A stretch of DNA of 50,456 nucleotides from positions 1 to 50,456 of IMG/VR virus record IMGVR_UViG_3300020437_000008; one strand, 5' to 3'. The notes beneath the pieces were generated by a model. The model had not been told where the DNA came from, did not search any database, and saw only the letters and a list, made by a program, of their open reading frames with translations. The stretch is from a virus. Made by a program: the position numbers and the translations under genes. This document shows positions 1 to 50,456 of this stretch, one piece after another (the stretch's first letter is position 1; each line of letters starts with the position of its first letter).

Positions 1-730
1 CTGCAAAGTCATCTGAAAACTTTACTGTGTCAGATGATTTAAATTGTAATCTGTAACCTTGTGAACCAAATGTTAAACCAGATGTATCTTTAGGAACCCA
101 AACACCATTTTTACTTTCGGCAAAACTAGTTGGGTCAAGAGTTGTACCATCAATAAAATTTATTTCAGCCATATAACCGTCAAAATAACCTGGATTAGTA
201 GTGGGGCTATACTGATAACGTCCTATGTTATGTACTGATGTGCCATTTAAGGCATAATTTACATTTGTAAAAGCATAGTCGATGTTTATATCAGTCTGAC
301 GAGTACCATTAACATATATTTTTATTCGGTCTGCGGCTGTAGAATTATCTGCGTCTGCACTAACAACAATATGATACCAAGCATTTGTGTCACGAAATAC
401 GGCATTTGTGTTAAGTCTGCTGGTTGCATTAGAATCGGTATAAACATATAACTTATCATCAGTGCTAAAATATAATAAGAAAACACCTACACTAGTACCT
501 GATTCACCCGCAGAACCAGCAGAAAGCAACGATTGAAAAGTGCCTGTATCACTAGACAAATTACCTAGTTTTATCCATGCACTCCATGTCCAATGCTTTC
601 TGTCTCCAGCACTTGCTGGTGTTCTACTTAAATATGTCGATGAACCATCGTCAAAACGTAAAGATTGGTCAATGGGAAACTCATAAAAACCTGTATCGCC
701 TCCTGCGGCTATGTTTAATAAGCTACTCAT
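1..730 (-). CDS. LamG/ConA-like lectin-domain tail fibre protein, 3' end cut by window
   Basis: This reading frame is open to the left edge, so only the first 243 residues are visible. It starts MSSLLNIAAGG. A laminin-G/concanavalin-A jelly-roll pattern follows: RFDDGSSTYLSRTP, then WTWSAWIKLG (~48-57), WYHIVVSAD (~120-128), IKIYVNGTRQ and YFDGYMAEINFIDGTTLDP. Such domains occur in phage tail fibres and may bind cell-surface glycans. The ATG overlaps the stop of the upstream fibre-like gene (ATGA), which suggests translational coupling. The lectin fold is confident; the host-recognition role is inferred from fold and neighbours. Confidence 0.8.
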   Translation of the reverse strand, partial: MSSLLNIAAGGDTGFYEFPIDQSLRFDDGSSTYLSRTPASAGDRKHWTWSAWIKLGNLSSDTGTFQSLLSAGSAGESGTSVGVFLLYFSTDDKLYVYTDSNATSRLNTNAVFRDTNAWYHIVVSADADNSTAADRIKIYVNGTRQTDINIDYAFTNVNYALNGTSVHNIGRYQYSPTTNPGYFDGYMAEINFIDGTTLDPTSFAESKNGVWVPKDTSGLTFGSQGYRLQFKSSDTVKFSDDFA

Positions 731-1221
731 GATACATTCAACGCCCTACCAATTTCAAACATATTTGTCCCATTGCTCACAAAAACCAATACATCTCTGG
801 CACTTGCATCTGTTGTTAGAGTAGGAGCAGAACCACCTACAAACTTATAGTTACTGTTAAAAGTAACTGTTCTAGAACCTGTTCCATCTTGTATAATTGA
901 TATGACATATACCCCACCATCTATTTGATTAGATGCCGCTCCTAGTGTTCTATTGCCTCCAAGCGTTACACTTGTTACTTGGTTCGCACTTGCATCCCAA
1001 GAAATAGTAGAAGCATCTGATAATGTCGTGGCATTAAAATTCTGTGTGGCTGTGAACTCTTGTGCTGTTTTAAGATTTGCTACTGCAAATCCTCCAGCTT
1101 GTGACCCGTCATGAACAACAACAGTATCTTTATCTGTGTCAACCGTAACTTCTCCAACAGCTCCAGTAAAAGAACCTGTTTGTGATGTTGTGCCTCTTCT
1201 AAATTGTACTTGTGTAGCCAT
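727..1221 (-). CDS. tail fibre-like protein with Mtd_N-like N-terminus
   Basis: This 164-residue protein begins MATQVQFRRGTTSQ and continues GAVGEVTVDTDKDTVVVHDG. That is the typical N-terminal repeat of phage tail-fibre and major-tropism-determinant-like proteins. The C-terminal part is beta-rich (TLGGNRTLGAASNQIDGGVY, GSRTVTFNSNYKF). It shares TAATG with the gene upstream and ATGA with the LamG gene downstream, forming a fibre module. A structural role in the adsorption apparatus is inferred. Confidence 0.72.
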   Translation of the reverse strand: MATQVQFRRGTTSQTGSFTGAVGEVTVDTDKDTVVVHDGSQAGGFAVANLKTAQEFTATQNFNATTLSDASTISWDASANQVTSVTLGGNRTLGAASNQIDGGVYVISIIQDGTGSRTVTFNSNYKFVGGSAPTLTTDASARDVLVFVSNGTNMFEIGRALNVS

Positions 1222-2156
1222 TATGCAACCGATCCAAAATCTTCGGTTCCTGTTACAGAACCTGTTACTAAACCAAAATCTTTATTCGCAGGAACACCTA
1301 AATTAGCTGGTGTTATTTTTTTCATTGTACCACCATCATCTATAAGAACAAAGTCTGCATCACTGCTTGATGTGGTAGTGCTAGGTGCATCTGAGTTACT
1401 TGTTGTAAGAACACTACTAGCTAGTCTAGCGTTAGGTAAAGTGCCAGAACCAATATTACTTGCATTAGTTGTATCAGTTGTGGCTGAAGCCGCTAACGAT
1501 GTGCCATTTAGTGTAATAGCATCAGCTTCTAATGTTCCGTCTATATCTACATCACCAGAAATATCTAAGCTGGTTGCGACTATCTCACCAGTCACTGTTA
1601 TACCAGTATTACTAGTTTCTAATCTTTTAGTCCCATCTGAATATAAATCAACACTACCATTTGTAAATTCAGCCAAGTCAGAGTTGTTGTTGGCATTTCT
1701 TATTACTGTTCCGTTTGATAAAAGTCTTAATCTGCCATTGCCAGCATCTGCTACATAACTATGCGAACCATCGTGGTAAATCTCTAGATCACCACCAGTT
1801 CCTAATATAATTTTTTCAGAATCAGCAAGTTCTATATTATCAGACGCATTTAAAAACACCGCTTTTTCTGCTGGCTGAGTGCAAAACAGTGTTTTTGTAC
1901 CAACACCCCAATTAACAGCGTTATCAGAGTTACTAGACTGTAGTATTGTAGTTCGGGCTAACGTAGTGCCAGAGGAAGTGTAAGTGCCTATACCAACCTC
2001 AAAATCAGAACCGAGAGTGCAAGCGTAATAAGTAGTATTGCCATTACCGATTGAACCAAAAGACTCAAACCCAGTGACAGCACCAGCAAGAGTATAAGTA
2101 CCAGTTCCCGTTGTGGTCGAGGTTTCTTTGACCCTATCGGCAAGTACGAGTGCCAC
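1221..2156 (-). CDS. tail fibre/appendage structural protein
   Basis: This 311-residue protein begins with GTG (MALVLADRV). The GTG is chosen because AGGTGA lies just upstream and the nearby ATG is in another frame. The N-terminus (VKETSTTTGTGTYTLAGAVTGF) is typical of marine phage fibre proteins. The middle has the repeat-like segment GGDLEIYHDGSHSYV and LRLLSNGTVIRNAN, followed by TGEIVATSLDISGDVDIDG, a pattern I recognise from cyanophage and pelagiphage appendage proteins. It carries no enzymatic motif. The tail role is inferred from composition and position between two other fibre-like genes. Confidence 0.7.
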   Translation of the reverse strand: MALVLADRVKETSTTTGTGTYTLAGAVTGFESFGSIGNGNTTYYACTLGSDFEVGIGTYTSSGTTLARTTILQSSNSDNAVNWGVGTKTLFCTQPAEKAVFLNASDNIELADSEKIILGTGGDLEIYHDGSHSYVADAGNGRLRLLSNGTVIRNANNNSDLAEFTNGSVDLYSDGTKRLETSNTGITVTGEIVATSLDISGDVDIDGTLEADAITLNGTSLAASATTDTTNASNIGSGTLPNARLASSVLTTSNSDAPSTTTSSSDADFVLIDDGGTMKKITPANLGVPANKDFGLVTGSVTGTEDFGSVA

Positions 2157-2164
2157 ATCGTCAC

Positions 2165-2620
2165 CTATGCGATACGGATGATGGCGTTACTCGCATCTGC
2201 TGTTGGGAACTGTATAGTAAAAGTACCAGATGTAGATGTTTTATTGGTGCTAAAATCAAGTACCGCAACAGCTTTATTAGAAGCAGAGCTATTATAAATC
2301 AAAGCTCCCATCGCTGTAATCGTAGCTGTTGTAAAACTAAGATCAGCAAAATCAGTAATTGCTGTAGTGCCAGAAAGCGAAGGGTCTACCCTAGTTAATG
2401 TACCACCACCCGAAGTATATGAGCCACTATTATCAACTTCACCTGTTGTGGTGAAAGCTGTGGTTGTTGCTCCTAAAGTAGCTGTAGTGCTTGATTTACC
2501 ACCGCCACCTTCTGCATACAAAGCGAGTTTAAAAGTACCACCACCTGAGTTTTTAAAATTGTGTACACCCTCTAATAGTTCTTTTTTAAAGGAACTACAC
2601 ATTGCTTGTGTTATAGCCAT
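2165..2620 (-). CDS. putative tail/virion structural protein
   Basis: This 151-residue, Ser/Thr/Gly-rich protein starts MAITQAMCSSFKKELLEG and has a good Shine-Dalgarno (AAGGAGAATTTAA) before the ATG. The body is probably beta-stranded (GGTFKLALYAEG, FADLSFTTATITAMGALIYN, GTFTIQFPTAD). Similar proteins sit beside tail-fibre genes in marine phages. It has no catalytic motif and its function is unassigned beyond virion component. Confidence 0.6.
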   Translation of the reverse strand: MAITQAMCSSFKKELLEGVHNFKNSGGGTFKLALYAEGGGGKSSTTATLGATTTAFTTTGEVDNSGSYTSGGGTLTRVDPSLSGTTAITDFADLSFTTATITAMGALIYNSSASNKAVAVLDFSTNKTSTSGTFTIQFPTADASNAIIRIA

Positions 2621-2911
2621 TTAAATTCTCCTTACAAGATCAGCCATTTCTGTTTGTCCAGCTTTGGACATCTTATGTGCAATAGTAGCACGTTCTTCTC
2701 GTCTTGCCAATTCTATATAATGATACAGAACTTTTTGCAAACTGCCCCTAAATACTTCCGCTTGTTCTTTTATTACAGGAGGTGCTGTGTCAGACACTCG
2801 CATTACCTTATCCATGGCTAATTCTGTCAACTGTTCAGAACTTAAACCACCCCCTTCTGAGGTCATTACATTCACAGAATTAACATTAATATCGCTAGAT
2901 ACACTAATCAT
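2621..2911 (-). CDS. conserved hypothetical phage protein, helical
   Basis: This 96-residue protein has an apolar/serine-rich N-terminus (MISVSSDINVNSVNVMTSEGG). The C-terminal half is long and helical, with VIKEQAEVFRGSLQKVLYHY and ARREERATIAHKMSKAGQTE. The start overlaps the stop of the upstream gene by 4 nt. I recognise no domain. Its place among tail genes suggests a small virion or assembly factor. Confidence 0.5.
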   Translation of the reverse strand: MISVSSDINVNSVNVMTSEGGGLSSEQLTELAMDKVMRVSDTAPPVIKEQAEVFRGSLQKVLYHYIELARREERATIAHKMSKAGQTEMADLVRRI

Positions 2912-3651
2912 TTTTTACCTTTTTCCATATAAGTAACATTTGGTATATCATGTCTACCTATTAAAACAGGTTTAACTTTTTTTGCGTCCTCTGCTTCAGG
3001 TGGTGACATACTATCTTTTTTAGTTATTTTCAACTTACCATCAACAACAGACTGTATTAAAGGATTATCTAATCTATGATAGCCGTACAGTTTTTCTTCA
3101 TCAGGTACATTTACATCTAATAAAGGTGATGTTCTTGCTACTTCAATAGCCACATTATTTTGGATTGCCATAGCACACCAAAACTCAACACAAGCTCTAC
3201 CAGCTTCAGCAAAGTGTATATTTTCTTTATATGAAAAATCTATGCCAAAAAGATGTACTTTTTTTACTTTTGCATAAATAGCAAACGCAATCGCATAAGC
3301 GACTGTATTATTAAAATATGCTACTTTGACTGTATTGATAACATCTTCTAATGGGTATTCTACTATTTCTGGTACACGTTCATCTATGCAACAAGAGTAT
3401 ATAACACCCTTATTTTTAGTCTCTAATAAAAACTCGTTTGCGACACCTGTTTGTTTACCAGCTTTAGTATCATCTAAAAACCTAGAAGCGGGATCCATCA
3501 TAAACGTGCGATCTACATGAAAAATAGCACCAATACAATTTATACCCCATACCTCATCATATCGTACTGAGTTTATTCTAGTTAAAACATATTCAGAAAA
3601 AGAACCACCTAAAGCTACAATAGCTACTTCTTTATTTTCTAATGTAGTCAT
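2908..3651 (-). CDS. Rossmann-like protein resembling DUF115/MptE-like family
   Basis: This 247-residue protein begins with a nucleotide-binding-like strand-loop (VAIVALGGSFSEYVL). It contains DEVWGINCIG, TFMMDPASRF and, near residue 135, KVKKVHLFGIDFSY. The 'FGIDFSY' strand and general layout recall DUF115/6-hydroxymethylpterin pyrophosphokinase-like or sugar-transfer-associated Rossmann proteins. It sits between adaptor and fibre genes and overlaps both neighbours by 4 nt. A role in modifying a virion surface or host glycan is possible but not shown. Confidence 0.4.
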   Translation of the reverse strand: MTTLENKEVAIVALGGSFSEYVLTRINSVRYDEVWGINCIGAIFHVDRTFMMDPASRFLDDTKAGKQTGVANEFLLETKNKGVIYSCCIDERVPEIVEYPLEDVINTVKVAYFNNTVAYAIAFAIYAKVKKVHLFGIDFSYKENIHFAEAGRACVEFWCAMAIQNNVAIEVARTSPLLDVNVPDEEKLYGYHRLDNPLIQSVVDGKLKITKKDSMSPPEAEDAKKVKPVLIGRHDIPNVTYMEKGKK

Positions 3652-4292
3652 GTTTTACGCGAAACCTTAACACCAGTTCTAAATGCATCTGTATTTTCAG
3701 TTGCTTCACCATAATTTTTAAGTCTAGACATAGCCTCTACAAAACGGCTATTATACAATGTAAGCATCTCCTGCTCGCCTTTCATGAAAATATATGCTTC
3801 ATACAAACTACCGAACAATAAAGTATCAGGAGCATTTGTTCCTAACCAAGAAGTACCATCACTAGTAGCTGTTATTGATTGTGGTCTATAATAATAATGT
3901 AATTCAGCAGAATAGTTTGCATTAGGAGTTGGGCTTACTATAAAATTATCTACATCAAAATATGCATAATATCTTGGTACACCAGTAGTAGCAGGATTAG
4001 GATTAAACTCTTGCACATAGTTTACATCTTTAAAAAGTAAGAACTCGTGGCTACTAGAGTTTATAATAGATAAAGATATCGACCCTAAATAATCATCTGG
4101 TACGGCTAAGAATTTATTTCCACTGCTTAGTGTGCCTGTAACATTTTTCCTAAAATATTCTAACTCTACTAATTTAAGTATACGCTCTTCCGCATTCTTA
4201 ATAAAATTAGGAATGTTACTGACAAATGTTGTTTCAGTGTTTTCTGTATAATCTTTAATAGCTTGTGTAAGTGTTGTGTTTGTATAGCTCAT
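3648..4292 (-). CDS. head-tail adaptor, SU10/P22 gp4-like
   Basis: This 214-residue protein has features of the podovirus adaptor family: an N-terminal helical region (IPNFIKNAEERILKLVELEYFR), FLAVPDDYLGSISLSI, then YYAYFDVDNFIVSPTPNANY and AELHYYYRP, and a helical C-terminus with YEAYIFMKGEQEML. Adaptors of this type form the ring below the portal. It lies in an overlapping chain with other tail-connector genes. The family call is by eye. Confidence 0.65.
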   Translation of the reverse strand: MSYTNTTLTQAIKDYTENTETTFVSNIPNFIKNAEERILKLVELEYFRKNVTGTLSSGNKFLAVPDDYLGSISLSIINSSSHEFLLFKDVNYVQEFNPNPATTGVPRYYAYFDVDNFIVSPTPNANYSAELHYYYRPQSITATSDGTSWLGTNAPDTLLFGSLYEAYIFMKGEQEMLTLYNSRFVEAMSRLKNYGEATENTDAFRTGVKVSRKT

Positions 4293-4945
4293 GTTACTAT
4301 CGTTATGTTTCCAACCATAGCACTATGATTAGTGCATTGATATACTAAAGAGGTATCGCTTATATTATGTGGTACAATAAATTGTGTTAATCCTGTGGTA
4401 GAGTTAAAACTAGTTGTAACTCCCTCTGTAAAAGCAGAACCTCCATCTGATGCTCTTATTACTAAAGGATGACTACTTTCATTTGCAGTATTATCTATTA
4501 AGTAAGTATGTCCTTTGTAAAAGAAAAAAGCAGGATTATTCCCAGATGCCGCTCCTGGACCAGTAAATGTGTAAGCACTTGTCCCAACAACTCCTGCTGT
4601 ATATTTAGTTACAGGACCAGATGTTTCGTCATTTAGTCTAAGCCAAGCCCCACCATGAGCGAAATATAAACCACCAGTTGCATGAACATGAGCTACTGCC
4701 CCATGATACGTTGAAGCACTTGGTAGATCAGTTAAAGCACCATAATAAAAAACAATTTTATTAGCTCCAGAACTTACATCTAAAAGACCGTTTGCATCTA
4801 TAATATCAGTTAAAACACTAGAACTATTTCCTAATGCGTTATATATTTCAGTAAAATTATCATTTATTTTATCTGCACCAGCACGGAGTGTATCACCTGT
4901 ACCATCATTTGCGCTAGAACCAATTCCTACAGTTTGCTTTGCCAT
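4289..4945 (-). CDS. phage appendage/tail fibre-like protein
   Basis: This 218-residue protein starts MAKQTVGIGSSANDGTGDTL followed by DKINDNFTEIYNALG, a common N-terminal segment of phage fibre and baseplate-wedge-like proteins. The central part (HATGGLYFAHGGAWLRLND) resembles short structural repeats. The C-terminus (FIVPHNISDTSLVYQCTNHSAMVGNI) resembles a small cupredoxin-like beta domain seen in marine phage structural proteins. Copper binding is not implied. It is probably a virion component. Confidence 0.55.
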   Translation of the reverse strand: MAKQTVGIGSSANDGTGDTLRAGADKINDNFTEIYNALGNSSSVLTDIIDANGLLDVSSGANKIVFYYGALTDLPSASTYHGAVAHVHATGGLYFAHGGAWLRLNDETSGPVTKYTAGVVGTSAYTFTGPGAASGNNPAFFFYKGHTYLIDNTANESSHPLVIRASDGGSAFTEGVTTSFNSTTGLTQFIVPHNISDTSLVYQCTNHSAMVGNITIVT

Positions 4946-5335
4946 TTAACCCTCATCAAAAGTTTTTGTAGTTGTGTCAAGTTTAATACTTGTAGAATCA
5001 AAAGTAGTTGCTGAAGCTGTTGCTGATGTTATTGTAACAGTTCCAACGCTAATGTTAAGGGTGCTTAAACTTTCAATAGAACTAGGTATAATATCTTTTC
5101 CATTATCAGTAAATACTAGAAAAGGATTATTATCATCAGTGACATCCACTCTTGGTTGAAAAAGTGCTTGTGGATCATTAGGTTTACTTATTGGCTCAAG
5201 TTGTGGGTGTTTAGTTTCATAACACTCTGGGCATACTTTTAAGCCGTTCCACTCTTCGCGTAGATCTAAATAATTGTATCTAAAACCACATCTATCACAT
5301 ATAGCTTTGGAATATATACCAACCGCGTAAGCCAT
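4946..5335 (-). CDS. small protein with N-terminal zinc ribbon
   Basis: The likely ATG is at 5335 (MAYAVGIYSKAICDRCG), giving 129 residues; it overlaps the upstream stop by one base (TGATG). Four cysteines in CDRC (~13-16) and CPEC (~36-39) form a probable zinc ribbon. A Ser/Thr-rich tail follows (SVGTVTITSATASATTFDST). It lies between two connector-type genes, so a tail-completion or assembly role is possible. No enzymatic motif is visible. Confidence 0.55.
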   Translation of the reverse strand: MAYAVGIYSKAICDRCGFRYNYLDLREEWNGLKVCPECYETKHPQLEPISKPNDPQALFQPRVDVTDDNNPFLVFTDNGKDIIPSSIESLSTLNISVGTVTITSATASATTFDSTSIKLDTTTKTFDEG

Positions 5336-6015
5336 CAACTAAACCCATAAAAATCTCTGCGAGGTGTCAGACTCAAATTAGCCCTGTCTATATCTTCAAA
5401 AGCCGCTCTATTGAACTCTTCTTCATACATAGCTTTCAATAGAGTAACTCTATCTGGTGCTCTTTTAATAGATAAATAATAAGCTAATCCAGCCGCTAAA
5501 CACGGATAAAATCTAAAAGGCACTTCGACAGTATTAACAAAAGTATCCGCATCTTCTATTCTTGTAAGTCTATCAAAAACAAAAGTATAAGCTTTATCAG
5601 GTGTAGGCCAGATTTTTAAAACAGGTGTAATTTGTCTATCTACATAATATTGCGTGGGTCGAGCTTGTGTTCTTTTGCTTGGAATATTTAAGAATGTATC
5701 TCTGCCTATCCTAGTGATTTGCACATCTGATTGTGTGCTTGTACCAGCATTTTCCCTAATGACAGCACTTAATATGTCAATAGTATCGGCGTCTAATGTA
5801 TACTCTGCAGTGCCTTGTGTTATTGATATAGTGTTCTGGCTTATTGTCCATCTATTCAAACCTCTATTCGCCCAATCAGCAAACAACAAATTTAAAGAAC
5901 GTTTAGCGGTTTTGAGGTCATAACCTGTACGTACCTCTAAACCGCAACGCTCAAAAGCTTCTTCGATGTAATCAGCTACATCAAGCTCAAAATCTGTTGA
6001 ACCAGAAGTTGCCAT
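5335..6015 (-). CDS. probable second connector/adaptor protein
   Basis: This 226-residue protein starts MATSGSTDFELDVADYIEEAF and has CGLEVRTGYDLKTAKRSLNL, NLLFADWANRGLNRWTI, YTLDADTIDILSAVIREN, YYVDRQITPVLKIWPTPD and RFYPCLAAGLAYYLSIKRAP. The alternation of helical ends and a beta core with 'YxVDRQITPxLKIWPTP' matches a phage connector family found next to gp4-like adaptors. It shares TAATG with the downstream basic peptide. The structural role is inferred from family resemblance and position. Confidence 0.55.
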   Translation of the reverse strand: MATSGSTDFELDVADYIEEAFERCGLEVRTGYDLKTAKRSLNLLFADWANRGLNRWTISQNTISITQGTAEYTLDADTIDILSAVIRENAGTSTQSDVQITRIGRDTFLNIPSKRTQARPTQYYVDRQITPVLKIWPTPDKAYTFVFDRLTRIEDADTFVNTVEVPFRFYPCLAAGLAYYLSIKRAPDRVTLLKAMYEEEFNRAAFEDIDRANLSLTPRRDFYGFS

Positions 6016-6224
6016 TAGCTGTATGGACCTTTTACTAACCCACCTTTAGCCATGCCTTTTTTCTTCATGGTCATACCACCGCCCATCATTTTAGAGCGAC
6101 CTTTTTTCTTCATGGTCATACCTCCACCCATCATTTTAGAGCGACCTTTTTTCTTCATGTTACCACCATATTGCATTTTTTTGCGACCGCCATTTGCCTT
6201 CCCTTTTTTATTATGCATTGCCAT
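6015..6224 (-). CDS. small, highly basic peptide with tandem 15-residue repeats
   Basis: The start is set at 6224 (MAMHNKKGKANGG) because GGAG lies 8 nt upstream and longer versions would run into the preceding gene. The 69-residue product is rich in Lys, Met and Gly. It has two near-identical 15-residue units built on MKKKGRSKMMGGGMT plus a partial third. There are almost no acidic residues, so DNA or RNA binding inside the capsid is plausible. It is followed directly by a connector gene. Confidence 0.65.
   Translation of the reverse strand: MAMHNKKGKANGGRKKMQYGGNMKKKGRSKMMGGGMTMKKKGRSKMMGGGMTMKKKGMAKGGLVKGPYS
6055..6160 (-). repeat. 45-nt tandem repeat inside basic peptide gene
   Basis: Two adjacent 45-nt units (6055-6099 and 6100-6144) differ at only two positions. 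A partial third copy follows (6145-6160). The unit is a multiple of three, so the repeat expands the protein in frame. This suggests recent duplication by slippage or recombination. Confidence 0.85.
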
Positions 6225-6225
6225 G

Positions 6226-6903
6226 TCATTTCTCCTTTTTAGCATACAAATTATCAAAAGTAATACTTGGATCCATATAACTTTCATCACTTTCAGCATT
6301 ATGTATCCATTGACTAGGTAGAAAATCTGGAGCACCCTCCCCAGTTTCCCAAAGTGCAGGAGAAGTAGCCCTCACCCTGTTATTAGGTAATGCAACAATA
6401 TTACCTGTCCATTCCCCTGCATTAGTCAACTCTAAAACATGACTTTGCTTATGTTGTGCAGGATCATCCGCTATATCTGTTTCTGTGTAATCTACTGTAA
6501 ACATATATTTTGCCGTATAAAATTCACCATCTATTTTACAAATCCATGGACTAGAACTTACTCTATCAAGTTTTACAACAGAATGATAGTGAGAACTACA
6601 ATCCCAAGGTTGTGCATGGTGTGTTACCATACGTTCCGGCCAATCTTCTAACGGCACATCTGCTACTAAAGCTGTGATGGGTAATCTAGCCCACATCGCA
6701 CCGCCATGTATATTTTCTACACCTTCTTCATCTGCTTCATAACCAGTAAATACCACTTGGAAACTCAAACATCTATCGGGTATAGTATTAACTGCTATAG
6801 CCATTGCGTGTATGTACTCTCCATGATAATCACTGTGGTTATGAGTAAATTCTTTGCGTACCCAACATTTAAAATGTGGGATATTGCTTATCAAATAACT
6901 CAT
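6226..6903 (-). CDS. conserved marine phage protein of unknown function
   Basis: This 225-residue protein starts MSYLISNIPHFKCWVRKEF and has HNHSDYHGEYIHAMAIAVNT, IPDRCLSFQVVF, GGAMWARLPITALVADVP, QPWDCSSHYHSVV, YTAKYMFTVDYTETD and IVALPNNRVRATSPALWE. I recognise this pattern as a conserved protein in marine T7-like and cyanophage genomes, with no established activity. The many His/Trp/Cys residues in conserved places suggest a folded globular protein. It overlaps the upstream DUF5824-like gene by 4 nt and sits in the virion gene block. Confidence 0.6.
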   Translation of the reverse strand: MSYLISNIPHFKCWVRKEFTHNHSDYHGEYIHAMAIAVNTIPDRCLSFQVVFTGYEADEEGVENIHGGAMWARLPITALVADVPLEDWPERMVTHHAQPWDCSSHYHSVVKLDRVSSSPWICKIDGEFYTAKYMFTVDYTETDIADDPAQHKQSHVLELTNAGEWTGNIVALPNNRVRATSPALWETGEGAPDFLPSQWIHNAESDESYMDPSITFDNLYAKKEK

Positions 6904-7169
6904 TTTTTCTTTGTTTCTGCTTTCTTCTTTTTACCTTTACCAAATATGTGTGCATCAACTTTTGCGGCTTTACCTCCAGTCAATACACTATTAACTCTAG
7001 CCATAGCCCACTGACTCGGACTTGCTCCTGGACGATGTCCTGTCCTATAAGCGGCTAATCCTTTTTTGTAAACTCGTGCTAATTGTCCAGCGGTAACTTT
7101 TTTACCTTTTTTTCTAGCGGCCTCTGCTTTTTTAGATAGAGACTTTTTCGTCGCGGCTGATAAAGTCAT
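6900..7169 (-). CDS. small basic protein, DUF5824-like
   Basis: This 89-residue protein has a Lys/Arg-rich N-terminus (TKKSLSKKAEAARKKGKKVT) and a core VYKKGLAAYRTGHRPGASPS followed by QWAMARVNSVLTGG. The core matches the 'AY..GHRPG.S..QWA.ARV.SFL' signature I associate with DUF5824 in marine phages. The tail is poly-lysine (GKGKKKKAETKKK). It probably binds nucleic acid or acts as a minor virion protein. It is coupled to both neighbours by 4-nt overlaps. Confidence 0.6.
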   Translation of the reverse strand: MTLSAATKKSLSKKAEAARKKGKKVTAGQLARVYKKGLAAYRTGHRPGASPSQWAMARVNSVLTGGKAAKVDAHIFGKGKKKKAETKKK

Positions 7170-7459
7170 TTTATTTTGCCCTCCTGTCTACGTATACTAT
7201 CTTTACCTTTACGGAAAATATTAGCAACCTCTTTTTTACCCATAACCTTTGCTCTTTGCTCCCCTACAGTGAGTATTTGTATTTTTCTTGCAAACGGTTT
7301 TTTAACTTTTTTGACACGTGCGACAGTTTTTCTGGCATCAGTTGGTGTAGCAAACTTGATGGGGACAGTATCTTTAGGGTTCTCATCGGTATATAACCTT
7401 CTACCAGAACCTTTAGGTTTTTTGCCTGTTCCTACTTTAGGGTCTTTTCTTTTTGCCAT
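7166..7459 (-). CDS. small basic phage protein
   Basis: The start is placed at 7459 (MAKRKDPKVGTGKKPKGSGR), giving 97 residues, because the upstream extension lies in the preceding small gene. Conserved segments include RRLYTDENPKDTVPIKFATP, KPFARKIQILTVGEQRAKVM and a basic tail. Proteins like this recur among the small ORFs near marine phage connectors. No function is known. The high lysine/arginine content suggests nucleic-acid contact. Confidence 0.6.
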   Translation of the reverse strand: MAKRKDPKVGTGKKPKGSGRRLYTDENPKDTVPIKFATPTDARKTVARVKKVKKPFARKIQILTVGEQRAKVMGKKEVANIFRKGKDSIRRQEGKIK

Positions 7460-7571
7460 TATTCTTTTTAGCTTTTTTCTTAGCCGCAGTAATGATATCC
7501 GCACGTGTGATCTTGTTGCGAGGAGCGGCAAAAGCCGCTAACTTTTTTTGCTTTGCAGATAATTTTTTCAT
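7437..7571 (-). CDS. 44-residue basic peptide (MKKLSAKQKKLAA type)
   Basis: A short frame starts at 7571 in an ATGA overlap with the preceding gene and stops at 7437. It encodes MKKLSAKQKKLAAFAAPRNK, then ITRADIITAAKKKAKKNNG and KKKRP. I recognise the N-terminus from many marine phage genomes. It is strongly basic and helical. Translational coupling and the recognisable sequence make it a credible gene despite its size. The role is unknown. Confidence 0.65.
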   Translation of the reverse strand: MKKLSAKQKKLAAFAAPRNKITRADIITAAKKKAKKNNGKKKRP

Positions 7572-7861
7572 TTTTTCTTGCCCTTTCCACCAAACATTTT
7601 ACGAAATTTTTTAGTATGAACGGATTCTTTGGTTTTCCTCCGCACTCCAGTACTCTTATAATCACTAGGGAAAACATATGCTGAAGGATCCTTTGCAGAT
7701 TTTTTTGCGTTTCTTTCTATTTCTTTTTTACGTTTAGCACGTTCAGACGCACTAAGACCAGCTAAATACTTTTGTGGTATTTTGCGTTTTTTAGTTTTCT
7801 TCTTTTTGCTAGAAGGTGCTTTGCTAATTTGTTTTGGCATGTTACTTCTAGACATAGCCAT
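7568..7861 (-). CDS. small basic protein, DUF5872-like
   Basis: This 97-residue protein has a Lys-rich N-terminus (SSKKKKTKKRKIPQ), then KYLAGLSASERAKRKKEIER, NAKKSAKDPSAYVFPSDYKS and a tail HTKKFRKMFGGKGKKK. The 'KYLAGLS...R..KEI' segment followed by 'HTKKFRKMFG' resembles small basic proteins classed as DUF5872. Its stop overlaps the next start (ATGA). Function is unknown; it is likely a virion or nucleoid-like component. Confidence 0.55.
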   Translation of the reverse strand: MAMSRSNMPKQISKAPSSKKKKTKKRKIPQKYLAGLSASERAKRKKEIERNAKKSAKDPSAYVFPSDYKSTGVRRKTKESVHTKKFRKMFGGKGKKK

Positions 7862-8019
7862 TAGATAAACCTATTAGCTATAGCCGTCGCGATAATTAAA
7901 GCGGCTATACCCCATAATCGTATATCTAACTTGTCTAACTGTTTTTGTATGTAATCATATCTGCGATTACACTCTTCTTCATGCTTTTCTAGTAACTTTA
8001 AAACTTCGTCTGCTTTCAT
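7861..8019 (-). CDS. small protein with coiled coil and one C-terminal membrane helix
   Basis: The start is placed at 8019 (MKADEVLKLLEKHEEECNRR), one base after the TAA of the upstream gene, giving 52 residues. The first ~33 residues form a charged amphipathic helix (YDYIQKQLDKLDIRL). The rest is one hydrophobic segment (LWGIAALIIATAIANRFI). This layout fits a small membrane protein of phages, possibly holin-like or an anchor. A separate 3TM holin lies at 12.8 kb, so this need not be the lysis holin. Confidence 0.55.
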   Translation of the reverse strand: MKADEVLKLLEKHEEECNRRYDYIQKQLDKLDIRLWGIAALIIATAIANRFI

Positions 8020-8020
8020 T

Positions 8021-8305
8021 TTACCATGCCTTACATGACCAATATCTTGCTGAAAATTTATCTTTAGCAGTAGCACATTTATGTCTTGCACGAAACGATT
8101 TGCGCCTTGCTGGAACATCTTTTTTTATAGACATATTGGGATCACCAAATCTAACAATCTTAACTTGGTCACCTTTTTTAGCTAAAACAGCAGATTTACG
8201 TTTAGCTCCAGGAGTTCTTTTAGGTTTATTATAACCCGAAAATGTTTCCCCCCGATATTGTAATTTACCAGAGGGAGTACGTTTAACATTTTTTGTCGTA
8301 GCCAT
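8021..8305 (-). CDS. small basic protein, DUF6321-like
   Basis: The start is at 8305 (MATTKNVKRTPSGKLQYRG), giving 94 residues. The core GETFSGYNKPKRTPGAKRKS, then VKIVRFGDPNMSIKKDVPAR and RRKSFRARHKCATAKDKFSA, ends in RYWSCKAW. The 'MSIKK...RRKSFRARH.C...ARYWSCK.W' signature is characteristic of DUF6321 in marine phages and some large viruses. Two conserved cysteines and the basic character suggest a small metal- or nucleic-acid-binding fold. Function is not established. Confidence 0.7.
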   Translation of the reverse strand: MATTKNVKRTPSGKLQYRGETFSGYNKPKRTPGAKRKSAVLAKKGDQVKIVRFGDPNMSIKKDVPARRKSFRARHKCATAKDKFSARYWSCKAW

Positions 8306-8307
8306 GA

Positions 8308-8583
8308 CTATCCAAAAAACCCTGTGATAGAATCTATAGCTGTAAGTGTCACATGACATCCATCTGGAAATATCATACCATTATCAGGTATTGTTATTTG
8401 TGTATCGTCAGATGTTACAAATGTCATGGTCAACAAAGTCGCACCAGAACCATCACTGTTTCTAAATACAGCCGCTGGACTACCACTACCAGCACTTCTA
8501 ACGACAAAAGATTTTAATCTAGTTCTTCCAGCATTAAAAGTGCCTGTGCTAGTTACTGTCTTTGCAGTAATAGGACCTGCCAT
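8308..8583 (-). CDS. small structural-type phage protein
   Basis: This 91-residue, probably beta-rich protein (TVTSTGTFNAGRTRLKSFVV, FRNSDGSGATLLTMTF, DDTQITIPDNGMIFPDGCHV) resembles small capsid- or tail-associated proteins of marine phages. It sits between the DUF6321-like gene and another structural-type gene. No motif points to an enzyme. The virion role is inferred from composition and neighbours. Confidence 0.5.
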   Translation of the reverse strand: MAGPITAKTVTSTGTFNAGRTRLKSFVVRSAGSGSPAAVFRNSDGSGATLLTMTFVTSDDTQITIPDNGMIFPDGCHVTLTAIDSITGFFG

Positions 8584-8595
8584 TGTAGCCTCCTA

Positions 8596-9051
8596 TTATT
8601 CTACGCTGTTATTAGCCATCGCATAAGTAAGGATGCCTGTGAAAGTTCCACTTGTAGCGGCAGAAGCACCGACCTTGCCTGTTACAGTGATACTAGCGGC
8701 TAGACCACCAGCAACCGCAAGTGCTCCATCTGCACCCTTTAATGTGCCTTTGGTATCAGCATCGACTTCATTAAATAAACCGTCTGGGTCACCTGATGAA
8801 CCAATATCTACAGTTGGACTACTACCACCAGCTGAACCACCTATTGTCATAAACGAAATAGGTATAGCTCCCGCTGGTAAAGTCAAAGTTTCTCCAGCAG
8901 TTGCTGAAGTTCCGATTCTTACATTAGTAGCAGATGATGCTGTGGGATCAAAAGAAATTTGAACACTTTGTGTAACAGGTGTTGGGGTATGTGTTCCTTT
9001 TATTCCCCCACCATAAGAGCGTACTATGCCCTGAAAAGTTGTTGTAGCCAT
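8596..9051 (-). CDS. putative capsid/tail structural protein
   Basis: This 151-residue protein starts MATTTFQGIVRSYGGGIKGT and is rich in Ala/Gly/Thr (TSATAGETLTLPAGAIPISF, GGLAASITVTGKVGASAATS). It resembles the decoration- or fibre-like proteins next to major capsid genes in marine phages. It has a good ribosome site (CAAGGAGATAAAA). It is the first gene after the capsid terminator, so it may have its own promoter; an imperfect hairpin (9075-9093) lies in its leader. Confidence 0.5.
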   Translation of the reverse strand: MATTTFQGIVRSYGGGIKGTHTPTPVTQSVQISFDPTASSATNVRIGTSATAGETLTLPAGAIPISFMTIGGSAGGSSPTVDIGSSGDPDGLFNEVDADTKGTLKGADGALAVAGGLAASITVTGKVGASAATSGTFTGILTYAMANNSVE

Positions 9052-9112
9052 TTTTATCTCCTTGTCGTGGCAAATGTCAGCATAATGCTGTCAAGGTAAT
9101 ATTACTATACAT

Positions 9113-9141
9113 AAAAAAAGGGCGACTGAAAAGCCGCCCTT
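9113..9141 (-). terminator. rho-independent terminator after major capsid gene
   Basis: On the minus strand the sequence AAGGGCG...CGCCCTT (9118-9124 with 9135-9141) forms a 7-bp GC-rich stem followed by seven T residues (9113-9119). It begins about 20 nt after the major capsid stop codon. It probably sets capsid transcript abundance apart from the tail block. Confidence 0.85.
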
Positions 9142-9162
9142 CAAAAGTTTTAATGGAGAAAA

Positions 9163-10071
9163 TTATGCTCCTGGACTACCAAACACACATCGTGGGTCTG
9201 ATACCCCGAAGCTGTAACGCTCACGTGCTTTATAGCGAACATTACCTGTGTCGAAATCACCTTCCATGCTATTTTGGATAGGTGTACGAACAAAATGTTT
9301 GAAACCATTAGGTGCATCAGTTTTGATGAAAAACGCATCTGTATCAGTTAAGAAGTGATTCACTACATAACCATCAGGTAACATACCCATATTACGTACT
9401 GCGTTTACGTCGTTATCTGCTGTTCCTGGACGTAAGTTAGAAGCCATCAAACGCTCAGCTACAAACTGTAGGTTTGTTGGAATAATAAGCTTCATACCAC
9501 GAAGAGCAATTTTCAAACCACGCTCATCAATAAAACCAGAAATATCAATTAGTGACTGCTCTAATGAAGTTTCATTAAGGTCTGCCGCAGTCGTTAATTC
9601 GTTTCTAAAGTTTCCACCACCATTTGTAGGGTGGTCTGTTGCACACAACTCTTTACCATCACCGATGGCAAAAGTGCTATCAAAGGCATTGTTCAATACA
9701 GATGCCGCTTTCACTTGCTTAGTGTTAGCCATAGAACGAGCTAACGCACGAGTGTAACGTGAGGATAGCCTATCGTATAGATTATCTTCAACAGCTTCTT
9801 CTGTAATCGCAAAAGCCAATGCGATAGTTTCATGTGTATATCTTGCTGTGAATGACTCATTAGCTAAGTCAAAACTAACAGCCGCTCCTTCACCTTTTGT
9901 AGGTGCTTGGCCAAAACCAGATAGCATAACCTCTTCTTCAAAAGCACGATCTGAATTTTCTGTTTCAAAAATTTCAGCATGTTCGTTATCATAACGATCG
10001 TACTCTAAGCCGAATAGGGCATTTAATCCTGGCTCTAGCTCTTTAAGGAGTTGGGATCTTGCAATAGCCAT
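9163..10071 (-). CDS. major capsid protein, HK97-fold (Mu gpT-like)
   Basis: This 302-residue protein starts MAIARSQLLKELEPGLNALF. Features include ESFTARYTHETIALAFAITE (the E-loop/N-arm to core transition), ARSMANTKQVKAASVLNNAF, GKELCATDHPTNGGGNFRN and KLIIPTNLQFVAERLMAS, ending with RYSFGVSDPRCVFGSPG. The pattern of 'A...V..N.F...F..GDG..L...DHP' and 'L.IP..L...A..L..S' is that of Mu gpT-like HK97-fold capsid proteins. The gene has a strong ribosome site (AAGGAG) and is followed by the best terminator in the structural block, as expected for the most abundant virion protein. Confidence 0.85.
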   Translation of the reverse strand: MAIARSQLLKELEPGLNALFGLEYDRYDNEHAEIFETENSDRAFEEEVMLSGFGQAPTKGEGAAVSFDLANESFTARYTHETIALAFAITEEAVEDNLYDRLSSRYTRALARSMANTKQVKAASVLNNAFDSTFAIGDGKELCATDHPTNGGGNFRNELTTAADLNETSLEQSLIDISGFIDERGLKIALRGMKLIIPTNLQFVAERLMASNLRPGTADNDVNAVRNMGMLPDGYVVNHFLTDTDAFFIKTDAPNGFKHFVRTPIQNSMEGDFDTGNVRYKARERYSFGVSDPRCVFGSPGA

Positions 10072-10083
10072 ATCATTTACTCC

Positions 10084-10695
10084 TTATATGCCAGTTGTTG
10101 CGACGTGGAATGGTAAGTTCAACTTAACGAGTAATTTTACTCCAGCTGAAGCATAATCAATTCCTGGAACATCTTTGATACCAACAATTCTAAAATTGTC
10201 GGTAGCTGTAGTTGCTCCAGCAGTTGCTACGGAAAGTTCTCCCGCAGAAATACCATTAGCATGTTCTGAACCGAATCCAGTACCTTCTGCATTTGAATGA
10301 ATAAGTGCAGTCGCGGTTGCAAGATTTGTCAAACTCGCATCTGCATTTATTTCATATACTTGGTTTGGATCATCATATAAGAATACAGTAGCTTCAGTCC
10401 CTGATTTAAGAGATGAAGTTCCTGGATACTGGTTTGTAAAGGTTGGCGTCCCATCTAGGGCTGTATATTGACATCCAGCCATAACTCCTAGGATCGCAAC
10501 TGAACCACCGTCTGCGGCCGCAACATCTACAAGTCCATTAGTTAACGGTATCACCATGTCACCTTGATATATGGCACTTGATGATCCTGCTACTCCTGCG
10601 ATTTGTACTTTGTATGGCGTCAAACCTCCTGAGTTCACGTTGGAACCTAATTTGTTATGTGGACGCAAACCAAAAGGGGCATCTATATTTGCCAT
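10084..10695 (-). CDS. capsid-associated (decoration-like) protein
   Basis: This 203-residue protein begins MANIDAPFGLRPHNKLGSNV and has PYKVQIAGVAGSSSAIYQGD, VAILGVMAGCQYTALDG and KLLVKLNLPFHVATTGI. I recognise the 'ANIDAPFGLRP' start as a conserved protein encoded immediately upstream of the capsid gene in many marine phages. Its beta-rich composition and position fit a capsid decoration or stabilising protein. The spacing to the capsid gene is only 12 nt. Confidence 0.65.
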   Translation of the reverse strand: MANIDAPFGLRPHNKLGSNVNSGGLTPYKVQIAGVAGSSSAIYQGDMVIPLTNGLVDVAAADGGSVAILGVMAGCQYTALDGTPTFTNQYPGTSSLKSGTEATVFLYDDPNQVYEINADASLTNLATATALIHSNAEGTGFGSEHANGISAGELSVATAGATTATDNFRIVGIKDVPGIDYASAGVKLLVKLNLPFHVATTGI

Positions 10696-10716
10696 GATTT
10701 TTGTCTCCTAACAAAA

Positions 10717-11169
10717 TTATTCGGCATTGTTTTTACCGAAAGTTACACGAGATTGCCTATCAGGTTTAATAATAGGCATTGAACTATGCTCTTCTCTCAT
10801 TAGGTCATTATCAACAGCATGCATCTGATCTTGGGTTTTACCCCTAAAATAAGCATCACGTTCTTGTTTTGACTCTACTGGGAACCGAGCTAATAAAAGT
10901 CCTCCAACTCCTATAACTCCTGCATGTTTACCGTCTTGGATGGTAGGAGCTTCAAAGTCTGGGAACTCATCTGCGCGAACTAAATCAAAGCCTTCGCGTA
11001 AGCGAGCCGCAAGGTTTTTCTTATCATCGGAACCCATAACTGATTCTCGGATCCAACGATGAATATATCCCTCGGGCGGTGGTGGTGCATCCAAAGTGGA
11101 TGGAGGTTGCCAAGGACGTCTGCGTGAGTCTGCCTCACGGGTGGTTTTAGTGCGTGGGGTGCGATCCAT
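10717..11169 (-). CDS. conserved phage protein between scaffold and decoration genes
   Basis: This 150-residue protein starts MDRTPRTKTTREADSRRRPW. It is very basic and proline-rich at the N-terminus, followed by EGYIHRWIRESVMGSDDKKN, LAARLREGFDLVRADEFPDF, GVIGVGGLLLARFPVESKQE and a C-terminal VTFGKNNAE. I recognise the 'GY.HRWIRES..G..D..N...R.REG...V...E.P' segment from other marine phages. A role in head assembly is inferred from its place between the scaffold and the major head proteins. Confidence 0.55.
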   Translation of the reverse strand: MDRTPRTKTTREADSRRRPWQPPSTLDAPPPPEGYIHRWIRESVMGSDDKKNLAARLREGFDLVRADEFPDFEAPTIQDGKHAGVIGVGGLLLARFPVESKQERDAYFRGKTQDQMHAVDNDLMREEHSSMPIIKPDRQSRVTFGKNNAE

Positions 11170-11180
11170 GATCTATTCCT

Positions 11181-12074
11181 TCACGATGTTAAGCGAGCAA
11201 GTTGCTTCGCATATTGTTCATAGGTTACACCAAGTTTGTCAGCTATGGCAACCTGTGATGGAGTTAATTTTACTTTTTTTCCAGAAGTTTTGCCATTTGC
11301 TCTTGATGCAGGAGCTACTGGACTTCGCGTTGTACGTGTTTGTGTCATCTCTTCTTCCTCAAATTTATGAGGAAATTCAATACGTAAACGCTTGTCTAGT
11401 TCTGTATAATACTCATCACTGTTAGGATCGTAGTATTCTTGTTCCACTAATTTTTTATGTATAGAAAAAGCTGTCAATGTCATAGGCTCATCAGCTCCAA
11501 ACCATGTATTTTTAGCCGCCCACCGTTTAGCTTTAGGGTCTGGCTCTGCTTGTGGCTGTTGCTGTGGTTGTGCTTGTGGTTGTGCTTTTTGTCTTTGTTC
11601 TAGCTCTTCTTTAGCAATTTTCAAACGCTCTGTCTCCAATGCTAAACGTGCTAATTCTTTTTGCGCTTCCATTTGAGCATTGACATCACCACTATTTATA
11701 GCATGAGTCAACCGTGATTTTATGTTTTCTTCTTCATTACTTACTCTAGAATCATACTCAGTAATATAAGATTGGTCTATTTTCTGACTACGCTTTTCTA
11801 AATCTTCCATTTGTTTTTTGACTGACTGTGCATATTCAGTAGCCGCTTTTTCTCGCCTTTCGGCTTCACGCATTTTATAAGTTAATTTTTCTATGCGCTT
11901 TTTAACTTTATCACCATATTGCTCAAGATCCTCTTCACTTGCCTCAGAGTCAGAGGCTTGTGCTTCTTCAGTTACAGTATCGTTTTGTTCTTCTTTTGCG
12001 GATACAGCCTCAGACTGTTCTGCATTTTCTTCTTCAATTTCTATTTCGATTTGTTCTTCTTTTGTTTCAGGCAT
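11181..12074 (-). CDS. capsid scaffolding protein
   Basis: This 297-residue protein has a strongly acidic N-terminus (EEQIEIEIEEENAEQSEAVS). A long coiled coil follows (~60-165; VKKRIEKLTYKMREAERREK, KEELEQRQKAQPQAQPQQ), with a Pro/Gln linker. The basic C-terminus (ANGKTSGKKVKLTPSQVAIA) would contact the shell. Acidic, coiled-coil proteins with a basic capsid-binding tail just upstream of the capsid gene are typical scaffolds. No protease domain is visible. Confidence 0.75.
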   Translation of the reverse strand: MPETKEEQIEIEIEEENAEQSEAVSAKEEQNDTVTEEAQASDSEASEEDLEQYGDKVKKRIEKLTYKMREAERREKAATEYAQSVKKQMEDLEKRSQKIDQSYITEYDSRVSNEEENIKSRLTHAINSGDVNAQMEAQKELARLALETERLKIAKEELEQRQKAQPQAQPQQQPQAEPDPKAKRWAAKNTWFGADEPMTLTAFSIHKKLVEQEYYDPNSDEYYTELDKRLRIEFPHKFEEEEMTQTRTTRSPVAPASRANGKTSGKKVKLTPSQVAIADKLGVTYEQYAKQLARLTS

Positions 12075-12085
12075 AACCCTCTCCG

Positions 12086-12514
12086 TTATGTATGCAGAAT
12101 GTCTTCTGGATTTTTAATTGTCGCGAGTATCTCATCATCATTTAATAATCGCACTTCACCGCCTTCTATTTTAAAACGACTTCCAGCATATCTGCCGAAA
12201 ATCACCCAATCACCTTTTTTACACCATACTCCTGTTTGACCATTTGCAGTAGTACCAAATTTCTCCGGATCTTGATAAGCCAATGGTCCAAGCTTCAAAA
12301 CATAACCACATACAGTGGCAAGTGCTTCGCGTTCTACTACTTGATCGGGTAAATAAACACCAGAATCAGTTTTCTTTTTACCCTTGTAAGGCAATATTAA
12401 GATTCGCCAACCTGTCGGTTCAGGAAGTTTGTGTAATGCTGGTGTTTCGGGTTTTTGTGGTTTTTCTTCTTTGGACTGTATAACGTGCTTTGGCACATAA
12501 AGTGTTTTAGTCAT
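12086..12514 (-). CDS. GroES-like co-chaperonin
   Basis: The 142-residue protein has a ~30-residue extension and then a Cpn10 fold: EPTGWRILILPYKGKKKTD (~32-50), the mobile-loop region SGVYLPDQVVEREALATVCG, VLKLGPLAYQ, KKGDWVIFGRYAGSRFKI and VRLLNDDEILATI. This follows bacterial GroES strand by strand ('L.DRV...', 'G.V...G', 'GD.V.F...', 'ESDILA'). It would cap host GroEL to fold capsid or other phage proteins. It lies directly upstream of the scaffold and capsid genes, which fits that use. Confidence 0.85.
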   Translation of the reverse strand: MTKTLYVPKHVIQSKEEKPQKPETPALHKLPEPTGWRILILPYKGKKKTDSGVYLPDQVVEREALATVCGYVLKLGPLAYQDPEKFGTTANGQTGVWCKKGDWVIFGRYAGSRFKIEGGEVRLLNDDEILATIKNPEDILHT

Positions 12515-12698
12515 AATTTACCTTTTTTAGCAGGACATCAAGTTCCTGTTCGATGTTTGCAAGTTCTTCGCGTTTTGCACGTAGAATCTTGTATATAGAA
12601 AAATCTTCTACCACACCTTCTGTTAGTTGTGTGTCTATTAGATCTATCCGCTCTTTTATAATATTACGGAGTTTTTCGTGAATGTAAAGGTCAGACAC
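12507..12698 (-). CDS. small coiled-coil protein
   Basis: This 63-residue frame appears to start with GTG at 12698 (MSDLYIHEKLRNIIKERIDL), as no in-frame ATG is placed well. It is almost wholly helical with heptad-like spacing (LIDTQLTEGVVEDFSIYKIL, KREELANIEQELDVLLKKV). It overlaps both neighbours by 8 nt. Similar short helical proteins occur beside phage GroES genes. No function is known. Confidence 0.5.
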   Translation of the reverse strand: MSDLYIHEKLRNIIKERIDLIDTQLTEGVVEDFSIYKILRAKREELANIEQELDVLLKKVNYD

Positions 12699-12831
12699 GT
12701 TTTATTTTCTTTTTTCTAGCCGTTTTTGCCGCATTTTTAAAATCAGACGCACTGGGAGCACCCTTATCTCCTGCTTTACGCATCTTTTTACCGCTTTTTC
12801 TACGCTTATGTATATTTGCATATAAACTCAT
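12691..12831 (-). CDS. 46-residue basic peptide (MSLYANIH type)
   Basis: A short frame starts at 12831 in an ATGA overlap with the holin gene stop and ends at 12691. It encodes MSLYANIHKRRKSGKKMRKA, then GDKGAPSASDFKNAAKTARK and KKIKRV. I recognise the 'MSLYANIH.K...G.KMRK.G.KGAP....F..AAKTA' pattern as widespread in marine phages. It is strongly basic and probably binds nucleic acid or sits in the virion. The coupling and known pattern support it as a real gene. Confidence 0.7.
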   Translation of the reverse strand: MSLYANIHKRRKSGKKMRKAGDKGAPSASDFKNAAKTARKKKIKRV

Positions 12832-13223
12832 TTTGTCAATCCTTTAGCTTTCTCATAAGTACGTAAACCACCTAAACCCAACATACCTAGTAAGACTGTC
12901 ATTAACGAGTCCATATCAAACGTAGGTAACTCAGGAACTTGGAAACCAGCGATAGCAGTTGTGAACAAAACAATGGGAGTAATGATAAAGTGCCACGCAA
13001 GCGCGAAACCACACGTCCATCCGATAAACGGACGCCATCCAGCAACAAAGGTTGATCTGTGCTTCGCTTCCTCTTGGTTGACTGCGATTTGAGCCATTTT
13101 TGTCTCTTGTGCATGTCTTTCTGCCATTGTGGCGATTTCATGCGCGAGAGCATTTTTTTGATCCTTGTCTTCAACAAATTTATCTAATAATCCTGTAACT
13201 GGTCCAATAAGTGTTTGTAACAT
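12828..13223 (-). CDS. holin, 3TM (GTA_holin_3TM-like)
   Basis: This 131-residue protein has an N-terminal amphipathic region (GPVTGLLDKFVEDKDQKNAL), then the diagnostic RSTFVAGWRPFIGWTCGFAL (~56-75). Hydrophobic segments follow around 65-95 (WTCGFALAWHFIITPIVLFT) and 105-122 (LMTVLLGMLGLGGLRTYEK). The 'F..GWRPF.GW.CG..L...' signature is that of the gene-transfer-agent-type 3TM holin family. It would form the inner-membrane hole at lysis. The lysins lie elsewhere (22.9 and 42.7 kb). Confidence 0.75.
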   Translation of the reverse strand: MLQTLIGPVTGLLDKFVEDKDQKNALAHEIATMAERHAQETKMAQIAVNQEEAKHRSTFVAGWRPFIGWTCGFALAWHFIITPIVLFTTAIAGFQVPELPTFDMDSLMTVLLGMLGLGGLRTYEKAKGLTK

Positions 13224-13231
13224 TATATCCC

Positions 13232-13573
13232 CTAATTCTTTTTAGGCCAAACGGAAACTGCCATGTACGCTCCAACGATTCCACCACCTGTAATATAAAG
13301 AAGGTTACTTAGATCTGTCAGCAGTTTAATCCTATCATCTGGTATAAAAGGTGCAAACATTAATAAAGTATACAAAGCCATAAAACACAAGACAGCCGTA
13401 GCCATACGTCTTTGTGCTGTCATTTTACGTAATTCTGCCGCTTCTTGTTTTTCAGCGGCTTCTATTTCATGTAATTTTTCAGCCGCTAAAAGTTCGTCAT
13501 CATCCACAATACCGTCTCCGTCAAGATCGTATTTGTTATAATCAGAACCTTTTTGCAACTTTTTTTGTATCAT
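13232..13573 (-). CDS. membrane protein with single EF-hand loop
   Basis: The start is set at 13573 (MIQKKLQKGSDYNKYDLDGD), one base after the upstream TAG, giving 113 residues. Residues ~16-27 (DLDGDGIVDDDE) match an EF-hand calcium loop with D, D, D and E at ligand positions. A helical linker follows, then two hydrophobic segments (ATAVLCFMALYTLLMFAPF and LLYITGGGIVGAYMAVSVW). It sits next to the holin, so it may be a membrane-located lysis accessory or sensor. Calcium binding is a prediction from the loop. Confidence 0.6.
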   Translation of the reverse strand: MIQKKLQKGSDYNKYDLDGDGIVDDDELLAAEKLHEIEAAEKQEAAELRKMTAQRRMATAVLCFMALYTLLMFAPFIPDDRIKLLTDLSNLLYITGGGIVGAYMAVSVWPKKN

Positions 13574-13574
13574 A

Positions 13575-13841
13575 CTACCTGACACCTTTAAATTTTGTAC
13601 CACGTAAAGCCGCACCTCCACCTCTTGATATACGACCATTAGTTGCTCTATTACTAGTAGCATCAATCATCGCTGGAATATCTTTAGCTTCACCACCCAT
13701 AGATTTACTTACTACACCAGTTTCTGCATCATATCCAAACTCACGAAACATATCTGTTTCTATTTCTTGTATTTTATCTGTATCACCAGCCTCTTTAGCT
13801 TCTTCTAATAAATCTATTAATTGTGACAACCTGTTAGACAT
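13575..13841 (-). CDS. conserved small phage protein, GGGAALRGTKFKGVR tail
   Basis: This 88-residue protein has a helical N-terminus (LSQLIDLLEEAKEAGDTDKI), a glycine-containing middle (MGGEAKDIPAMIDATSNRAT) and the C-terminal signature GGGAALRGTKFKGVR. I recognise that tail from small proteins encoded between portal and holin genes in marine phages. It follows the portal with only 11 nt between. No biochemical role is known; a portal-associated or virion role is possible. Confidence 0.55.
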   Translation of the reverse strand: MSNRLSQLIDLLEEAKEAGDTDKIQEIETDMFREFGYDAETGVVSKSMGGEAKDIPAMIDATSNRATNGRISRGGGAALRGTKFKGVR

Positions 13842-13852
13842 TTTTATCTCCT

Positions 13853-16249
13853 TTAGCCTCTGCCTCTAGTTCTTTCTAATGCTATACGTGCTCGCATTTG
13901 TGCTATATCCTCTGTACTACCAATACGTTCCCGTTGTATGGCGGCTTGTTCAGCGGCTTTTTGTTTATCAAACTGTAACTCCATTTGATCTTGCATCGCA
14001 TTTTGCATTTGTTCTTGTTCACGTAATTGTAGTTCTTTTGCTTTTAAATCTACTAGTGGGTCTTTATTTTGCATACCCAACACTTCGTTTTCTTTTTGTA
14101 AATAGTCTGATATCAACTGGCTTTCTATTTCTGCCATACGGCTTTCAACAAGTTGCGGAGGTAATTGTTGCCCCTGTTCTGCTGTTCGCATCAACTCTTG
14201 TTGTATAATAGCCTGTGCTTTTAAACTAATATGTTCAAATATATGTGTTTGTAAAATTTGTAATGCCGCAGGATTTGCTTTAACAATCATACTCGTCATA
14301 TAACTTAAATGCGTAGCTATATGTGCATCATGGTTTTGTTCTGGAAAAGCTTTTAACTGTTGTTTACCAATCACAGCTAATTGCAACATACCATTTTCAC
14401 GTACAGGAGGCATTGGCATAGCTTGCTGTGGTGGTGGTAATATTTGTTCAATATTATCAACCCCAAGTGCTGTATACATTCTACGCAAAGTTTCATACTG
14501 GTTATGCATTTGTGGATTAGCTTGTGCTAATTTAAGTTGCTCTTGTGCAAGTGTCACACGTTGGGACATACTAAATATATTAGGATTAGCCACTGGTATA
14601 ATATCTATACGACCGTCAAAATCTCTAGCTTTTAATCCTGGCTGATTACCTGTTACATTGTATGGATAATCACTTGGATCCATAGCAAAAAGATTTGCTA
14701 GTAACTTAAACTCTTGTTTTAATCCATTATACAATCGTTTATGTACCGCAGACATTATTCTACTGCCACGTTCCATAAGAGCTACTGTTGTGCCAACTGG
14801 CATCTCAGTATTTTGTATATTACCTGTACCGATATCTGTCGTACCAACAAATTTTTGTGCCGCATTGACAACAAATCCTAGTAATTGGAATAACGTCCCA
14901 CTAGGTTCTTTATATGGCAGAGGCATGAGTGAGCTTCGTAATTCAGCTCCTACTACATCTACATCTCTCCATTCTCCTGGTTGTAATGGTTGGTCATCAT
15001 CACGGATACGTAAGCCACGAGCTTTAAATCCCGCTGGCATATTAGATAAGGTTCCTGCATCAATAAGCTGTCGTAAGTTCGCGGTAGCCGTTCTTGACAG
15101 ATTACCTAATAAATGTATCAAACCATTACCATAAAACCCTAATCCAGGAGTAAATGGGTAGTGTACAAAGTAAGGTTTTTTACGTTTTAGAGGATCATTT
15201 TCATCAAAATTACGGTAAATTGACAAAATCTCACCTGTTTCTTCAGCAACGGTCACAATATACGGTAATTGTATACCTGTAGGCTCGCCATCAGCCCCTT
15301 TATCAGGAAAATCTTCCAAATCTAAGTAACAATGGCACTCAAAAAGTGTGATTTGTTCATTTGCTCCTGCTTTTTCAATACCAGATAGCTCTTCTTTTGT
15401 TTGTTCTAGCTCACTTGTATCACCTTCACCAGCCATAACCTCAACATCACGGTAAAAACCACTTACTTGTAGTTTGCGTAACTCATTTTTATTGTATTTT
15501 ATGATATGTGTTACCCGATCTGCACTTTGTAGGTCAGTTGCAGTAAAAGGTACGAGTATATCTTCAGCCATAACAAACTTACTGACTGGTCTACCTAGCT
15601 GTGGGTCATTGTAAACTTTTTTAAATGCACTACCACATAGTCCTAAGTAGTATAACATTTGGTCAAACTCATAATCGTACTCATCCATCTCATGAATTAT
15701 TTGGTAATTCATAAAATCTTTAATACGATCTGCCTGTTTTTCCAGTTCGGGGGTGGTATCACCAATCACTTGTGTACGTACTGGTCCGTTTGGAGGTAAT
15801 AATTCTTTATATGCTTGGCTTTGGAACTGGCTAACTGCTTCGTTCAACATGGGATGTGTTACACCTGTAGCACCATTAAAAGGTTCTGTGCGATTTTCAT
15901 ACCGCACCCCAAGTAAATTTAACCCTTTTGTATATGTATCTACCCACTCGCGCCTTGAAGATTTATCTTCTTCTACTTTTTCTAATACCATAGAACCTAT
16001 AGCGGCTAATTCATCATCATCTATACTATCAGCTAAATTACCCATAAACCCCACGTCGGGTTTTACATCATCTTCTGATTCGCTAAACTCCACTGAGCCA
16101 TCTTCATTACGTGTCATTTCCATACCTTCAAAAGACATTTGCTCTTCTTCAGTAGGTAATTCAACCTCTAACGGATCATCGGGCAACTTCTGCCCGACTA
16201 ATGTAAATTCACGCTCTATATTATTAAATGGGTTAGGTTTTCTAGCCAT
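13853..16249 (-). CDS. portal protein (P22-like)
   Basis: This 798-residue protein begins MARKPNPFNNIEREFTLVGQ. Portal-type segments include WVDTYTKGLNLLGVRYENRT (~100), FNGATGVTHPMLNEAVSQFQ, LLPPNGPVRTQVIGD, YQIIHEMDEYDYEFDQMLYY, LGLCGSAFKKVYND and FVHYPFTPGLGFYGNGLIHL. The C-terminal third is a long Gln/Glu-rich helix (barrel/crown). The length is near that of P22-type portals. It lies immediately after TerL in transcription order, as is usual. A GGGGG ribosome site precedes the ATG. Confidence 0.85.
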   Translation of the reverse strand: MARKPNPFNNIEREFTLVGQKLPDDPLEVELPTEEEQMSFEGMEMTRNEDGSVEFSESEDDVKPDVGFMGNLADSIDDDELAAIGSMVLEKVEEDKSSRREWVDTYTKGLNLLGVRYENRTEPFNGATGVTHPMLNEAVSQFQSQAYKELLPPNGPVRTQVIGDTTPELEKQADRIKDFMNYQIIHEMDEYDYEFDQMLYYLGLCGSAFKKVYNDPQLGRPVSKFVMAEDILVPFTATDLQSADRVTHIIKYNKNELRKLQVSGFYRDVEVMAGEGDTSELEQTKEELSGIEKAGANEQITLFECHCYLDLEDFPDKGADGEPTGIQLPYIVTVAEETGEILSIYRNFDENDPLKRKKPYFVHYPFTPGLGFYGNGLIHLLGNLSRTATANLRQLIDAGTLSNMPAGFKARGLRIRDDDQPLQPGEWRDVDVVGAELRSSLMPLPYKEPSGTLFQLLGFVVNAAQKFVGTTDIGTGNIQNTEMPVGTTVALMERGSRIMSAVHKRLYNGLKQEFKLLANLFAMDPSDYPYNVTGNQPGLKARDFDGRIDIIPVANPNIFSMSQRVTLAQEQLKLAQANPQMHNQYETLRRMYTALGVDNIEQILPPPQQAMPMPPVRENGMLQLAVIGKQQLKAFPEQNHDAHIATHLSYMTSMIVKANPAALQILQTHIFEHISLKAQAIIQQELMRTAEQGQQLPPQLVESRMAEIESQLISDYLQKENEVLGMQNKDPLVDLKAKELQLREQEQMQNAMQDQMELQFDKQKAAEQAAIQRERIGSTEDIAQMRARIALERTRGRG

Positions 16250-16337
16250 TTTGTTTACCCCCTTGTATTACACGGAATCTTGGTTTTTGGTCAGGGTATA
16301 ATTCTTTTTTTGCTATTTTCAACTTAGCATCTAACAT
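16242..16337 (-). CDS. possible 31-residue basic peptide between TerL and portal
   Basis: A short frame from ATG 16337 to TAG 16242 encodes MLDAKLKIAKKELYPDQKPR and FRVIQGGKQNG. It fills the gap between the terminase stop and the portal start and overlaps the portal ATG by 8 nt. The amino acid composition looks protein-like. It lacks a clear ribosome site, so it may only be translated by re-initiation. It could equally be a leader with no product. Confidence 0.4.
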   Translation of the reverse strand: MLDAKLKIAKKELYPDQKPRFRVIQGGKQNG

Positions 16338-16347
16338 AGCAAAAAAA

Positions 16348-17817
16348 TTAGTAATATACTGCTTGTCTTGGGGGTGCGTCAACATAATCATCATAATCCT
16401 CTGGGTGTTGTATAAAACCGCCTTCGCGAAATCTTCTTAGAGCCTGTGTGCATGTATCTACAAAGTCATCATTCTCACCACTTGGAAAAGCGGCACACTC
16501 TTCAATAACTTCTTCTGCCCACCGAGTATCTGGAGCCCATACTAACCCACTTTCTAGTAAGGGCGCAATGGAGTTTACACGAGTAAATTTATCATTACCT
16601 CTACTTGGGCTATAATTTTGCACTGGTATACCCATTTGTCGTAGCTCTTGGGTAAGTGGCATACCACTGGCTTTTGCCTCAATTAGGACACATTCCGGAT
16701 CCCAATACTCATATTCTTCTAAAGCTATACGTCGTAGTTCTGGAAAGTCCCACCGTCCACGTCGCGCATCAACTAGAATAATGTTTGGTGGTCCACCTTC
16801 TTCTGGGTAAAAAACACCCCACGTTGTTATCGCACTAAAATCAGCATTTGTCTGTTTACTAAATGCTGTATCATAACTTTGCATGACATACTGTAAAGGT
16901 GGTATATCTTCTTTTTCCCACTGCCGCCACCAATCACGTTTAAGTATAGCACTTGTTTCTGATGTGGGGTTTTGTTGCCATTGTGCTTCCCACTTACCTA
17001 CCGACAAAGAAGCTTTAACTTTTAATAATTCTTCTTTCTGCCAAAACTCCGGCCATAATACTTTATCATCATCTATTAAAGCTGGAAACTCAACCACTTC
17101 CCACTGGTCTGCTAATATATCACGCGATTGCTGTTTTAATAATTTTCCCGTTAGATCTATTTCTGACCAACGTGTCATCACAATAACAATCGCACCTCCG
17201 GGTTGTAGTCGTTGCCGTGGACCACTGGTATACCACTCATAAGCATTTTCTAATGCCGCTGGCGATAATGCATCTTGTTCAGAATGTGGGTCGTCAATTA
17301 TCATAAGGTCTGCACCACGTCCTGTTATTGCGCCACCCACACCAGCCGCAAAATATTCACCTCCTGCGTGGGTCTCCCATCTTCCTGCCGCACTACTATC
17401 TTGCCGTAATTTTACTTCTGGAAAGATCTGAGAGTAATCGGCATTGTTCATTAAATTACGTACCTTACGTCCAAAACGCACGGCTAACTCACCTGTATGC
17501 GTAGCCTGTATTATCTTTAACTTGGGGTTAAGTCCCATCAACCAACTGGGTAATAAATAACTGGCAAACTCTGACTTTGTATGTCTGGGCGGCATATTCA
17601 CAATCAACCGTTTAATCTTGCCTTTTGACAATGCATTAAACTTCTCGCCCATAATTTTATGGTGCTTACCCTCAATAAACTCAGGCCATACACTTTTAGT
17701 ATACGACATAAAGTCTGCTCGTGCGCGATCACTCGAGATAAGTTTTTTCTGCTTCTCTAATAACATTGCATATTGGCGCAATACATCTTCGGGAATGTTT
17801 AATGGTACGTCTGCCAT
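16348..17817 (-). CDS. terL: terminase large subunit
   Basis: This 489-residue DNA-packaging motor has a Walker A-type loop MPPRHTKS (~75-82), Walker B LMIIDDP (~171-177), a coupling motif VIVMTRW (~211-217), and a C-terminal RNase-H-like nuclease with acidic residues in SYDTAFS (D316), VLIEAKASG (E380) and DDFVD (~451-454). Together these are the Terminase_6 ATPase/nuclease layout. It would cut concatemers and drive DNA into the prohead through the portal encoded next. It is separated from TerS by about 2.3 kb carrying a nuclease and two unknown genes, which is unusual. Confidence 0.93.
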   Translation of the reverse strand: MADVPLNIPEDVLRQYAMLLEKQKKLISSDRARADFMSYTKSVWPEFIEGKHHKIMGEKFNALSKGKIKRLIVNMPPRHTKSEFASYLLPSWLMGLNPKLKIIQATHTGELAVRFGRKVRNLMNNADYSQIFPEVKLRQDSSAAGRWETHAGGEYFAAGVGGAITGRGADLMIIDDPHSEQDALSPAALENAYEWYTSGPRQRLQPGGAIVIVMTRWSEIDLTGKLLKQQSRDILADQWEVVEFPALIDDDKVLWPEFWQKEELLKVKASLSVGKWEAQWQQNPTSETSAILKRDWWRQWEKEDIPPLQYVMQSYDTAFSKQTNADFSAITTWGVFYPEEGGPPNIILVDARRGRWDFPELRRIALEEYEYWDPECVLIEAKASGMPLTQELRQMGIPVQNYSPSRGNDKFTRVNSIAPLLESGLVWAPDTRWAEEVIEECAAFPSGENDDFVDTCTQALRRFREGGFIQHPEDYDDYVDAPPRQAVYY

Positions 17818-17984
17818 TCACCCATCTCTTCATTACGTGCCGCTAATAAAGCCGCTATTAAAGATATAATATCATCATCACCTAAAACAAAATGTCGCTC
17901 TGCACCATTCGTATAATAAAATGATAAAGATACCTCGCCATCACTCGAACGGCTTACACCAAAATTAACTAAATCATCCTTCAT
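17799..17984 (-). CDS. small hypothetical protein upstream of TerL
   Basis: This 61-residue frame starts MKDDLVNFGVSRSSDGEVSL and continues SFYYTNGAERHFVLGDDDII and SLIAALLAARNEEMGEW. It overlaps the terL start by 19 nt. The ribosome site is weak. Its composition (beta strands then an amphipathic helix) looks coding. I recognise no family; a small packaging or recognition accessory is only a guess from position. Confidence 0.45.
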   Translation of the reverse strand: MKDDLVNFGVSRSSDGEVSLSFYYTNGAERHFVLGDDDIISLIAALLAARNEEMGEWQTYH

Positions 17985-18219
17985 AGTATCAGAATAATAT
18001 AAAAATTTTCAAAGGGCAATGAACCTATGACTCATATTTCAAAAAAGGGGGGTGGGTATGTCCAAAAATTATCTGAGTGGTAACGATTTCTGGAAAACCG
18101 TGTACTGCGCTGTGCTTGTACATGTTCATCGCATTTGAGGGGGGTTGCCATTTTTTTATGGCGATAAGAGCAATATAAGGACTAGCCAAGTACCTTTTGG
18201 CACTTGGCTAGTGTAAAGG
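17985..18219. other. non-coding gap with paired G6 tracts and small hairpins
   Basis: No credible gene is seen here. The stretch holds two G6 tracts (18047-18052 and 18139-18144), the first following A6. It also has an inverted repeat gccat/atggc around a T6 loop (18147-18162). It lies between the terL-linked gene and an autonomous cassette. A cos/pac or regulatory role cannot be told from sequence alone. Confidence 0.4.
18181..18212 (-). terminator. terminator-like hairpin after first cassette gene
   Basis: A near-perfect 14-bp inverted repeat (18181-18194 with 18199-18212, one mismatch that can pair as G:U) with a TTTT loop lies 8 nt after the stop of the 18220-18744 gene. It lacks a clear T-tract on the minus strand, so it may act as a transcript-end stabiliser or need Rho. 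Confidence 0.55.
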
Positions 18220-18744
18220 TTACACCGCTACGATAGTACCGTATGAATTACCATACGTGCTAAGGGTTTGGTTACTGTTACTAAAACCACCATTAAGAAT
18301 AGCTAGTACAGCATTTTGATTACACGTACCACCAGCTGGGACGCTAGTGTTATTAAATATACCGCTACCATAAACCTTATGAGCTTGCTGTATTTGCGTA
18401 AGCGGGATAGGTTTAAAGCTTGTTGGTACGTTAGTATTTATAAGCTTGGCAAGGTTAGCCTTAGTAACCGCTTGACCTGTAGGTAAGCCGTTGACACAAG
18501 CCCATAGTATTTGACCCCTTTTGCTAATAGTGTTAGTTTTAGCATCAACTTGCATGGTGTGCCATAACTTACCACCACCAAACAGAATACCATTTTTAAC
18601 GGCATTAGCATTAAGTAATAATGCCAAGTTAGCCTCACCACCATTGGCATTAATAAAAGTAACCATAGCCTGAGCACTGATAGGCTGTTTGTTACCGTTT
18701 GCGCCTTGGAAAGCAAGCGCGGCTTTTTTAGAAGTATTAACCAT
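18220..18744 (-). CDS. unknown cassette protein A, paralogue of 19114-19569
   Basis: The start is at 18744 (MVNTSKKAALAFQGANGNKQ), giving 174 residues. I do not recognise the family. It shares ordered segments with the neighbour at 19114-19569: AFQG near the N-terminus, FINANGG, RGQILWACVN, FKPIPLTQIQQAHK, AVLAILNGG and YGNSY near the C-terminus. It has its own promoter and hairpin, so it behaves as an independent unit inserted between terL and terS. Small, Asn/Gly/Ala-rich and without membrane segments, it is probably a soluble protein. Confidence 0.6.
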   Translation of the reverse strand: MVNTSKKAALAFQGANGNKQPISAQAMVTFINANGGEANLALLLNANAVKNGILFGGGKLWHTMQVDAKTNTISKRGQILWACVNGLPTGQAVTKANLAKLINTNVPTSFKPIPLTQIQQAHKVYGSGIFNNTSVPAGGTCNQNAVLAILNGGFSNSNQTLSTYGNSYGTIVAV

Positions 18745-18772
18745 AATTAACCCCATTTTGGTTAAAGTTGAA

Positions 18773-18824
18773 TGTAGCGGTATTGCTACACTTATTATAA
18801 TAAACATATTTACACGAATGTAAA
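18773..18824 (-). promoter_or_regulatory. sigma70-like promoter with leader hairpin for cassette gene A
   Basis: On the minus strand TTTACA (18819-18824) is followed after 16 nt by TATTAT (18797-18802); an overlapping TATAAT (18794-18799) has a 19-nt spacing. Just downstream TGTAGC...GCTACA (18773-18790) forms an inverted repeat at about the transcript start. The repeat could be an operator or a 5' mRNA stem. Confidence 0.55.
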
Positions 18825-19070
18825 GCCCTAAATTAAAATATAGTGAAAATAAATATAGTGACTATTACCGTAAACAAATAAAAACTCAAAAGCATAATTA
18901 ACCCCCTTGTTAATAGTTAAGTTATAAAACCACCATAACACTGGATATTAAATTGTATATAGGCATGAGTTCTTTTGAGTTCATTAGAAAACATTTCGTT
19001 TGGTGACTATATATGTGACTATGCCCATATATATGAATCATCTTCATTCATCATCAATCCATCCATCCAT
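18825..19070. other. AT-rich non-coding stretch between the two cassettes
   Basis: The interval between the genes ending at 18744 and 19114 is about 370 bases. Outside the promoter and terminator listed separately I see no gene. It contains short repeated motifs (tatagtga, gtgactat, atatatgtgac) and a run of four catc/atcc units near 19049-19069. Nothing more can be assigned. Confidence 0.5.
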
Positions 19071-19102
19071 CAAAAAAGAATGGGTGACCATCGGCCACCC
19101 AT
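19071..19102 (-). terminator. rho-independent terminator after cassette gene B
   Basis: On the minus strand ATGGGTG (19096-19102) pairs with CACCCAT (19080-19086) around a short loop, and is followed by TCTTTTTT (19072-19079). It lies 11 nt after the stop of the 19114-19569 gene. The stem and T-tract are both good. Confidence 0.85.
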
Positions 19103-19113
19103 CCAATGTTTGA

Positions 19114-19569
19114 TTAGGCTGGGATTACGTATAGCTCAACATAATTATTTCCCCATGTTGCCTTAGCTGATGGCGACTGCCCACCATTAAGAGCATCTAA
19201 CAAAGCGTGATATTTCTTTGCTTTGATTTTCTTATGTGCATTGTCAACATCAGTAAGGGTGATAGGCTTAGTACCAGAGTTGATTAACTGCCACACCACA
19301 AGACCACGGAGCCTAGCTTTTTTAGCACCATCTTCTTCATATAGTGTACGCTTACTTTCAAAAGGAAAGGGTTGATCCTGTTTAAGGTCAACCAGTTTAG
19401 CGACTGGACGTATACCAACATTGTTGGGATTACCCCCAGCATTTTCCTGCACAAACTTAAAAATGTCAGCAACAGTGACACCTAACTTTTTACGATCCTC
19501 AGGTATATCTTTAATACCTTGAAAAGTAACTTCAGTAGTAGCGATTTTTTTAACAGCTGATTTAGCCAT
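19114..19569 (-). CDS. unknown cassette protein B, paralogue of 18220-18744
   Basis: This 151-residue protein starts MAKSAVKKIATTEVTFQGIK with a strong ribosome site (AAAGGAGCTCATC). I do not recognise the family. Ordered matches to cassette protein A include TFQG, KFVQENAGG, RLRGLVVWQLIN, TKPITLTDVDNAHK, ALLDALNGG and WGNNY. It is more charged than A (VDLKQDQPFPFESKR). It has its own promoter and a textbook terminator. The pair look like a duplicated gene that diverged. Confidence 0.65.
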   Translation of the reverse strand: MAKSAVKKIATTEVTFQGIKDIPEDRKKLGVTVADIFKFVQENAGGNPNNVGIRPVAKLVDLKQDQPFPFESKRTLYEEDGAKKARLRGLVVWQLINSGTKPITLTDVDNAHKKIKAKKYHALLDALNGGQSPSAKATWGNNYVELYVIPA

Positions 19570-19603
19570 GATGAGCTCCTTTCTACGAGCGTTGGTTGAT
19601 TAA

Positions 19604-19653
19604 TGTGGCACTTGCCACAATTAAGGATACCATAGGTAGCGTATCAATGTAAA
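19604..19653 (-). promoter_or_regulatory. promoter and 16-bp palindrome upstream of cassette gene B
   Basis: On the minus strand TTTACA (19648-19653) and TATCCT (19624-19629) are 18 nt apart; a TTGACA lies slightly upstream (19663-19668). A perfect inverted repeat TGTGGCA-AG-TGCCACA (19604-19619) sits at about the transcript start. It could be an operator or a leader stem-loop. It resembles repeats upstream of several other genes in this window. Confidence 0.55.
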
Positions 19654-19715
19654 TACCTAAATTGTCAAAATGATAACTTTGTTTGCTGACTTCATATGAT
19701 CTCGTGCCAGAAGTC

Positions 19716-20141
19716 TTATGACTTCGGCCGTGATGTCACCTGTTCTAGTACAGCTCGCCATCCATCATAATCAATCGGGTAATCCATCCATCCATCGTAG
19801 ACCCCCTCATCTCCCTCCATCAATCTTTTTGCTAGGTTCCGACCATCCAAAAATAATAGTCTGTGGGATGAAAGATGATGAACCAAGTTCCAAACTACTC
19901 CACCAACCGATGTTCTTGAGCTCTGCCAAGCTATTTGGTGAGGACGCCACTTAGGATACTTCTTGTCGCTCTTTGTCGTAAGAACTTTAAGTTCAACCCA
20001 AAAGTCCAATCCTTGCATACATCCATTTAAGTCAGGCACTCCAGGAAGTGACCATGCTTCAACACGTGTCCAATGCACATCAAAATTAGCTGTACCATCC
20101 CTGATGGAATGCCAAAGCTCTGTTTCAGGTTTTGTTGACAT
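19716..20141 (-). CDS. PD-(D/E)XK nuclease, VRR-NUC/Holliday-resolvase-like
   Basis: This 141-residue protein has ETELWHSIRDGTANFDVHWT (~6-25), EAWSLPGVPDLNGCMQG with the acidic metal ligand in GVPDL (D~37), and FWVELKVLTTK with the E-x-K pair (~47-53). The segment KWRPHQIAWQSSRTSVGGVV completes the fold, as in phage VRR-NUC/Hjc-like proteins. It would cut branched or recombination DNA, perhaps before packaging. It overlaps the terS stop by 17 nt, so it is co-expressed with packaging genes. Confidence 0.75.
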   Translation of the reverse strand: MSTKPETELWHSIRDGTANFDVHWTRVEAWSLPGVPDLNGCMQGLDFWVELKVLTTKSDKKYPKWRPHQIAWQSSRTSVGGVVWNLVHHLSSHRLLFLDGRNLAKRLMEGDEGVYDGWMDYPIDYDGWRAVLEQVTSRPKS

Positions 20142-20655
20142 GACCTTCTATCGCTGGACTTAATGCTTCACGTAACTGTGGGAACTCTTCCTGAATACGT
20201 TTTATTTCTACCAACACTTCTTCACGGGACATCTGGTCTATTTTACCAGTAAGTATCTCTTTACGATCTATATACAGTCCTGCGGCTTGCCCTCTACTTT
20301 TTTCAGCCGTGACTGCCGCTGAGTAGTTACCGTTCTGCATAGCTTGGTCTCTTATCTCTGCAAGTTTCCGTACATGCCCATCAAAAGTAACTTCAAACTT
20401 TTGTTGTAGCTCTGTTTTGATAACACGTATTCTTTCTAGTACCTGTGGGTAATCCCTTCCATTTAACATTCGGCTTGCTATCGCATGGGCATTACTTTCA
20501 GCGTATCCTGCTCGTAACGCGGCTTCAGTTTGGGTTAGGTCTTCTGTAGCATAAATCATAGCAAACTTTTCCTGTTTAGGAGTTAGCCCTGTTTCCACAC
20601 GAGGGTTTGCTACGACTTCCAAAGAGTTTTTATGTGTGACTTTTGCTTTCGGCAT
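20125..20655 (-). CDS. terS: terminase small subunit
   Basis: This 176-residue protein has the typical N-terminal module GLTPKQEKFAMIYATEDLTQ followed by TEAALRAGYAESNAHAIASR, a helix-turn-helix for pac/cos recognition. A helical oligomerisation region follows (RKLAEIRDQAMQNGNYSAAV, EKSRGQAAGLYIDRKE) with a C-terminal helix REEVLVEIKRIQEEFPQ. It selects the DNA for packaging with TerL. It is the first gene of the late operon, directly after the promoter region that holds the 24-bp box. Confidence 0.85.
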   Translation of the reverse strand: MPKAKVTHKNSLEVVANPRVETGLTPKQEKFAMIYATEDLTQTEAALRAGYAESNAHAIASRMLNGRDYPQVLERIRVIKTELQQKFEVTFDGHVRKLAEIRDQAMQNGNYSAAVTAEKSRGQAAGLYIDRKEILTGKIDQMSREEVLVEIKRIQEEFPQLREALSPAIEGHVNKT

Positions 20656-20673
20656 AATTTACTCTACTTTTCT

Positions 20674-20744
20674 ATAATAGAGTCTACAACAAAAATCGAC
20701 TCATTACAAAGTAAGAGTGTAAAATGTCGCGCGGCCAGTCAAAG
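20674..20744 (-). promoter_or_regulatory. late-operon control region: 24-bp box plus TATTATA
   Basis: On the minus strand a 24-bp box (20744 to 20721; CTTTGACTGGCCGCGCGACA then TTTT) is followed after 41 nt by TATTATA ending about 18 nt before the terS ATG. The same 24 bp and nearly the same spacing occur upstream of the plus-strand helicase. AT-rich gatatc-type motifs lie just upstream (20765-20793). The box contains TTGAC but has no good -10 at 17 nt, so it may be an activator site for the TATTAT promoter. Confidence 0.65.
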
Positions 20745-20849
20745 TATTGAAATATTTGAATACTCAGATATTAGATATCAGATATTGTAATATCTTTTGT
20801 TTTACTTCACTCAATATTTCATTCTTACTCTATATATAAAACTGAAAAG

Positions 20850-20877
20850 AGAGCCATGATCCGTAGACCATGACTCT
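20850..20877 (-). terminator. terminator hairpin before the late-operon promoter
   Basis: On the minus strand AGAGTCATG (20869-20877) can pair with CATGGCTCT (20850-20858) with one G:U, followed by CTTTTC. It sits 16 nt after the stop of the 20893-21297 gene. It probably ends the early/accessory transcript just before the late control region. Confidence 0.6.
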
Positions 20878-20892
20878 TTGGGGTTTAACTGA

Positions 20893-21297
20893 TTACCACC
20901 AACAGTGATATATGACGTGTGCGCCTTCGGCGATTGCCTTACGAGCTGTTGCTATGAATATTAAATCATAATCACGATATTCTTGTGCGGCCTCCTCTTG
21001 GAATTGGTGACCATAGAACAAACCGCCCTCACTAACATGTTCAGAATAGCCATCAAGTATGGCTTTTTCTAACAAATTAATGTCTTCCTCGGTAAGTCGC
21101 ATATCTTCACAGTTTAACTCTACGGCTGTCCTGCCTGTTTTTTGCACCCACCGATCTTCCATAAACTCTTGTAGGCGAGCATGTTTGCGCCAATAGAAAC
21201 TTTCTAGTGGATGTTTTACCTCATACTCTTCTCCAGTTTTGGGATCGGTACGTTTTTCAGTTGTGATGCCTATAAAAGCATTTTGATCTAAACCCAT
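20893..21297 (-). CDS. conserved phage protein of unknown function
   Basis: This 134-residue protein starts MGLDQNAFIGITTEKRTDPK. It contains FYWRKHARLQEFMEDRWVQK, ELNCEDMRLTEEDINLLEKA, EGGLFYGHQFQEEAAQEY and DLIFIATARKAIAEGAHVIY, ending HCWW. I recognise the 'MGLDQ.A...WRKH.RLQ..M' and 'D...I..AR.AI..G..V.Y.CWW' pattern from marine phage genomes, without a known activity. It is the last gene before the late-operon control region. Confidence 0.6.
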   Translation of the reverse strand: MGLDQNAFIGITTEKRTDPKTGEEYEVKHPLESFYWRKHARLQEFMEDRWVQKTGRTAVELNCEDMRLTEEDINLLEKAILDGYSEHVSEGGLFYGHQFQEEAAQEYRDYDLIFIATARKAIAEGAHVIYHCWW

Positions 21298-21306
21298 GTT
21301 AACCTC

Positions 21307-21543
21307 CTAAATATCTTGGTTTAGGCAATCAAGCCGAAAAGCCATATTTTCTTCACACTCAGGACAAGGTGTTTTATCTTCCTGACTGTAAACTGAAGCA
21401 TAGTTATTACCGAGCATTGGCTTCCCACATATTGTTGTAGGAGTGTTGGGAACACTGAAATGTTGTTGCCCGAGTTTTTTAGTCCACTCATTTAAGCGTA
21501 ACTCTTTAGCGATTTTTAAGTGGTAGCTGATTACATTACTCAT
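21307..21543 (-). CDS. small hypothetical protein with CPEC motif
   Basis: This 78-residue protein starts MSNVISYHLKIAKELRLNEW and has TPTTICGKPMLGNNYASVYS and DKTPCPECEENMAFRLDC. The C-terminal CPEC with ICG upstream suggests a small zinc-binding knuckle. It has a strong ribosome site (GGAGGTCTAAA). A TATAAT box and a GGCA-ATAC-TGCC hairpin lie in its leader, so it may be the first gene of a transcript. Confidence 0.55.
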   Translation of the reverse strand: MSNVISYHLKIAKELRLNEWTKKLGQQHFSVPNTPTTICGKPMLGNNYASVYSQEDKTPCPECEENMAFRLDCLNQDI

Positions 21544-21566
21544 TTTAGACCTCCATTTAGATTTGT

Positions 21567-21586
21567 GGCAGTATTGCCTAATTATA
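21567..21586 (-). promoter_or_regulatory. -10 box and leader hairpin upstream of 21307-21543
   Basis: On the minus strand TATAAT (21581-21586) is followed within 2 nt by GGCA-ATAC-TGCC (21567-21578), a small inverted repeat, then the ribosome site. A clear -35 box is not visible. The arrangement repeats that seen at 18.8, 19.6 and 22.7 kb. Confidence 0.4.
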
Positions 21587-21624
21587 ATATATAGTAAGAT
21601 GTGTAATAAGGGTGTCTTACTTGT

Positions 21625-21687
21625 TCATCTTGACAACATTATAAAGCAGAGCATGACAAGCACACCTATGATTGCAAACAGTATCAT
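21625..21687 (-). CDS. possible 20-residue single-pass membrane peptide
   Basis: The frame starts at 21687 in an ATGA overlap with the stop of the preceding gene. It encodes one hydrophobic helix of 20 residues, MILFAIIGVLVMLCFIMLSR, then stops. Coupling gives it a means of translation. Size makes it uncertain; it could be a membrane-active mini-protein or chance. Confidence 0.4.
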   Translation of the reverse strand: MILFAIIGVLVMLCFIMLSR

Positions 21688-22052
21688 TCTGCAAACTCCA
21701 CAGCTGAGTGATGAGTGTATGGGAAGTCGTTAGCAAACTCGTGTACATACAGAAATAAATCATCTGCATCTGCACTATCCGTACACTCTATCCGTATAGA
21801 ATGTTGATGGGAGATGGCACGTGTGACATTGTGAATCATGTGGTGCATCAATAAATACAACTCTGTTTTAGGGTGTCGTGCTTGTACATCTATAGGTTTT
21901 TCAATGCGTACAAGGGTAAGCTCATGCGTCCAGTTATGACTGTACCCTAATATCTCTTGATGATAGGTATGCTCAGTAACGAGTGGAGGGTTGCCCATAA
22001 ACTCATACGTTGCACATACATCGGCAAAAGTTTCAATAATATTTTCTTTCAT
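21684..22052 (-). CDS. small hypothetical protein, His-rich
   Basis: The start is placed at 22052 (MKENIIETFADVCATYEFMG) because GGAGG lies just upstream; the frame is 122 residues. It contains EILGYSHNWTHELTLVRIEK, TELYLLMHHMIHNVTRAISH and DADDLFLYVHEFANDFPY. Several histidines recur, but no metalloprotease motif is complete. I do not recognise a family. It is one of a run of accessory genes between polA and terS. Confidence 0.5.
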   Translation of the reverse strand: MKENIIETFADVCATYEFMGNPPLVTEHTYHQEILGYSHNWTHELTLVRIEKPIDVQARHPKTELYLLMHHMIHNVTRAISHQHSIRIECTDSADADDLFLYVHEFANDFPYTHHSAVEFAE

Positions 22053-22053
22053 T

Positions 22054-22329
22054 TTAAACCTCCGAATCCATAAGTGGCATACGTGTGACATCCCATGTAC
22101 AATCACCACCATTAAATTGTTTGATAATATAGTGATAGCCATTTAACTTAGCCTCATAAATGCTAAGTTCGGGGCATACTTTTGACCAACCAATTAGCGA
22201 CCAGTCGCGACTATCTGCTAAGTCAGCGGGAAGTATTGTTGGACACTCAGGTAGCCAAGACTCCCGACTCATGTGTGTTACCCACTCACCAAAGGTATAA
22301 TGTTTTTGATGATATGTATTTTCTTTCAT
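22054..22329 (-). CDS. small hypothetical protein
   Basis: This 91-residue protein starts MKENTYHQKHYTFGEWVTHM and includes SRESWLPECPTILPADLADS, LIGWSKVCPELSIYEAKLNG and YHYIIKQFNGGDCTWDVTRM. Its first residues (MKEN) and ribosome context resemble the next gene's start. I recognise no domain. The Trp/Cys content suggests a folded globular protein. Confidence 0.5.
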   Translation of the reverse strand: MKENTYHQKHYTFGEWVTHMSRESWLPECPTILPADLADSRDWSLIGWSKVCPELSIYEAKLNGYHYIIKQFNGGDCTWDVTRMPLMDSEV

Positions 22330-22344
22330 GATAATCTCCCTTGA

Positions 22345-22641
22345 TTAAGCCGCCCAACGGTCAGCTTGTAATTTTACGATGTAATCTAAGATAGTTTGTT
22401 GGGTAGCCTCATCTTGACCGTAAATTACCTTACGGCATGTTTCAACCCCATACCCATCAAACAGCACGTTAGTCAACAAATAATGTGTGGCTTGACCTTT
22501 TTCCAGAGGGATATAAACTGTGGTGATGGCAATAAATTGGTCATCACTGATATCCACTGTTAGAACATTTTCATGAAGTACTGGATCGCTGATAAACTTA
22601 CCCTCAGCGAGAGATTGGGCTTGTTGTAAAAATGTAGACAT
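22345..22641 (-). CDS. small hypothetical protein
   Basis: The start is set at 22641 (MSTFLQQAQSLAEGKFISDP), preceded by AAAGGAGGTAGCT, giving 98 residues. The core HENVLTVDISDDQFIAITTV, YIPLEKGQATHYLLTNVLFD and a helical end TQQTILDYIVKLQADRWAA suggest an alpha/beta fold. No family is recognised. A TATAAT box and a hairpin lie 20-50 nt upstream. Confidence 0.55.
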   Translation of the reverse strand: MSTFLQQAQSLAEGKFISDPVLHENVLTVDISDDQFIAITTVYIPLEKGQATHYLLTNVLFDGYGVETCRKVIYGQDEATQQTILDYIVKLQADRWAA

Positions 22642-22662
22642 AGCTACCTCCTTTGATTGATT

Positions 22663-22692
22663 GTAACCACCATTGGCTACCCATATATTATA
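22663..22692 (-). promoter_or_regulatory. -10 box and leader hairpin upstream of 22345-22641
   Basis: On the minus strand TATAAT (22687-22692) is followed by GTAGCCA-ATGG-TGGTTAC (22663-22680), a 7-bp stem with one G:U, then ACAATCAATC and the ribosome site. An upstream ACATCTTAC motif is shared with the leader at 21.6 kb. No strong -35 is visible. Confidence 0.4.
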
Positions 22693-22719
22693 AGGTAAGA
22701 TGTACACCAAACTAGCAGT

Positions 22720-22920
22720 TTACTGTCGCGCGAGCACATTATATGCCATCGCTTTGGCATTCTCTGCCATGTTCTCATCTATAAAAATTTCTATCTCCTC
22801 AATATCCATACCTGTTGATTCTAATAAGATAGTACAATCTTTAGAATTTATTTTGCCCTCAATAAATTGAGCTTGGATGTCTTCTTGTTGTTCCATCGCC
22901 CATGCTTTTACTCTACCCAT
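22720..22920 (-). CDS. small acidic helical protein
   Basis: The start at 22920 (MGRVKAWAMEQQEDIQAQFI) follows the upstream stop by one base, with GGGAG as the ribosome site; 66 residues result. It is acidic and helical (EGKINSKDCTILLESTGMDI, EEIEIFIDENMAENAKAMAY). I recognise no family. Its coupling to the lysin gene suggests co-expression. Confidence 0.5.
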   Translation of the reverse strand: MGRVKAWAMEQQEDIQAQFIEGKINSKDCTILLESTGMDIEEIEIFIDENMAENAKAMAYNVLARQ

Positions 22921-22921
22921 G

Positions 22922-23344
22922 TTAGTGCTCCCATCTGTAGAAAATGTGGTCATCAATCCGTACGACATATTGTTTGCTCTCTGACCACTCTGGTAGAACA
23001 TACGTCGCATGATAGTGCGTTGCACCATCTACAAAATCATCTAAGTCACCTCGGTAAACTCCTAAGGCAATGAGACGAGCTTTCTCATAAGCCATTGTAT
23101 CTGTTGGCTTATCCGCTTTACCATCACACCACCAACTGAACTGACATTGGTTCTTGATTGGGTAATCAGGTTTCCATGTATATGTTGGACCTTGTTTAAC
23201 TACATCACACACAGTGTCGGGGAAGCGTTCATCACGCACCCTGTTCATTGTTACTTGTGCAACAGCAATCTGCCCGATAGTAGATTGGTTCCTTGCCTCA
23301 AAATAAATATTCATGGCAAGACATGTAACAGCTTCAGCTAACAT
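22922..23344 (-). CDS. SleB-type cell-wall hydrolase (endolysin)
   Basis: This 140-residue protein matches the Hydrolase_2/SleB-CwlJ family: MNIYFEARNQSTIGQIAVAQ (~11-30, with the catalytic-type Glu in YFEAR), VTMNRVRDERFPDTVCDVVK, CQFSWWCDG, ARLIALGVYRGD and ATHYHATYVLPEWSESK. These enzymes are lytic transglycosylase-like and cut peptidoglycan; the family is common as endolysin in marine phages. No signal peptide is evident, so release through the 3TM holin (12.8 kb) is expected. It lies among early accessory genes, far from the holin. Confidence 0.85.
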   Translation of the reverse strand: MLAEAVTCLAMNIYFEARNQSTIGQIAVAQVTMNRVRDERFPDTVCDVVKQGPTYTWKPDYPIKNQCQFSWWCDGKADKPTDTMAYEKARLIALGVYRGDLDDFVDGATHYHATYVLPEWSESKQYVVRIDDHIFYRWEH

Positions 23345-23526
23345 CTGTTAAGCCTCGGTCGCCTAACTCCGAGCTCCTCTTCAACTTCCTCACTCGTTTG
23401 ATAACCAATAAGTTTTATTTTTATACGGTCTAGTGGATCCCTGTCCGGCATACCAAAATGCTCCCATAAAAAATCACACTCATCGCCATAGACATAAGCC
23501 CATGTTTTACGTTTAGTATCTGACAT
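23338..23526 (-). CDS. small hypothetical protein
   Basis: The ATG at 23526 (MSDTKRKTWAYVYGDECDFL) is preceded by AGAAAGGAAGATTG, identical to the ribosome region of the next gene upstream. The product is 62 residues, with WEHFGMPDRDPLDRIKIKLI and SEEVEEELGVRRPRLNRC. No family is recognised. It overlaps the lysin gene start by 7 nt. Confidence 0.5.
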   Translation of the reverse strand: MSDTKRKTWAYVYGDECDFLWEHFGMPDRDPLDRIKIKLIGYQTSEEVEEELGVRRPRLNRC

Positions 23527-23774
23527 CAATCTTCCTTTCTTATACGTGGTGCATCACGTAATTCAAGTAAAAAATCACGTGCTAACGGATCTGTTTGTTT
23601 CCACCAGATAGCATGGTATTGGCGACCTACATAAACGGCACGATAACCTTTTGGTGTATCTGCAACTAATCTTTGTAAGTTTTCTAAATTAGGACCAGTG
23701 ATTATTTCCATCACAGAATCATCTTCACTATCAAGTATATGATACGTGTAATAGAGTGTTTCAATAATTTCCAT
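23526..23774 (-). CDS. small hypothetical protein
   Basis: The ATG at 23774 (MEIIETLYYTYHILDSEDDS) has the same 14-nt ribosome region as the next gene. The 82-residue protein has VMEIITGPNLENLQRLVADT, PKGYRAVYVGRQYHAIWWK and a charged C-terminus. The stop shares a base with the next start (TGATG). No family is recognised. Confidence 0.5.
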   Translation of the reverse strand: MEIIETLYYTYHILDSEDDSVMEIITGPNLENLQRLVADTPKGYRAVYVGRQYHAIWWKQTDPLARDFLLELRDAPRIRKED

Positions 23775-23873
23775 CAATCTTCCTTTCTACGAAGTTAAAG
23801 TTATATATATATTTTAAAGTGTGACCCATTATAAACAAACAAAATAATGTCTAAGTGTTCTGTAGATTTACAA

Positions 23874-23894
23874 CTAATTAATTACAACAGTCAT
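23874..23894 (-). other. six-codon mini-ORF behind a strong ribosome site
   Basis: AGGGAGG with 7-nt spacing precedes ATG 23894, which opens MTVVIN and stops. It lies in a 235-nt gap ahead of the 23774 gene. It could be a leader peptide controlling the downstream genes or the remnant of a lost gene. Nothing else gene-like is seen in the gap. Confidence 0.35.
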
Positions 23895-24009
23895 TGCTTT
23901 ACCTCCCTATCACCAGAGTATGAGAATACAATGGGGAAGTGATAGTTCTGGCATCTACAGCGTTTTGGAAACGACAAACTTAGCACTCGCACCGAATGGG
24001 AGGTGACTG

Positions 24010-24291
24010 TCAACCCCTATTCCATTTTTTATGTTGCACGAGCAACATGTAAGATGCAACCTCTGTTTGCTTATCGTGGTAATAATCTGATTCGCACTCA
24101 TAAATACGTAAGTTATTCCACTCAACAATCCAAACTTGGCTACCCTTATTACGAAAACTAATACGAGCGTTAGTATTATCTGGGTGAATGTTAAACACCT
24201 CTCTTTCAAACTTAGTAGGCTCAGACCAATCAAAACAACAAATATACTCTAAGTCCGTTGGAAGAGGAGTCTCAGTAATTTTTCCGTCCAT
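24010..24291 (-). CDS. small hypothetical protein
   Basis: This 93-residue protein starts MDGKITETPLPTDLEYICCF and continues DWSEPTKFEREVFNIHPDNT, NARISFRNKGSQVWIVEWNN and YECESDYYHDKQTEVASYML. Strand-rich, with adjacent cysteines, it looks globular. I recognise no family. It abuts the upstream gene stop exactly. Confidence 0.5.
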   Translation of the reverse strand: MDGKITETPLPTDLEYICCFDWSEPTKFEREVFNIHPDNTNARISFRNKGSQVWIVEWNNLRIYECESDYYHDKQTEVASYMLLVQHKKWNRG

Positions 24292-24606
24292 TTAATTTTC
24301 CTCCGTGGTTGTGTCGCATTCAATATGTGTAGACGTATAAGACTCGACGTAGTCTTTGCGCCCCTCTTCTTTTTCCCAAGCATCTGTATATTCCTCCACT
24401 TGTTGCTGTGTCATAAAAGGTAACTCAATCCGTTGTCCCTTATACGTGCCATCTGGGTAATAATGTGGTCGGCAAGGCCGACCGTAATAACGGTCAGCAC
24501 TGCCACGATCGGCTGGAGAGCCGTGAGGGGGCTGGTCACATACACGTAACCACCCATCATCAAAAAAATATTCAGCCTTTTTTAATTCATTAAAATATTT
24601 AGCCAC
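24292..24606 (-). CDS. small hypothetical protein, GTG start
   Basis: A GTG at 24606 is chosen because GGGAGG lies six bases upstream; the product is 104 residues beginning (V/M)AKYFNELKKAEYFFDDGWL. It contains RVCDQPPHGSPADRGSADRY, YGRPCRPHYYPDGTYKGQRI and a Thr/Glu-rich tail. Prolines and aromatic residues are frequent. No family is recognised. Confidence 0.5.
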   Translation of the reverse strand: MAKYFNELKKAEYFFDDGWLRVCDQPPHGSPADRGSADRYYGRPCRPHYYPDGTYKGQRIELPFMTQQQVEEYTDAWEKEEGRKDYVESYTSTHIECDTTTEEN

Positions 24607-24817
24607 TCTTAGCCTCCCTTTTTTCTTGATTGTGCTTTTCAACAAACAACATAGCTTCTTGATAAGCTTGAGGATACTTAGCTTTTATATACTCAATAAG
24701 CATAGCTGTCTCTGCATAAACTTCTGCAAGGTCTGTAATACCCATAGATAAAGTATGTGCATCATGAGCACAGCTCTTAAAAGTATCAAGGTTTTTTAGT
24801 ATTGTTTCTTGTGTCAT
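24599..24817 (-). CDS. small helical hypothetical protein
   Basis: This 72-residue protein starts MTQETILKNLDTFKSCAHDA and is helical throughout (DLAEVYAETAMLIEYIKAKY, PQAYQEAMLFVEKHNQEKRE). It has a strong AAAGGAGCTAACC ribosome site. A promoter candidate lies upstream inside the end of the HTH gene. Function unknown. Confidence 0.55.
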   Translation of the reverse strand: MTQETILKNLDTFKSCAHDAHTLSMGITDLAEVYAETAMLIEYIKAKYPQAYQEAMLFVEKHNQEKREAKSG

Positions 24818-24851
24818 GGTTAGCTCCTTTCTGTAAACAAAACCATATTTA

Positions 24852-24879
24852 ATAATACCTATTTACATGGTGAGTGCAA
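24852..24879 (-). promoter_or_regulatory. sigma70-like promoter candidate upstream of 24599-24817
   Basis: On the minus strand TTGCAC (24874-24879) and TATTAT (24852-24857) are separated by 16 nt. The -35 lies within the last codons of the HTH gene. It would start transcription about 30 nt before the next ATG. Confidence 0.4.
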
Positions 24880-25192
24880 GTTTTTTATACTCTGCTTTAT
24901 AAATACCATGTGCTCGTTGTCTGCTGATACCATATTTTTTACCGATCGCAGAATAACTCAAACCATGCACTTGTCTAAGATGATAAATATCTGCGTTTCG
25001 GGCAACTTGATTGCTTTTACTTACACCTACTCTACCATCCGGAACGGTCACACCATATAAGTCAGCGATATTTTTAGCTGTCATATAAGTCACACCTATC
25101 TTACTAGCAAAGTCTTTCATGCTTACTGACTCAGCGGCAAGCTCATCAAGTTTTTGTTTTTCAAGTGTTAATCTCTTGTGTCCATCCATCAT
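24863..25192 (-). CDS. small helix-turn-helix DNA-binding protein
   Basis: The start at 25192 (MMDGHKRLTLEKQKLDELAA) is in an ATGA overlap with the preceding gene and behind GGGAGGAGA; the product is 109 residues. Two HTH-like segments are visible: SMKDFASKIGVTYMTAKNIA (~24-43) and the stronger LSYSAIGKKYGISRQRAHGI (~80-99), which resembles sigma-4 or CENP-B-type HTHs. It probably binds DNA as a phage regulator. It is a candidate partner for the repeated operator-like sites in the window, but this is only inference. Confidence 0.6.
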   Translation of the reverse strand: MMDGHKRLTLEKQKLDELAAESVSMKDFASKIGVTYMTAKNIADLYGVTVPDGRVGVSKSNQVARNADIYHLRQVHGLSYSAIGKKYGISRQRAHGIYKAEYKKLALTM

Positions 25193-25434
25193 GATTGTGT
25201 CTCCTCCCAATATTGATCATCCCTATCATATGGGTGCTTTGGTGTTGATGCATCCCCCGACCGGACTTTGGTCGGAGTATGCACTTTATTAATCTCATGA
25301 AATGATTCCATGAAGATATGTAAATTTTCTAACCCATAAAATACGATGGGTGATTTAACAAGTTGTCCATCTAATATCCAGTGAACTTCGTTAGTGGTAG
25401 TTTTTACCTTATAGATTTCCCACAAAGGTTTCAT
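25189..25434 (-). CDS. small hypothetical protein
   Basis: This 81-residue protein starts MKPLWEIYKVKTTTNEVHWI and has LDGQLVKSPIVFYGLENLHI and FMESFHEINKVHTPTKVRSG, ending in an acidic tail. Beta strands dominate the first half. No family is recognised. Both ends overlap neighbours by 4 nt. Confidence 0.5.
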   Translation of the reverse strand: MKPLWEIYKVKTTTNEVHWILDGQLVKSPIVFYGLENLHIFMESFHEINKVHTPTKVRSGDASTPKHPYDRDDQYWEETQS

Positions 25435-25886
25435 AGCTTACTCCTTTTAATTATATTTATACGCTCACGTCCTAGCGGAGAAAGACAATAGTGATATGGT
25501 TTGGTGTTACCAATCTTAACCAGATCACCACGTCTTTCTAACGCATTTAGCTCACGTGACGCATCTACTTCCCCCCAAGCATGGACTACATGCCTGAAGT
25601 CTTTACTGCATAAAGTCAATCCACTATCAAATATTATTAAAACTTTATTCAAGTTAGTATCTGGATTAGTTATCTGAGCATTCGCCTGAGCTTTAACTCT
25701 TTTAGGTTTAGTTTTACTAACCCTCATAGTGGGTATTTGAGTTTGCACCACACGTGGAACAGAACCACTGTTAGAGTTTTTAACTAACCAACGGATCTGC
25801 ATTGGTATAGAACGACACTCAGCATCTGCCGCTTGACGAAGAACATTGTAAGTCTCAATATCAATTTTTATATCTTTAGTTTCCAT
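25431..25886 (-). CDS. putative regulator: RHH-like N-terminus and winged-helix-like C-terminus
   Basis: The start at 25886 (METKDIKIDIETYNVLRQAA) gives 151 residues. The first ~40 residues (DIKIDIETYNVLRQAADAEC, RSIPMQIRWLVKN) resemble an Arc-type ribbon-helix-helix. A basic linker follows (VSKTKPKRVKAQANAQ). The C-terminal ~70 residues (CSKDFRHVVHAWGEVDASRE, LNALERRGDLVKIGN, YHYCLSPLGRERI) look like a small winged helix. Both parts suggest DNA binding. The fusion of two DNA-binding folds is notable. Confidence 0.5.
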   Translation of the reverse strand: METKDIKIDIETYNVLRQAADAECRSIPMQIRWLVKNSNSGSVPRVVQTQIPTMRVSKTKPKRVKAQANAQITNPDTNLNKVLIIFDSGLTLCSKDFRHVVHAWGEVDASRELNALERRGDLVKIGNTKPYHYCLSPLGRERINIIKRSKL

Positions 25887-26358
25887 AGTGTTTATCTTTC
25901 TGCATAAAGCTTGGAACAGGTCTGCCAGTCCACTCGGCAAATCCTGACTTTTCACCAACGTAATAATCACGGTACGCAACCATTACGTCATGGTGCTTGT
26001 ACTCTTCTGGCATGGCTTGAGGAAACTTAGTGTAACCTCGGGCAGTCATAGCAGGAGGGTGACAACGCACCGAATACAATACCGACTCTGATTTGTGAAC
26101 ATTGTTATATCGGTATGTAAACTCTTTAAATAAATAATATCCTAACCACCAAGCGAGGCGGTAGTTTTCTATTGTTTGTGCCACCCACAGAGTACAAGGG
26201 TGTTTGTGATGCACAGGTAAATAGGGTGCATCATTGCCATGTATCCAGTGAGCAGTGCATAACATCTGTACTGTTTCTAATGGCATCTTAACGACATGCT
26301 TATCGCAGTGCATTTGAGCACACCGCTCGGGGTCTAGTGATAACCAAAATAAATTCAT
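25876..26358 (-). CDS. conserved phage protein, CDKHVVKM family
   Basis: This 160-residue protein has the signature AQMHCDKHVVKMPLETVQML (~14-33), CTAHWIHG, HHKHPCTLWVAQTIENYRLA and WWLGYYLFKEFTYRYNNVHK, then GYTKFPQAMPEEYKH and YRDYYVGEKSGFAEWTGR. Proteins with this pattern are widespread in phages of many hosts and are usually left unassigned. Conserved His, Cys and Asp residues suggest a metal- or nucleic-acid-binding enzyme. I do not assign an activity. Confidence 0.65.
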   Translation of the reverse strand: MNLFWLSLDPERCAQMHCDKHVVKMPLETVQMLCTAHWIHGNDAPYLPVHHKHPCTLWVAQTIENYRLAWWLGYYLFKEFTYRYNNVHKSESVLYSVRCHPPAMTARGYTKFPQAMPEEYKHHDVMVAYRDYYVGEKSGFAEWTGRPVPSFMQKDKHYGN

Positions 26359-26597
26359 GGTAATAACTCTGGTGCTACAGGTAAGCTGACACTTAGCTCA
26401 CGGTTAGGTGGCTGACACACAGCATATACAAGAACCCTACGGTTAGGTGATTCTTTACGCATATCATGATATGCTTTTGCACATGAAACAATAGTATCGT
26501 AATGGTATGTATTATATGTAGCCCGACCAAGGAACTCTGTAATAGTGTAAGACTTAGCATAACTTAGCATATAGTCTTCATATTGTTGCCAATCCAT
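26355..26597 (-). CDS. small hypothetical protein
   Basis: The start at 26597 (MDWQQYEDYMLSYAKSYTIT) follows AAAGGATGTACCT; 80 residues. It has EFLGRATYNTYHYDTIVSCA, KAYHDMRKESPNRRVLVYAV and a hydrophobic/proline tail. No family is recognised. A promoter candidate lies 30-60 nt upstream. Confidence 0.5.
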   Translation of the reverse strand: MDWQQYEDYMLSYAKSYTITEFLGRATYNTYHYDTIVSCAKAYHDMRKESPNRRVLVYAVCQPPNRELSVSLPVAPELLP

Positions 26598-26625
26598 AGG
26601 TACATCCTTTCTATAATGCAATACC

Positions 26626-26654
26626 TATATATAATATAACATACCTATTGGCAA
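26626..26654 (-). promoter_or_regulatory. sigma70-like promoter candidate
   Basis: On the minus strand TTGCCA (26649-26654) and TATATA (26626-26631) are spaced by 17 nt in the short gap between the HD nucleotidase and the 26355-26597 gene. The placement and spacing fit a host-type promoter for the accessory gene run. Confidence 0.45.
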
Positions 26655-26688
26655 ATATTACCCTTACGACCCTATTTTTATTATCTTT

Positions 26689-27210
26689 TTAATCCAAACC
26701 TAAGTGACGTAACATATTCGCGACAGGTTGGAAGTCTTCAGAGCCGATAAAATTTTCTAATAAATAATCATTTCCAGCATCTCTTATTGTTTTCATTTGA
26801 GGTAATGATGAGTGACGATTACAATACATCACTAACTCTAACATATCGGCCATTTTCAATCGGTCTTTTTCTTTTTTAGTTAAAACAAAATTTAATTCTA
26901 AATTTTTCATTATTTCATCTTCAGCTTTTTCAAAAGCTTTTCTAAGATCTGGATATGCCCATTTCGCGGTAGCAGGGACATCCCCAAGTATTACTTCTGC
27001 TACGTCATGGTACAGGGCAGATAAGATTAATTGTTTGCTACTATCTGGCCAAAGTTGATCTAATAAAACACTTACAGCATATGAATGAGCTCCCACAGTT
27101 TGCCTTTCTGTTTGTAATGGAACGGTATGATATCTCACTAAGAACTGTGCGTCCCATGCGGTTATTAAAGTTTTAATGTTCGGTGTTGTCTTGCATTCTT
27201 GTGCTCCCAT
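26689..27210 (-). CDS. HD-domain 5'-deoxynucleotidase (YfbR-like)
   Basis: This 173-residue protein has VRYHTVPLQTERQTVGAHSY (~25-44) with the first His of the HD fold (H42). The HD pair is in LSALYHDVAEVILGDVPATA (H68, D69), and a distal Asp in RLKMADMLELVMYC (D122). This is the arrangement of YfbR-like dNMP 5'-nucleotidases. It would act on deoxynucleoside monophosphates, adjusting pools or removing unwanted dNMPs during replication. It overlaps polA by 38 nt and lies near the thymidylate synthase-like gene. Confidence 0.8.
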   Translation of the reverse strand: MGAQECKTTPNIKTLITAWDAQFLVRYHTVPLQTERQTVGAHSYAVSVLLDQLWPDSSKQLILSALYHDVAEVILGDVPATAKWAYPDLRKAFEKAEDEIMKNLELNFVLTKKEKDRLKMADMLELVMYCNRHSSLPQMKTIRDAGNDYLLENFIGSEDFQPVANMLRHLGLD

Positions 27211-29095
27211 CTTTTACTCCTCTACTCCAAGGTTTATCACTAAATGTTTTTTTGGCTTCACCCCAACTTGGACCGAACTCTGCATCTACAATACTAGGTA
27301 TCTGCATATCAACACAAGTCTCCATTATTTCCTGTATTTTCTTACCTAACTCAGGATCAGATACAGATATATCCAGTTCATCATGTACTTGTATTAAAGG
27401 TATAATCCCTTCTTTATACAAAGCAACCATCGCGGCTTTTGTTTGATCAGCCGCACTACCTTGTATCAATCTATTTAAAGCTTTGTAAGTGAAAGCACGT
27501 TTGATAGCTGGACCATGTTCTGCTAGTGCATCAGCATGACTCATAGGTTTATAAGTTCCATATGCATTTGGCTCCCACTTATCAAACCTACATCGCCTAC
27601 CTAAAAGAGTACGGATAGCTCCTTTTTTAGAAGCACGATTTACTACATACTCAGAGAGTTGTTGGACAAAAGGTACTTTTCCATGATACTCTGCAAATAG
27701 TTCTTTAGCATCTTCATAATCTAAACCTAACTGTTCTGCTAGTTTGTTCTTACCCATGCCATAGAATAATCCTAAGTTTATATCTTTAGCTTGTTTACGA
27801 GGTACACCCACTATATCAGCCGCCATCTGATGAAAGTCTGTATTAGCATCTACATTGTATTGATCAGCAAAAGCTTGTGCGCCATCTAACTTTAACAAAC
27901 TCGCATAATGAACAACGAGTCGTGGTTCTTGGCTACTATAATCAAATGCACCCCACAGCTCACCTTCTTCTGGTAAAAACAATCCACGAATCATTGGACC
28001 TATTTCAGCATTACGAGCAGGAACTTGCTGTAAGTTCGGGTTACTATAACTAAAACGACCTGTGACTGTGCCACCTTCATCACTACGGAGGCTATGTGCT
28101 TCAGCATGTATGCGCCCATTATGATTGTGTTTTAGTATAGTATCTATAAAAGTCGTACGTGCTTTATTAAGTTCACGAGCTCTTACCACTGCTTTTGGAA
28201 GAGCATGTTCATGGTTAGCCAGAAAGTTTTTAGTAAAACTAGGAGCTTTAGTTTTTTCTGTTTTTGGGTATCGTAACCCCTGTTCATCAAATGCTTTAGC
28301 TATACTTGATGCCGCCCATATATCTATATCACTACCACCAACAGCGGACAATACTTCTTGCTCTTGTTTTTCTAATTGTTCTTTTAGTTCTTCAGCTTTA
28401 GCTATATCTACACGCACTCCTTTCTTACGCATTTCAAAAACTACTTTAAGAACATTTATTTCTAAATCAAATATGTCAGCTATGTCTTCTTTAACGATTA
28501 AGCCTTTGAAATTATTCCATAATCTAAGTGTTAGTGCCGCATCTTGCTCAGCATATTGACCGACAAAATGTGCAGGGAGCTTCCACATTTCTGACTTAGC
28601 ATTTACCCCAAATGATTCTGCGGCTTCATATAACTCTTTTTCACTCTTACGTTCATTTAAATAATCTTTACCAAGTGCGTTCAATGCATAACTAAATCTG
28701 TTTTCATCAAGCAACGCACCTACAATCATAGTATCAACAACACGACCTTTTACTTCTATATTTTCTGCCCACAACCATCCGAGGTCGTACATTGCATTAT
28801 GCATTATATAATCTCGTTCTACTGAACAAACAGAAGCGAGCCAACGAAGTGTTTGCTTTGCATCTAAATTACTGCCGTTTTCATGTCGTATAGGGAAATA
28901 CCATGAACTACCCTCTACTGCTACAGCTATACCAATCACGTGACCATCTTTGCGACACCAACCACTTCCTAGAGATTTAAGGTTAGGGTCTCTTGTTTCA
29001 AGGTCTATGGCTACTTCACGTGCTTCCGATATATCTGGGTAGCCATCTGGCATTACCCACTCAGTCGGTGGTGTGAACAAGGGGAACTGCATCAT
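27173..29095 (-). CDS. polA: family-A DNA polymerase with 3'-5' exonuclease
   Basis: This 640-residue replicative polymerase has the exonuclease motifs VAIDLETRD (D31, E33), IMHNAMYDLGW (D104) and VGQYAEQDAALT (Y181, D185). Polymerase motif A is GAFDYSSQEPRL (D385), motif B is PRKQAKDINLGLFYGMG (R433, K437, L441, Y445) and motif C is IQVHDELDIS (H571, D572). L441 aligns with Phe762 of E. coli Pol I, so this is a Leu-type phage polymerase. There is no 5' nuclease domain. A small zinc protein and nucleotide genes precede it. Confidence 0.95.
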   Translation of the reverse strand: MMQFPLFTPPTEWVMPDGYPDISEAREVAIDLETRDPNLKSLGSGWCRKDGHVIGIAVAVEGSSWYFPIRHENGSNLDAKQTLRWLASVCSVERDYIMHNAMYDLGWLWAENIEVKGRVVDTMIVGALLDENRFSYALNALGKDYLNERKSEKELYEAAESFGVNAKSEMWKLPAHFVGQYAEQDAALTLRLWNNFKGLIVKEDIADIFDLEINVLKVVFEMRKKGVRVDIAKAEELKEQLEKQEQEVLSAVGGSDIDIWAASSIAKAFDEQGLRYPKTEKTKAPSFTKNFLANHEHALPKAVVRARELNKARTTFIDTILKHNHNGRIHAEAHSLRSDEGGTVTGRFSYSNPNLQQVPARNAEIGPMIRGLFLPEEGELWGAFDYSSQEPRLVVHYASLLKLDGAQAFADQYNVDANTDFHQMAADIVGVPRKQAKDINLGLFYGMGKNKLAEQLGLDYEDAKELFAEYHGKVPFVQQLSEYVVNRASKKGAIRTLLGRRCRFDKWEPNAYGTYKPMSHADALAEHGPAIKRAFTYKALNRLIQGSAADQTKAAMVALYKEGIIPLIQVHDELDISVSDPELGKKIQEIMETCVDMQIPSIVDAEFGPSWGEAKKTFSDKPWSRGVKDGSTRMQDNTEH

Positions 29096-29231
29096 CTGCC
29101 TTTACTTTCATTGGTTGATTACAGTAGCGACACATAGGCCACTTATTCTTTAGTTGCCTAAACGTCAATACTTTCTTATCTCTTAAACATTCGCATTGTG
29201 CTACAACAGTTTTATCAAGTTTACTTTTCAT
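29061..29231 (-). CDS. small zinc-finger-like protein upstream of polA
   Basis: A 56-residue frame runs from ATG 29231 to TGA 29061. It encodes MKSKLDKTVVAQCECLRDKK, then VLTFRQLKNKWPMCRYCNQP and a tail MKVKADDAVPLVHTTD. Two cysteine pairs (CEC and CRYC, ~13-15 and ~34-37) look like a zinc knuckle. It overlaps the upstream stop by 11 nt and the polA start by 35 nt. It may be a polymerase or replication accessory; this is inferred from position. Confidence 0.6.
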   Translation of the reverse strand: MKSKLDKTVVAQCECLRDKKVLTFRQLKNKWPMCRYCNQPMKVKADDAVPLVHTTD

Positions 29232-29526
29232 TACGCATACGTATCTCAGCTTCTACTAAAAACAAATACCTACGTAAATCCCTAATATCATCAAGGATAC
29301 CCTCGTCACGCATGTCTAGTTCAGCCGCTTTAAAAACATCATAGTTTTGTTGTTCTACTTGTTTTTCAAGGCGATCCCATTTACGTGCTAACATCATAAA
29401 TGCGCCAACACCGCCACGTTGCTTCCAACTATCACCATAACTTTTTTCAGCTTCATCTAAACCGAACACATCCTCGTATGATAATTGTTTTACCTTTTCT
29501 ATAATATCACTATACTTTTTATCCAT
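29221..29526 (-). CDS. small helical protein, possibly NMAD1 (DUF1599)-like
   Basis: This 101-residue protein contains EAEKSYGDSWKQRGGVGAFM (~25-44), MLARKWDRLEKQVEQQ and GILDDIRDLRRYLFLVEAEI. The 'YGDSW..RG..GA..ML.RK.DR.......D...D....DL..Y..L...' pattern resembles nucleotide-modification-associated domain 1. It overlaps the thymidylate synthase-like gene by 8 nt, the kind of partner NMAD1 has. The family call needs a profile search. Confidence 0.5.
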   Translation of the reverse strand: MDKKYSDIIEKVKQLSYEDVFGLDEAEKSYGDSWKQRGGVGAFMMLARKWDRLEKQVEQQNYDVFKAAELDMRDEGILDDIRDLRRYLFLVEAEIRMRNEK

Positions 29527-30523
29527 TGTTAACTCTTCTTTCTAACCACTCATGTACAGCTATGTGCCAATCATCAGGAACTATTTCTTTACATAAATCT
29601 AATGCTAAAAATATTTCTTTTTGTTTCCAAGCTTCCCAAACTCTACACATAGGTTGAGCTAACTCTGGAAATATTTTATTGTTATATGGGTGTTTTTTCA
29701 TGGGGTCTTCCATAAACAACTCTAGCTCTTCCATAAAGGAAGTTGCTCTAGTTACGATTCGTGAAGGATAAATACCACGTACTCCATAAGAGTCATAGTC
29801 AGGTTGCATATCTTTTAGAGTTTTAAGGGTATCTAAATAGGCATGTAGATTATTACTAAACTGAGTATAGATACCTACTTTAGCATTGACTTTAGCGGCT
29901 ACATACTCTTGTAAGATTGACATATGCACAGCATTAGCACCCATCGCTCCCCATATCATATCATTACTACGATTGCATACTGTCATATCTAATATTCTAT
30001 CACGGATACTAAAATATATATGAGTGTTACAAGGATGATCTTTACAATCATTATCCAACCGCAAATCTTCCTCAGCATCCCACATTGTTAAAACAGTTCG
30101 TCTATCATTTTCGTATGTGCGTAGCCTATGAATTACTTTTACTAACTGATCAAAATGAAAGTATTTGCGCCATCTATAACCATACGCACCTTGAAGTTGT
30201 TTACCGTTATCGCTATACTCTGACATACGTTTGTTAAACTTAGCAATCCACTCAACATCATTACGTCCTGCCAACATCCATAAGCTTTCCATAAAATGGA
30301 AGATGGGGTTAGCATCACGTTCAGGGTAGAATAATACTCGCTCCATAGGTTGATTATATACAATGGCTACAGGCTCTCTTAACTCAATAGCCTTGCCGTT
30401 CCTTGTTTCAACCTTTGTACCACTGTTCTCTAACTTTTGCTTTGCAAGCCAGAGAGCATCACTGACATTTCTAGCTGTGATAGTATGAGCACCTCTCACA
30501 ATAGTGCTACTAAATGTTGCCAT
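29519..30523 (-). CDS. thymidylate synthase-fold enzyme (TS or dUMP hydroxymethylase)
   Basis: This 334-residue protein has the TS core: HFMESLWMLAGRNDVEWI (E79, W82), QGAYGYRWRKYF, catalytic Cys in KDHPCNTHIYFS (C165), phosphate-site VCNRSNDMIW (R185, S186, D188), GAMGANAVHM (N197) and SNNLHAYLDTL (H227, Y229). N197 may correspond to E. coli N177, which favours dUMP over dCMP. The divergent 'RSNDxIWGAxGANAVH' form is found in phage TS-like enzymes, some making 5-hydroxymethyl-dUMP. Placed beside radical SAM and modification genes, hydroxymethylation is a real alternative to methylation. Confidence 0.75.
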   Translation of the reverse strand: MATFSSTIVRGAHTITARNVSDALWLAKQKLENSGTKVETRNGKAIELREPVAIVYNQPMERVLFYPERDANPIFHFMESLWMLAGRNDVEWIAKFNKRMSEYSDNGKQLQGAYGYRWRKYFHFDQLVKVIHRLRTYENDRRTVLTMWDAEEDLRLDNDCKDHPCNTHIYFSIRDRILDMTVCNRSNDMIWGAMGANAVHMSILQEYVAAKVNAKVGIYTQFSNNLHAYLDTLKTLKDMQPDYDSYGVRGIYPSRIVTRATSFMEELELFMEDPMKKHPYNNKIFPELAQPMCRVWEAWKQKEIFLALDLCKEIVPDDWHIAVHEWLERRVNNG

Positions 30524-30541
30524 TTTTTACCGCCTTTCTAT

Positions 30542-30566
30542 GGGGTTTTAAAGCCGCTCGAGCGGC
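30542..30566 (-). terminator. GC palindrome, possible terminator before TS-like gene
   Basis: A perfect 14-bp palindrome GCCGCTCGAGCGGC (30553-30566) lies in the 101-nt gap between the radical SAM and TS-like genes. On the minus strand it is followed by TTTAAAACCCC. It could be a weak intrinsic terminator or a processing site or operator. The rest of the gap shows no gene. Confidence 0.45.
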
Positions 30567-30624
30567 CGAGTTTATTATTACTTGTACAACTACTAAAAGC
30601 AAGCTTCTAGTGGCTATACGGCTT

Positions 30625-31626
30625 TTAAATAAAGTCAAAATGCTTTTTGACTTTGGGTGTATATGTGCCATTGCTAAGAGCTTTATTTATTTCCTCTTTT
30701 GTATGTTCATCTGGCTCGGGTAAACTTTGTCTGCCCATGCGGTCTGGTAACAAACCGTTACGAAGTGTTACGTTGTCACAACCATTACATGGACCGAAGT
30801 CACGTTGTCCATGATATAATTTTTGACGTGCGGCATGGAAAGCATCACCTTGCCAGATGTCTTGTAAATTCGTGCTATGAAGATTGCCACACTTGTACCA
30901 TCCAGGCCAATCATTACAACAAAGAGCTACGTTACCATCCCATCTAATACTTAACTCTCTAAAAGGTTTTGCACATCTTTTACCCCACTGATCGTAGTTA
31001 AGTGGAAAAGCTGATCCAGCGTGGTTACTAACTTGAGCATGTGTGCCATTTGTAGCTAGTGTAAGATCCATGCCAACTACGATATCATGCTCATCATATT
31101 TTCTTCTACGATGTGGGTTAGCGCGACGATCTGTTGGATATTCAAAAACGGGATGAGGACCTGTGTACCGTTCTTTAATTTTATCAACTATTTTTATACG
31201 CTCATAATTGTCAAGAAATAAAACATTTATCCCTGCATCCATAAGTTTATTGACTGTTTCCTCTGTGTCCTTCAACAAACCTCCTCCATTACTCGTCATC
31301 ATAAGAGAGGTTTTTGGTAACTTTTTTCTAAACAAACTTATCATCTCAATAAAGAAAGGATGCATAGTTGGCTCACCATGCATAGCGAACTCAATACGAG
31401 GGTTCCAATGTGCTTCCATGATTTGGTCACAAATCGCTTCAGCTGTTTGTATTGTCAAATTTTTATATGGTGCTGACTTTTTACCATGTTTATCATTTGG
31501 ACCATCAGCTTCGTTTTCACGTATAGACTGGATGCCACAAAAAGAACATGCTAAATTACAACCCTCTACAAGTTCTACTTGTATAGCGTTAGGGGGGTCT
31601 TGGTAATTATTAGATACAGTCTCCAT
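30625..31626 (-). CDS. radical SAM enzyme with SPASM-like C-terminal cluster domain
   Basis: The start is placed at 31626 (METVSNNYQDPPNAIQVELV), behind AAGGCGGCAAGTG; 333 residues. The radical SAM motif CNLACSFCG (CxxxCxxC, ~23-30) binds a [4Fe-4S]-AdoMet cluster. The region IEFAMHGEPTMHPFF is the GxP-type strand. The C-terminal cysteines in RCAKPFRELSIRWDGNVALC, CNDWPGWYKCGNLH and FGPCNGCDN form a SPASM-like second cluster site. In phages such enzymes accompany thymidine hypermodification. The substrate is not evident from sequence. Confidence 0.85.
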   Translation of the reverse strand: METVSNNYQDPPNAIQVELVEGCNLACSFCGIQSIRENEADGPNDKHGKKSAPYKNLTIQTAEAICDQIMEAHWNPRIEFAMHGEPTMHPFFIEMISLFRKKLPKTSLMMTSNGGGLLKDTEETVNKLMDAGINVLFLDNYERIKIVDKIKERYTGPHPVFEYPTDRRANPHRRRKYDEHDIVVGMDLTLATNGTHAQVSNHAGSAFPLNYDQWGKRCAKPFRELSIRWDGNVALCCNDWPGWYKCGNLHSTNLQDIWQGDAFHAARQKLYHGQRDFGPCNGCDNVTLRNGLLPDRMGRQSLPEPDEHTKEEINKALSNGTYTPKVKKHFDFI

Positions 31627-32395
31627 CACTTGCCGCCTTTCGCCATTGTACACGTACATCCCATCGTACTTTCATGTTATCCCAACCTGTTTTAGTTTCT
31701 TTTTTAACAGCCTTCACATGTTTAGGAAACATAGCTTCAAGTTTTTTACTTGCACGTTCTTGTAGTTCAGCATTACGATACGAACTGCATCCTCCTACAG
31801 CACCTGATGCCCCACGTTGATCCCACGTCCAATCAGTAATCATAACATTAGGATAGCCTAGTTTAAATAAACTAAGTGTCATATAATAATCTTCCATGAG
31901 ATCTACTGTGTCATAACGTAGATGTTCCTCTTTTAATACTTTTGGTTGGATACCATGAACAGCATTTTGCCTCATACACTCCTTCCAACGAGCAGGAAAA
32001 TGTTTATCATTCATTTGTCTTGGGCTTACACCAACATGCACATATGAATTTAAATATTCACTCATAGTATCAAATAGCTCATGCATTTCCTCTGGTTTGG
32101 TTTTACGTAGATTAGGTGCTACGTCAGATATGCGACGACCAAATATAAGATCGTCATCCAAAATAATAATTTTATCATGTCCCTTCTCCAACGCATGTTC
32201 TAGTATAAACTGTCGCGCATTATTTATCCCTGTTATAGAACCTCTGTTTAATGTCTTCCTACCCAAACTTTCATGTGTGGATACTTCATTATCGGGGCAA
32301 ACTAAAACAGCCGCTGATCTAACTTTTGAGCCTATACTTTCCCATGTAGTTTGTTTGTTAGTTCTTCCCCTAGTGGGTATATAAATAGGTATCAT
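31610..32395 (-). CDS. GT-A-type glycosyltransferase-like protein
   Basis: This 261-residue protein starts MIPIYIPTRGRTNKQTTWES, the first strand of a GT-A nucleotide-sugar fold. It has VLVCPDNEVSTHESLG, NNARQFILEHALEKGHDKII and the DxD-like ILDDDLIF (D80-D82). The later parts (LMEDYYMTLSLFKLGYPNVM, AVGGCSSYRNAELQERASKK) fit acceptor-site helices. It overlaps the next gene by one codon-scale step and belongs to the presumed base-modification cluster. It may glycosylate modified bases, or a host or virion surface. Confidence 0.7.
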   Translation of the reverse strand: MIPIYIPTRGRTNKQTTWESIGSKVRSAAVLVCPDNEVSTHESLGRKTLNRGSITGINNARQFILEHALEKGHDKIIILDDDLIFGRRISDVAPNLRKTKPEEMHELFDTMSEYLNSYVHVGVSPRQMNDKHFPARWKECMRQNAVHGIQPKVLKEEHLRYDTVDLMEDYYMTLSLFKLGYPNVMITDWTWDQRGASGAVGGCSSYRNAELQERASKKLEAMFPKHVKAVKKETKTGWDNMKVRWDVRVQWRKAASDGDCI

Positions 32396-33288
32396 TACAT
32401 TACTCTCCCCTCTGGTACATCTGTGTTTGTGGGAGTAAACCTACTTCGTGGTCTGCCTTGTTTAAGAAATACTCTTTGGTATTTATCCCACTCACATAAG
32501 CTATGCTCTATACACCGCATATCTACTTGCTCTAACGGAACCCATGATTCTACATGCTGTGGAGCTAACTTCAATAAATGGTGCATTTCTAAATTAGCTT
32601 GATCTTGTGGTAGAACTTTTTTAAGGTTTCTGCCATGTATTCTGTTTAATCCTCGTTTTGCTCCTGGACCTGCGTTTGCCCAACTAAAACGGTCTTCTGC
32701 CTTGTCCAAGACAGGTGTGTAGTTGAGGTCGGAAACGACTTCGTAAGACATAAAACCTCCTCCTCCCCACCCTCGATACCTAGCCATCTCCTCGTGGGTT
32801 TTTTGGAGCGAATTGGTTTGGCAAGCAACTTCCGCCACCTTGTCCTTATTCTCCCAGATCGGCTTAAGAAAATTATCAACTACTACCTCGGACTTTTTTG
32901 CTTTGACACCTTGATTAGTAATTATATATGCTCCTGTAAAAGTTCGTAAACCTTTTGCTAAACGACGCTCTAATATTTCTTTAGTGCGCTCAGCATCCCA
33001 ACCTTCGTTTTCATATACCCAACCATGATCTTCAGCAAACTCACTTGTGCCAGTCATACGGAACAAACAACAGTTAAATATAATTTCACCATGAGGGGCA
33101 TTATTATGTACATCAGTCCATTTTTTACGAAGCCAAATTGTAACCCTATCATTTTCACGGAAGGGGTTAGTAAATTTATACTCTTGTAAAATAGGGTCAT
33201 TTGTCCATGGTGGTGGTAGCCCTTCCACTCTTTGCAAATATATCTTATGCCGTTCATTTATCCAGCTATAAAAACTTTCTACTAACAT
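32395..33288 (-). CDS. aGPT-PPlase/HMUDK_hel-like base-modification protein
   Basis: This 297-residue, mainly helical protein begins MLVESFYSWINERHKIYLQR and has PWTNDPILQEYKFTNPFR (~26-43), NDRVTIWLRKKWTD, HGEIIFNCCLFRMTGT, RTFTGAYIITNQG and RYRGWGGGGFMSYEVVSDL. The 'R..G.P.PWT.DPIL..YKFTN..R..DRVT.W' pattern recalls the alpha-glutamyl/putrescinyl thymine pyrophosphorylase family and the related 5-hmdU kinase helical domain. Those proteins replace a phosphorylated 5-hydroxymethyl group with an amine in hypermodified phage DNA. The match is from memory and should be tested by profile search. Confidence 0.6.
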   Translation of the reverse strand: MLVESFYSWINERHKIYLQRVEGLPPPWTNDPILQEYKFTNPFRENDRVTIWLRKKWTDVHNNAPHGEIIFNCCLFRMTGTSEFAEDHGWVYENEGWDAERTKEILERRLAKGLRTFTGAYIITNQGVKAKKSEVVVDNFLKPIWENKDKVAEVACQTNSLQKTHEEMARYRGWGGGGFMSYEVVSDLNYTPVLDKAEDRFSWANAGPGAKRGLNRIHGRNLKKVLPQDQANLEMHHLLKLAPQHVESWVPLEQVDMRCIEHSLCEWDKYQRVFLKQGRPRSRFTPTNTDVPEGRVM

Positions 33289-33289
33289 T

Positions 33290-33490
33290 TCAGTGGTGTC
33301 CTGTAATAGCCATTATACGAGCTGGGATTACATCATACTCATTACACGTATTACAGCATCTCCCTTCTGCTACAGGCTCTGCATTATGCCCATCATACCA
33401 ATATGGATTACCAGATTTATCTACATGTGGCTCTATTTTACCACCACATATAACGCAATCTTTAACTTGGTTTTCTGTTTTATTTTCCAT
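33290..33490 (-). CDS. small zinc-ribbon protein
   Basis: This 66-residue protein contains KDCVICGGKIEPHVDKSGNP (~10-29), YWYDGHNAEPVAEGRCCNTC and NEYDVIPARIMAITGHH. Cys pairs CVIC and CCNTC form a zinc ribbon; this 'CxICGGKIEP...YW.DGHNAEPV..GRCC..CN...V.PAR' protein is common in marine phages. It overlaps the upstream gene by 11 nt. Its partner is unknown. Confidence 0.7.
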   Translation of the reverse strand: MENKTENQVKDCVICGGKIEPHVDKSGNPYWYDGHNAEPVAEGRCCNTCNEYDVIPARIMAITGHH

Positions 33491-34142
33491 TACTAGGCTC
33501 CTCCAACTCTATAACTCCACGTTGTAGTGCTAACTTAATGTCTACGCTATTGCCTCCTGGAACTAATTTTTTCATAGCCGCTAGTGCTTCACCAACTGTA
33601 CCAGAATTTATAAGGGCTTCAAAGTTATGCCATCGGTTACTACCTGAGCGATAAGGGTTTACGTAAACTCCAGACTCACCATTAATAGCAAGTATCTTAG
33701 CATCAGGGTTATACTGCGACTTTTTAATAGGCGACTTACTAGCTTCATGCTTTTGCGTTTTATTATTGAATTGATCGATGTGTACTACAGTTTTATCAGT
33801 CATTGGTTTCTCCTTACTGATGGGTTTATAATTACGAGCAACTAGATCTACAAAATTAAAGAACGTGCCGTGTGTTCCTATTTTACGAATAGTGGTTAAT
33901 GACTCTTCCTCTAAAGCTTCTTTAACATCTTTTTTATATGTAGCATCCATTATAGAAATTAATTCTTCTTCACTATAATGTTCTGTTAACTGCTCTACAG
34001 TGGAAAACACTAAACTGTGTTGATTGATCTCATCACACTTTTTAGTGTCACGTAACGAAGGAAACTTAAAAAAGCTATAAGCTTCATTCCTATTAGAAGT
34101 ATTGTCGTTTTGTAATACGACATATGTTTTATTTTGTGGCAT
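33480..34142 (-). CDS. conserved phage protein with strong internal ribosome site
   Basis: The full frame of 220 residues starts MPQNKTYVVLQNDNTSNRNE behind GAGAGGAACAATC. An internal ATG at 33803 (MTDKTVVHIDQFNNK, residue 114) is preceded by AAGGAGAAACCA, a better ribosome site than the first. A C-terminal product of 107 residues may therefore also be made. The C-terminus (ILAINGESGVYVNPYRSGSN, RWHNFEALINSGTVGEALAA) is conserved in phages but has no known function. A hairpin lies in the leader. Confidence 0.55.
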   Translation of the reverse strand: MPQNKTYVVLQNDNTSNRNEAYSFFKFPSLRDTKKCDEINQHSLVFSTVEQLTEHYSEEELISIMDATYKKDVKEALEEESLTTIRKIGTHGTFFNFVDLVARNYKPISKEKPMTDKTVVHIDQFNNKTQKHEASKSPIKKSQYNPDAKILAINGESGVYVNPYRSGSNRWHNFEALINSGTVGEALAAMKKLVPGGNSVDIKLALQRGVIELEEPSNGK

Positions 34143-34165
34143 GATTGTTCCTCTCTATGAACTAC

Positions 34166-34194
34166 TCCCTACATAAGCATAGCCTATGTAGGGA
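34166..34194 (-). promoter_or_regulatory. 10-bp stem-loop between DUF932 gene and 33480-34142
   Basis: TCCCTACATA and TATGTAGGGA (34185-34194 with 34166-34175) form a perfect 10-bp stem with a 9-nt loop. It starts 24 nt after the DUF932 stop and ends about 20 nt before the next ATG. A TATAAA lies just ahead of it. It may be a leader structure, processing site or weak terminator. Confidence 0.5.
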
Positions 34195-34217
34195 ACTTTA
34201 TAAAGTATTACTTGCTC

Positions 34218-35249
34218 TTATGATACTTTAGCAAACTCAAGAGCTTTGGTCATAGCCTTACGTTTAGTCGTTGCACCTGTACCAAACCATGCGGAGTTAA
34301 GTGCGTGGTCACGACTCTTTGCACGTTTCTGGTGATCCATAACATATGTCACACCATTGAGTGCTCCCCACCAAGTACCTTTAGCAGAAGCTTTGCTATG
34401 TCCAGGAGATGTTTCAATAGCTTCTAATACCATTTGTGAAGTTTTACTAAACTCCTCATGCAAGGGAGGCAAGTCTGCTTCTTTAGTTTTGCCACGCTCA
34501 ATAAGTAATTTAGGCTGGAATAACTCTGCTATGAAGTTATCTACCTGATCCCTAGTAGCTCTTTTATTAGCAAGGAACTCAGACTGCTCTTGGAATGTTT
34601 TCATTTGCTCACCACTAATACCAAGTGCAGTCTCAGCGGCTTGCATAATTTCCTCATCAAACATTTGTAAGTGTAGTACTCTAAACTTACCAGTGATACC
34701 GTTTGACTCCAGAGCTAGAGTTATGGTGTTGTTACACACAACTCGTATGGGTGTGAACATCATGGTCATTGCCGTGCCAACTTTGTGACTGTTAGCCATT
34801 AACAAATAACCTTCAATGTCGTCGCCTCCTGCTAACTTAAAACCTTTTTTAATTTTAGCAAGACCCCATACACGCTCACCATCACTAAGGCTACCAGCAG
34901 TATCCATCTCCATATGACCTGCATCAGTAAACTTTTTGAAGAAAGACATGGTCTCATGGTTTTGAAAAGGTACAAAACCTTCGCCACAATGTGATAGTAC
35001 GCGGTTATCTGAGTCACGTACAATGAGGTAGTCATCTTGAGCGCGAAGCATTTTTGCTTCACCTCTTGGGTCATTTAAGTCCCATGTATTTGGTTTGTCC
35101 GCGTAGTAAACAGGACGTTTGCTAACTGTCCAGTCAAGACCAGCGGCTTTGAGCATCTCCTCTGGTGTAAGTTTGTGCTCAACTTTTTTACCTAGACCAT
35201 GCCAAGGAACCTCTCCTGCATAAGCCATTGTTTCTACTTGATGTGCCAT
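34218..35249 (-). CDS. DUF932 phage/plasmid-like protein
   Basis: This 343-residue protein starts MAHQVETMAYAGEVPWHGLG and has KVEHKLTPEEMLKAAGLDWT, KRPVYYADKP, LIVRDSDNRVLSHCGEGFVP, FQNHETMSFFKKF, VWGLAKIKKGFKLAGGD, GTAMTMMFTPIRVVCNNTIT and TWWGALNGVTYVMDHQKRAK. This is the DUF932/TIGR03299 family of phages and large plasmids. Its role is not established; genes of the family often sit with replication/recombination functions. Here it lies between small early genes and the helicase/primase block. Confidence 0.85.
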   Translation of the reverse strand: MAHQVETMAYAGEVPWHGLGKKVEHKLTPEEMLKAAGLDWTVSKRPVYYADKPNTWDLNDPRGEAKMLRAQDDYLIVRDSDNRVLSHCGEGFVPFQNHETMSFFKKFTDAGHMEMDTAGSLSDGERVWGLAKIKKGFKLAGGDDIEGYLLMANSHKVGTAMTMMFTPIRVVCNNTITLALESNGITGKFRVLHLQMFDEEIMQAAETALGISGEQMKTFQEQSEFLANKRATRDQVDNFIAELFQPKLLIERGKTKEADLPPLHEEFSKTSQMVLEAIETSPGHSKASAKGTWWGALNGVTYVMDHQKRAKSRDHALNSAWFGTGATTKRKAMTKALEFAKVS

Positions 35250-35270
35250 ATTGTTCTCCTTTCTAAAAAA

Positions 35271-35540
35271 CTAGGCATTCATAGCTACGTCAACCGTAGG
35301 TAAATTATTATAGTCAGACAAAGGTATGTCAAGTACACAAACATCGCCTTTGTCATTGTAAGCTATATGGCAACGCATCTCAACATCATTGTGTAATAAC
35401 TGCTCAATAATAGGGTATTTACAATTATCGGCAAGTTTACTAACAAATCTAGCCTTGAGAGTACGGTTAGCATTGCGCTGAATAGCTCTGTTGTTTAACT
35501 TTATAATAAAGTCTCTTGTTAAGTATTTTACTGTTTCCAT
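35271..35540 (-). CDS. small hypothetical protein
   Basis: This 89-residue protein starts METVKYLTRDFIIKLNNRAI and includes QRNANRTLKARFVSKLADNC, KYPIIEQLLHNDVEMRCHIA and VCVLDIPLSDYNNLPTVDVA. It has a good ribosome site (GAAGGAGCACAC). A basic helical first half and acidic second half are seen. No family is recognised. Confidence 0.5.
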   Translation of the reverse strand: METVKYLTRDFIIKLNNRAIQRNANRTLKARFVSKLADNCKYPIIEQLLHNDVEMRCHIAYNDKGDVCVLDIPLSDYNNLPTVDVAMNA

Positions 35541-35627
35541 GTGTGCTCCTTCTATAGCAATTTACTTATATTAAATTATGCCTGTAGATACGCACCAAGT
35601 ATAATAAAATATACTCATGGCGACCAA

Positions 35628-37145
35628 CTAAGCAGGGATCTGATATCCTCTACTAAACATTGGGTGTATTAGATGTAAGTTTTCTAATGCTCTTGTTAAA
35701 CCAACATAAAACACACGAGCTTCATCAAAATGCTCGTTATCAAACTTGCGCCACATAGAGTATGATCTACGCATGGTATCTGTTAACATCATAACATTTG
35801 TTGCTTGAGCTCCTTTAGCAGAGTGTATTGTAGATATTCGTATGCGCGGCTCTTTTGTAAGTGATTCACCTTTTCTTAAACATGCCTTAATATACCTTTT
35901 ATCACTGTCAGATATCTTACCCAATCCTTCATCCCATGGAAGATTATGCAATAACCCATAAAAATCTTGTAGATCTTGTAACGAATATCTTTGGTCAATC
36001 TGCCCTTTACTAAAAGTTTTATGACCATACTCTACTTGAGTGCCAATAATCATCTGGCTATATATAGTACGCACTTGTTCTGCATTGATTGATTGACCGT
36101 TGCGTAAATTTTCCCACAGCCTTACAGCTTCTAGCACTTTACCATCTATAGATTTACTGCCATTATAAGTATAAAGGTGTCCCCTTCGGCGAACTTCCTC
36201 TTCTATTTGCCTAGCACCTCTTGTTGTTCTGCTCAGTAGAAGCCAATCGCTTTGGGACATATCAACTTCTTCGGAGTGTCTATGCCAGAAAACACCCCCT
36301 TTATCCTGCCTTGGATTGAATTGTTTGGCTCTACGGTTAACGACTCTTTGAATAACTTTCTCACTAAGTGCATGGTGATCGGAGGGAATCCTGTAACTTT
36401 GGTTGAGAACGGTAACGGAACCACTGAGCCCTATGAAGTAGTCTACATCTGCTCCCGCATAACGGAAAATGGCTTGGTCGTCATCTCCAGCTACAAACAT
36501 CTCCTTGGAATTAGCTTGTAATTGATGCACCATAGACCATTGTAAAGGTGATAAATCTTGTGCTTCATCTATAAAAACGACTTCTAGTTTTGGGGCTAAC
36601 TGTCTATAACAAAACTGCTCTAACATATCTGTATAATCAAATAGGTTGTAGTGTTCTTTCCATGCTTTTAAACCACGATCAACATAATCAACCCTAGCCC
36701 AATCTGTTTTAAGTGGTACAGTAGAAGCATTATATACAGACCTTAAAGGTTGTTGCTGAATACGTGCTATATTTATAATTTCTAAAAACTTATCCCCATA
36801 TCCAAAATCTTTATAAGGACCTTGATCACTCATCGCATTACCAAAAAACCCACCTATCTTTAACCATTCGCCTACTTCACTAAATTTATCAGATGTCATA
36901 ATCTGTGAAGTATTTACACCCATCTGCATAAAAGCCAGACTATGAAGAGTGCGGAAAAAAGGCAGATCTTTCTTGTGCAATCCAAACTTATAAATAGCTC
37001 GATTCATAGCTTCTTCAGCCGCTCTGCGTGTAAATCCAAAATAGCCTATACGATCTGGTGGCACACCTTTCTGCATATACTCTTCAGCTTTATTTAGCAA
37101 AAAGGTAGTTTTGCCTGTTCCAGGAGGACCTATTATTATATTCAT
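35628..37145 (-). CDS. UvrD/Rep-like superfamily 1 DNA helicase
   Basis: This 505-residue protein has Walker A IIGPPGTGKTTFL (~4-16), motif Ia FGFTRRAAEEAM, Walker B VVFIDEAQDLSPLQW, motif III MFVAGDDDQAIFRYAGAD, motif IV LNQSYRIP and motifs V-VI ISTIHSAKGAQATNVMML and FYVGLTRALENLHLI. All SF1A motifs are present in a compact form, shorter than UvrD (~720). It probably unwinds DNA in replication or recombination. Its ATG overlaps the stop of the AT-hook peptide gene. Confidence 0.9.
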   Translation of the reverse strand: MNIIIGPPGTGKTTFLLNKAEEYMQKGVPPDRIGYFGFTRRAAEEAMNRAIYKFGLHKKDLPFFRTLHSLAFMQMGVNTSQIMTSDKFSEVGEWLKIGGFFGNAMSDQGPYKDFGYGDKFLEIINIARIQQQPLRSVYNASTVPLKTDWARVDYVDRGLKAWKEHYNLFDYTDMLEQFCYRQLAPKLEVVFIDEAQDLSPLQWSMVHQLQANSKEMFVAGDDDQAIFRYAGADVDYFIGLSGSVTVLNQSYRIPSDHHALSEKVIQRVVNRRAKQFNPRQDKGGVFWHRHSEEVDMSQSDWLLLSRTTRGARQIEEEVRRRGHLYTYNGSKSIDGKVLEAVRLWENLRNGQSINAEQVRTIYSQMIIGTQVEYGHKTFSKGQIDQRYSLQDLQDFYGLLHNLPWDEGLGKISDSDKRYIKACLRKGESLTKEPRIRISTIHSAKGAQATNVMMLTDTMRRSYSMWRKFDNEHFDEARVFYVGLTRALENLHLIHPMFSRGYQIPA

Positions 37146-37270
37146 TTTTTCTTAGGTCGACCTCTAGGTTTTTTAGCTGTGGTAGAAGAAGCACCTTGTA
37201 CTTGCACAGATACAGAACCTTTTGGTTGTATCCAAGGAAATATTTTACTTAATAAATTTCTAAATATCAT
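37142..37270 (-). CDS. 42-residue AT-hook peptide
   Basis: The frame starts at 37270 inside the primase stop (ATGA) and ends at 37142 inside the helicase start (ATGA). It encodes MIFRNLLSKIFPWIQPKGSV and SVQVQGASSTTA, and ends KKPRGRPKKK. The PRGRPKK core is an AT-hook, which binds the minor groove of AT-rich DNA. It would fit a role with the primase and helicase at AT-rich sites. Double translational coupling supports it as a gene. Confidence 0.7.
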   Translation of the reverse strand: MIFRNLLSKIFPWIQPKGSVSVQVQGASSTTAKKPRGRPKKK

Positions 37271-38781
37271 AATATGTTATCCTCCATAGGCATATCAGGT
37301 AAAGCTAAAGGCTCATCATTTGTTGCAAAGTAATCTTGTGGTAATGACCATACATGTATGCCTTTACCTTTTACTCTCCAAAACATTTTTTCAGCCTCCA
37401 ATCCCTGTAATCTTAAGGTTATTTTATTAGAAGTGTAGTGGTTAAAGTCATTTACAGACAAATGTTTCTTTATATCCTTGACCTGAAAATAAACTTTACT
37501 TTCTGCCCAAACAGCAACTCCTTGTAGTATGTCCTCGCGATCTGTACCCTTTGCTCTGTCTGTGCAAAACTGTGATAATAAATCTTCAAACTCTCCTTTT
37601 ATTGTAGCATCTGGTGGCACTTCAACAATAGTTAAGTTATCCAGTAATAGTTGTATTCTAGTCTGCCATGCTCTTTGGCTAACAGCAATAGGCAGTTTAT
37701 TGATTTGAGCCACACAGTCTTTTTGAAAACGTGTTTGACTAATCAACCCATCGGTGCTTAACTCAACACGTTGACCATCAACATCAAGTATCCATATCGG
37801 TGGGTCACCATCTATTTTTGTTAAGCTGGACATCTGATTTTGTACTCCAGCTGGACCAACACCATATTTACGAGTTATACATATATCTTTATTACAAAAA
37901 GGTTTGATGGGTTGATCTTCACATTTGTAGTGATAATCTTTTCGTTGTAACTGTTTTATTACAGCACCGACTTCATTATGACTCAAAGGTGGATGTAAAT
38001 AATCTACATTATAGCGTTGAACTAAAGCTTCCCAATTATCTCCATCAAACATACGAGCATAGACACCTAGATTAAATAACGCATTATTACGTGACCCCTC
38101 ACCAAACCCTTGCTCACAAAGTGCATTCAAACAAGGAGGACCATCTTTTAACTTTGGTTCTGGTTTAGATATCCTAAAATCTCTAAAACTATCTGGACCA
38201 ATACGAAACCTACGTGCTTGTTGTACAAACTCCTCTGGTGTCATAATTTCACCACTAAAATTATAAACAGAGCGAGTGCTTAAATCACCTTTATAATACG
38301 GCATGTTCAAACCATTACCTGTATCTCCTCTGTCCACAAGAATGGTTGATTGTTTAGGGAATATTTCCCCCTCTGCATGTCCTAATGAAGCCGCTAACTC
38401 TGTAAGTTTAGATTGTACAAATCCTGCTTTTATAGGGTCAGTAAAGAAGAAGTATATATGTGCTCCCCCTGATTTACTCCTACCAACCCATCCAGGAATC
38501 TTAGCTTCTTTTAATCTTTTTACTAAAACTTTATGGTCAACTTCATAATTATCAATATCTATCGCACCCCACGTACACATATTATCATCACGTATGGGTA
38601 TAATACCTAAACCCTGTTTCCCATCTAAATGTTGTTGCCATAGTTCCACAGTGGGAGGCTGTTTAATTATTTTATAGACACCTAGTTTTTTACCATCAGC
38701 ACGTTGCTCATCAGGATTGAATATCCCGTGCGCTCTTTTATTGCCTTCAAATAATTTTAAGAAATTTTCTGCTAAACTCAT
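37267..38781 (-). CDS. archaeo-eukaryotic-type primase (TOTE-like AEP)
   Basis: The start is placed at 38781 (MSLAENFLKLFEGNKRAHGI) behind TTTGGAGGTATAT; 504 residues. AEP motifs are GAIDIDNYE (D75, D77), RSKSGGAHIYFFF (H108) and the region ILVDRGDTGNGLNMPYYKGD. A C-terminal Cys-rich segment (YHYKCEDQPIKPFCNKDIC, with CLNALCEQG upstream) suggests a metal or Fe-S site, as in PriCT-type domains. The pattern matches AEPs of TOTE-type and marine phage systems. It would lay primers for the PolA. Confidence 0.8.
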   Translation of the reverse strand: MSLAENFLKLFEGNKRAHGIFNPDEQRADGKKLGVYKIIKQPPTVELWQQHLDGKQGLGIIPIRDDNMCTWGAIDIDNYEVDHKVLVKRLKEAKIPGWVGRSKSGGAHIYFFFTDPIKAGFVQSKLTELAASLGHAEGEIFPKQSTILVDRGDTGNGLNMPYYKGDLSTRSVYNFSGEIMTPEEFVQQARRFRIGPDSFRDFRISKPEPKLKDGPPCLNALCEQGFGEGSRNNALFNLGVYARMFDGDNWEALVQRYNVDYLHPPLSHNEVGAVIKQLQRKDYHYKCEDQPIKPFCNKDICITRKYGVGPAGVQNQMSSLTKIDGDPPIWILDVDGQRVELSTDGLISQTRFQKDCVAQINKLPIAVSQRAWQTRIQLLLDNLTIVEVPPDATIKGEFEDLLSQFCTDRAKGTDREDILQGVAVWAESKVYFQVKDIKKHLSVNDFNHYTSNKITLRLQGLEAEKMFWRVKGKGIHVWSLPQDYFATNDEPLALPDMPMEDNIL

Positions 38782-38797
38782 ATATACCTCCAAAGGT

Positions 38798-38835
38798 GGG
38801 ACAAACACTAGAGTAGTGTGTATAGTGTTTGTCCC
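38798..38835 (-). promoter_or_regulatory. 13-bp perfect stem-loop just upstream of primase ribosome site
   Basis: GGGACAAACACTA (38823-38835 on the minus strand) pairs perfectly with TAGTGTTTGTCCC (38798-38810) around a 12-nt loop. It lies in the 86-nt gap between the SSB-like and primase genes, about 5 nt from the GGAGG. No T-tract follows, so a processing or attenuation role is more likely than termination. Confidence 0.6.
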
Positions 38836-38867
38836 TGCAACATTAGGGCGATCAACCCCCTCCGTTG

Positions 38868-39650
38868 TTAGAATGGCGAGTCGTCATCATCATGCGCTGT
38901 TGGAGTTTCCGGTGTTTCTTTAACCTCTACTTCTCCAGCTTTTACAGACTTTGCAAACTCTACTGCCATATCAAATAGATCACGCTCTTTATTAAGGTCA
39001 AGCATACCTACCTTATTTATATCCCAACCAAACCAAGAACCTTTATCATTAGATTCAGCCACTGTTTCTAGTTGGTACTTATGTGACATCATGGGTAAGA
39101 CATAGCTTCCATTTTTACCCACTGATGTAAGTGAGTTCATTTGCGTTACCCACTTACGAGCTTTGCGTAATTGTGTACTACTCATTGTAATTAAACAACG
39201 CTGAGGACCATCTTCATCCAGTAGTATTACAAAAAACTGTGCTGTGTTTGTGAGTAAATTACCGCTCGGTAATACATCTTCACCACGTTCGTTTTTAGTG
39301 GTAGTTTTTGTTATGGGGTCATCAGGGTGGTAACTGCCAAAGTATCCCCCACCTTTTTCCCTAGGAGCCCACTCAACAAACCTACGATTATAATAACAAG
39401 GTATAACTTGTACACCTTTTTCTCCATCATAGACCTTGTTAGAAACAGTGTTAAAAATCATTCCTGCTTCAGCACCTTCAACGTAAGCACCCTCACGTTT
39501 ATTAACTTGTGGACTTAGTTGTGCAAGTATCCTTAGGAAAGGTACAGCCATATCTTCTGTGCGTGTCTCCTCAAAACCTAACGAACCAAACTCTTCAAAG
39601 TCCGACAACGCTACATTTGTAGCACTTCTTTTAGTCACTTCATTTGCCAT
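38868..39650 (-). CDS. candidate single-stranded DNA-binding protein
   Basis: This 260-residue protein has a mixed alpha/beta body (VPFLRILAQLSPQVNKREGA, GVQVIPCYYNRRFVEWAPRE, QRCLITMSSTQLRKARKWV, SYVLPMMSHKYQLETVAESN). It ends in the acidic tip AHDDDDSPF, like the C-terminal tail by which SSBs recruit partners. It is encoded with primase and helicases. I recognise it as a common early protein of marine phages often tagged as ssDNA-binding. No classic OB motif is provable by eye. Confidence 0.6.
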   Translation of the reverse strand: MANEVTKRSATNVALSDFEEFGSLGFEETRTEDMAVPFLRILAQLSPQVNKREGAYVEGAEAGMIFNTVSNKVYDGEKGVQVIPCYYNRRFVEWAPREKGGGYFGSYHPDDPITKTTTKNERGEDVLPSGNLLTNTAQFFVILLDEDGPQRCLITMSSTQLRKARKWVTQMNSLTSVGKNGSYVLPMMSHKYQLETVAESNDKGSWFGWDINKVGMLDLNKERDLFDMAVEFAKSVKAGEVEVKETPETPTAHDDDDSPF

Positions 39651-39652
39651 TT

Positions 39653-40201
39653 TTAGCTCCTTGTTATTTTAGCTTTCTGCCCCACGAATATGCCAAGCAA
39701 GTCGTATGGTAAATTTTCACCTTTTTCTACTTGCTCTTTAACAAAAGACTTGAGTGTCATGGGTTCAACCCACGTCTTTGTTTGCGTTGCCATACCGCGC
39801 TGATCCAGCTCGGCAAGCAAGTCTTTAGCAAGGTTATCCTCGCCACGACCAAAAGCCGCAGTCACATGGTTTTTTATTAATGAACCATGCCCCTGTTCAG
39901 TAAGCCATGTAAAAGCTTCATCCTGTTTAGCTTTTGGTATACTCGCACTATAAAAGGGTGATACGTTTATTTTAGAACCATCATCCATTTTAAGTTCAGC
40001 AACACCATATTCGTCCATAGCGGCAGGAAGTAAATCCTCAGCTATTTTACGATGCTCTTGTTTTGCATCCTTGAGCTCTTGTTCAAGGTCAGCTATACGT
40101 TGTTCTAACGTAAGTTGCTGTTTGCATAGGTTACTGATAGTGCTTATACCTGATTTATCTAGGCTAGTCAGGTCACTAGCCACACTTTCAAAGTCCTGCA
40201 T
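39653..40201 (-). CDS. conserved early phage protein with coiled coil
   Basis: This 182-residue protein has a coiled-coil N-terminus (LEQRIADLEQELKDAKQEHR, ~32-51), then YGVAELKMDDGSKINVSPFY and SASIPKAKQDEAFTWLTEQG with HGSLIKNHVTAAFGRGED. The 'DDGSKI.V..FY.ASIP......A..WL...G.G.LIK' segment recurs in marine phages. It may be a replication or recombination accessory like Gam-type proteins, but this is only by shape. It overlaps its upstream gene by one base. Confidence 0.55.
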   Translation of the reverse strand: MQDFESVASDLTSLDKSGISTISNLCKQQLTLEQRIADLEQELKDAKQEHRKIAEDLLPAAMDEYGVAELKMDDGSKINVSPFYSASIPKAKQDEAFTWLTEQGHGSLIKNHVTAAFGRGEDNLAKDLLAELDQRGMATQTKTWVEPMTLKSFVKEQVEKGENLPYDLLGIFVGQKAKITRS

Positions 40202-40521
40202 TACAGGCTCCTCCTATGATATAAATCAACCGACAATGGGTAATACTTACCTTCAAGCCTGTCCCACTTTAATACTTTAAACTTACCATTATTATTCTTA
40301 GCCGCCTGAGCACAAGCTATGCCTATGCATACAGGGTCACCTGATAATAATAAAAAGTCATTGTCATTAAATTTTTGCAGACCTTTTGCAATCCTACGCA
40401 CTGTTGGTTGTGTGCTGAAAGCCACTTGCTCCTTTGCAGGAACAAGTATTTGCAAGTCACCGAAGGCAACTGCATCTGTGATATCCCTACCACGTACTTC
40501 TTGTGTTATGTAGACCGTCAC
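40201..40521 (-). CDS. conserved early phage protein, GTG start
   Basis: This 106-residue frame starts with GTG at 40521 (MTVYITQEVRGRDITDAVAF), with GGAG about 9 nt upstream. It has GDLQILVPAKEQVAFSTQPT, VRRIAKGLQKFNDNDFLLLS and GDPVCIGIACAQAAKNNNGK, ending KVLKWDRLEGKYYPLSVDLY. I recognise the pattern from marine phage early regions; its function is unknown. It is the first gene of the leftward early operon, opposite the helicase promoter. Confidence 0.6.
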   Translation of the reverse strand: MTVYITQEVRGRDITDAVAFGDLQILVPAKEQVAFSTQPTVRRIAKGLQKFNDNDFLLLSGDPVCIGIACAQAAKNNNGKFKVLKWDRLEGKYYPLSVDLYHRRSL

Positions 40522-40652
40522 GGCTTTCTACTCCGTTGCTTTCTTGTAGGCATGATTGCCCACTAAAACAGTATGCACTTTTATATATAGTAATAAAACA
40601 AAAAAGTTATCTAACTTATCCATCTGATATTATAATATACGATATCTGATAT

Positions 40653-40723
40653 CTTTGACTGGCCGCGCGACATTTTTGGCGACTAAAAAAGTTTAGGTGA
40701 TATTTTGTTTTGGGTGTATTATA
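40653..40723 (+). promoter_or_regulatory. helicase control region: 24-bp box plus TATTATA
   Basis: The 24-bp box (40653-40676) is identical to that upstream of terS, in the same direction relative to its gene. It is followed after 40 nt by TATTATAAATAA (40717-40728). AT-rich near-palindromes with gatatctgatat lie just before it (40624-40654). The -10-like hexamer is about 25 nt before the ATG at 40748. This 175-nt gap also must hold the start of the divergent early operon; I see TATATATAAAAG there on the minus strand. Confidence 0.65.
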
Positions 40724-40747
40724 AATAACCAGTCAGAAAGTGGTGAA

Positions 40748-42184
40748 ATGCGTTACAAATTTAAACACAAACCTTATGAGCATCAGCTTGATGCGCTCAC
40801 AAAATCTTGGAACAAATCTGAGTTTGCTTACTTTATGGATATGGGTACAGGCAAATCAAAAGTTCTTATAGATAATATGTGCATATTGTATGATCGTGGA
40901 GAAATAACTGCCGCATTAATTATCGCACCAAAAGGTGTGTATAGAAATTGGGAGCGTGGTGAGTTACCCAATCATTTACCTGAGCATGTAATTTCAGATA
41001 CTGTTTTGTGGAACCCTAACCAAACTAAAAAACAGTTAGATGAACAACGTAAATTATTTTTCCCAGATGATAATTTAAAAATATTTATTATGAATGTAGA
41101 AGCCCTAAGTACCAAGAAAGGGGCGACCATAGCGGAAAGATTTTTAGTTGCTCATGATGCACTTATGGCTATAGATGAAAGCACCACTATTAAAAATAAA
41201 GACGCAAAACGCACAAAAACAGTGGTTTCTCTAGGAAAACACGCGAAGCACAGGCGTATACTTACAGGCTCTCCAGTAACAAAAAGCCCTATGGACTTGT
41301 ATTCTCAGTGTGAGTTTCTTGATCCTTGGTTATTAGGGCATAGTAGTTTCTTTAGTTTTCAACATGAGTATGCAGTAGTGCAACGTAGAACTATGGGGTC
41401 GCATAGTTTTAACCAAGTGGTAGGATATAGGAATTTACAAAAACTAAACTCACTATTAGATAAATTTAGTTTCAGAGTTAAAAAAGAAGATTGTTTGGAT
41501 TTACCAGATAAAGTGTATGTAAAACGTAGTGTAGAACTCACAAAAGAACAAAGGTCAGTGTACGATAGTTTAAAAAGTTTTGCACTTGCTATGATGGAAG
41601 AAGGTAATGTTACCACGGATACCATACTTACTCAACTGTTACGTATGCAACAAGTTTGTTCAGGTCATGTAAAAACTGATGAAGGTGTTATAAAAACTTT
41701 TGATTCAGCAAAATTACCTGAACTTATGTCTATATTAGAAGAAACAGATGATAAGGTGATAATCTGGGCTACGTTTACGCATGACATTATTTCGATACAA
41801 AAGGCTATAGCTGATAAGTATGGTGAAAATACAGTGGCTACTTATTATGGTGAAACAGAAAGTAATAAAAGGCAAGAGATTGTAGATACTTTCCAAAACC
41901 CAGATAGTCCACTAAATTATTTTGTTGGACAGCCAAGGACAGGTGGATATGGTTTAACTCTTACACAGGCTAAAACAGTTATATATTATAGTAATAATTT
42001 TGATTTAGAAGTTAGGTTACAGAGTGAAGATAGAGCACATCGTATAGGTCAAACTAGTAAAGTAACTTATATAGATATTATAGCTGAGAACACTACAGAT
42101 GAACGTGTATTGAAAGCATTACGTAATAAGATCAATATAGCAAGTCAGGTATTAGCGGAAGATTTTAGGGATTGGATTATTTAA
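40748..42184 (+). CDS. SNF2-type DNA/RNA helicase (SF2)
   Basis: ATG 40748 (MRYKFKHKPYEHQLDALTKS) is preferred over the upstream GTG because a TATTATA box would otherwise lie in the gene; 478 residues. It has Walker A MDMGTGKSKV (~30-39), motif Ia IIAPKGVYRNWERG, motif II AIDEST (~141-146), motif III LTGSPVTKSPMD, and C-terminal PRTGGYGLTLTQAKTVIYYS and RLQSEDRAHRIGQTSKVTYI, the SNF2 signature. It is an ATP-driven translocase, perhaps for replication or DNA transactions. It is the only plus-strand gene in the window. Confidence 0.9.
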   Translation: MRYKFKHKPYEHQLDALTKSWNKSEFAYFMDMGTGKSKVLIDNMCILYDRGEITAALIIAPKGVYRNWERGELPNHLPEHVISDTVLWNPNQTKKQLDEQRKLFFPDDNLKIFIMNVEALSTKKGATIAERFLVAHDALMAIDESTTIKNKDAKRTKTVVSLGKHAKHRRILTGSPVTKSPMDLYSQCEFLDPWLLGHSSFFSFQHEYAVVQRRTMGSHSFNQVVGYRNLQKLNSLLDKFSFRVKKEDCLDLPDKVYVKRSVELTKEQRSVYDSLKSFALAMMEEGNVTTDTILTQLLRMQQVCSGHVKTDEGVIKTFDSAKLPELMSILEETDDKVIIWATFTHDIISIQKAIADKYGENTVATYYGETESNKRQEIVDTFQNPDSPLNYFVGQPRTGGYGLTLTQAKTVIYYSNNFDLEVRLQSEDRAHRIGQTSKVTYIDIIAENTTDERVLKALRNKINIASQVLAEDFRDWII

Positions 42185-42660
42185 AATTTACCCCTGTTAT
42201 ACCAAAGATAGAGTATAAACATAAAAAATCCGCATACAGTAAGTATTAAAATAAATATGCTAATAATTTCTATTAAATGTTTTCTAGCTTCCCGCTGAGC
42301 ATATAATGTCTCTTTTCTTCGTTTTCTAATTTCTGCTTCCATACGAAGTAGCTCTTGCCAAGCGTTTGGACCACACATCGCACTAATTAATTTACGTAAC
42401 TCGTCACGTTGGTTTTCAAGTTGTTTCTTTTGCGTAAATAACTCTATAGCTTCTTGTTCAACAGAAGCACCATTAAATAATTTTTTGAATATTGGAGGAT
42501 TTTTTGCTTCATGATGAGCGCGGTCTATGTCAGATACAGCACCCATCCAACGACTGAGATCACGACCCATAGACTCAATATCTCTACCAATGGAAACTCC
42601 TTTTTTCAATGCAGAAAAAGCCGCTCCAGCAATAGCCATTGCTGATACTGGATCAACCAT
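42181..42660 (-). CDS. virion-block protein with C-terminal membrane helix
   Basis: This 159-residue protein starts MVDPVSAMAIAGAAFSALKK and has GVSIGRDIESMGRDLSRWMG, a long coiled region (LFTQKKQLENQRDELRKLIS) and a C-terminal membrane segment (IISIFILILTVCGFFMFILY). I recognise 'DPV.A...A..AF...K.G...G.DIE.M..DLSRWM' from marine phages. Its stop overlaps the helicase stop on the other strand by 4 nt. It may be an internal virion or lysis-related membrane protein. Confidence 0.6.
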   Translation of the reverse strand: MVDPVSAMAIAGAAFSALKKGVSIGRDIESMGRDLSRWMGAVSDIDRAHHEAKNPPIFKKLFNGASVEQEAIELFTQKKQLENQRDELRKLISAMCGPNAWQELLRMEAEIRKRRKETLYAQREARKHLIEIISIFILILTVCGFFMFILYLWYNRGKF

Positions 42661-42661
42661 T

Positions 42662-43105
42662 TTAGATAACTGCTCTCATTCTTTGCTCAAGTCTTTGCGC
42701 TCTGTTTGGAACTTGAGTATACCATCTTGAATCAACCATTTGGTCTGCGGCTTCTTGCCAATTATGCATATTCACAGCTAAAATAAATTTTTTAAATTTA
42801 GAAAATCTTGGTCTTCCTAAATTAAACATCATATTAGCTATGATTAATTGGACTTCATCGGGCAGTACTTGAAAAGCGGGGAATACGATCTCGCAGTCTT
42901 TGAGCACCATGTCGATGTCGCGAGTGAAGCATTCTGATACTCTATCTTTTGAGACCACTGTTCCAACAGGTTGTCCATGCTCTTCGTCATCATCACGTAT
43001 GAGATGACCAATACCAAAAGTGGGATAACCCAAATGATCCAAGTATATTTCATACTTGCAACCCTCGTCTAATTCTAGTTCTGCTTGTAATTGTTTTATA
43101 TTCAT
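42662..43105 (-). CDS. GH24 T4-type lysozyme
   Basis: This 147-residue protein has the catalytic N-terminus LDEGCKYEIYLDHLGYPTFG followed by IGHL, with E14, D23 and T29 matching the T4 lysozyme triad. Later parts match too: VLPDEVQLIIANMMFNLGRP and WYTQVPNRAQRLEQRMRAVI. It would cleave peptidoglycan glycans. No signal or anchor is seen. Its place beside the internal virion proteins suggests a virion-associated lysin acting at DNA entry, with SleB at 22.9 kb as the lysis enzyme; this is inference. Confidence 0.9.
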   Translation of the reverse strand: MNIKQLQAELELDEGCKYEIYLDHLGYPTFGIGHLIRDDDEEHGQPVGTVVSKDRVSECFTRDIDMVLKDCEIVFPAFQVLPDEVQLIIANMMFNLGRPRFSKFKKFILAVNMHNWQEAADQMVDSRWYTQVPNRAQRLEQRMRAVI

Positions 43106-46100
43106 TATGTTAATGCCATTATTCCTGATCTGTTTCTATTTGCGATAGCACTACCTATATCATCACGTGGAAACAATGAATCGTAATTTGTTCCTGAGCG
43201 AGTGGGAGTAGATGCCAAAGGTAATGGAGGTAAGTTTAATCCAACTGTTTGTGTAGGTACAACAGGAGGCGTTGGTGTGATTGAAGGCGAAACACTAGCT
43301 GTAGGTTCACTTAAATCATCTCCCATTTGTGGTGGTTGACCTGTGCGTTTAACTTCTTCTTTAGGTGTTTCCACATCTTTACTAAATTTATCACCTAACT
43401 GACCCAAAATATTAGCGAATACATTTCCTTTGCGTCTGTTCCAAAACCTTTGTATTCCCGTTTTAGCACCCCCACCATGTACTTTTTTCAACTGAGAGAC
43501 TGAAGGTGGACTGGCAAAAATATTAGCCATAACATTATTTGTAAAAATAGTTTTAAATGCCTGAAACTCTAATCTTGCTAAACCAGCTACAGCTGAGGCG
43601 GCTTGTATTTGACCTCCCGCATCTATTTGAAAACCAGCAAGAAAAGATGCATAAATTCTATTGTCCATCAAATCTTTTATATACTCATTAGTTTTTCCAT
43701 CATAAGTAGGAATATCATTTTTTACTGTGGCTGATTGGAACAAAGGCTTAAGATTACCGTACCCAGCTTGTTGATTAAAATTTAAGAGGTTATTAAACTC
43801 ATCACGTAACTTTGTAACATCTACTATGTTAAGATCTTGTTTATCAAGGTCTGAAACTTTTTCTAATACTCTATTAAAAACGGCCGCTCGCATTTGAGTA
43901 GCGGCTTTACCATCAATACCACCATTTTTATTAATGAAGTCAATCATTTCTTTTTCGGTCATTGATTCAATTGATTTTAACGCTCTTTCACCCACTGTCA
44001 TATCACGTTTCATAGCGGCTTGTACACCATCTGATTGTAACCAAGAAGATTTCTGAGAAATATTCTCTAAGGCTTTACGGTCACCAATATCAGGAACTAT
44101 TTTTGCAAATAAATCGCTATCTGCTTCCATAATAGTCCGTATTCGTTCTTGTGTCTTAGCTGGATTTTGATATAACCATGTTATAAAACCATCTTGCACA
44201 TCTGCTATTAATTGTTGTGCGGCTATTTTAGCATCTGGTCTATTGCCAGCCGCTCCCTTTGCCATTTTAGTAAAATAATCCCAATCACGAGAACTAAATT
44301 GACCTGTCCAAAATTTTTCGGCAAGCTCGTTTGGCATTACATCAGATTTACGAGAAAACATACTTGCAATATTAGAAGCATTAAGAGTATCAGATTTAAG
44401 TTTAACTAATGTTTTTGCTTCATCATAATATTTTAAAAATTCTTTACTACCCCCCACAGGATTCTCTAAAATTTCATCTATAGCGTCGACAATAAGTTTT
44501 GCAGATTTAGAATCATTTTGGTCATTCATCAATCTACTTGCTCTATCACGCAAACCTTTCAGCTGACTTAATGCATCAAAACTTTTTTGCTTACCTTGAT
44601 CTTTTACAACGAGTTTAGAAACTTTTGGTTCAAGCACATTGATTAAAGCATTTGTAATTTCTTTAAGTTCACCGCTTAACTCACCTTCAGCACGAGTTGT
44701 AGGTGTTGGTATTAACCTTCCTTGTGCATCAATAGCCCTACCAGCTTTGTCTACTCGTTTTGGGGTTGTTCTTATTTGTGTCCCAAGTTGTATATCTCTT
44801 GCTATGCTTTTTAAAGGTGTAAGATCAAATACAACACTATCTGAACCAGCAGTATTAAAAGCTTTTTTATAGGCCTCATCAATAAGCTCATTATGAGATA
44901 CCTGTAATTTACTGGCTGAATCTCTTATACTACGCTCAATACCCTCTAATGTCATACCTTCTGGTAAAGTACCACCAAATTTATTAGCAACAAGTTGATA
45001 TACTTGCTCTGCTAATTCATCTTGTTGGAGTTTTGTATAGGTGCTTAATTCTTCTGCTGTAAAAGAGTCAAAATCACTTTGTGCTTTTTGTTTTAATCTT
45101 TCAAACAATGCTCGTTGTTGTTTATTTATTAGTCGTCCAGGAATACTAGATGTTCCTGCTGTTTGCGTAAATGCGGCTTGAATTAATTTATTATCAGTCG
45201 CTAATTGTGCCGCACCAAATAAAGGCAACTCTAATCTTTCTGCGGCTTGTTGCGCTTTCAATGCCTGTGGACCTGAAGTTTTTCTAGCTAAAATAGAAGC
45301 TCCACTTTCACCTGTGATCCCTTGTTTTAGTTTACCTCCTAATCCAGGAAGAAATTTGGCTATCAAACCATCTACTATACCTATTGTAGCCGCATCACTT
45401 TTATCAAGACCTTGTAGAAGCTCGAGATTATTTAAAGAAGTTTCATCAGCAATAGCCTGATCAACTAAATTTCCTAATGAAGCCCCAACAGTAGTACCTA
45501 TTAAAGGACTAAAAACAGTACCTACTAAACTTCCAACGGTTGTAAAATTACCTACGTTAGCGGTAATTGCTCCAGTTGTTTGAGGTAATGTGCCAAGCCC
45601 TACATTATCTACAGCAAAAACATCACCGTCTGGTGTAAGACTATAAACTTCTATAAATTTCCCACCCCCTGTTGGTATGCGAGAGTATTTACCTTCGGGA
45701 TGATGTTTTTTAAAATATAATTGCCTGTCTTCAAATGTACCAGCACTTTGTCTTCTCACTAAACCATCAGTAACAGTAAATCCTATTGGACCTTTGGTGC
45801 GTGATCCTTGCCATTTATCACCAAGTTTTTCTGTCAATACTGAATCTATTCTATCAATCTCAGCATTCTTAAATGTATTATAATTAGCTAAAATTTCAGA
45901 ATCTCTAGCGGCAGTTATATCAGGAGACAATGGTTCAAAGTCACCTACTGAAGGATCAGGTAAACCAAGTTGCAACAAATCATCAGCTATTTGTTGTTCA
46001 AACATGGCTTCACTAAGTGTGTCATCTTGTAGATCAACAAACTCTTCTAAGCCAAAAGGTGTAAATCTAGCACCTCCAGGAGTAAATTTTATATCAGGTG

Positions 46101-46209
46101 TAGCACTTTGAGTTTTTGGAAAAACAACACCACCACCTTGTTGAGTGGTCGTGCTCGCGCCTTGTTGAGTAGTTGTACTCCCACCTTTTTTTGGAAAAGT
46201 AATAGCCAT
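43105..46209 (-). CDS. large internal virion/ejection protein
   Basis: This 1034-residue protein starts MAITFPKKGGSTTTQQGAST with a short tandem repeat (STTTQQG). The body is helical (LTEKLGDKWQGSRTKGPIGF, VGSLVGTVFSPLIGTTVGAS, ELAEQVYQLVANKFGG, IRDSASKLQVSHNELIDEAY) and contains apolar glycine-rich stretches suited to membrane insertion. The end is Pro/Thr-rich (SVSPSITPTPPVVPTQTVG). Very large, mostly helical proteins next to a lysozyme gene are typical of podovirus ejection cores. No domain is certain. Confidence 0.6.
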   Translation of the reverse strand: MAITFPKKGGSTTTQQGASTTTQQGGGVVFPKTQSATPDIKFTPGGARFTPFGLEEFVDLQDDTLSEAMFEQQIADDLLQLGLPDPSVGDFEPLSPDITAARDSEILANYNTFKNAEIDRIDSVLTEKLGDKWQGSRTKGPIGFTVTDGLVRRQSAGTFEDRQLYFKKHHPEGKYSRIPTGGGKFIEVYSLTPDGDVFAVDNVGLGTLPQTTGAITANVGNFTTVGSLVGTVFSPLIGTTVGASLGNLVDQAIADETSLNNLELLQGLDKSDAATIGIVDGLIAKFLPGLGGKLKQGITGESGASILARKTSGPQALKAQQAAERLELPLFGAAQLATDNKLIQAAFTQTAGTSSIPGRLINKQQRALFERLKQKAQSDFDSFTAEELSTYTKLQQDELAEQVYQLVANKFGGTLPEGMTLEGIERSIRDSASKLQVSHNELIDEAYKKAFNTAGSDSVVFDLTPLKSIARDIQLGTQIRTTPKRVDKAGRAIDAQGRLIPTPTTRAEGELSGELKEITNALINVLEPKVSKLVVKDQGKQKSFDALSQLKGLRDRASRLMNDQNDSKSAKLIVDAIDEILENPVGGSKEFLKYYDEAKTLVKLKSDTLNASNIASMFSRKSDVMPNELAEKFWTGQFSSRDWDYFTKMAKGAAGNRPDAKIAAQQLIADVQDGFITWLYQNPAKTQERIRTIMEADSDLFAKIVPDIGDRKALENISQKSSWLQSDGVQAAMKRDMTVGERALKSIESMTEKEMIDFINKNGGIDGKAATQMRAAVFNRVLEKVSDLDKQDLNIVDVTKLRDEFNNLLNFNQQAGYGNLKPLFQSATVKNDIPTYDGKTNEYIKDLMDNRIYASFLAGFQIDAGGQIQAASAVAGLARLEFQAFKTIFTNNVMANIFASPPSVSQLKKVHGGGAKTGIQRFWNRRKGNVFANILGQLGDKFSKDVETPKEEVKRTGQPPQMGDDLSEPTASVSPSITPTPPVVPTQTVGLNLPPLPLASTPTRSGTNYDSLFPRDDIGSAIANRNRSGIMALT

Positions 46210-48605
46210 CAGTTTACTCTAGTAAAACCTTTTAATAAATTATAAGTTGCCCGAGGATCATCATCTTTTAACTCTGGATATTGAGCAGTAAGATCTGGCC
46301 ATTTTGTTAAAAAGTCATTTAAGTCATTATTTTTAGCAACTTCAAAAACTTGTGTTTGGGTTGCAGTTAATGTATCAAAACCACCGTCTGATTTTTTAAT
46401 ACGTATACCACCTTCTGGGACATCTAATGCGCCTTGTGCTTCTGCTTCTATTGCACTGACCATTTCTTCTGTGATTACTTTATTTGCGGCACGTATTTCA
46501 CGTAACCCCTCATTATATTTAGCGTATTTTGCTTCTGCTCCGAGACCTTGATTTGCTGGGTCTTGTAAAAATTCACTTGAGTATTTTGCCTCTAACTGAG
46601 CTCTCTTATTTGCGGCATTAAATACAGAGTTTAATGTTTCTAAACCTTTTCGTGAAACACCTATATTTGGTGCGGCTTTAATAATCAAGTCAACTTCTGA
46701 TTGATTTAGATTTCCAGGAAATGCTTCTGCCATCATAATAGCAAATTGTGATCCAACTGATTGTAATAATTCACCAGATGCTACATTATCTAAATCTTGC
46801 TGAAAGAACCTGTTAAACCTATCTTCTCCTAGTGCAGATCGCATTGTATCTACTATACCAAGAGATTCAGCCATTTTTATAATATTCAAACGAGTTTCAG
46901 CAAAAGCTCCAGTCTTAAAATTATCAGAAGCGGCAAGAGCTAAATTAGATAACCTAGCAAGTTTTTCAGCATTTTCTGCTCCTTTACCTATTTCTTCTAC
47001 TTGTTTACCAAATATAGTCGCAAACTCTTTATCCAGTGCTTCATTAGGGTTATAATTTTGTTTGACTGTTGATTTTGCTACGACATAGTCGTTATATGTT
47101 TTAGCTAAATACTCATTTTTAGCCGCTTGCTTATCCTGCTCTGTACCCTCTGTGTTTTTGTAAATTCTTTCAGCATTAGCGTTTGCTATTCTTTCAAACT
47201 CAGAATCTTTAACTGGTGTGTATTTTTCTGAGAATGCCTGAAACTCAAGCAATGTTTCAGCGTAACCTTCATCTGTTGGATCCATGCCCAACAATTTAGC
47301 TTGCACCTCTTTAAATTGTTTTATTTCTCTTTGAAAATCGGTATCTGGTATTGTCACACCTGTCTCATCAGCTGTAAGTGGTGTGGCAGTGCCATTTTTA
47401 TCTACTTTGAAAAAACCACTTTCAGCACTACCATAAACCTCAAAATCAATAGGCATACCCTCAACTGTTCTAAATTCAGTTGCGCCAGTTTGTTTATTAC
47501 TAACAAGCACTCCACCGCCTACGTTTTTAAATTCATATTTATCATCAACTTTTTCTGTGCCTAAATACTGTATATTTTTTGTAGGATCTGTGGCTGTAAG
47601 ATCTATTAAAGCAGTACGACCATCTCCTAATTTAACAGCACTACGAGCAGGAGCATTAGCAATATCTGTCGCTTTATATTCACCTGTTTGTTCATTAAAA
47701 TTATATACTGTGCCATCAGTAGTTGTGAATGTTGTATACTTAGTCGGAGTAGGTTCACCGAATTTAGTGGTTTCACCTGTAGTTTTATTGACAATATAAG
47801 GTTGCCCTGTACCATCTGTTTGAACAGTAATATCATCAGCTTCTAATAGTTTAGGTAGTGCTGTTTTTAATAAGTCGGATTTTTGTTCTGCGGCACTCGT
47901 TTTAGCGGCAGTTTGCGCATCTAATGCTTTAAGTTTTAAAGCTTGCTCTTGTTTACTTCTAGCTTGTGCCATTTGTAATATAGGATCACTGACATCTTTT
48001 ATATTTTCTTTTTTCAAAATCGTTGATAATAATTCTCCTCGGGGTGCATTAGCTACTATGGCGGCGAGGTTTAATCCTGATATAACTGGATTTAATTCAA
48101 AACCTGTAGGTGTATCACCAAGCACATCTTGATATTGTTTGAGATAAGCTTCGTATCCTTGAGGTTCAGGTATAAGAGAAGTCAAACCAGATAATTTTGT
48201 TGTGATATCTTCTGCACCTGTAGAACCACTTGCTCGCTTTACAGGTTGTTCACCCATAGCGATACGTGCTTTAGCTTCTGCTTGTCCTGGAGCTTGTTCA
48301 GTCAAACCGCTAGTAATACCTACACCATCAGCTGACACACCACCTTCTTGCACTGTTTCCATAATACCAAGAGTAGGTTGTATTAAAGTTAGTACAGACT
48401 CAGGTGTTTTATTAGCATCTTTTTTACCAACCAATCCACCAAGTTCCTGACGACGTTCAGCTACAGTAGCTTCATCACCACGTATAGCATTCATAATCCC
48501 TGCATAATCTTCAGCATTATCAATCTGCTGTTCTAAATTATCTATAGACTGTGCCATTTGTGCGAACATTGGTCTTGCTAAAGCTTGATCTTTCATATTA
48601 TTCAT
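46209..48605 (-). CDS. large internal virion protein
   Basis: This 798-residue protein starts MNNMKDQALARPMFAQMAQS. It has helical ends and a middle of repeated beta segments (TTDGTVYNFNEQTGEYKATD, GGGVLVSNKQTGATEFRTVE, SAESGFFKVDKNGTATPLTA). A long helical region follows (GAENAEKLARLSNLALAASD, LLQSVGSQFAIMMAEAFPG). The C-terminal segment EGGIRIKKSDGGFDTLTATQ recalls internal proteins of marine podoviruses. It shares TAATG-type coupling with its neighbours. Role inferred from position and composition. Confidence 0.6.
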   Translation of the reverse strand: MNNMKDQALARPMFAQMAQSIDNLEQQIDNAEDYAGIMNAIRGDEATVAERRQELGGLVGKKDANKTPESVLTLIQPTLGIMETVQEGGVSADGVGITSGLTEQAPGQAEAKARIAMGEQPVKRASGSTGAEDITTKLSGLTSLIPEPQGYEAYLKQYQDVLGDTPTGFELNPVISGLNLAAIVANAPRGELLSTILKKENIKDVSDPILQMAQARSKQEQALKLKALDAQTAAKTSAAEQKSDLLKTALPKLLEADDITVQTDGTGQPYIVNKTTGETTKFGEPTPTKYTTFTTTDGTVYNFNEQTGEYKATDIANAPARSAVKLGDGRTALIDLTATDPTKNIQYLGTEKVDDKYEFKNVGGGVLVSNKQTGATEFRTVEGMPIDFEVYGSAESGFFKVDKNGTATPLTADETGVTIPDTDFQREIKQFKEVQAKLLGMDPTDEGYAETLLEFQAFSEKYTPVKDSEFERIANANAERIYKNTEGTEQDKQAAKNEYLAKTYNDYVVAKSTVKQNYNPNEALDKEFATIFGKQVEEIGKGAENAEKLARLSNLALAASDNFKTGAFAETRLNIIKMAESLGIVDTMRSALGEDRFNRFFQQDLDNVASGELLQSVGSQFAIMMAEAFPGNLNQSEVDLIIKAAPNIGVSRKGLETLNSVFNAANKRAQLEAKYSSEFLQDPANQGLGAEAKYAKYNEGLREIRAANKVITEEMVSAIEAEAQGALDVPEGGIRIKKSDGGFDTLTATQTQVFEVAKNNDLNDFLTKWPDLTAQYPELKDDDPRATYNLLKGFTRVN

Positions 48606-49426
48606 TAGCCAAATGCCCTATTAAATCCACCGTATAAACTTAAACCACCTATCCCTGCACCCAATAATTGATTTAAGAGACTTGGTTGAGGGGTAGAGCT
48701 TATTTGTGTTTGCATCTGTGTGCTAGGTGCTCCAGTTAAAATATCACTGTAAAAACCTAGACGTTGCATAGGCTCCATTACATTCTGTAAATCTGTTTGT
48801 CTTTGTGCTTCTAACTGTTGTTGTAGTAAAGCACGTTGCTGTTCACCAAGCTGTGACATAACACCTAACCCTGACACATCCATTCTTTGCGCTAACTCGC
48901 CTAGACCACCTAAACGTGTTCCTGCTTCTATTTGTCTTTGGAGTTGGTTTTGGGCGGCTTGTTGCGCTTGTAAAAAATTTTGAGCTTGTGATTGAGCCAA
49001 TGCTGAAGCTCTATTACGGTCAACTTCACGTGATGCAATCTCTGCTCTACTTCCTCCAAAAGCATTTGCGCCAATCGCACGATCTGCCGCTTGATTCTGT
49101 TGTATGTCATACGCTCTATTAATTTCATCTTGCACCGCTTGTTGGTAAGGGTTCATATATTGATCTATCATGGCCTGTGAGGGGGCTAATCCTCCAGCTT
49201 GTATCATAAGAGATGCTGGGTTTATAAAATTTTGGTATGCACCCACACCTAGTTGTGAGGCATCGGCAAAAGCTTGTTGTTGTAAATCAGTAGCTCCTTG
49301 CGCTTGTACTTCTGGTAGACCACCAACAGGAGGTGCAGAAGTTAAATCTTTCGCTTGTTCAAGTAACCCTAATTTATAAGCTTCTATTTCAGGGGCTTCT
49401 CTTTGAATAATAGTATCAATTGCCAT
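48605..49426 (-). CDS. internal virion protein, Gln/Ala-rich
   Basis: This 273-residue protein begins MAIDTIIQREAPEIEAYKLG. It is very rich in Gln and Ala (QGATDLQQQAFADASQLGVG, ALAQSQAQNFLQAQQAAQNQ, LLQQQLEAQRQTDLQN) and holds the recognisable ANAFGGSRAEIASREVDRN segment (~121-139). This 'GAFGGSR.A' protein is a regular member of the internal-virion gene run of marine podovirus-like phages. The C-terminus (LNQLLGAGIGGLSLYGGFN) is glycine-rich and apolar. Probably an ejected or core protein. Confidence 0.65.
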   Translation of the reverse strand: MAIDTIIQREAPEIEAYKLGLLEQAKDLTSAPPVGGLPEVQAQGATDLQQQAFADASQLGVGAYQNFINPASLMIQAGGLAPSQAMIDQYMNPYQQAVQDEINRAYDIQQNQAADRAIGANAFGGSRAEIASREVDRNRASALAQSQAQNFLQAQQAAQNQLQRQIEAGTRLGGLGELAQRMDVSGLGVMSQLGEQQRALLQQQLEAQRQTDLQNVMEPMQRLGFYSDILTGAPSTQMQTQISSTPQPSLLNQLLGAGIGGLSLYGGFNRAFG

Positions 49427-50456
49427 TATGCTCTGCCCTCATATTCTTTCATCATTTGGTACATACGTTTTGCACCTTTAGTTCTGTCTCCCCCTCCAGC
49501 TCCTTTTACAGCATTTGCTGTCATAACAAACTCACCATCACTTAACAAAGCTGGTATTGAATCACTGGTTCCTGTTCCAGGACCAACGATTTCACCACCA
49601 TCTGCCGCCTGTATTCTTTGATAAAATGGATTGTCACCATAGAAAGTATTAGGGTCAAACCCATATTGGTATATACCCTGTTCTATATCTCGATTTAAAA
49701 TCATTTGCCCTGTAATATCATCTATATTATCGCCATTTTCATCCACTGGTGGACGTGTTGAATCATAAGCTGTTAATGCCCCGACTCCTGCTATACCTAA
49801 CGGAGCAAGTTTTTTAAGCAAACTAGGATCTTCGTATTTAGTAGAAGCACTAGTAATAGCTTTTGTTATCATGTCTGTTTGCTGATCTGGGGTTAACGGT
49901 GGCTGACCCCGATTTTCTAAAGCTAGATTTGCCACATCAATTGATTGTTGTGCGCCTTCTGCGGCTCTTACTGTTGCCGCTTCTGGGCTTAATGAAGTAC
50001 GTGATGGGCTTAAATAACTTTCTAATAATGATTCACCAGAAGTTTGCCCACTAGCATCCATCACATTTGGTGCTGGGTCATATACATACTTTTTAAATGC
50101 TTCTGTTATAGGGTTAGGGGGAGGTGATGGAGGATTTAATCGAGCATCTAATGGCATACCTTGAGCTTGAGGAGGTACATTCATAGCCGCTAAGTCTGGT
50201 GTTCCTCTTGCACCTTGAGACAGATTCCCTAATGTAGCATCCATTGGATTAACTTGTGCTGGGCTAACATTTACTGGCGATGTCTTTGGTGTTCTATCAA
50301 ATATACCGCGCACACCAATATCTCTGCCTGTTCCTAAAAAGCCTTTACCTTTTGCAAAACTACCTAAACCAGCTAAACCGCCCGATATCAAAGCACCTTT
50401 CAAAGCATCACCAGTTGAAGCACCCCTTAGTTTGGAAGCGGCAAAACTTCCCAAAC
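49426..50456 (-). CDS. virion protein, 5' end cut by window
   Basis: The frame is open through the right edge; only the last 342-343 residues are seen and no ATG is visible, so the start lies outside. It includes a glycine/alanine-rich apolar part (GALISGGLAGLGSFAKGKGF), a Pro/Asn-rich middle (LNPPSPPPNPITEAFKKYVY) and the C-terminal signature ADGGEIVGPGTGTSDSIPAL, LSDGEFVMTANAVKGAGGGD. I recognise that signature ('DGG...GPGT.TSDSIPA.LSDGEFVM.A.AV.GAG') from marine phage tail or internal proteins. Confidence 0.7.
   Translation of the reverse strand, partial: LGSFAASKLRGASTGDALKGALISGGLAGLGSFAKGKGFLGTGRDIGVRGIFDRTPKTSPVNVSPAQVNPMDATLGNLSQGARGTPDLAAMNVPPQAQGMPLDARLNPPSPPPNPITEAFKKYVYDPAPNVMDASGQTSGESLLESYLSPSRTSLSPEAATVRAAEGAQQSIDVANLALENRGQPPLTPDQQTDMITKAITSASTKYEDPSLLKKLAPLGIAGVGALTAYDSTRPPVDENGDNIDDITGQMILNRDIEQGIYQYGFDPNTFYGDNPFYQRIQAADGGEIVGPGTGTSDSIPALLSDGEFVMTANAVKGAGGGDRTKGAKRMYQMMKEYEGRA

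Follow-up and report, generated by a model that had tools for sequence, protein, structure and literature searches.

Among the described systems closest to the locus analysed here, which lies in a 50,456-nt stretch of viral DNA (IMG/VR record IMGVR_UViG_3300020437_000008, positions 1-50,456; hereafter the window), is that of Pseudomonas phage M6 (yuaviruses), whose gp58 (45%), gp55 (33%), gp59 and PolA all have homologues in one replication-linked island of the window. M6 also possesses the kinase gp54 beside gp55, the ADDT gp51, the PLP enzyme gp52 and Nmad5 gp56, none of which has a homologue in the window; its radical SAM enzyme belongs to another class, and the window has a glycosyltransferase instead. 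Base J of kinetoplastids, an O-glycosylated 5-hydroxymethyluracil, arises after replication through the action of JBP dioxygenases and a glucosyltransferase. In HTVC023P-type pelagiphages, a cluster of TS and aG/PT-PPlase1 (plus 5'-deoxynucleotidase and glucosyltransferase) has been described (PMC9599517). T2/T6-like TAGT (beta-glucosyl-HMC-alpha-glucosyltransferase) is of the GT-A type; the characterized T6 enzyme adds a second glucose to glucosyl-5-hmC, not to 5-hmdU (PMC13216743), and solitary TAGTs without an assigned function occur in 288 of 753 phage genomes (PMC13216743, 2026). SP-15 DNA contains a glucose-bearing thymine replacement, but the glycosylated base is 5-(4,5-dihydroxypentyl)uracil, with a side chain made before DNA synthesis, and not O-glycosyl-5-hmdU (PMC5977210). 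As of 2019, glycosylated 5-hmdU was unreported in any phage genome (PMC6449724).

The five ORFs that the initial annotation had grouped as a thymine hypermodification cluster (29221-33490) are all present and closely packed, with intergenic spacings of -1, -50, +101 and -8 nt, and profile searches back four of the five identities, each of the four Pfam matches exceeding its curated cut-off (Table 1). The same gene order is found again in dozens of further viral contigs, so the arrangement is not due to chance. TerL (58-63% to HTVC027P/HTVC023P) suggests a marine phage akin to viruses infecting SAR11, and the island very likely is of the same kind, and from the same broad lineage, as the HTVC023P-type cluster near PolA. 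Part of the cluster was already published in 2022 for those pelagiphages, in an mSystems paper that suggests hypermodified thymidine and mentions a beta-glucosyl-HMC-alpha-glucosyltransferase; the sections of that paper drawn on here do not carry the present interpretation, that is, aG/PT-PPlase1 as a kinase partner, the absence of the kinase, the alternation and slot exchange described below, or the radical SAM enzyme (PMC9599517). Judged from gene content, the island probably furnishes phage DNA with O-glycosyl-5-hydroxymethyluracil, a compound of the base J class.

Table 1. Features of the predicted thymine modification island and its downstream neighbours in the window.
Feature	Length (aa)	Coordinates	Strand	Main evidence
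HMUDK_hel gene	297	32395..33288	-	PF18723 1.6e-50
TAGT glycosyltransferase, GT-A type	261	31610..32395	-	PF20691 3e-16
Radical SAM enzyme with one SPASM/twitch auxiliary-cluster domain	344	30625..31659	-	SPASM 3e-12, Radical_SAM 1.5e-9
TS-fold putative dUMP hydroxymethylase	334	29519..30523	-	PF00303 2e-22
Small all-helical protein	101	29221..29526	-	conserved; overlaps TS gene
PolA-type DNA polymerase, directly downstream		27173..29095	-	38% to M6 polymerase, 1e-130
HD-domain phosphohydrolase, 5'-deoxynucleotidase-like		26689..27210	-	YfbR-like 8e-10

The HMUDK_hel gene encodes, by homology, the helical protein that accompanies the 5-hmdU DNA kinase (M6 gp55 type), here without the kinase. 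It matches PF18723 with 172.5 bits (cut-off 25) over profile positions 4-276 of 281, is 33% identical to M6 gp55 (2e-49) and also matches an unnamed PHROGs family (6.5e-56). Of the double label aGPT-PPlase/HMUDK_hel given to it initially, the second half stands; identity as an amino-acid transferase was dropped on the evidence of Pfam and the likeness to gp55; the ADDT of M6 is gp51, and the window has no ADDT. In a Foldseek search of BFVD with the AlphaFold model (pLDDT 94.9), the matches were HMUDK_hel proteins (1e-13), the 637-aa SP10 5-hmdU DNA kinase (1e-10), ADDT (2e-3) and endonuclease III (0.13). A fold search of the PDB gave nothing significant; folds of the DNA glycosylase type (MagIII, EndoIII, AGOG) matched weakly, which is no more than suggestive. 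HMUDK_hel is proposed to read and present 5-hmdU in DNA. It might also act alone.

As the initial annotation had remarked, the window has no evident P-loop 5-hmdU kinase: neither PF18748 nor a second kinase family, PF18747, matches the window or the 57,464-base record of L002, a near-identical phage, and M6 and RaNi, as controls, score for PF18748. ADDT (PF18724) likewise has no match in either record (M6 2e-48 and RaNi 5e-29 as controls). Since L002 has no kinase, the flank missing from the window probably has none either.

A survey of 99 non-redundant HMUDK_hel loci, with partners sought within 5 kb, found a kinase only in 31, a glycosyltransferase only in 62, neither in six and both in none. 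ADDT accompanies 25 of the 31 kinase loci and 0 of the 62 glycosyltransferase loci. An M6-type radical SAM gene occurs in 18/31 kinase loci and in no remaining locus, and a SPASM radical SAM gene in 14/62 glycosyltransferase loci and in 0/37 others. The kinase/glycosyltransferase association has a raw Fisher p of 5e-20, which ignores relatedness; well-supported branches provide only five independent contrasts, with 0 in the same direction and about 4.3 in the opposite direction (sign test p 0.125). On the HMUDK_hel tree (69 rows) the slot enzyme switches at least 18 times, and the window, with its TAGT, clusters with two loci (L003 and L004) bearing GT-B. Other glycosyltransferase families occupy the TAGT site, between HMUDK_hel and TS, in relatives. 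One slot family of 332-354 aa is taken as a glycosyltransferase from weak Pfam matches (0.005-0.025); it is unrelated by hhalign to a 320-aa GT-B-like family, and a direct homology search against PDB sequences gave no match. FkbM methyltransferases are present within some glycosyltransferase cassettes, and one genome (L069) has HMUDK_hel and TS with no recognized partner nearby. In Brevibacterium phage LuckyBarnes, which has an unrelated backbone, TS, two TAGTs and an HMUDK_hel homologue are clustered. A fused HMUDK_hel-glycosyltransferase protein was looked for and not found. The alternation and the cassette swapping are new in this analysis, and the comparative data bear out the early suggestion that a glycosyltransferase in place of a kinase may mean a different end product.

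Two rival readings lead to other end products. The TS, HMUDK_hel, HD and PolA set common to the window and M6 would fit M6-type amino-acid hypermodification, with a kinase and a transferase overlooked or supplied by the host; with both kinase families and ADDT missing from the window and L002 while M6 and RaNi score for PF18748 and ADDT, and with no ADDT within 5 kb in any of the 62 glycosyltransferase loci, this reading has hardly any probability. Alternatively, HMUDK_hel might itself be a catalytic transferase, a remote homologue of ADDT, with the glycosyltransferase acting on a separate or earlier product, so that the end product would not be simple O-glycosyl-5-hmdU. Its structural relation to ADDT in the BFVD matches points this way, as do sub-threshold ADDT profile matches (13-18 bits) in four records, the only positioned one of which, in L057, falls on the HMUDK_hel gene, and 35 residues, charged ones included, that are kept across kinase and glycosyltransferase modes, a conservation that counts for the favoured reading as well. 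Most kinase loci, however, have a separate strong ADDT, so that HMUDK_hel is unneeded for that job, and the window lacks the kinase that would generate an activated pyrophosphoryl substrate; a catalytic role of this kind is considered unlikely.

The TS-fold enzyme, whose catalytic Cys (Cys165) was noted initially, matches the PHROGs TS family at 1e-105 and M6 gp58 at 45% (4e-89). It lacks the thymidylate synthase C-terminus and keeps, as Asn197, the residue corresponding to Asn177 of the E. coli enzyme, where an Asp instead shifts specificity to cytosine (PMC8670742). Cys165 and Asn197 are each found in 150/150 relatives and are the same in both modes. From these M6-type residues and the nearest structures we infer a dUMP hydroxymethylase. 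Its nearest solved structure is a CMP 5-hydroxymethylase (9e-34), ahead of every thymidylate synthase, and T6 TAGT acts on glucosyl-5-hmC (PMC13216743); both would suit a T-even style pathway in which the enzyme yields 5-hmdCMP and TAGT glycosylates 5-hmdC. Yet the invariant Asn, an active site like that of gp58 from the 5-hmdU phage M6 and the presence of HMUDK_hel, a 5-hmdU-pathway protein, make cytosine a very improbable target. Predicted hydroxymethylation at the nucleotide level also sets the window apart from the base J route; a TET/JBP search (PF12851) gave no match in 18 records, with the controls equally silent. Hypermodification of thymine via 5-hmdU is well supported.

The glycosyltransferase is confirmed as GT-A-like and, more precisely, as a TAGT of the T2/T6 family (PF20691, 60.4 bits against a cut-off of 27.5; PHROG 842, TAGT-type glucosyltransferase, 4e-47). 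Its DDD motif at 80-82 and D169 are invariant in 66/66 rows. In contrast to T-even phages, a single TAGT stands here beside a dUMP-type hydroxymethylase and HMUDK_hel; its proposed role is to glycosylate the hydroxyl of 5-hmdU in DNA.

The radical SAM/SPASM call also held; the ORF has two possible starts, 31659 (344 aa) or 31626, and both PF04055 and PF13186 exceed their cut-offs. Its CX3CX2C motif at 34-41 and Cys 229/247/248/291/294 are invariant in 32/32 rows. By its domains it is of another kind than the M6 enzyme. The sole solved relative found is BtrN (1e-13, matching the auxiliary-cluster region only), and the enzyme is proposed to oxidize or epimerize the attached sugar, the least certain step. 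PADLOC and NCBIfam give weak likeness to viperin and peptide maturases. An anti-phage defence role was dropped, the viperin likeness being weak and confined to the core domain. Glycosyltransferases for surface glycans are common in phages, and this, with the viperin and peptide maturase likeness, would fit a scenario in which the glycosyltransferase and the radical SAM enzyme target a host surface glycan, a protein or a peptide and merely sit beside a plain 5-hmdU pathway. Against it, the glycosyltransferase is flanked by HMUDK_hel and TS, at a site where other families replace it, recurs with both in LuckyBarnes and never occurs together with a kinase, so that such a separate target appears highly improbable.

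The 101-aa protein had been labelled NMAD1-like, an identity unsupported by every profile searched and dropped: Pfam and NCBIfam give no match, and DUF1599/PF07659 none up to E 10, with 0/8 homologues matching. In most relatives a homologue sits beside the TS or the HMUDK_hel gene. The model of the protein (pLDDT 93) matches MazG-type folds weakly and below significance, which would make it possibly a MazG-like nucleotide pyrophosphohydrolase. The HD protein (36% to M6 gp59, 5e-20), in a position common to most relatives, may serve this pathway by acting on the nucleotide pool, and PolA (NCBIfam DpoZ_1, 339 bits, under the cut-off of 500) would need to incorporate 5-hmdUTP. A Z-genome (2-aminoadenine), raised by the HD protein and DpoZ-like polymerase, was rejected: PurZ (PF00709) is absent and M6 has the same pair.

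In the favoured route to O-glycosyl-5-hmdU, the TS-fold enzyme would convert dUMP to 5-hmdUMP; host kinases, together with the HD protein and perhaps also the 101-aa protein, would supply 5-hmdUTP for incorporation by PolA. HMUDK_hel, the kinase partner in M6-type phages, would recognize and present 5-hmdU in DNA, and TAGT, in the place of the kinase, would put a sugar directly on the hydroxymethyl oxygen, a step backed by the alternation. The twitch/SPASM radical SAM enzyme may then alter the sugar, most likely by BtrN-like hydroxyl oxidation or by epimerization, which is the weakest step. The glycosylated product would protect phage DNA against host nucleases.

The alternation points to HMUDK_hel as a portable module for recognizing 5-hmdU. 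A broader proposal, which may hold or fail with equal probability, is that HMUDK_hel is a general 5-hmdU-reading adaptor into which either the kinase or unrelated glycosyltransferases (TAGT, GT4-like GT-B and others) plug. The kinase branch would lead to amino-acid thymidines; the branch with glycosyltransferases, which is frequent among marine relatives of the HTVC023P type, would make base-J-like thymine sugars that cassette enzymes then oxidize, methylate or extend, and the resulting repertoire of DNA glycans would be swapped rapidly. Alternation around one conserved partner also gives solitary TAGTs a concrete, testable candidate substrate. The DNA of the window phage may bear a sugar-decorated thymine of a kind unreported in phages as of 2019; if so, some ocean phages would have sugar-coated thymine, which bears on restriction, sequencing chemistry and DNA-modification tools.

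The five ORFs proposed in the initial annotation as a base-modification cluster all lie on the minus strand, with gaps of -1, -50, +101 and -8 nt from HMUDK_hel to the 101-aa gene, and genes for PolA and an HD phosphohydrolase come next. Four of the five products match Pfam families above curated cut-offs, but the NMAD1 label for the 101-aa protein was dropped, since no profile supports it. The protein is conserved and is modelled with four helices (pLDDT 93); its best fold matches, several MazG-type pyrophosphohydrolases among them, are non-significant. Between HMUDK_hel and a 220-aa gene there is a cysteine-rich, zinc-ribbon-like ORF of 66 aa. The PHROG 624 protein also has a sub-threshold match to pyrimidine dimer DNA glycosylase; most relatives have a homologue close to the island, and in many of the related loci L089-L112 it stands immediately before HMUDK_hel. 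The protein could be a component of the system. The large terminase of the window, a virus record of 50,456 bases, is 58-63% identical to those of HTVC027P, 023Pt_psg01, DSL-LC04 and HTVC023P, which assigns its backbone to the HTVC023P type (pelagiphages and kin); no such island was found in the annotated parts of these genomes examined.

Positions and profile matches of features in the window and in two related loci
Record	Positions	Strand	Feature	Profile match
Window	33290-33490		66-aa ORF	no family
Window	32395-33288	minus	HMUDK_hel	PF18723, 1.6e-50, above curated cut-off
Window	31610-32395	minus	TAGT	PF20691, 3e-16, above curated cut-off
Window	30625-31659	minus	Radical_SAM + SPASM	Pfam, 1.5e-9 and 3e-12, above curated cut-off
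Window	29519-30523	minus	TS	PF00303, 2e-22, above curated cut-off
Window	29221-29526	minus	101-aa protein	
Window	27173-29095		PolA	NCBIfam DpoZ_1 (top match), 339 bits (cut-off 500)
Window	26689-27210		HD phosphohydrolase	
Window	25876-26358		PHROG 624 protein	'DNA binding protein', 3e-50
L020	8873-14474		Longest cassette	
L018	5721-6482 and 4762-5724		Sulfotransferase-like ORF beside slot-family enzyme	PF13469 (weak)

The HMUDK_hel protein had been grouped with aGPT-PPlase/HMUDK_hel proteins. It is a homologue of gp55 of Pseudomonas phage M6 (33%, 2e-49) and not of gp51, the amino acid:DNA transferase (ADDT; PF18724, 1e-46). Gp55 is itself HMUDK_hel (8e-56) and its gene adjoins that of gp54, a P-loop 5-hmdU DNA kinase (PF18748, 8e-18); the window therefore holds the kinase's partner without the kinase. 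The suspected lack of a P-loop 5-hmdU kinase was borne out: neither the window nor the 57,464-base record of a near-identical phage is matched by PF18748, PF18747 or PF18724, and the PF18748 family and ADDT were both detected in the controls M6 and RaNi (PF18747 gave no strong positive anywhere searched). The HMUDK_hel model is matched by a 637-aa '5-hmdU DNA kinase' of phage SP10 in BFVD, consistent with a kinase-HMUDK_hel fusion. Its structural relationship with ADDT, and a weak one with endonuclease III, fits a putative DNA-binding, base-presenting role. Thirty-five of its residues are kept in both kinase and glycosyltransferase loci, in line with a single function alongside either enzyme.

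The closest solved structure to the TS profile is CMP 5-hydroxymethylase (9e-34), behind which all thymidylate synthases rank. The catalytic Cys and the equivalent of Asn177, the residue that selects uracil over cytosine (summarised in PMC8670742), are retained, and the C-terminus of thymidylate synthase is missing. Because these two residues are present in all 150 TS sequences, from both types of locus, and M6 DNA contains 5-hmdU-derived bases (PMC6449724), glycosyltransferase loci should make 5-hmdU too. A 5-hmdU pathway in the window phage is very probable. The PolA gene, whose best NCBIfam match, below the cut-off, is an aminoadenine-incorporating polymerase, overlaps the HD phosphohydrolase gene. 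As PurZ was not found and M6 has the same PolA/HD pair, the HD enzyme may be a general pool-cleaning enzyme of modified-base phages. A dTTPase activity has been described in phiW-14-infected cells (PMC5977210).

Relatives were gathered from IMG/VR, scanned with HMUDK_hel queries, and from GTDB genomes. Dozens of contigs of the window's own lineage repeat one arrangement, in which HMUDK_hel is followed by a slot and then by TS, the 101-aa protein, PolA and HD. The slot is occupied by a TAGT, with or without the SPASM enzyme, by a GT4-like GT-B enzyme, by a 320-aa family with a profile link to GT-B, or by a family of 332-354 aa whose glycosyltransferase matches are weak. The slot-family profiles were built by iteration, and for two of the four glycosyltransferase groups the Pfam evidence is indirect or weak. 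A six-frame profile search of 99 non-redundant loci, counting same-strand genes no more than 5 kb from HMUDK_hel, found a glycosyltransferase only in 62, a kinase only in 31, both in none and neither in six; loci were retained by similarity to the window or M6 gp55, so that 62:31 is not a prevalence, and IMG/VR records are possibly fragments. ADDT accompanies 25 of the 31 kinase loci but none of the 62 glycosyltransferase loci. The SPASM enzyme (14 loci) is confined to the glycosyltransferase type and the M6-type radical SAM enzyme (18 loci) to the kinase type. Farther off in Glutamicibacter phage Montesquieu, a 'neither' locus, are P-loop candidates and a gene annotated as aGPT-PPlase clade 2. 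At L069, in a 62-kb record, TS directly follows HMUDK_hel and the slot lacks a kinase, a TAGT or any other known partner, possibly indicating plain 5-hmdU or an unknown transferase.

The slot enzyme has changed at least 18 times on a 69-row HMUDK_hel tree (4 would be the minimum; shuffling gives a mean of 31). The window, with its TAGT, clusters with two GT-B loci, L003 and L004 (support 88), and the close HMUDK_hel sisters L048 and L052 differ in their slot glycosyltransferase (320-aa family versus GT-B), which is a recent cassette exchange. On a 99-row tree, the kinase/glycosyltransferase state changed at least eight times. Five independent contrasts on well-supported branches showed the two traits in opposition or no difference, never in the same direction; the corresponding kinship-corrected sign test is non-significant with so few contrasts (p 0.125), and the naive Fisher p of 5e-20 is overstated since the loci are related. 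The case rests on the pattern: kinase and glycosyltransferase exclude each other in all 93 loci, exchange has recurred, and Brevibacterium phage LuckyBarnes, which is unrelated, has an independent cluster made up of TS, two TAGTs and HMUDK_hel.

A cluster of TS and aG/PT-PPlase1 genes, very likely an island of this kind, was described for HTVC023P-type pelagiphages in 2022 (PMC9599517), so the gene cluster as such is already known. The literature searched contained neither the reading of HMUDK_hel as a kinase partner lacking its kinase, nor the alternation, the exchange of slot enzymes, the link with the radical SAM enzyme or a predicted glycosyl-5-hmdU; these points may overlap with kinase-pathway papers of 2018 and 2022 and with a computational survey of 2013. 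The abstract of the 2022 kinase-pathway paper reportedly mentions thymidine hypermodification genes occurring in combinatorial permutations across viral metagenomes. SP8 phage DNA is documented as 100% 5-hmdU (PMC7653180). Glucosylated 5-hmdU was unreported in phage genomes as of 2019 (PMC6449724), and solitary TAGTs were an open question in 2026 (PMC13216743).

BtrN, which oxidizes a cyclitol hydroxyl, is the sole solved relative detected for the twitch/SPASM enzyme, matching in the auxiliary-cluster region. FkbM-type methyltransferases are present in other glycosyltransferase cassettes. The longest cassette, in locus L020, comprises an HNH homing endonuclease, TAGT, SPASM radical SAM enzyme, FkbM methyltransferase, GT-B and TS, each of them following HMUDK_hel, and looks like an assembly for a methylated disaccharide. 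In locus L018, the sulfotransferase-like ORF neighbours a slot-family enzyme beside TS, a possible sign of a sulfated sugar on DNA.

In the proposed pathway, dUMP would be converted via 5-hmdUMP to 5-hmdUTP and incorporated as 5-hmdU into DNA, where HMUDK_hel would present the base. Whereas M6 phosphorylates 5-hmdU, the TAGT of the window would transfer a sugar directly onto its hydroxyl, which we consider likely. The twitch/SPASM enzyme would then tailor the attached sugar, a more tentative step, and the FkbM-type methyltransferases of other cassettes fit this sugar-tailoring theme.
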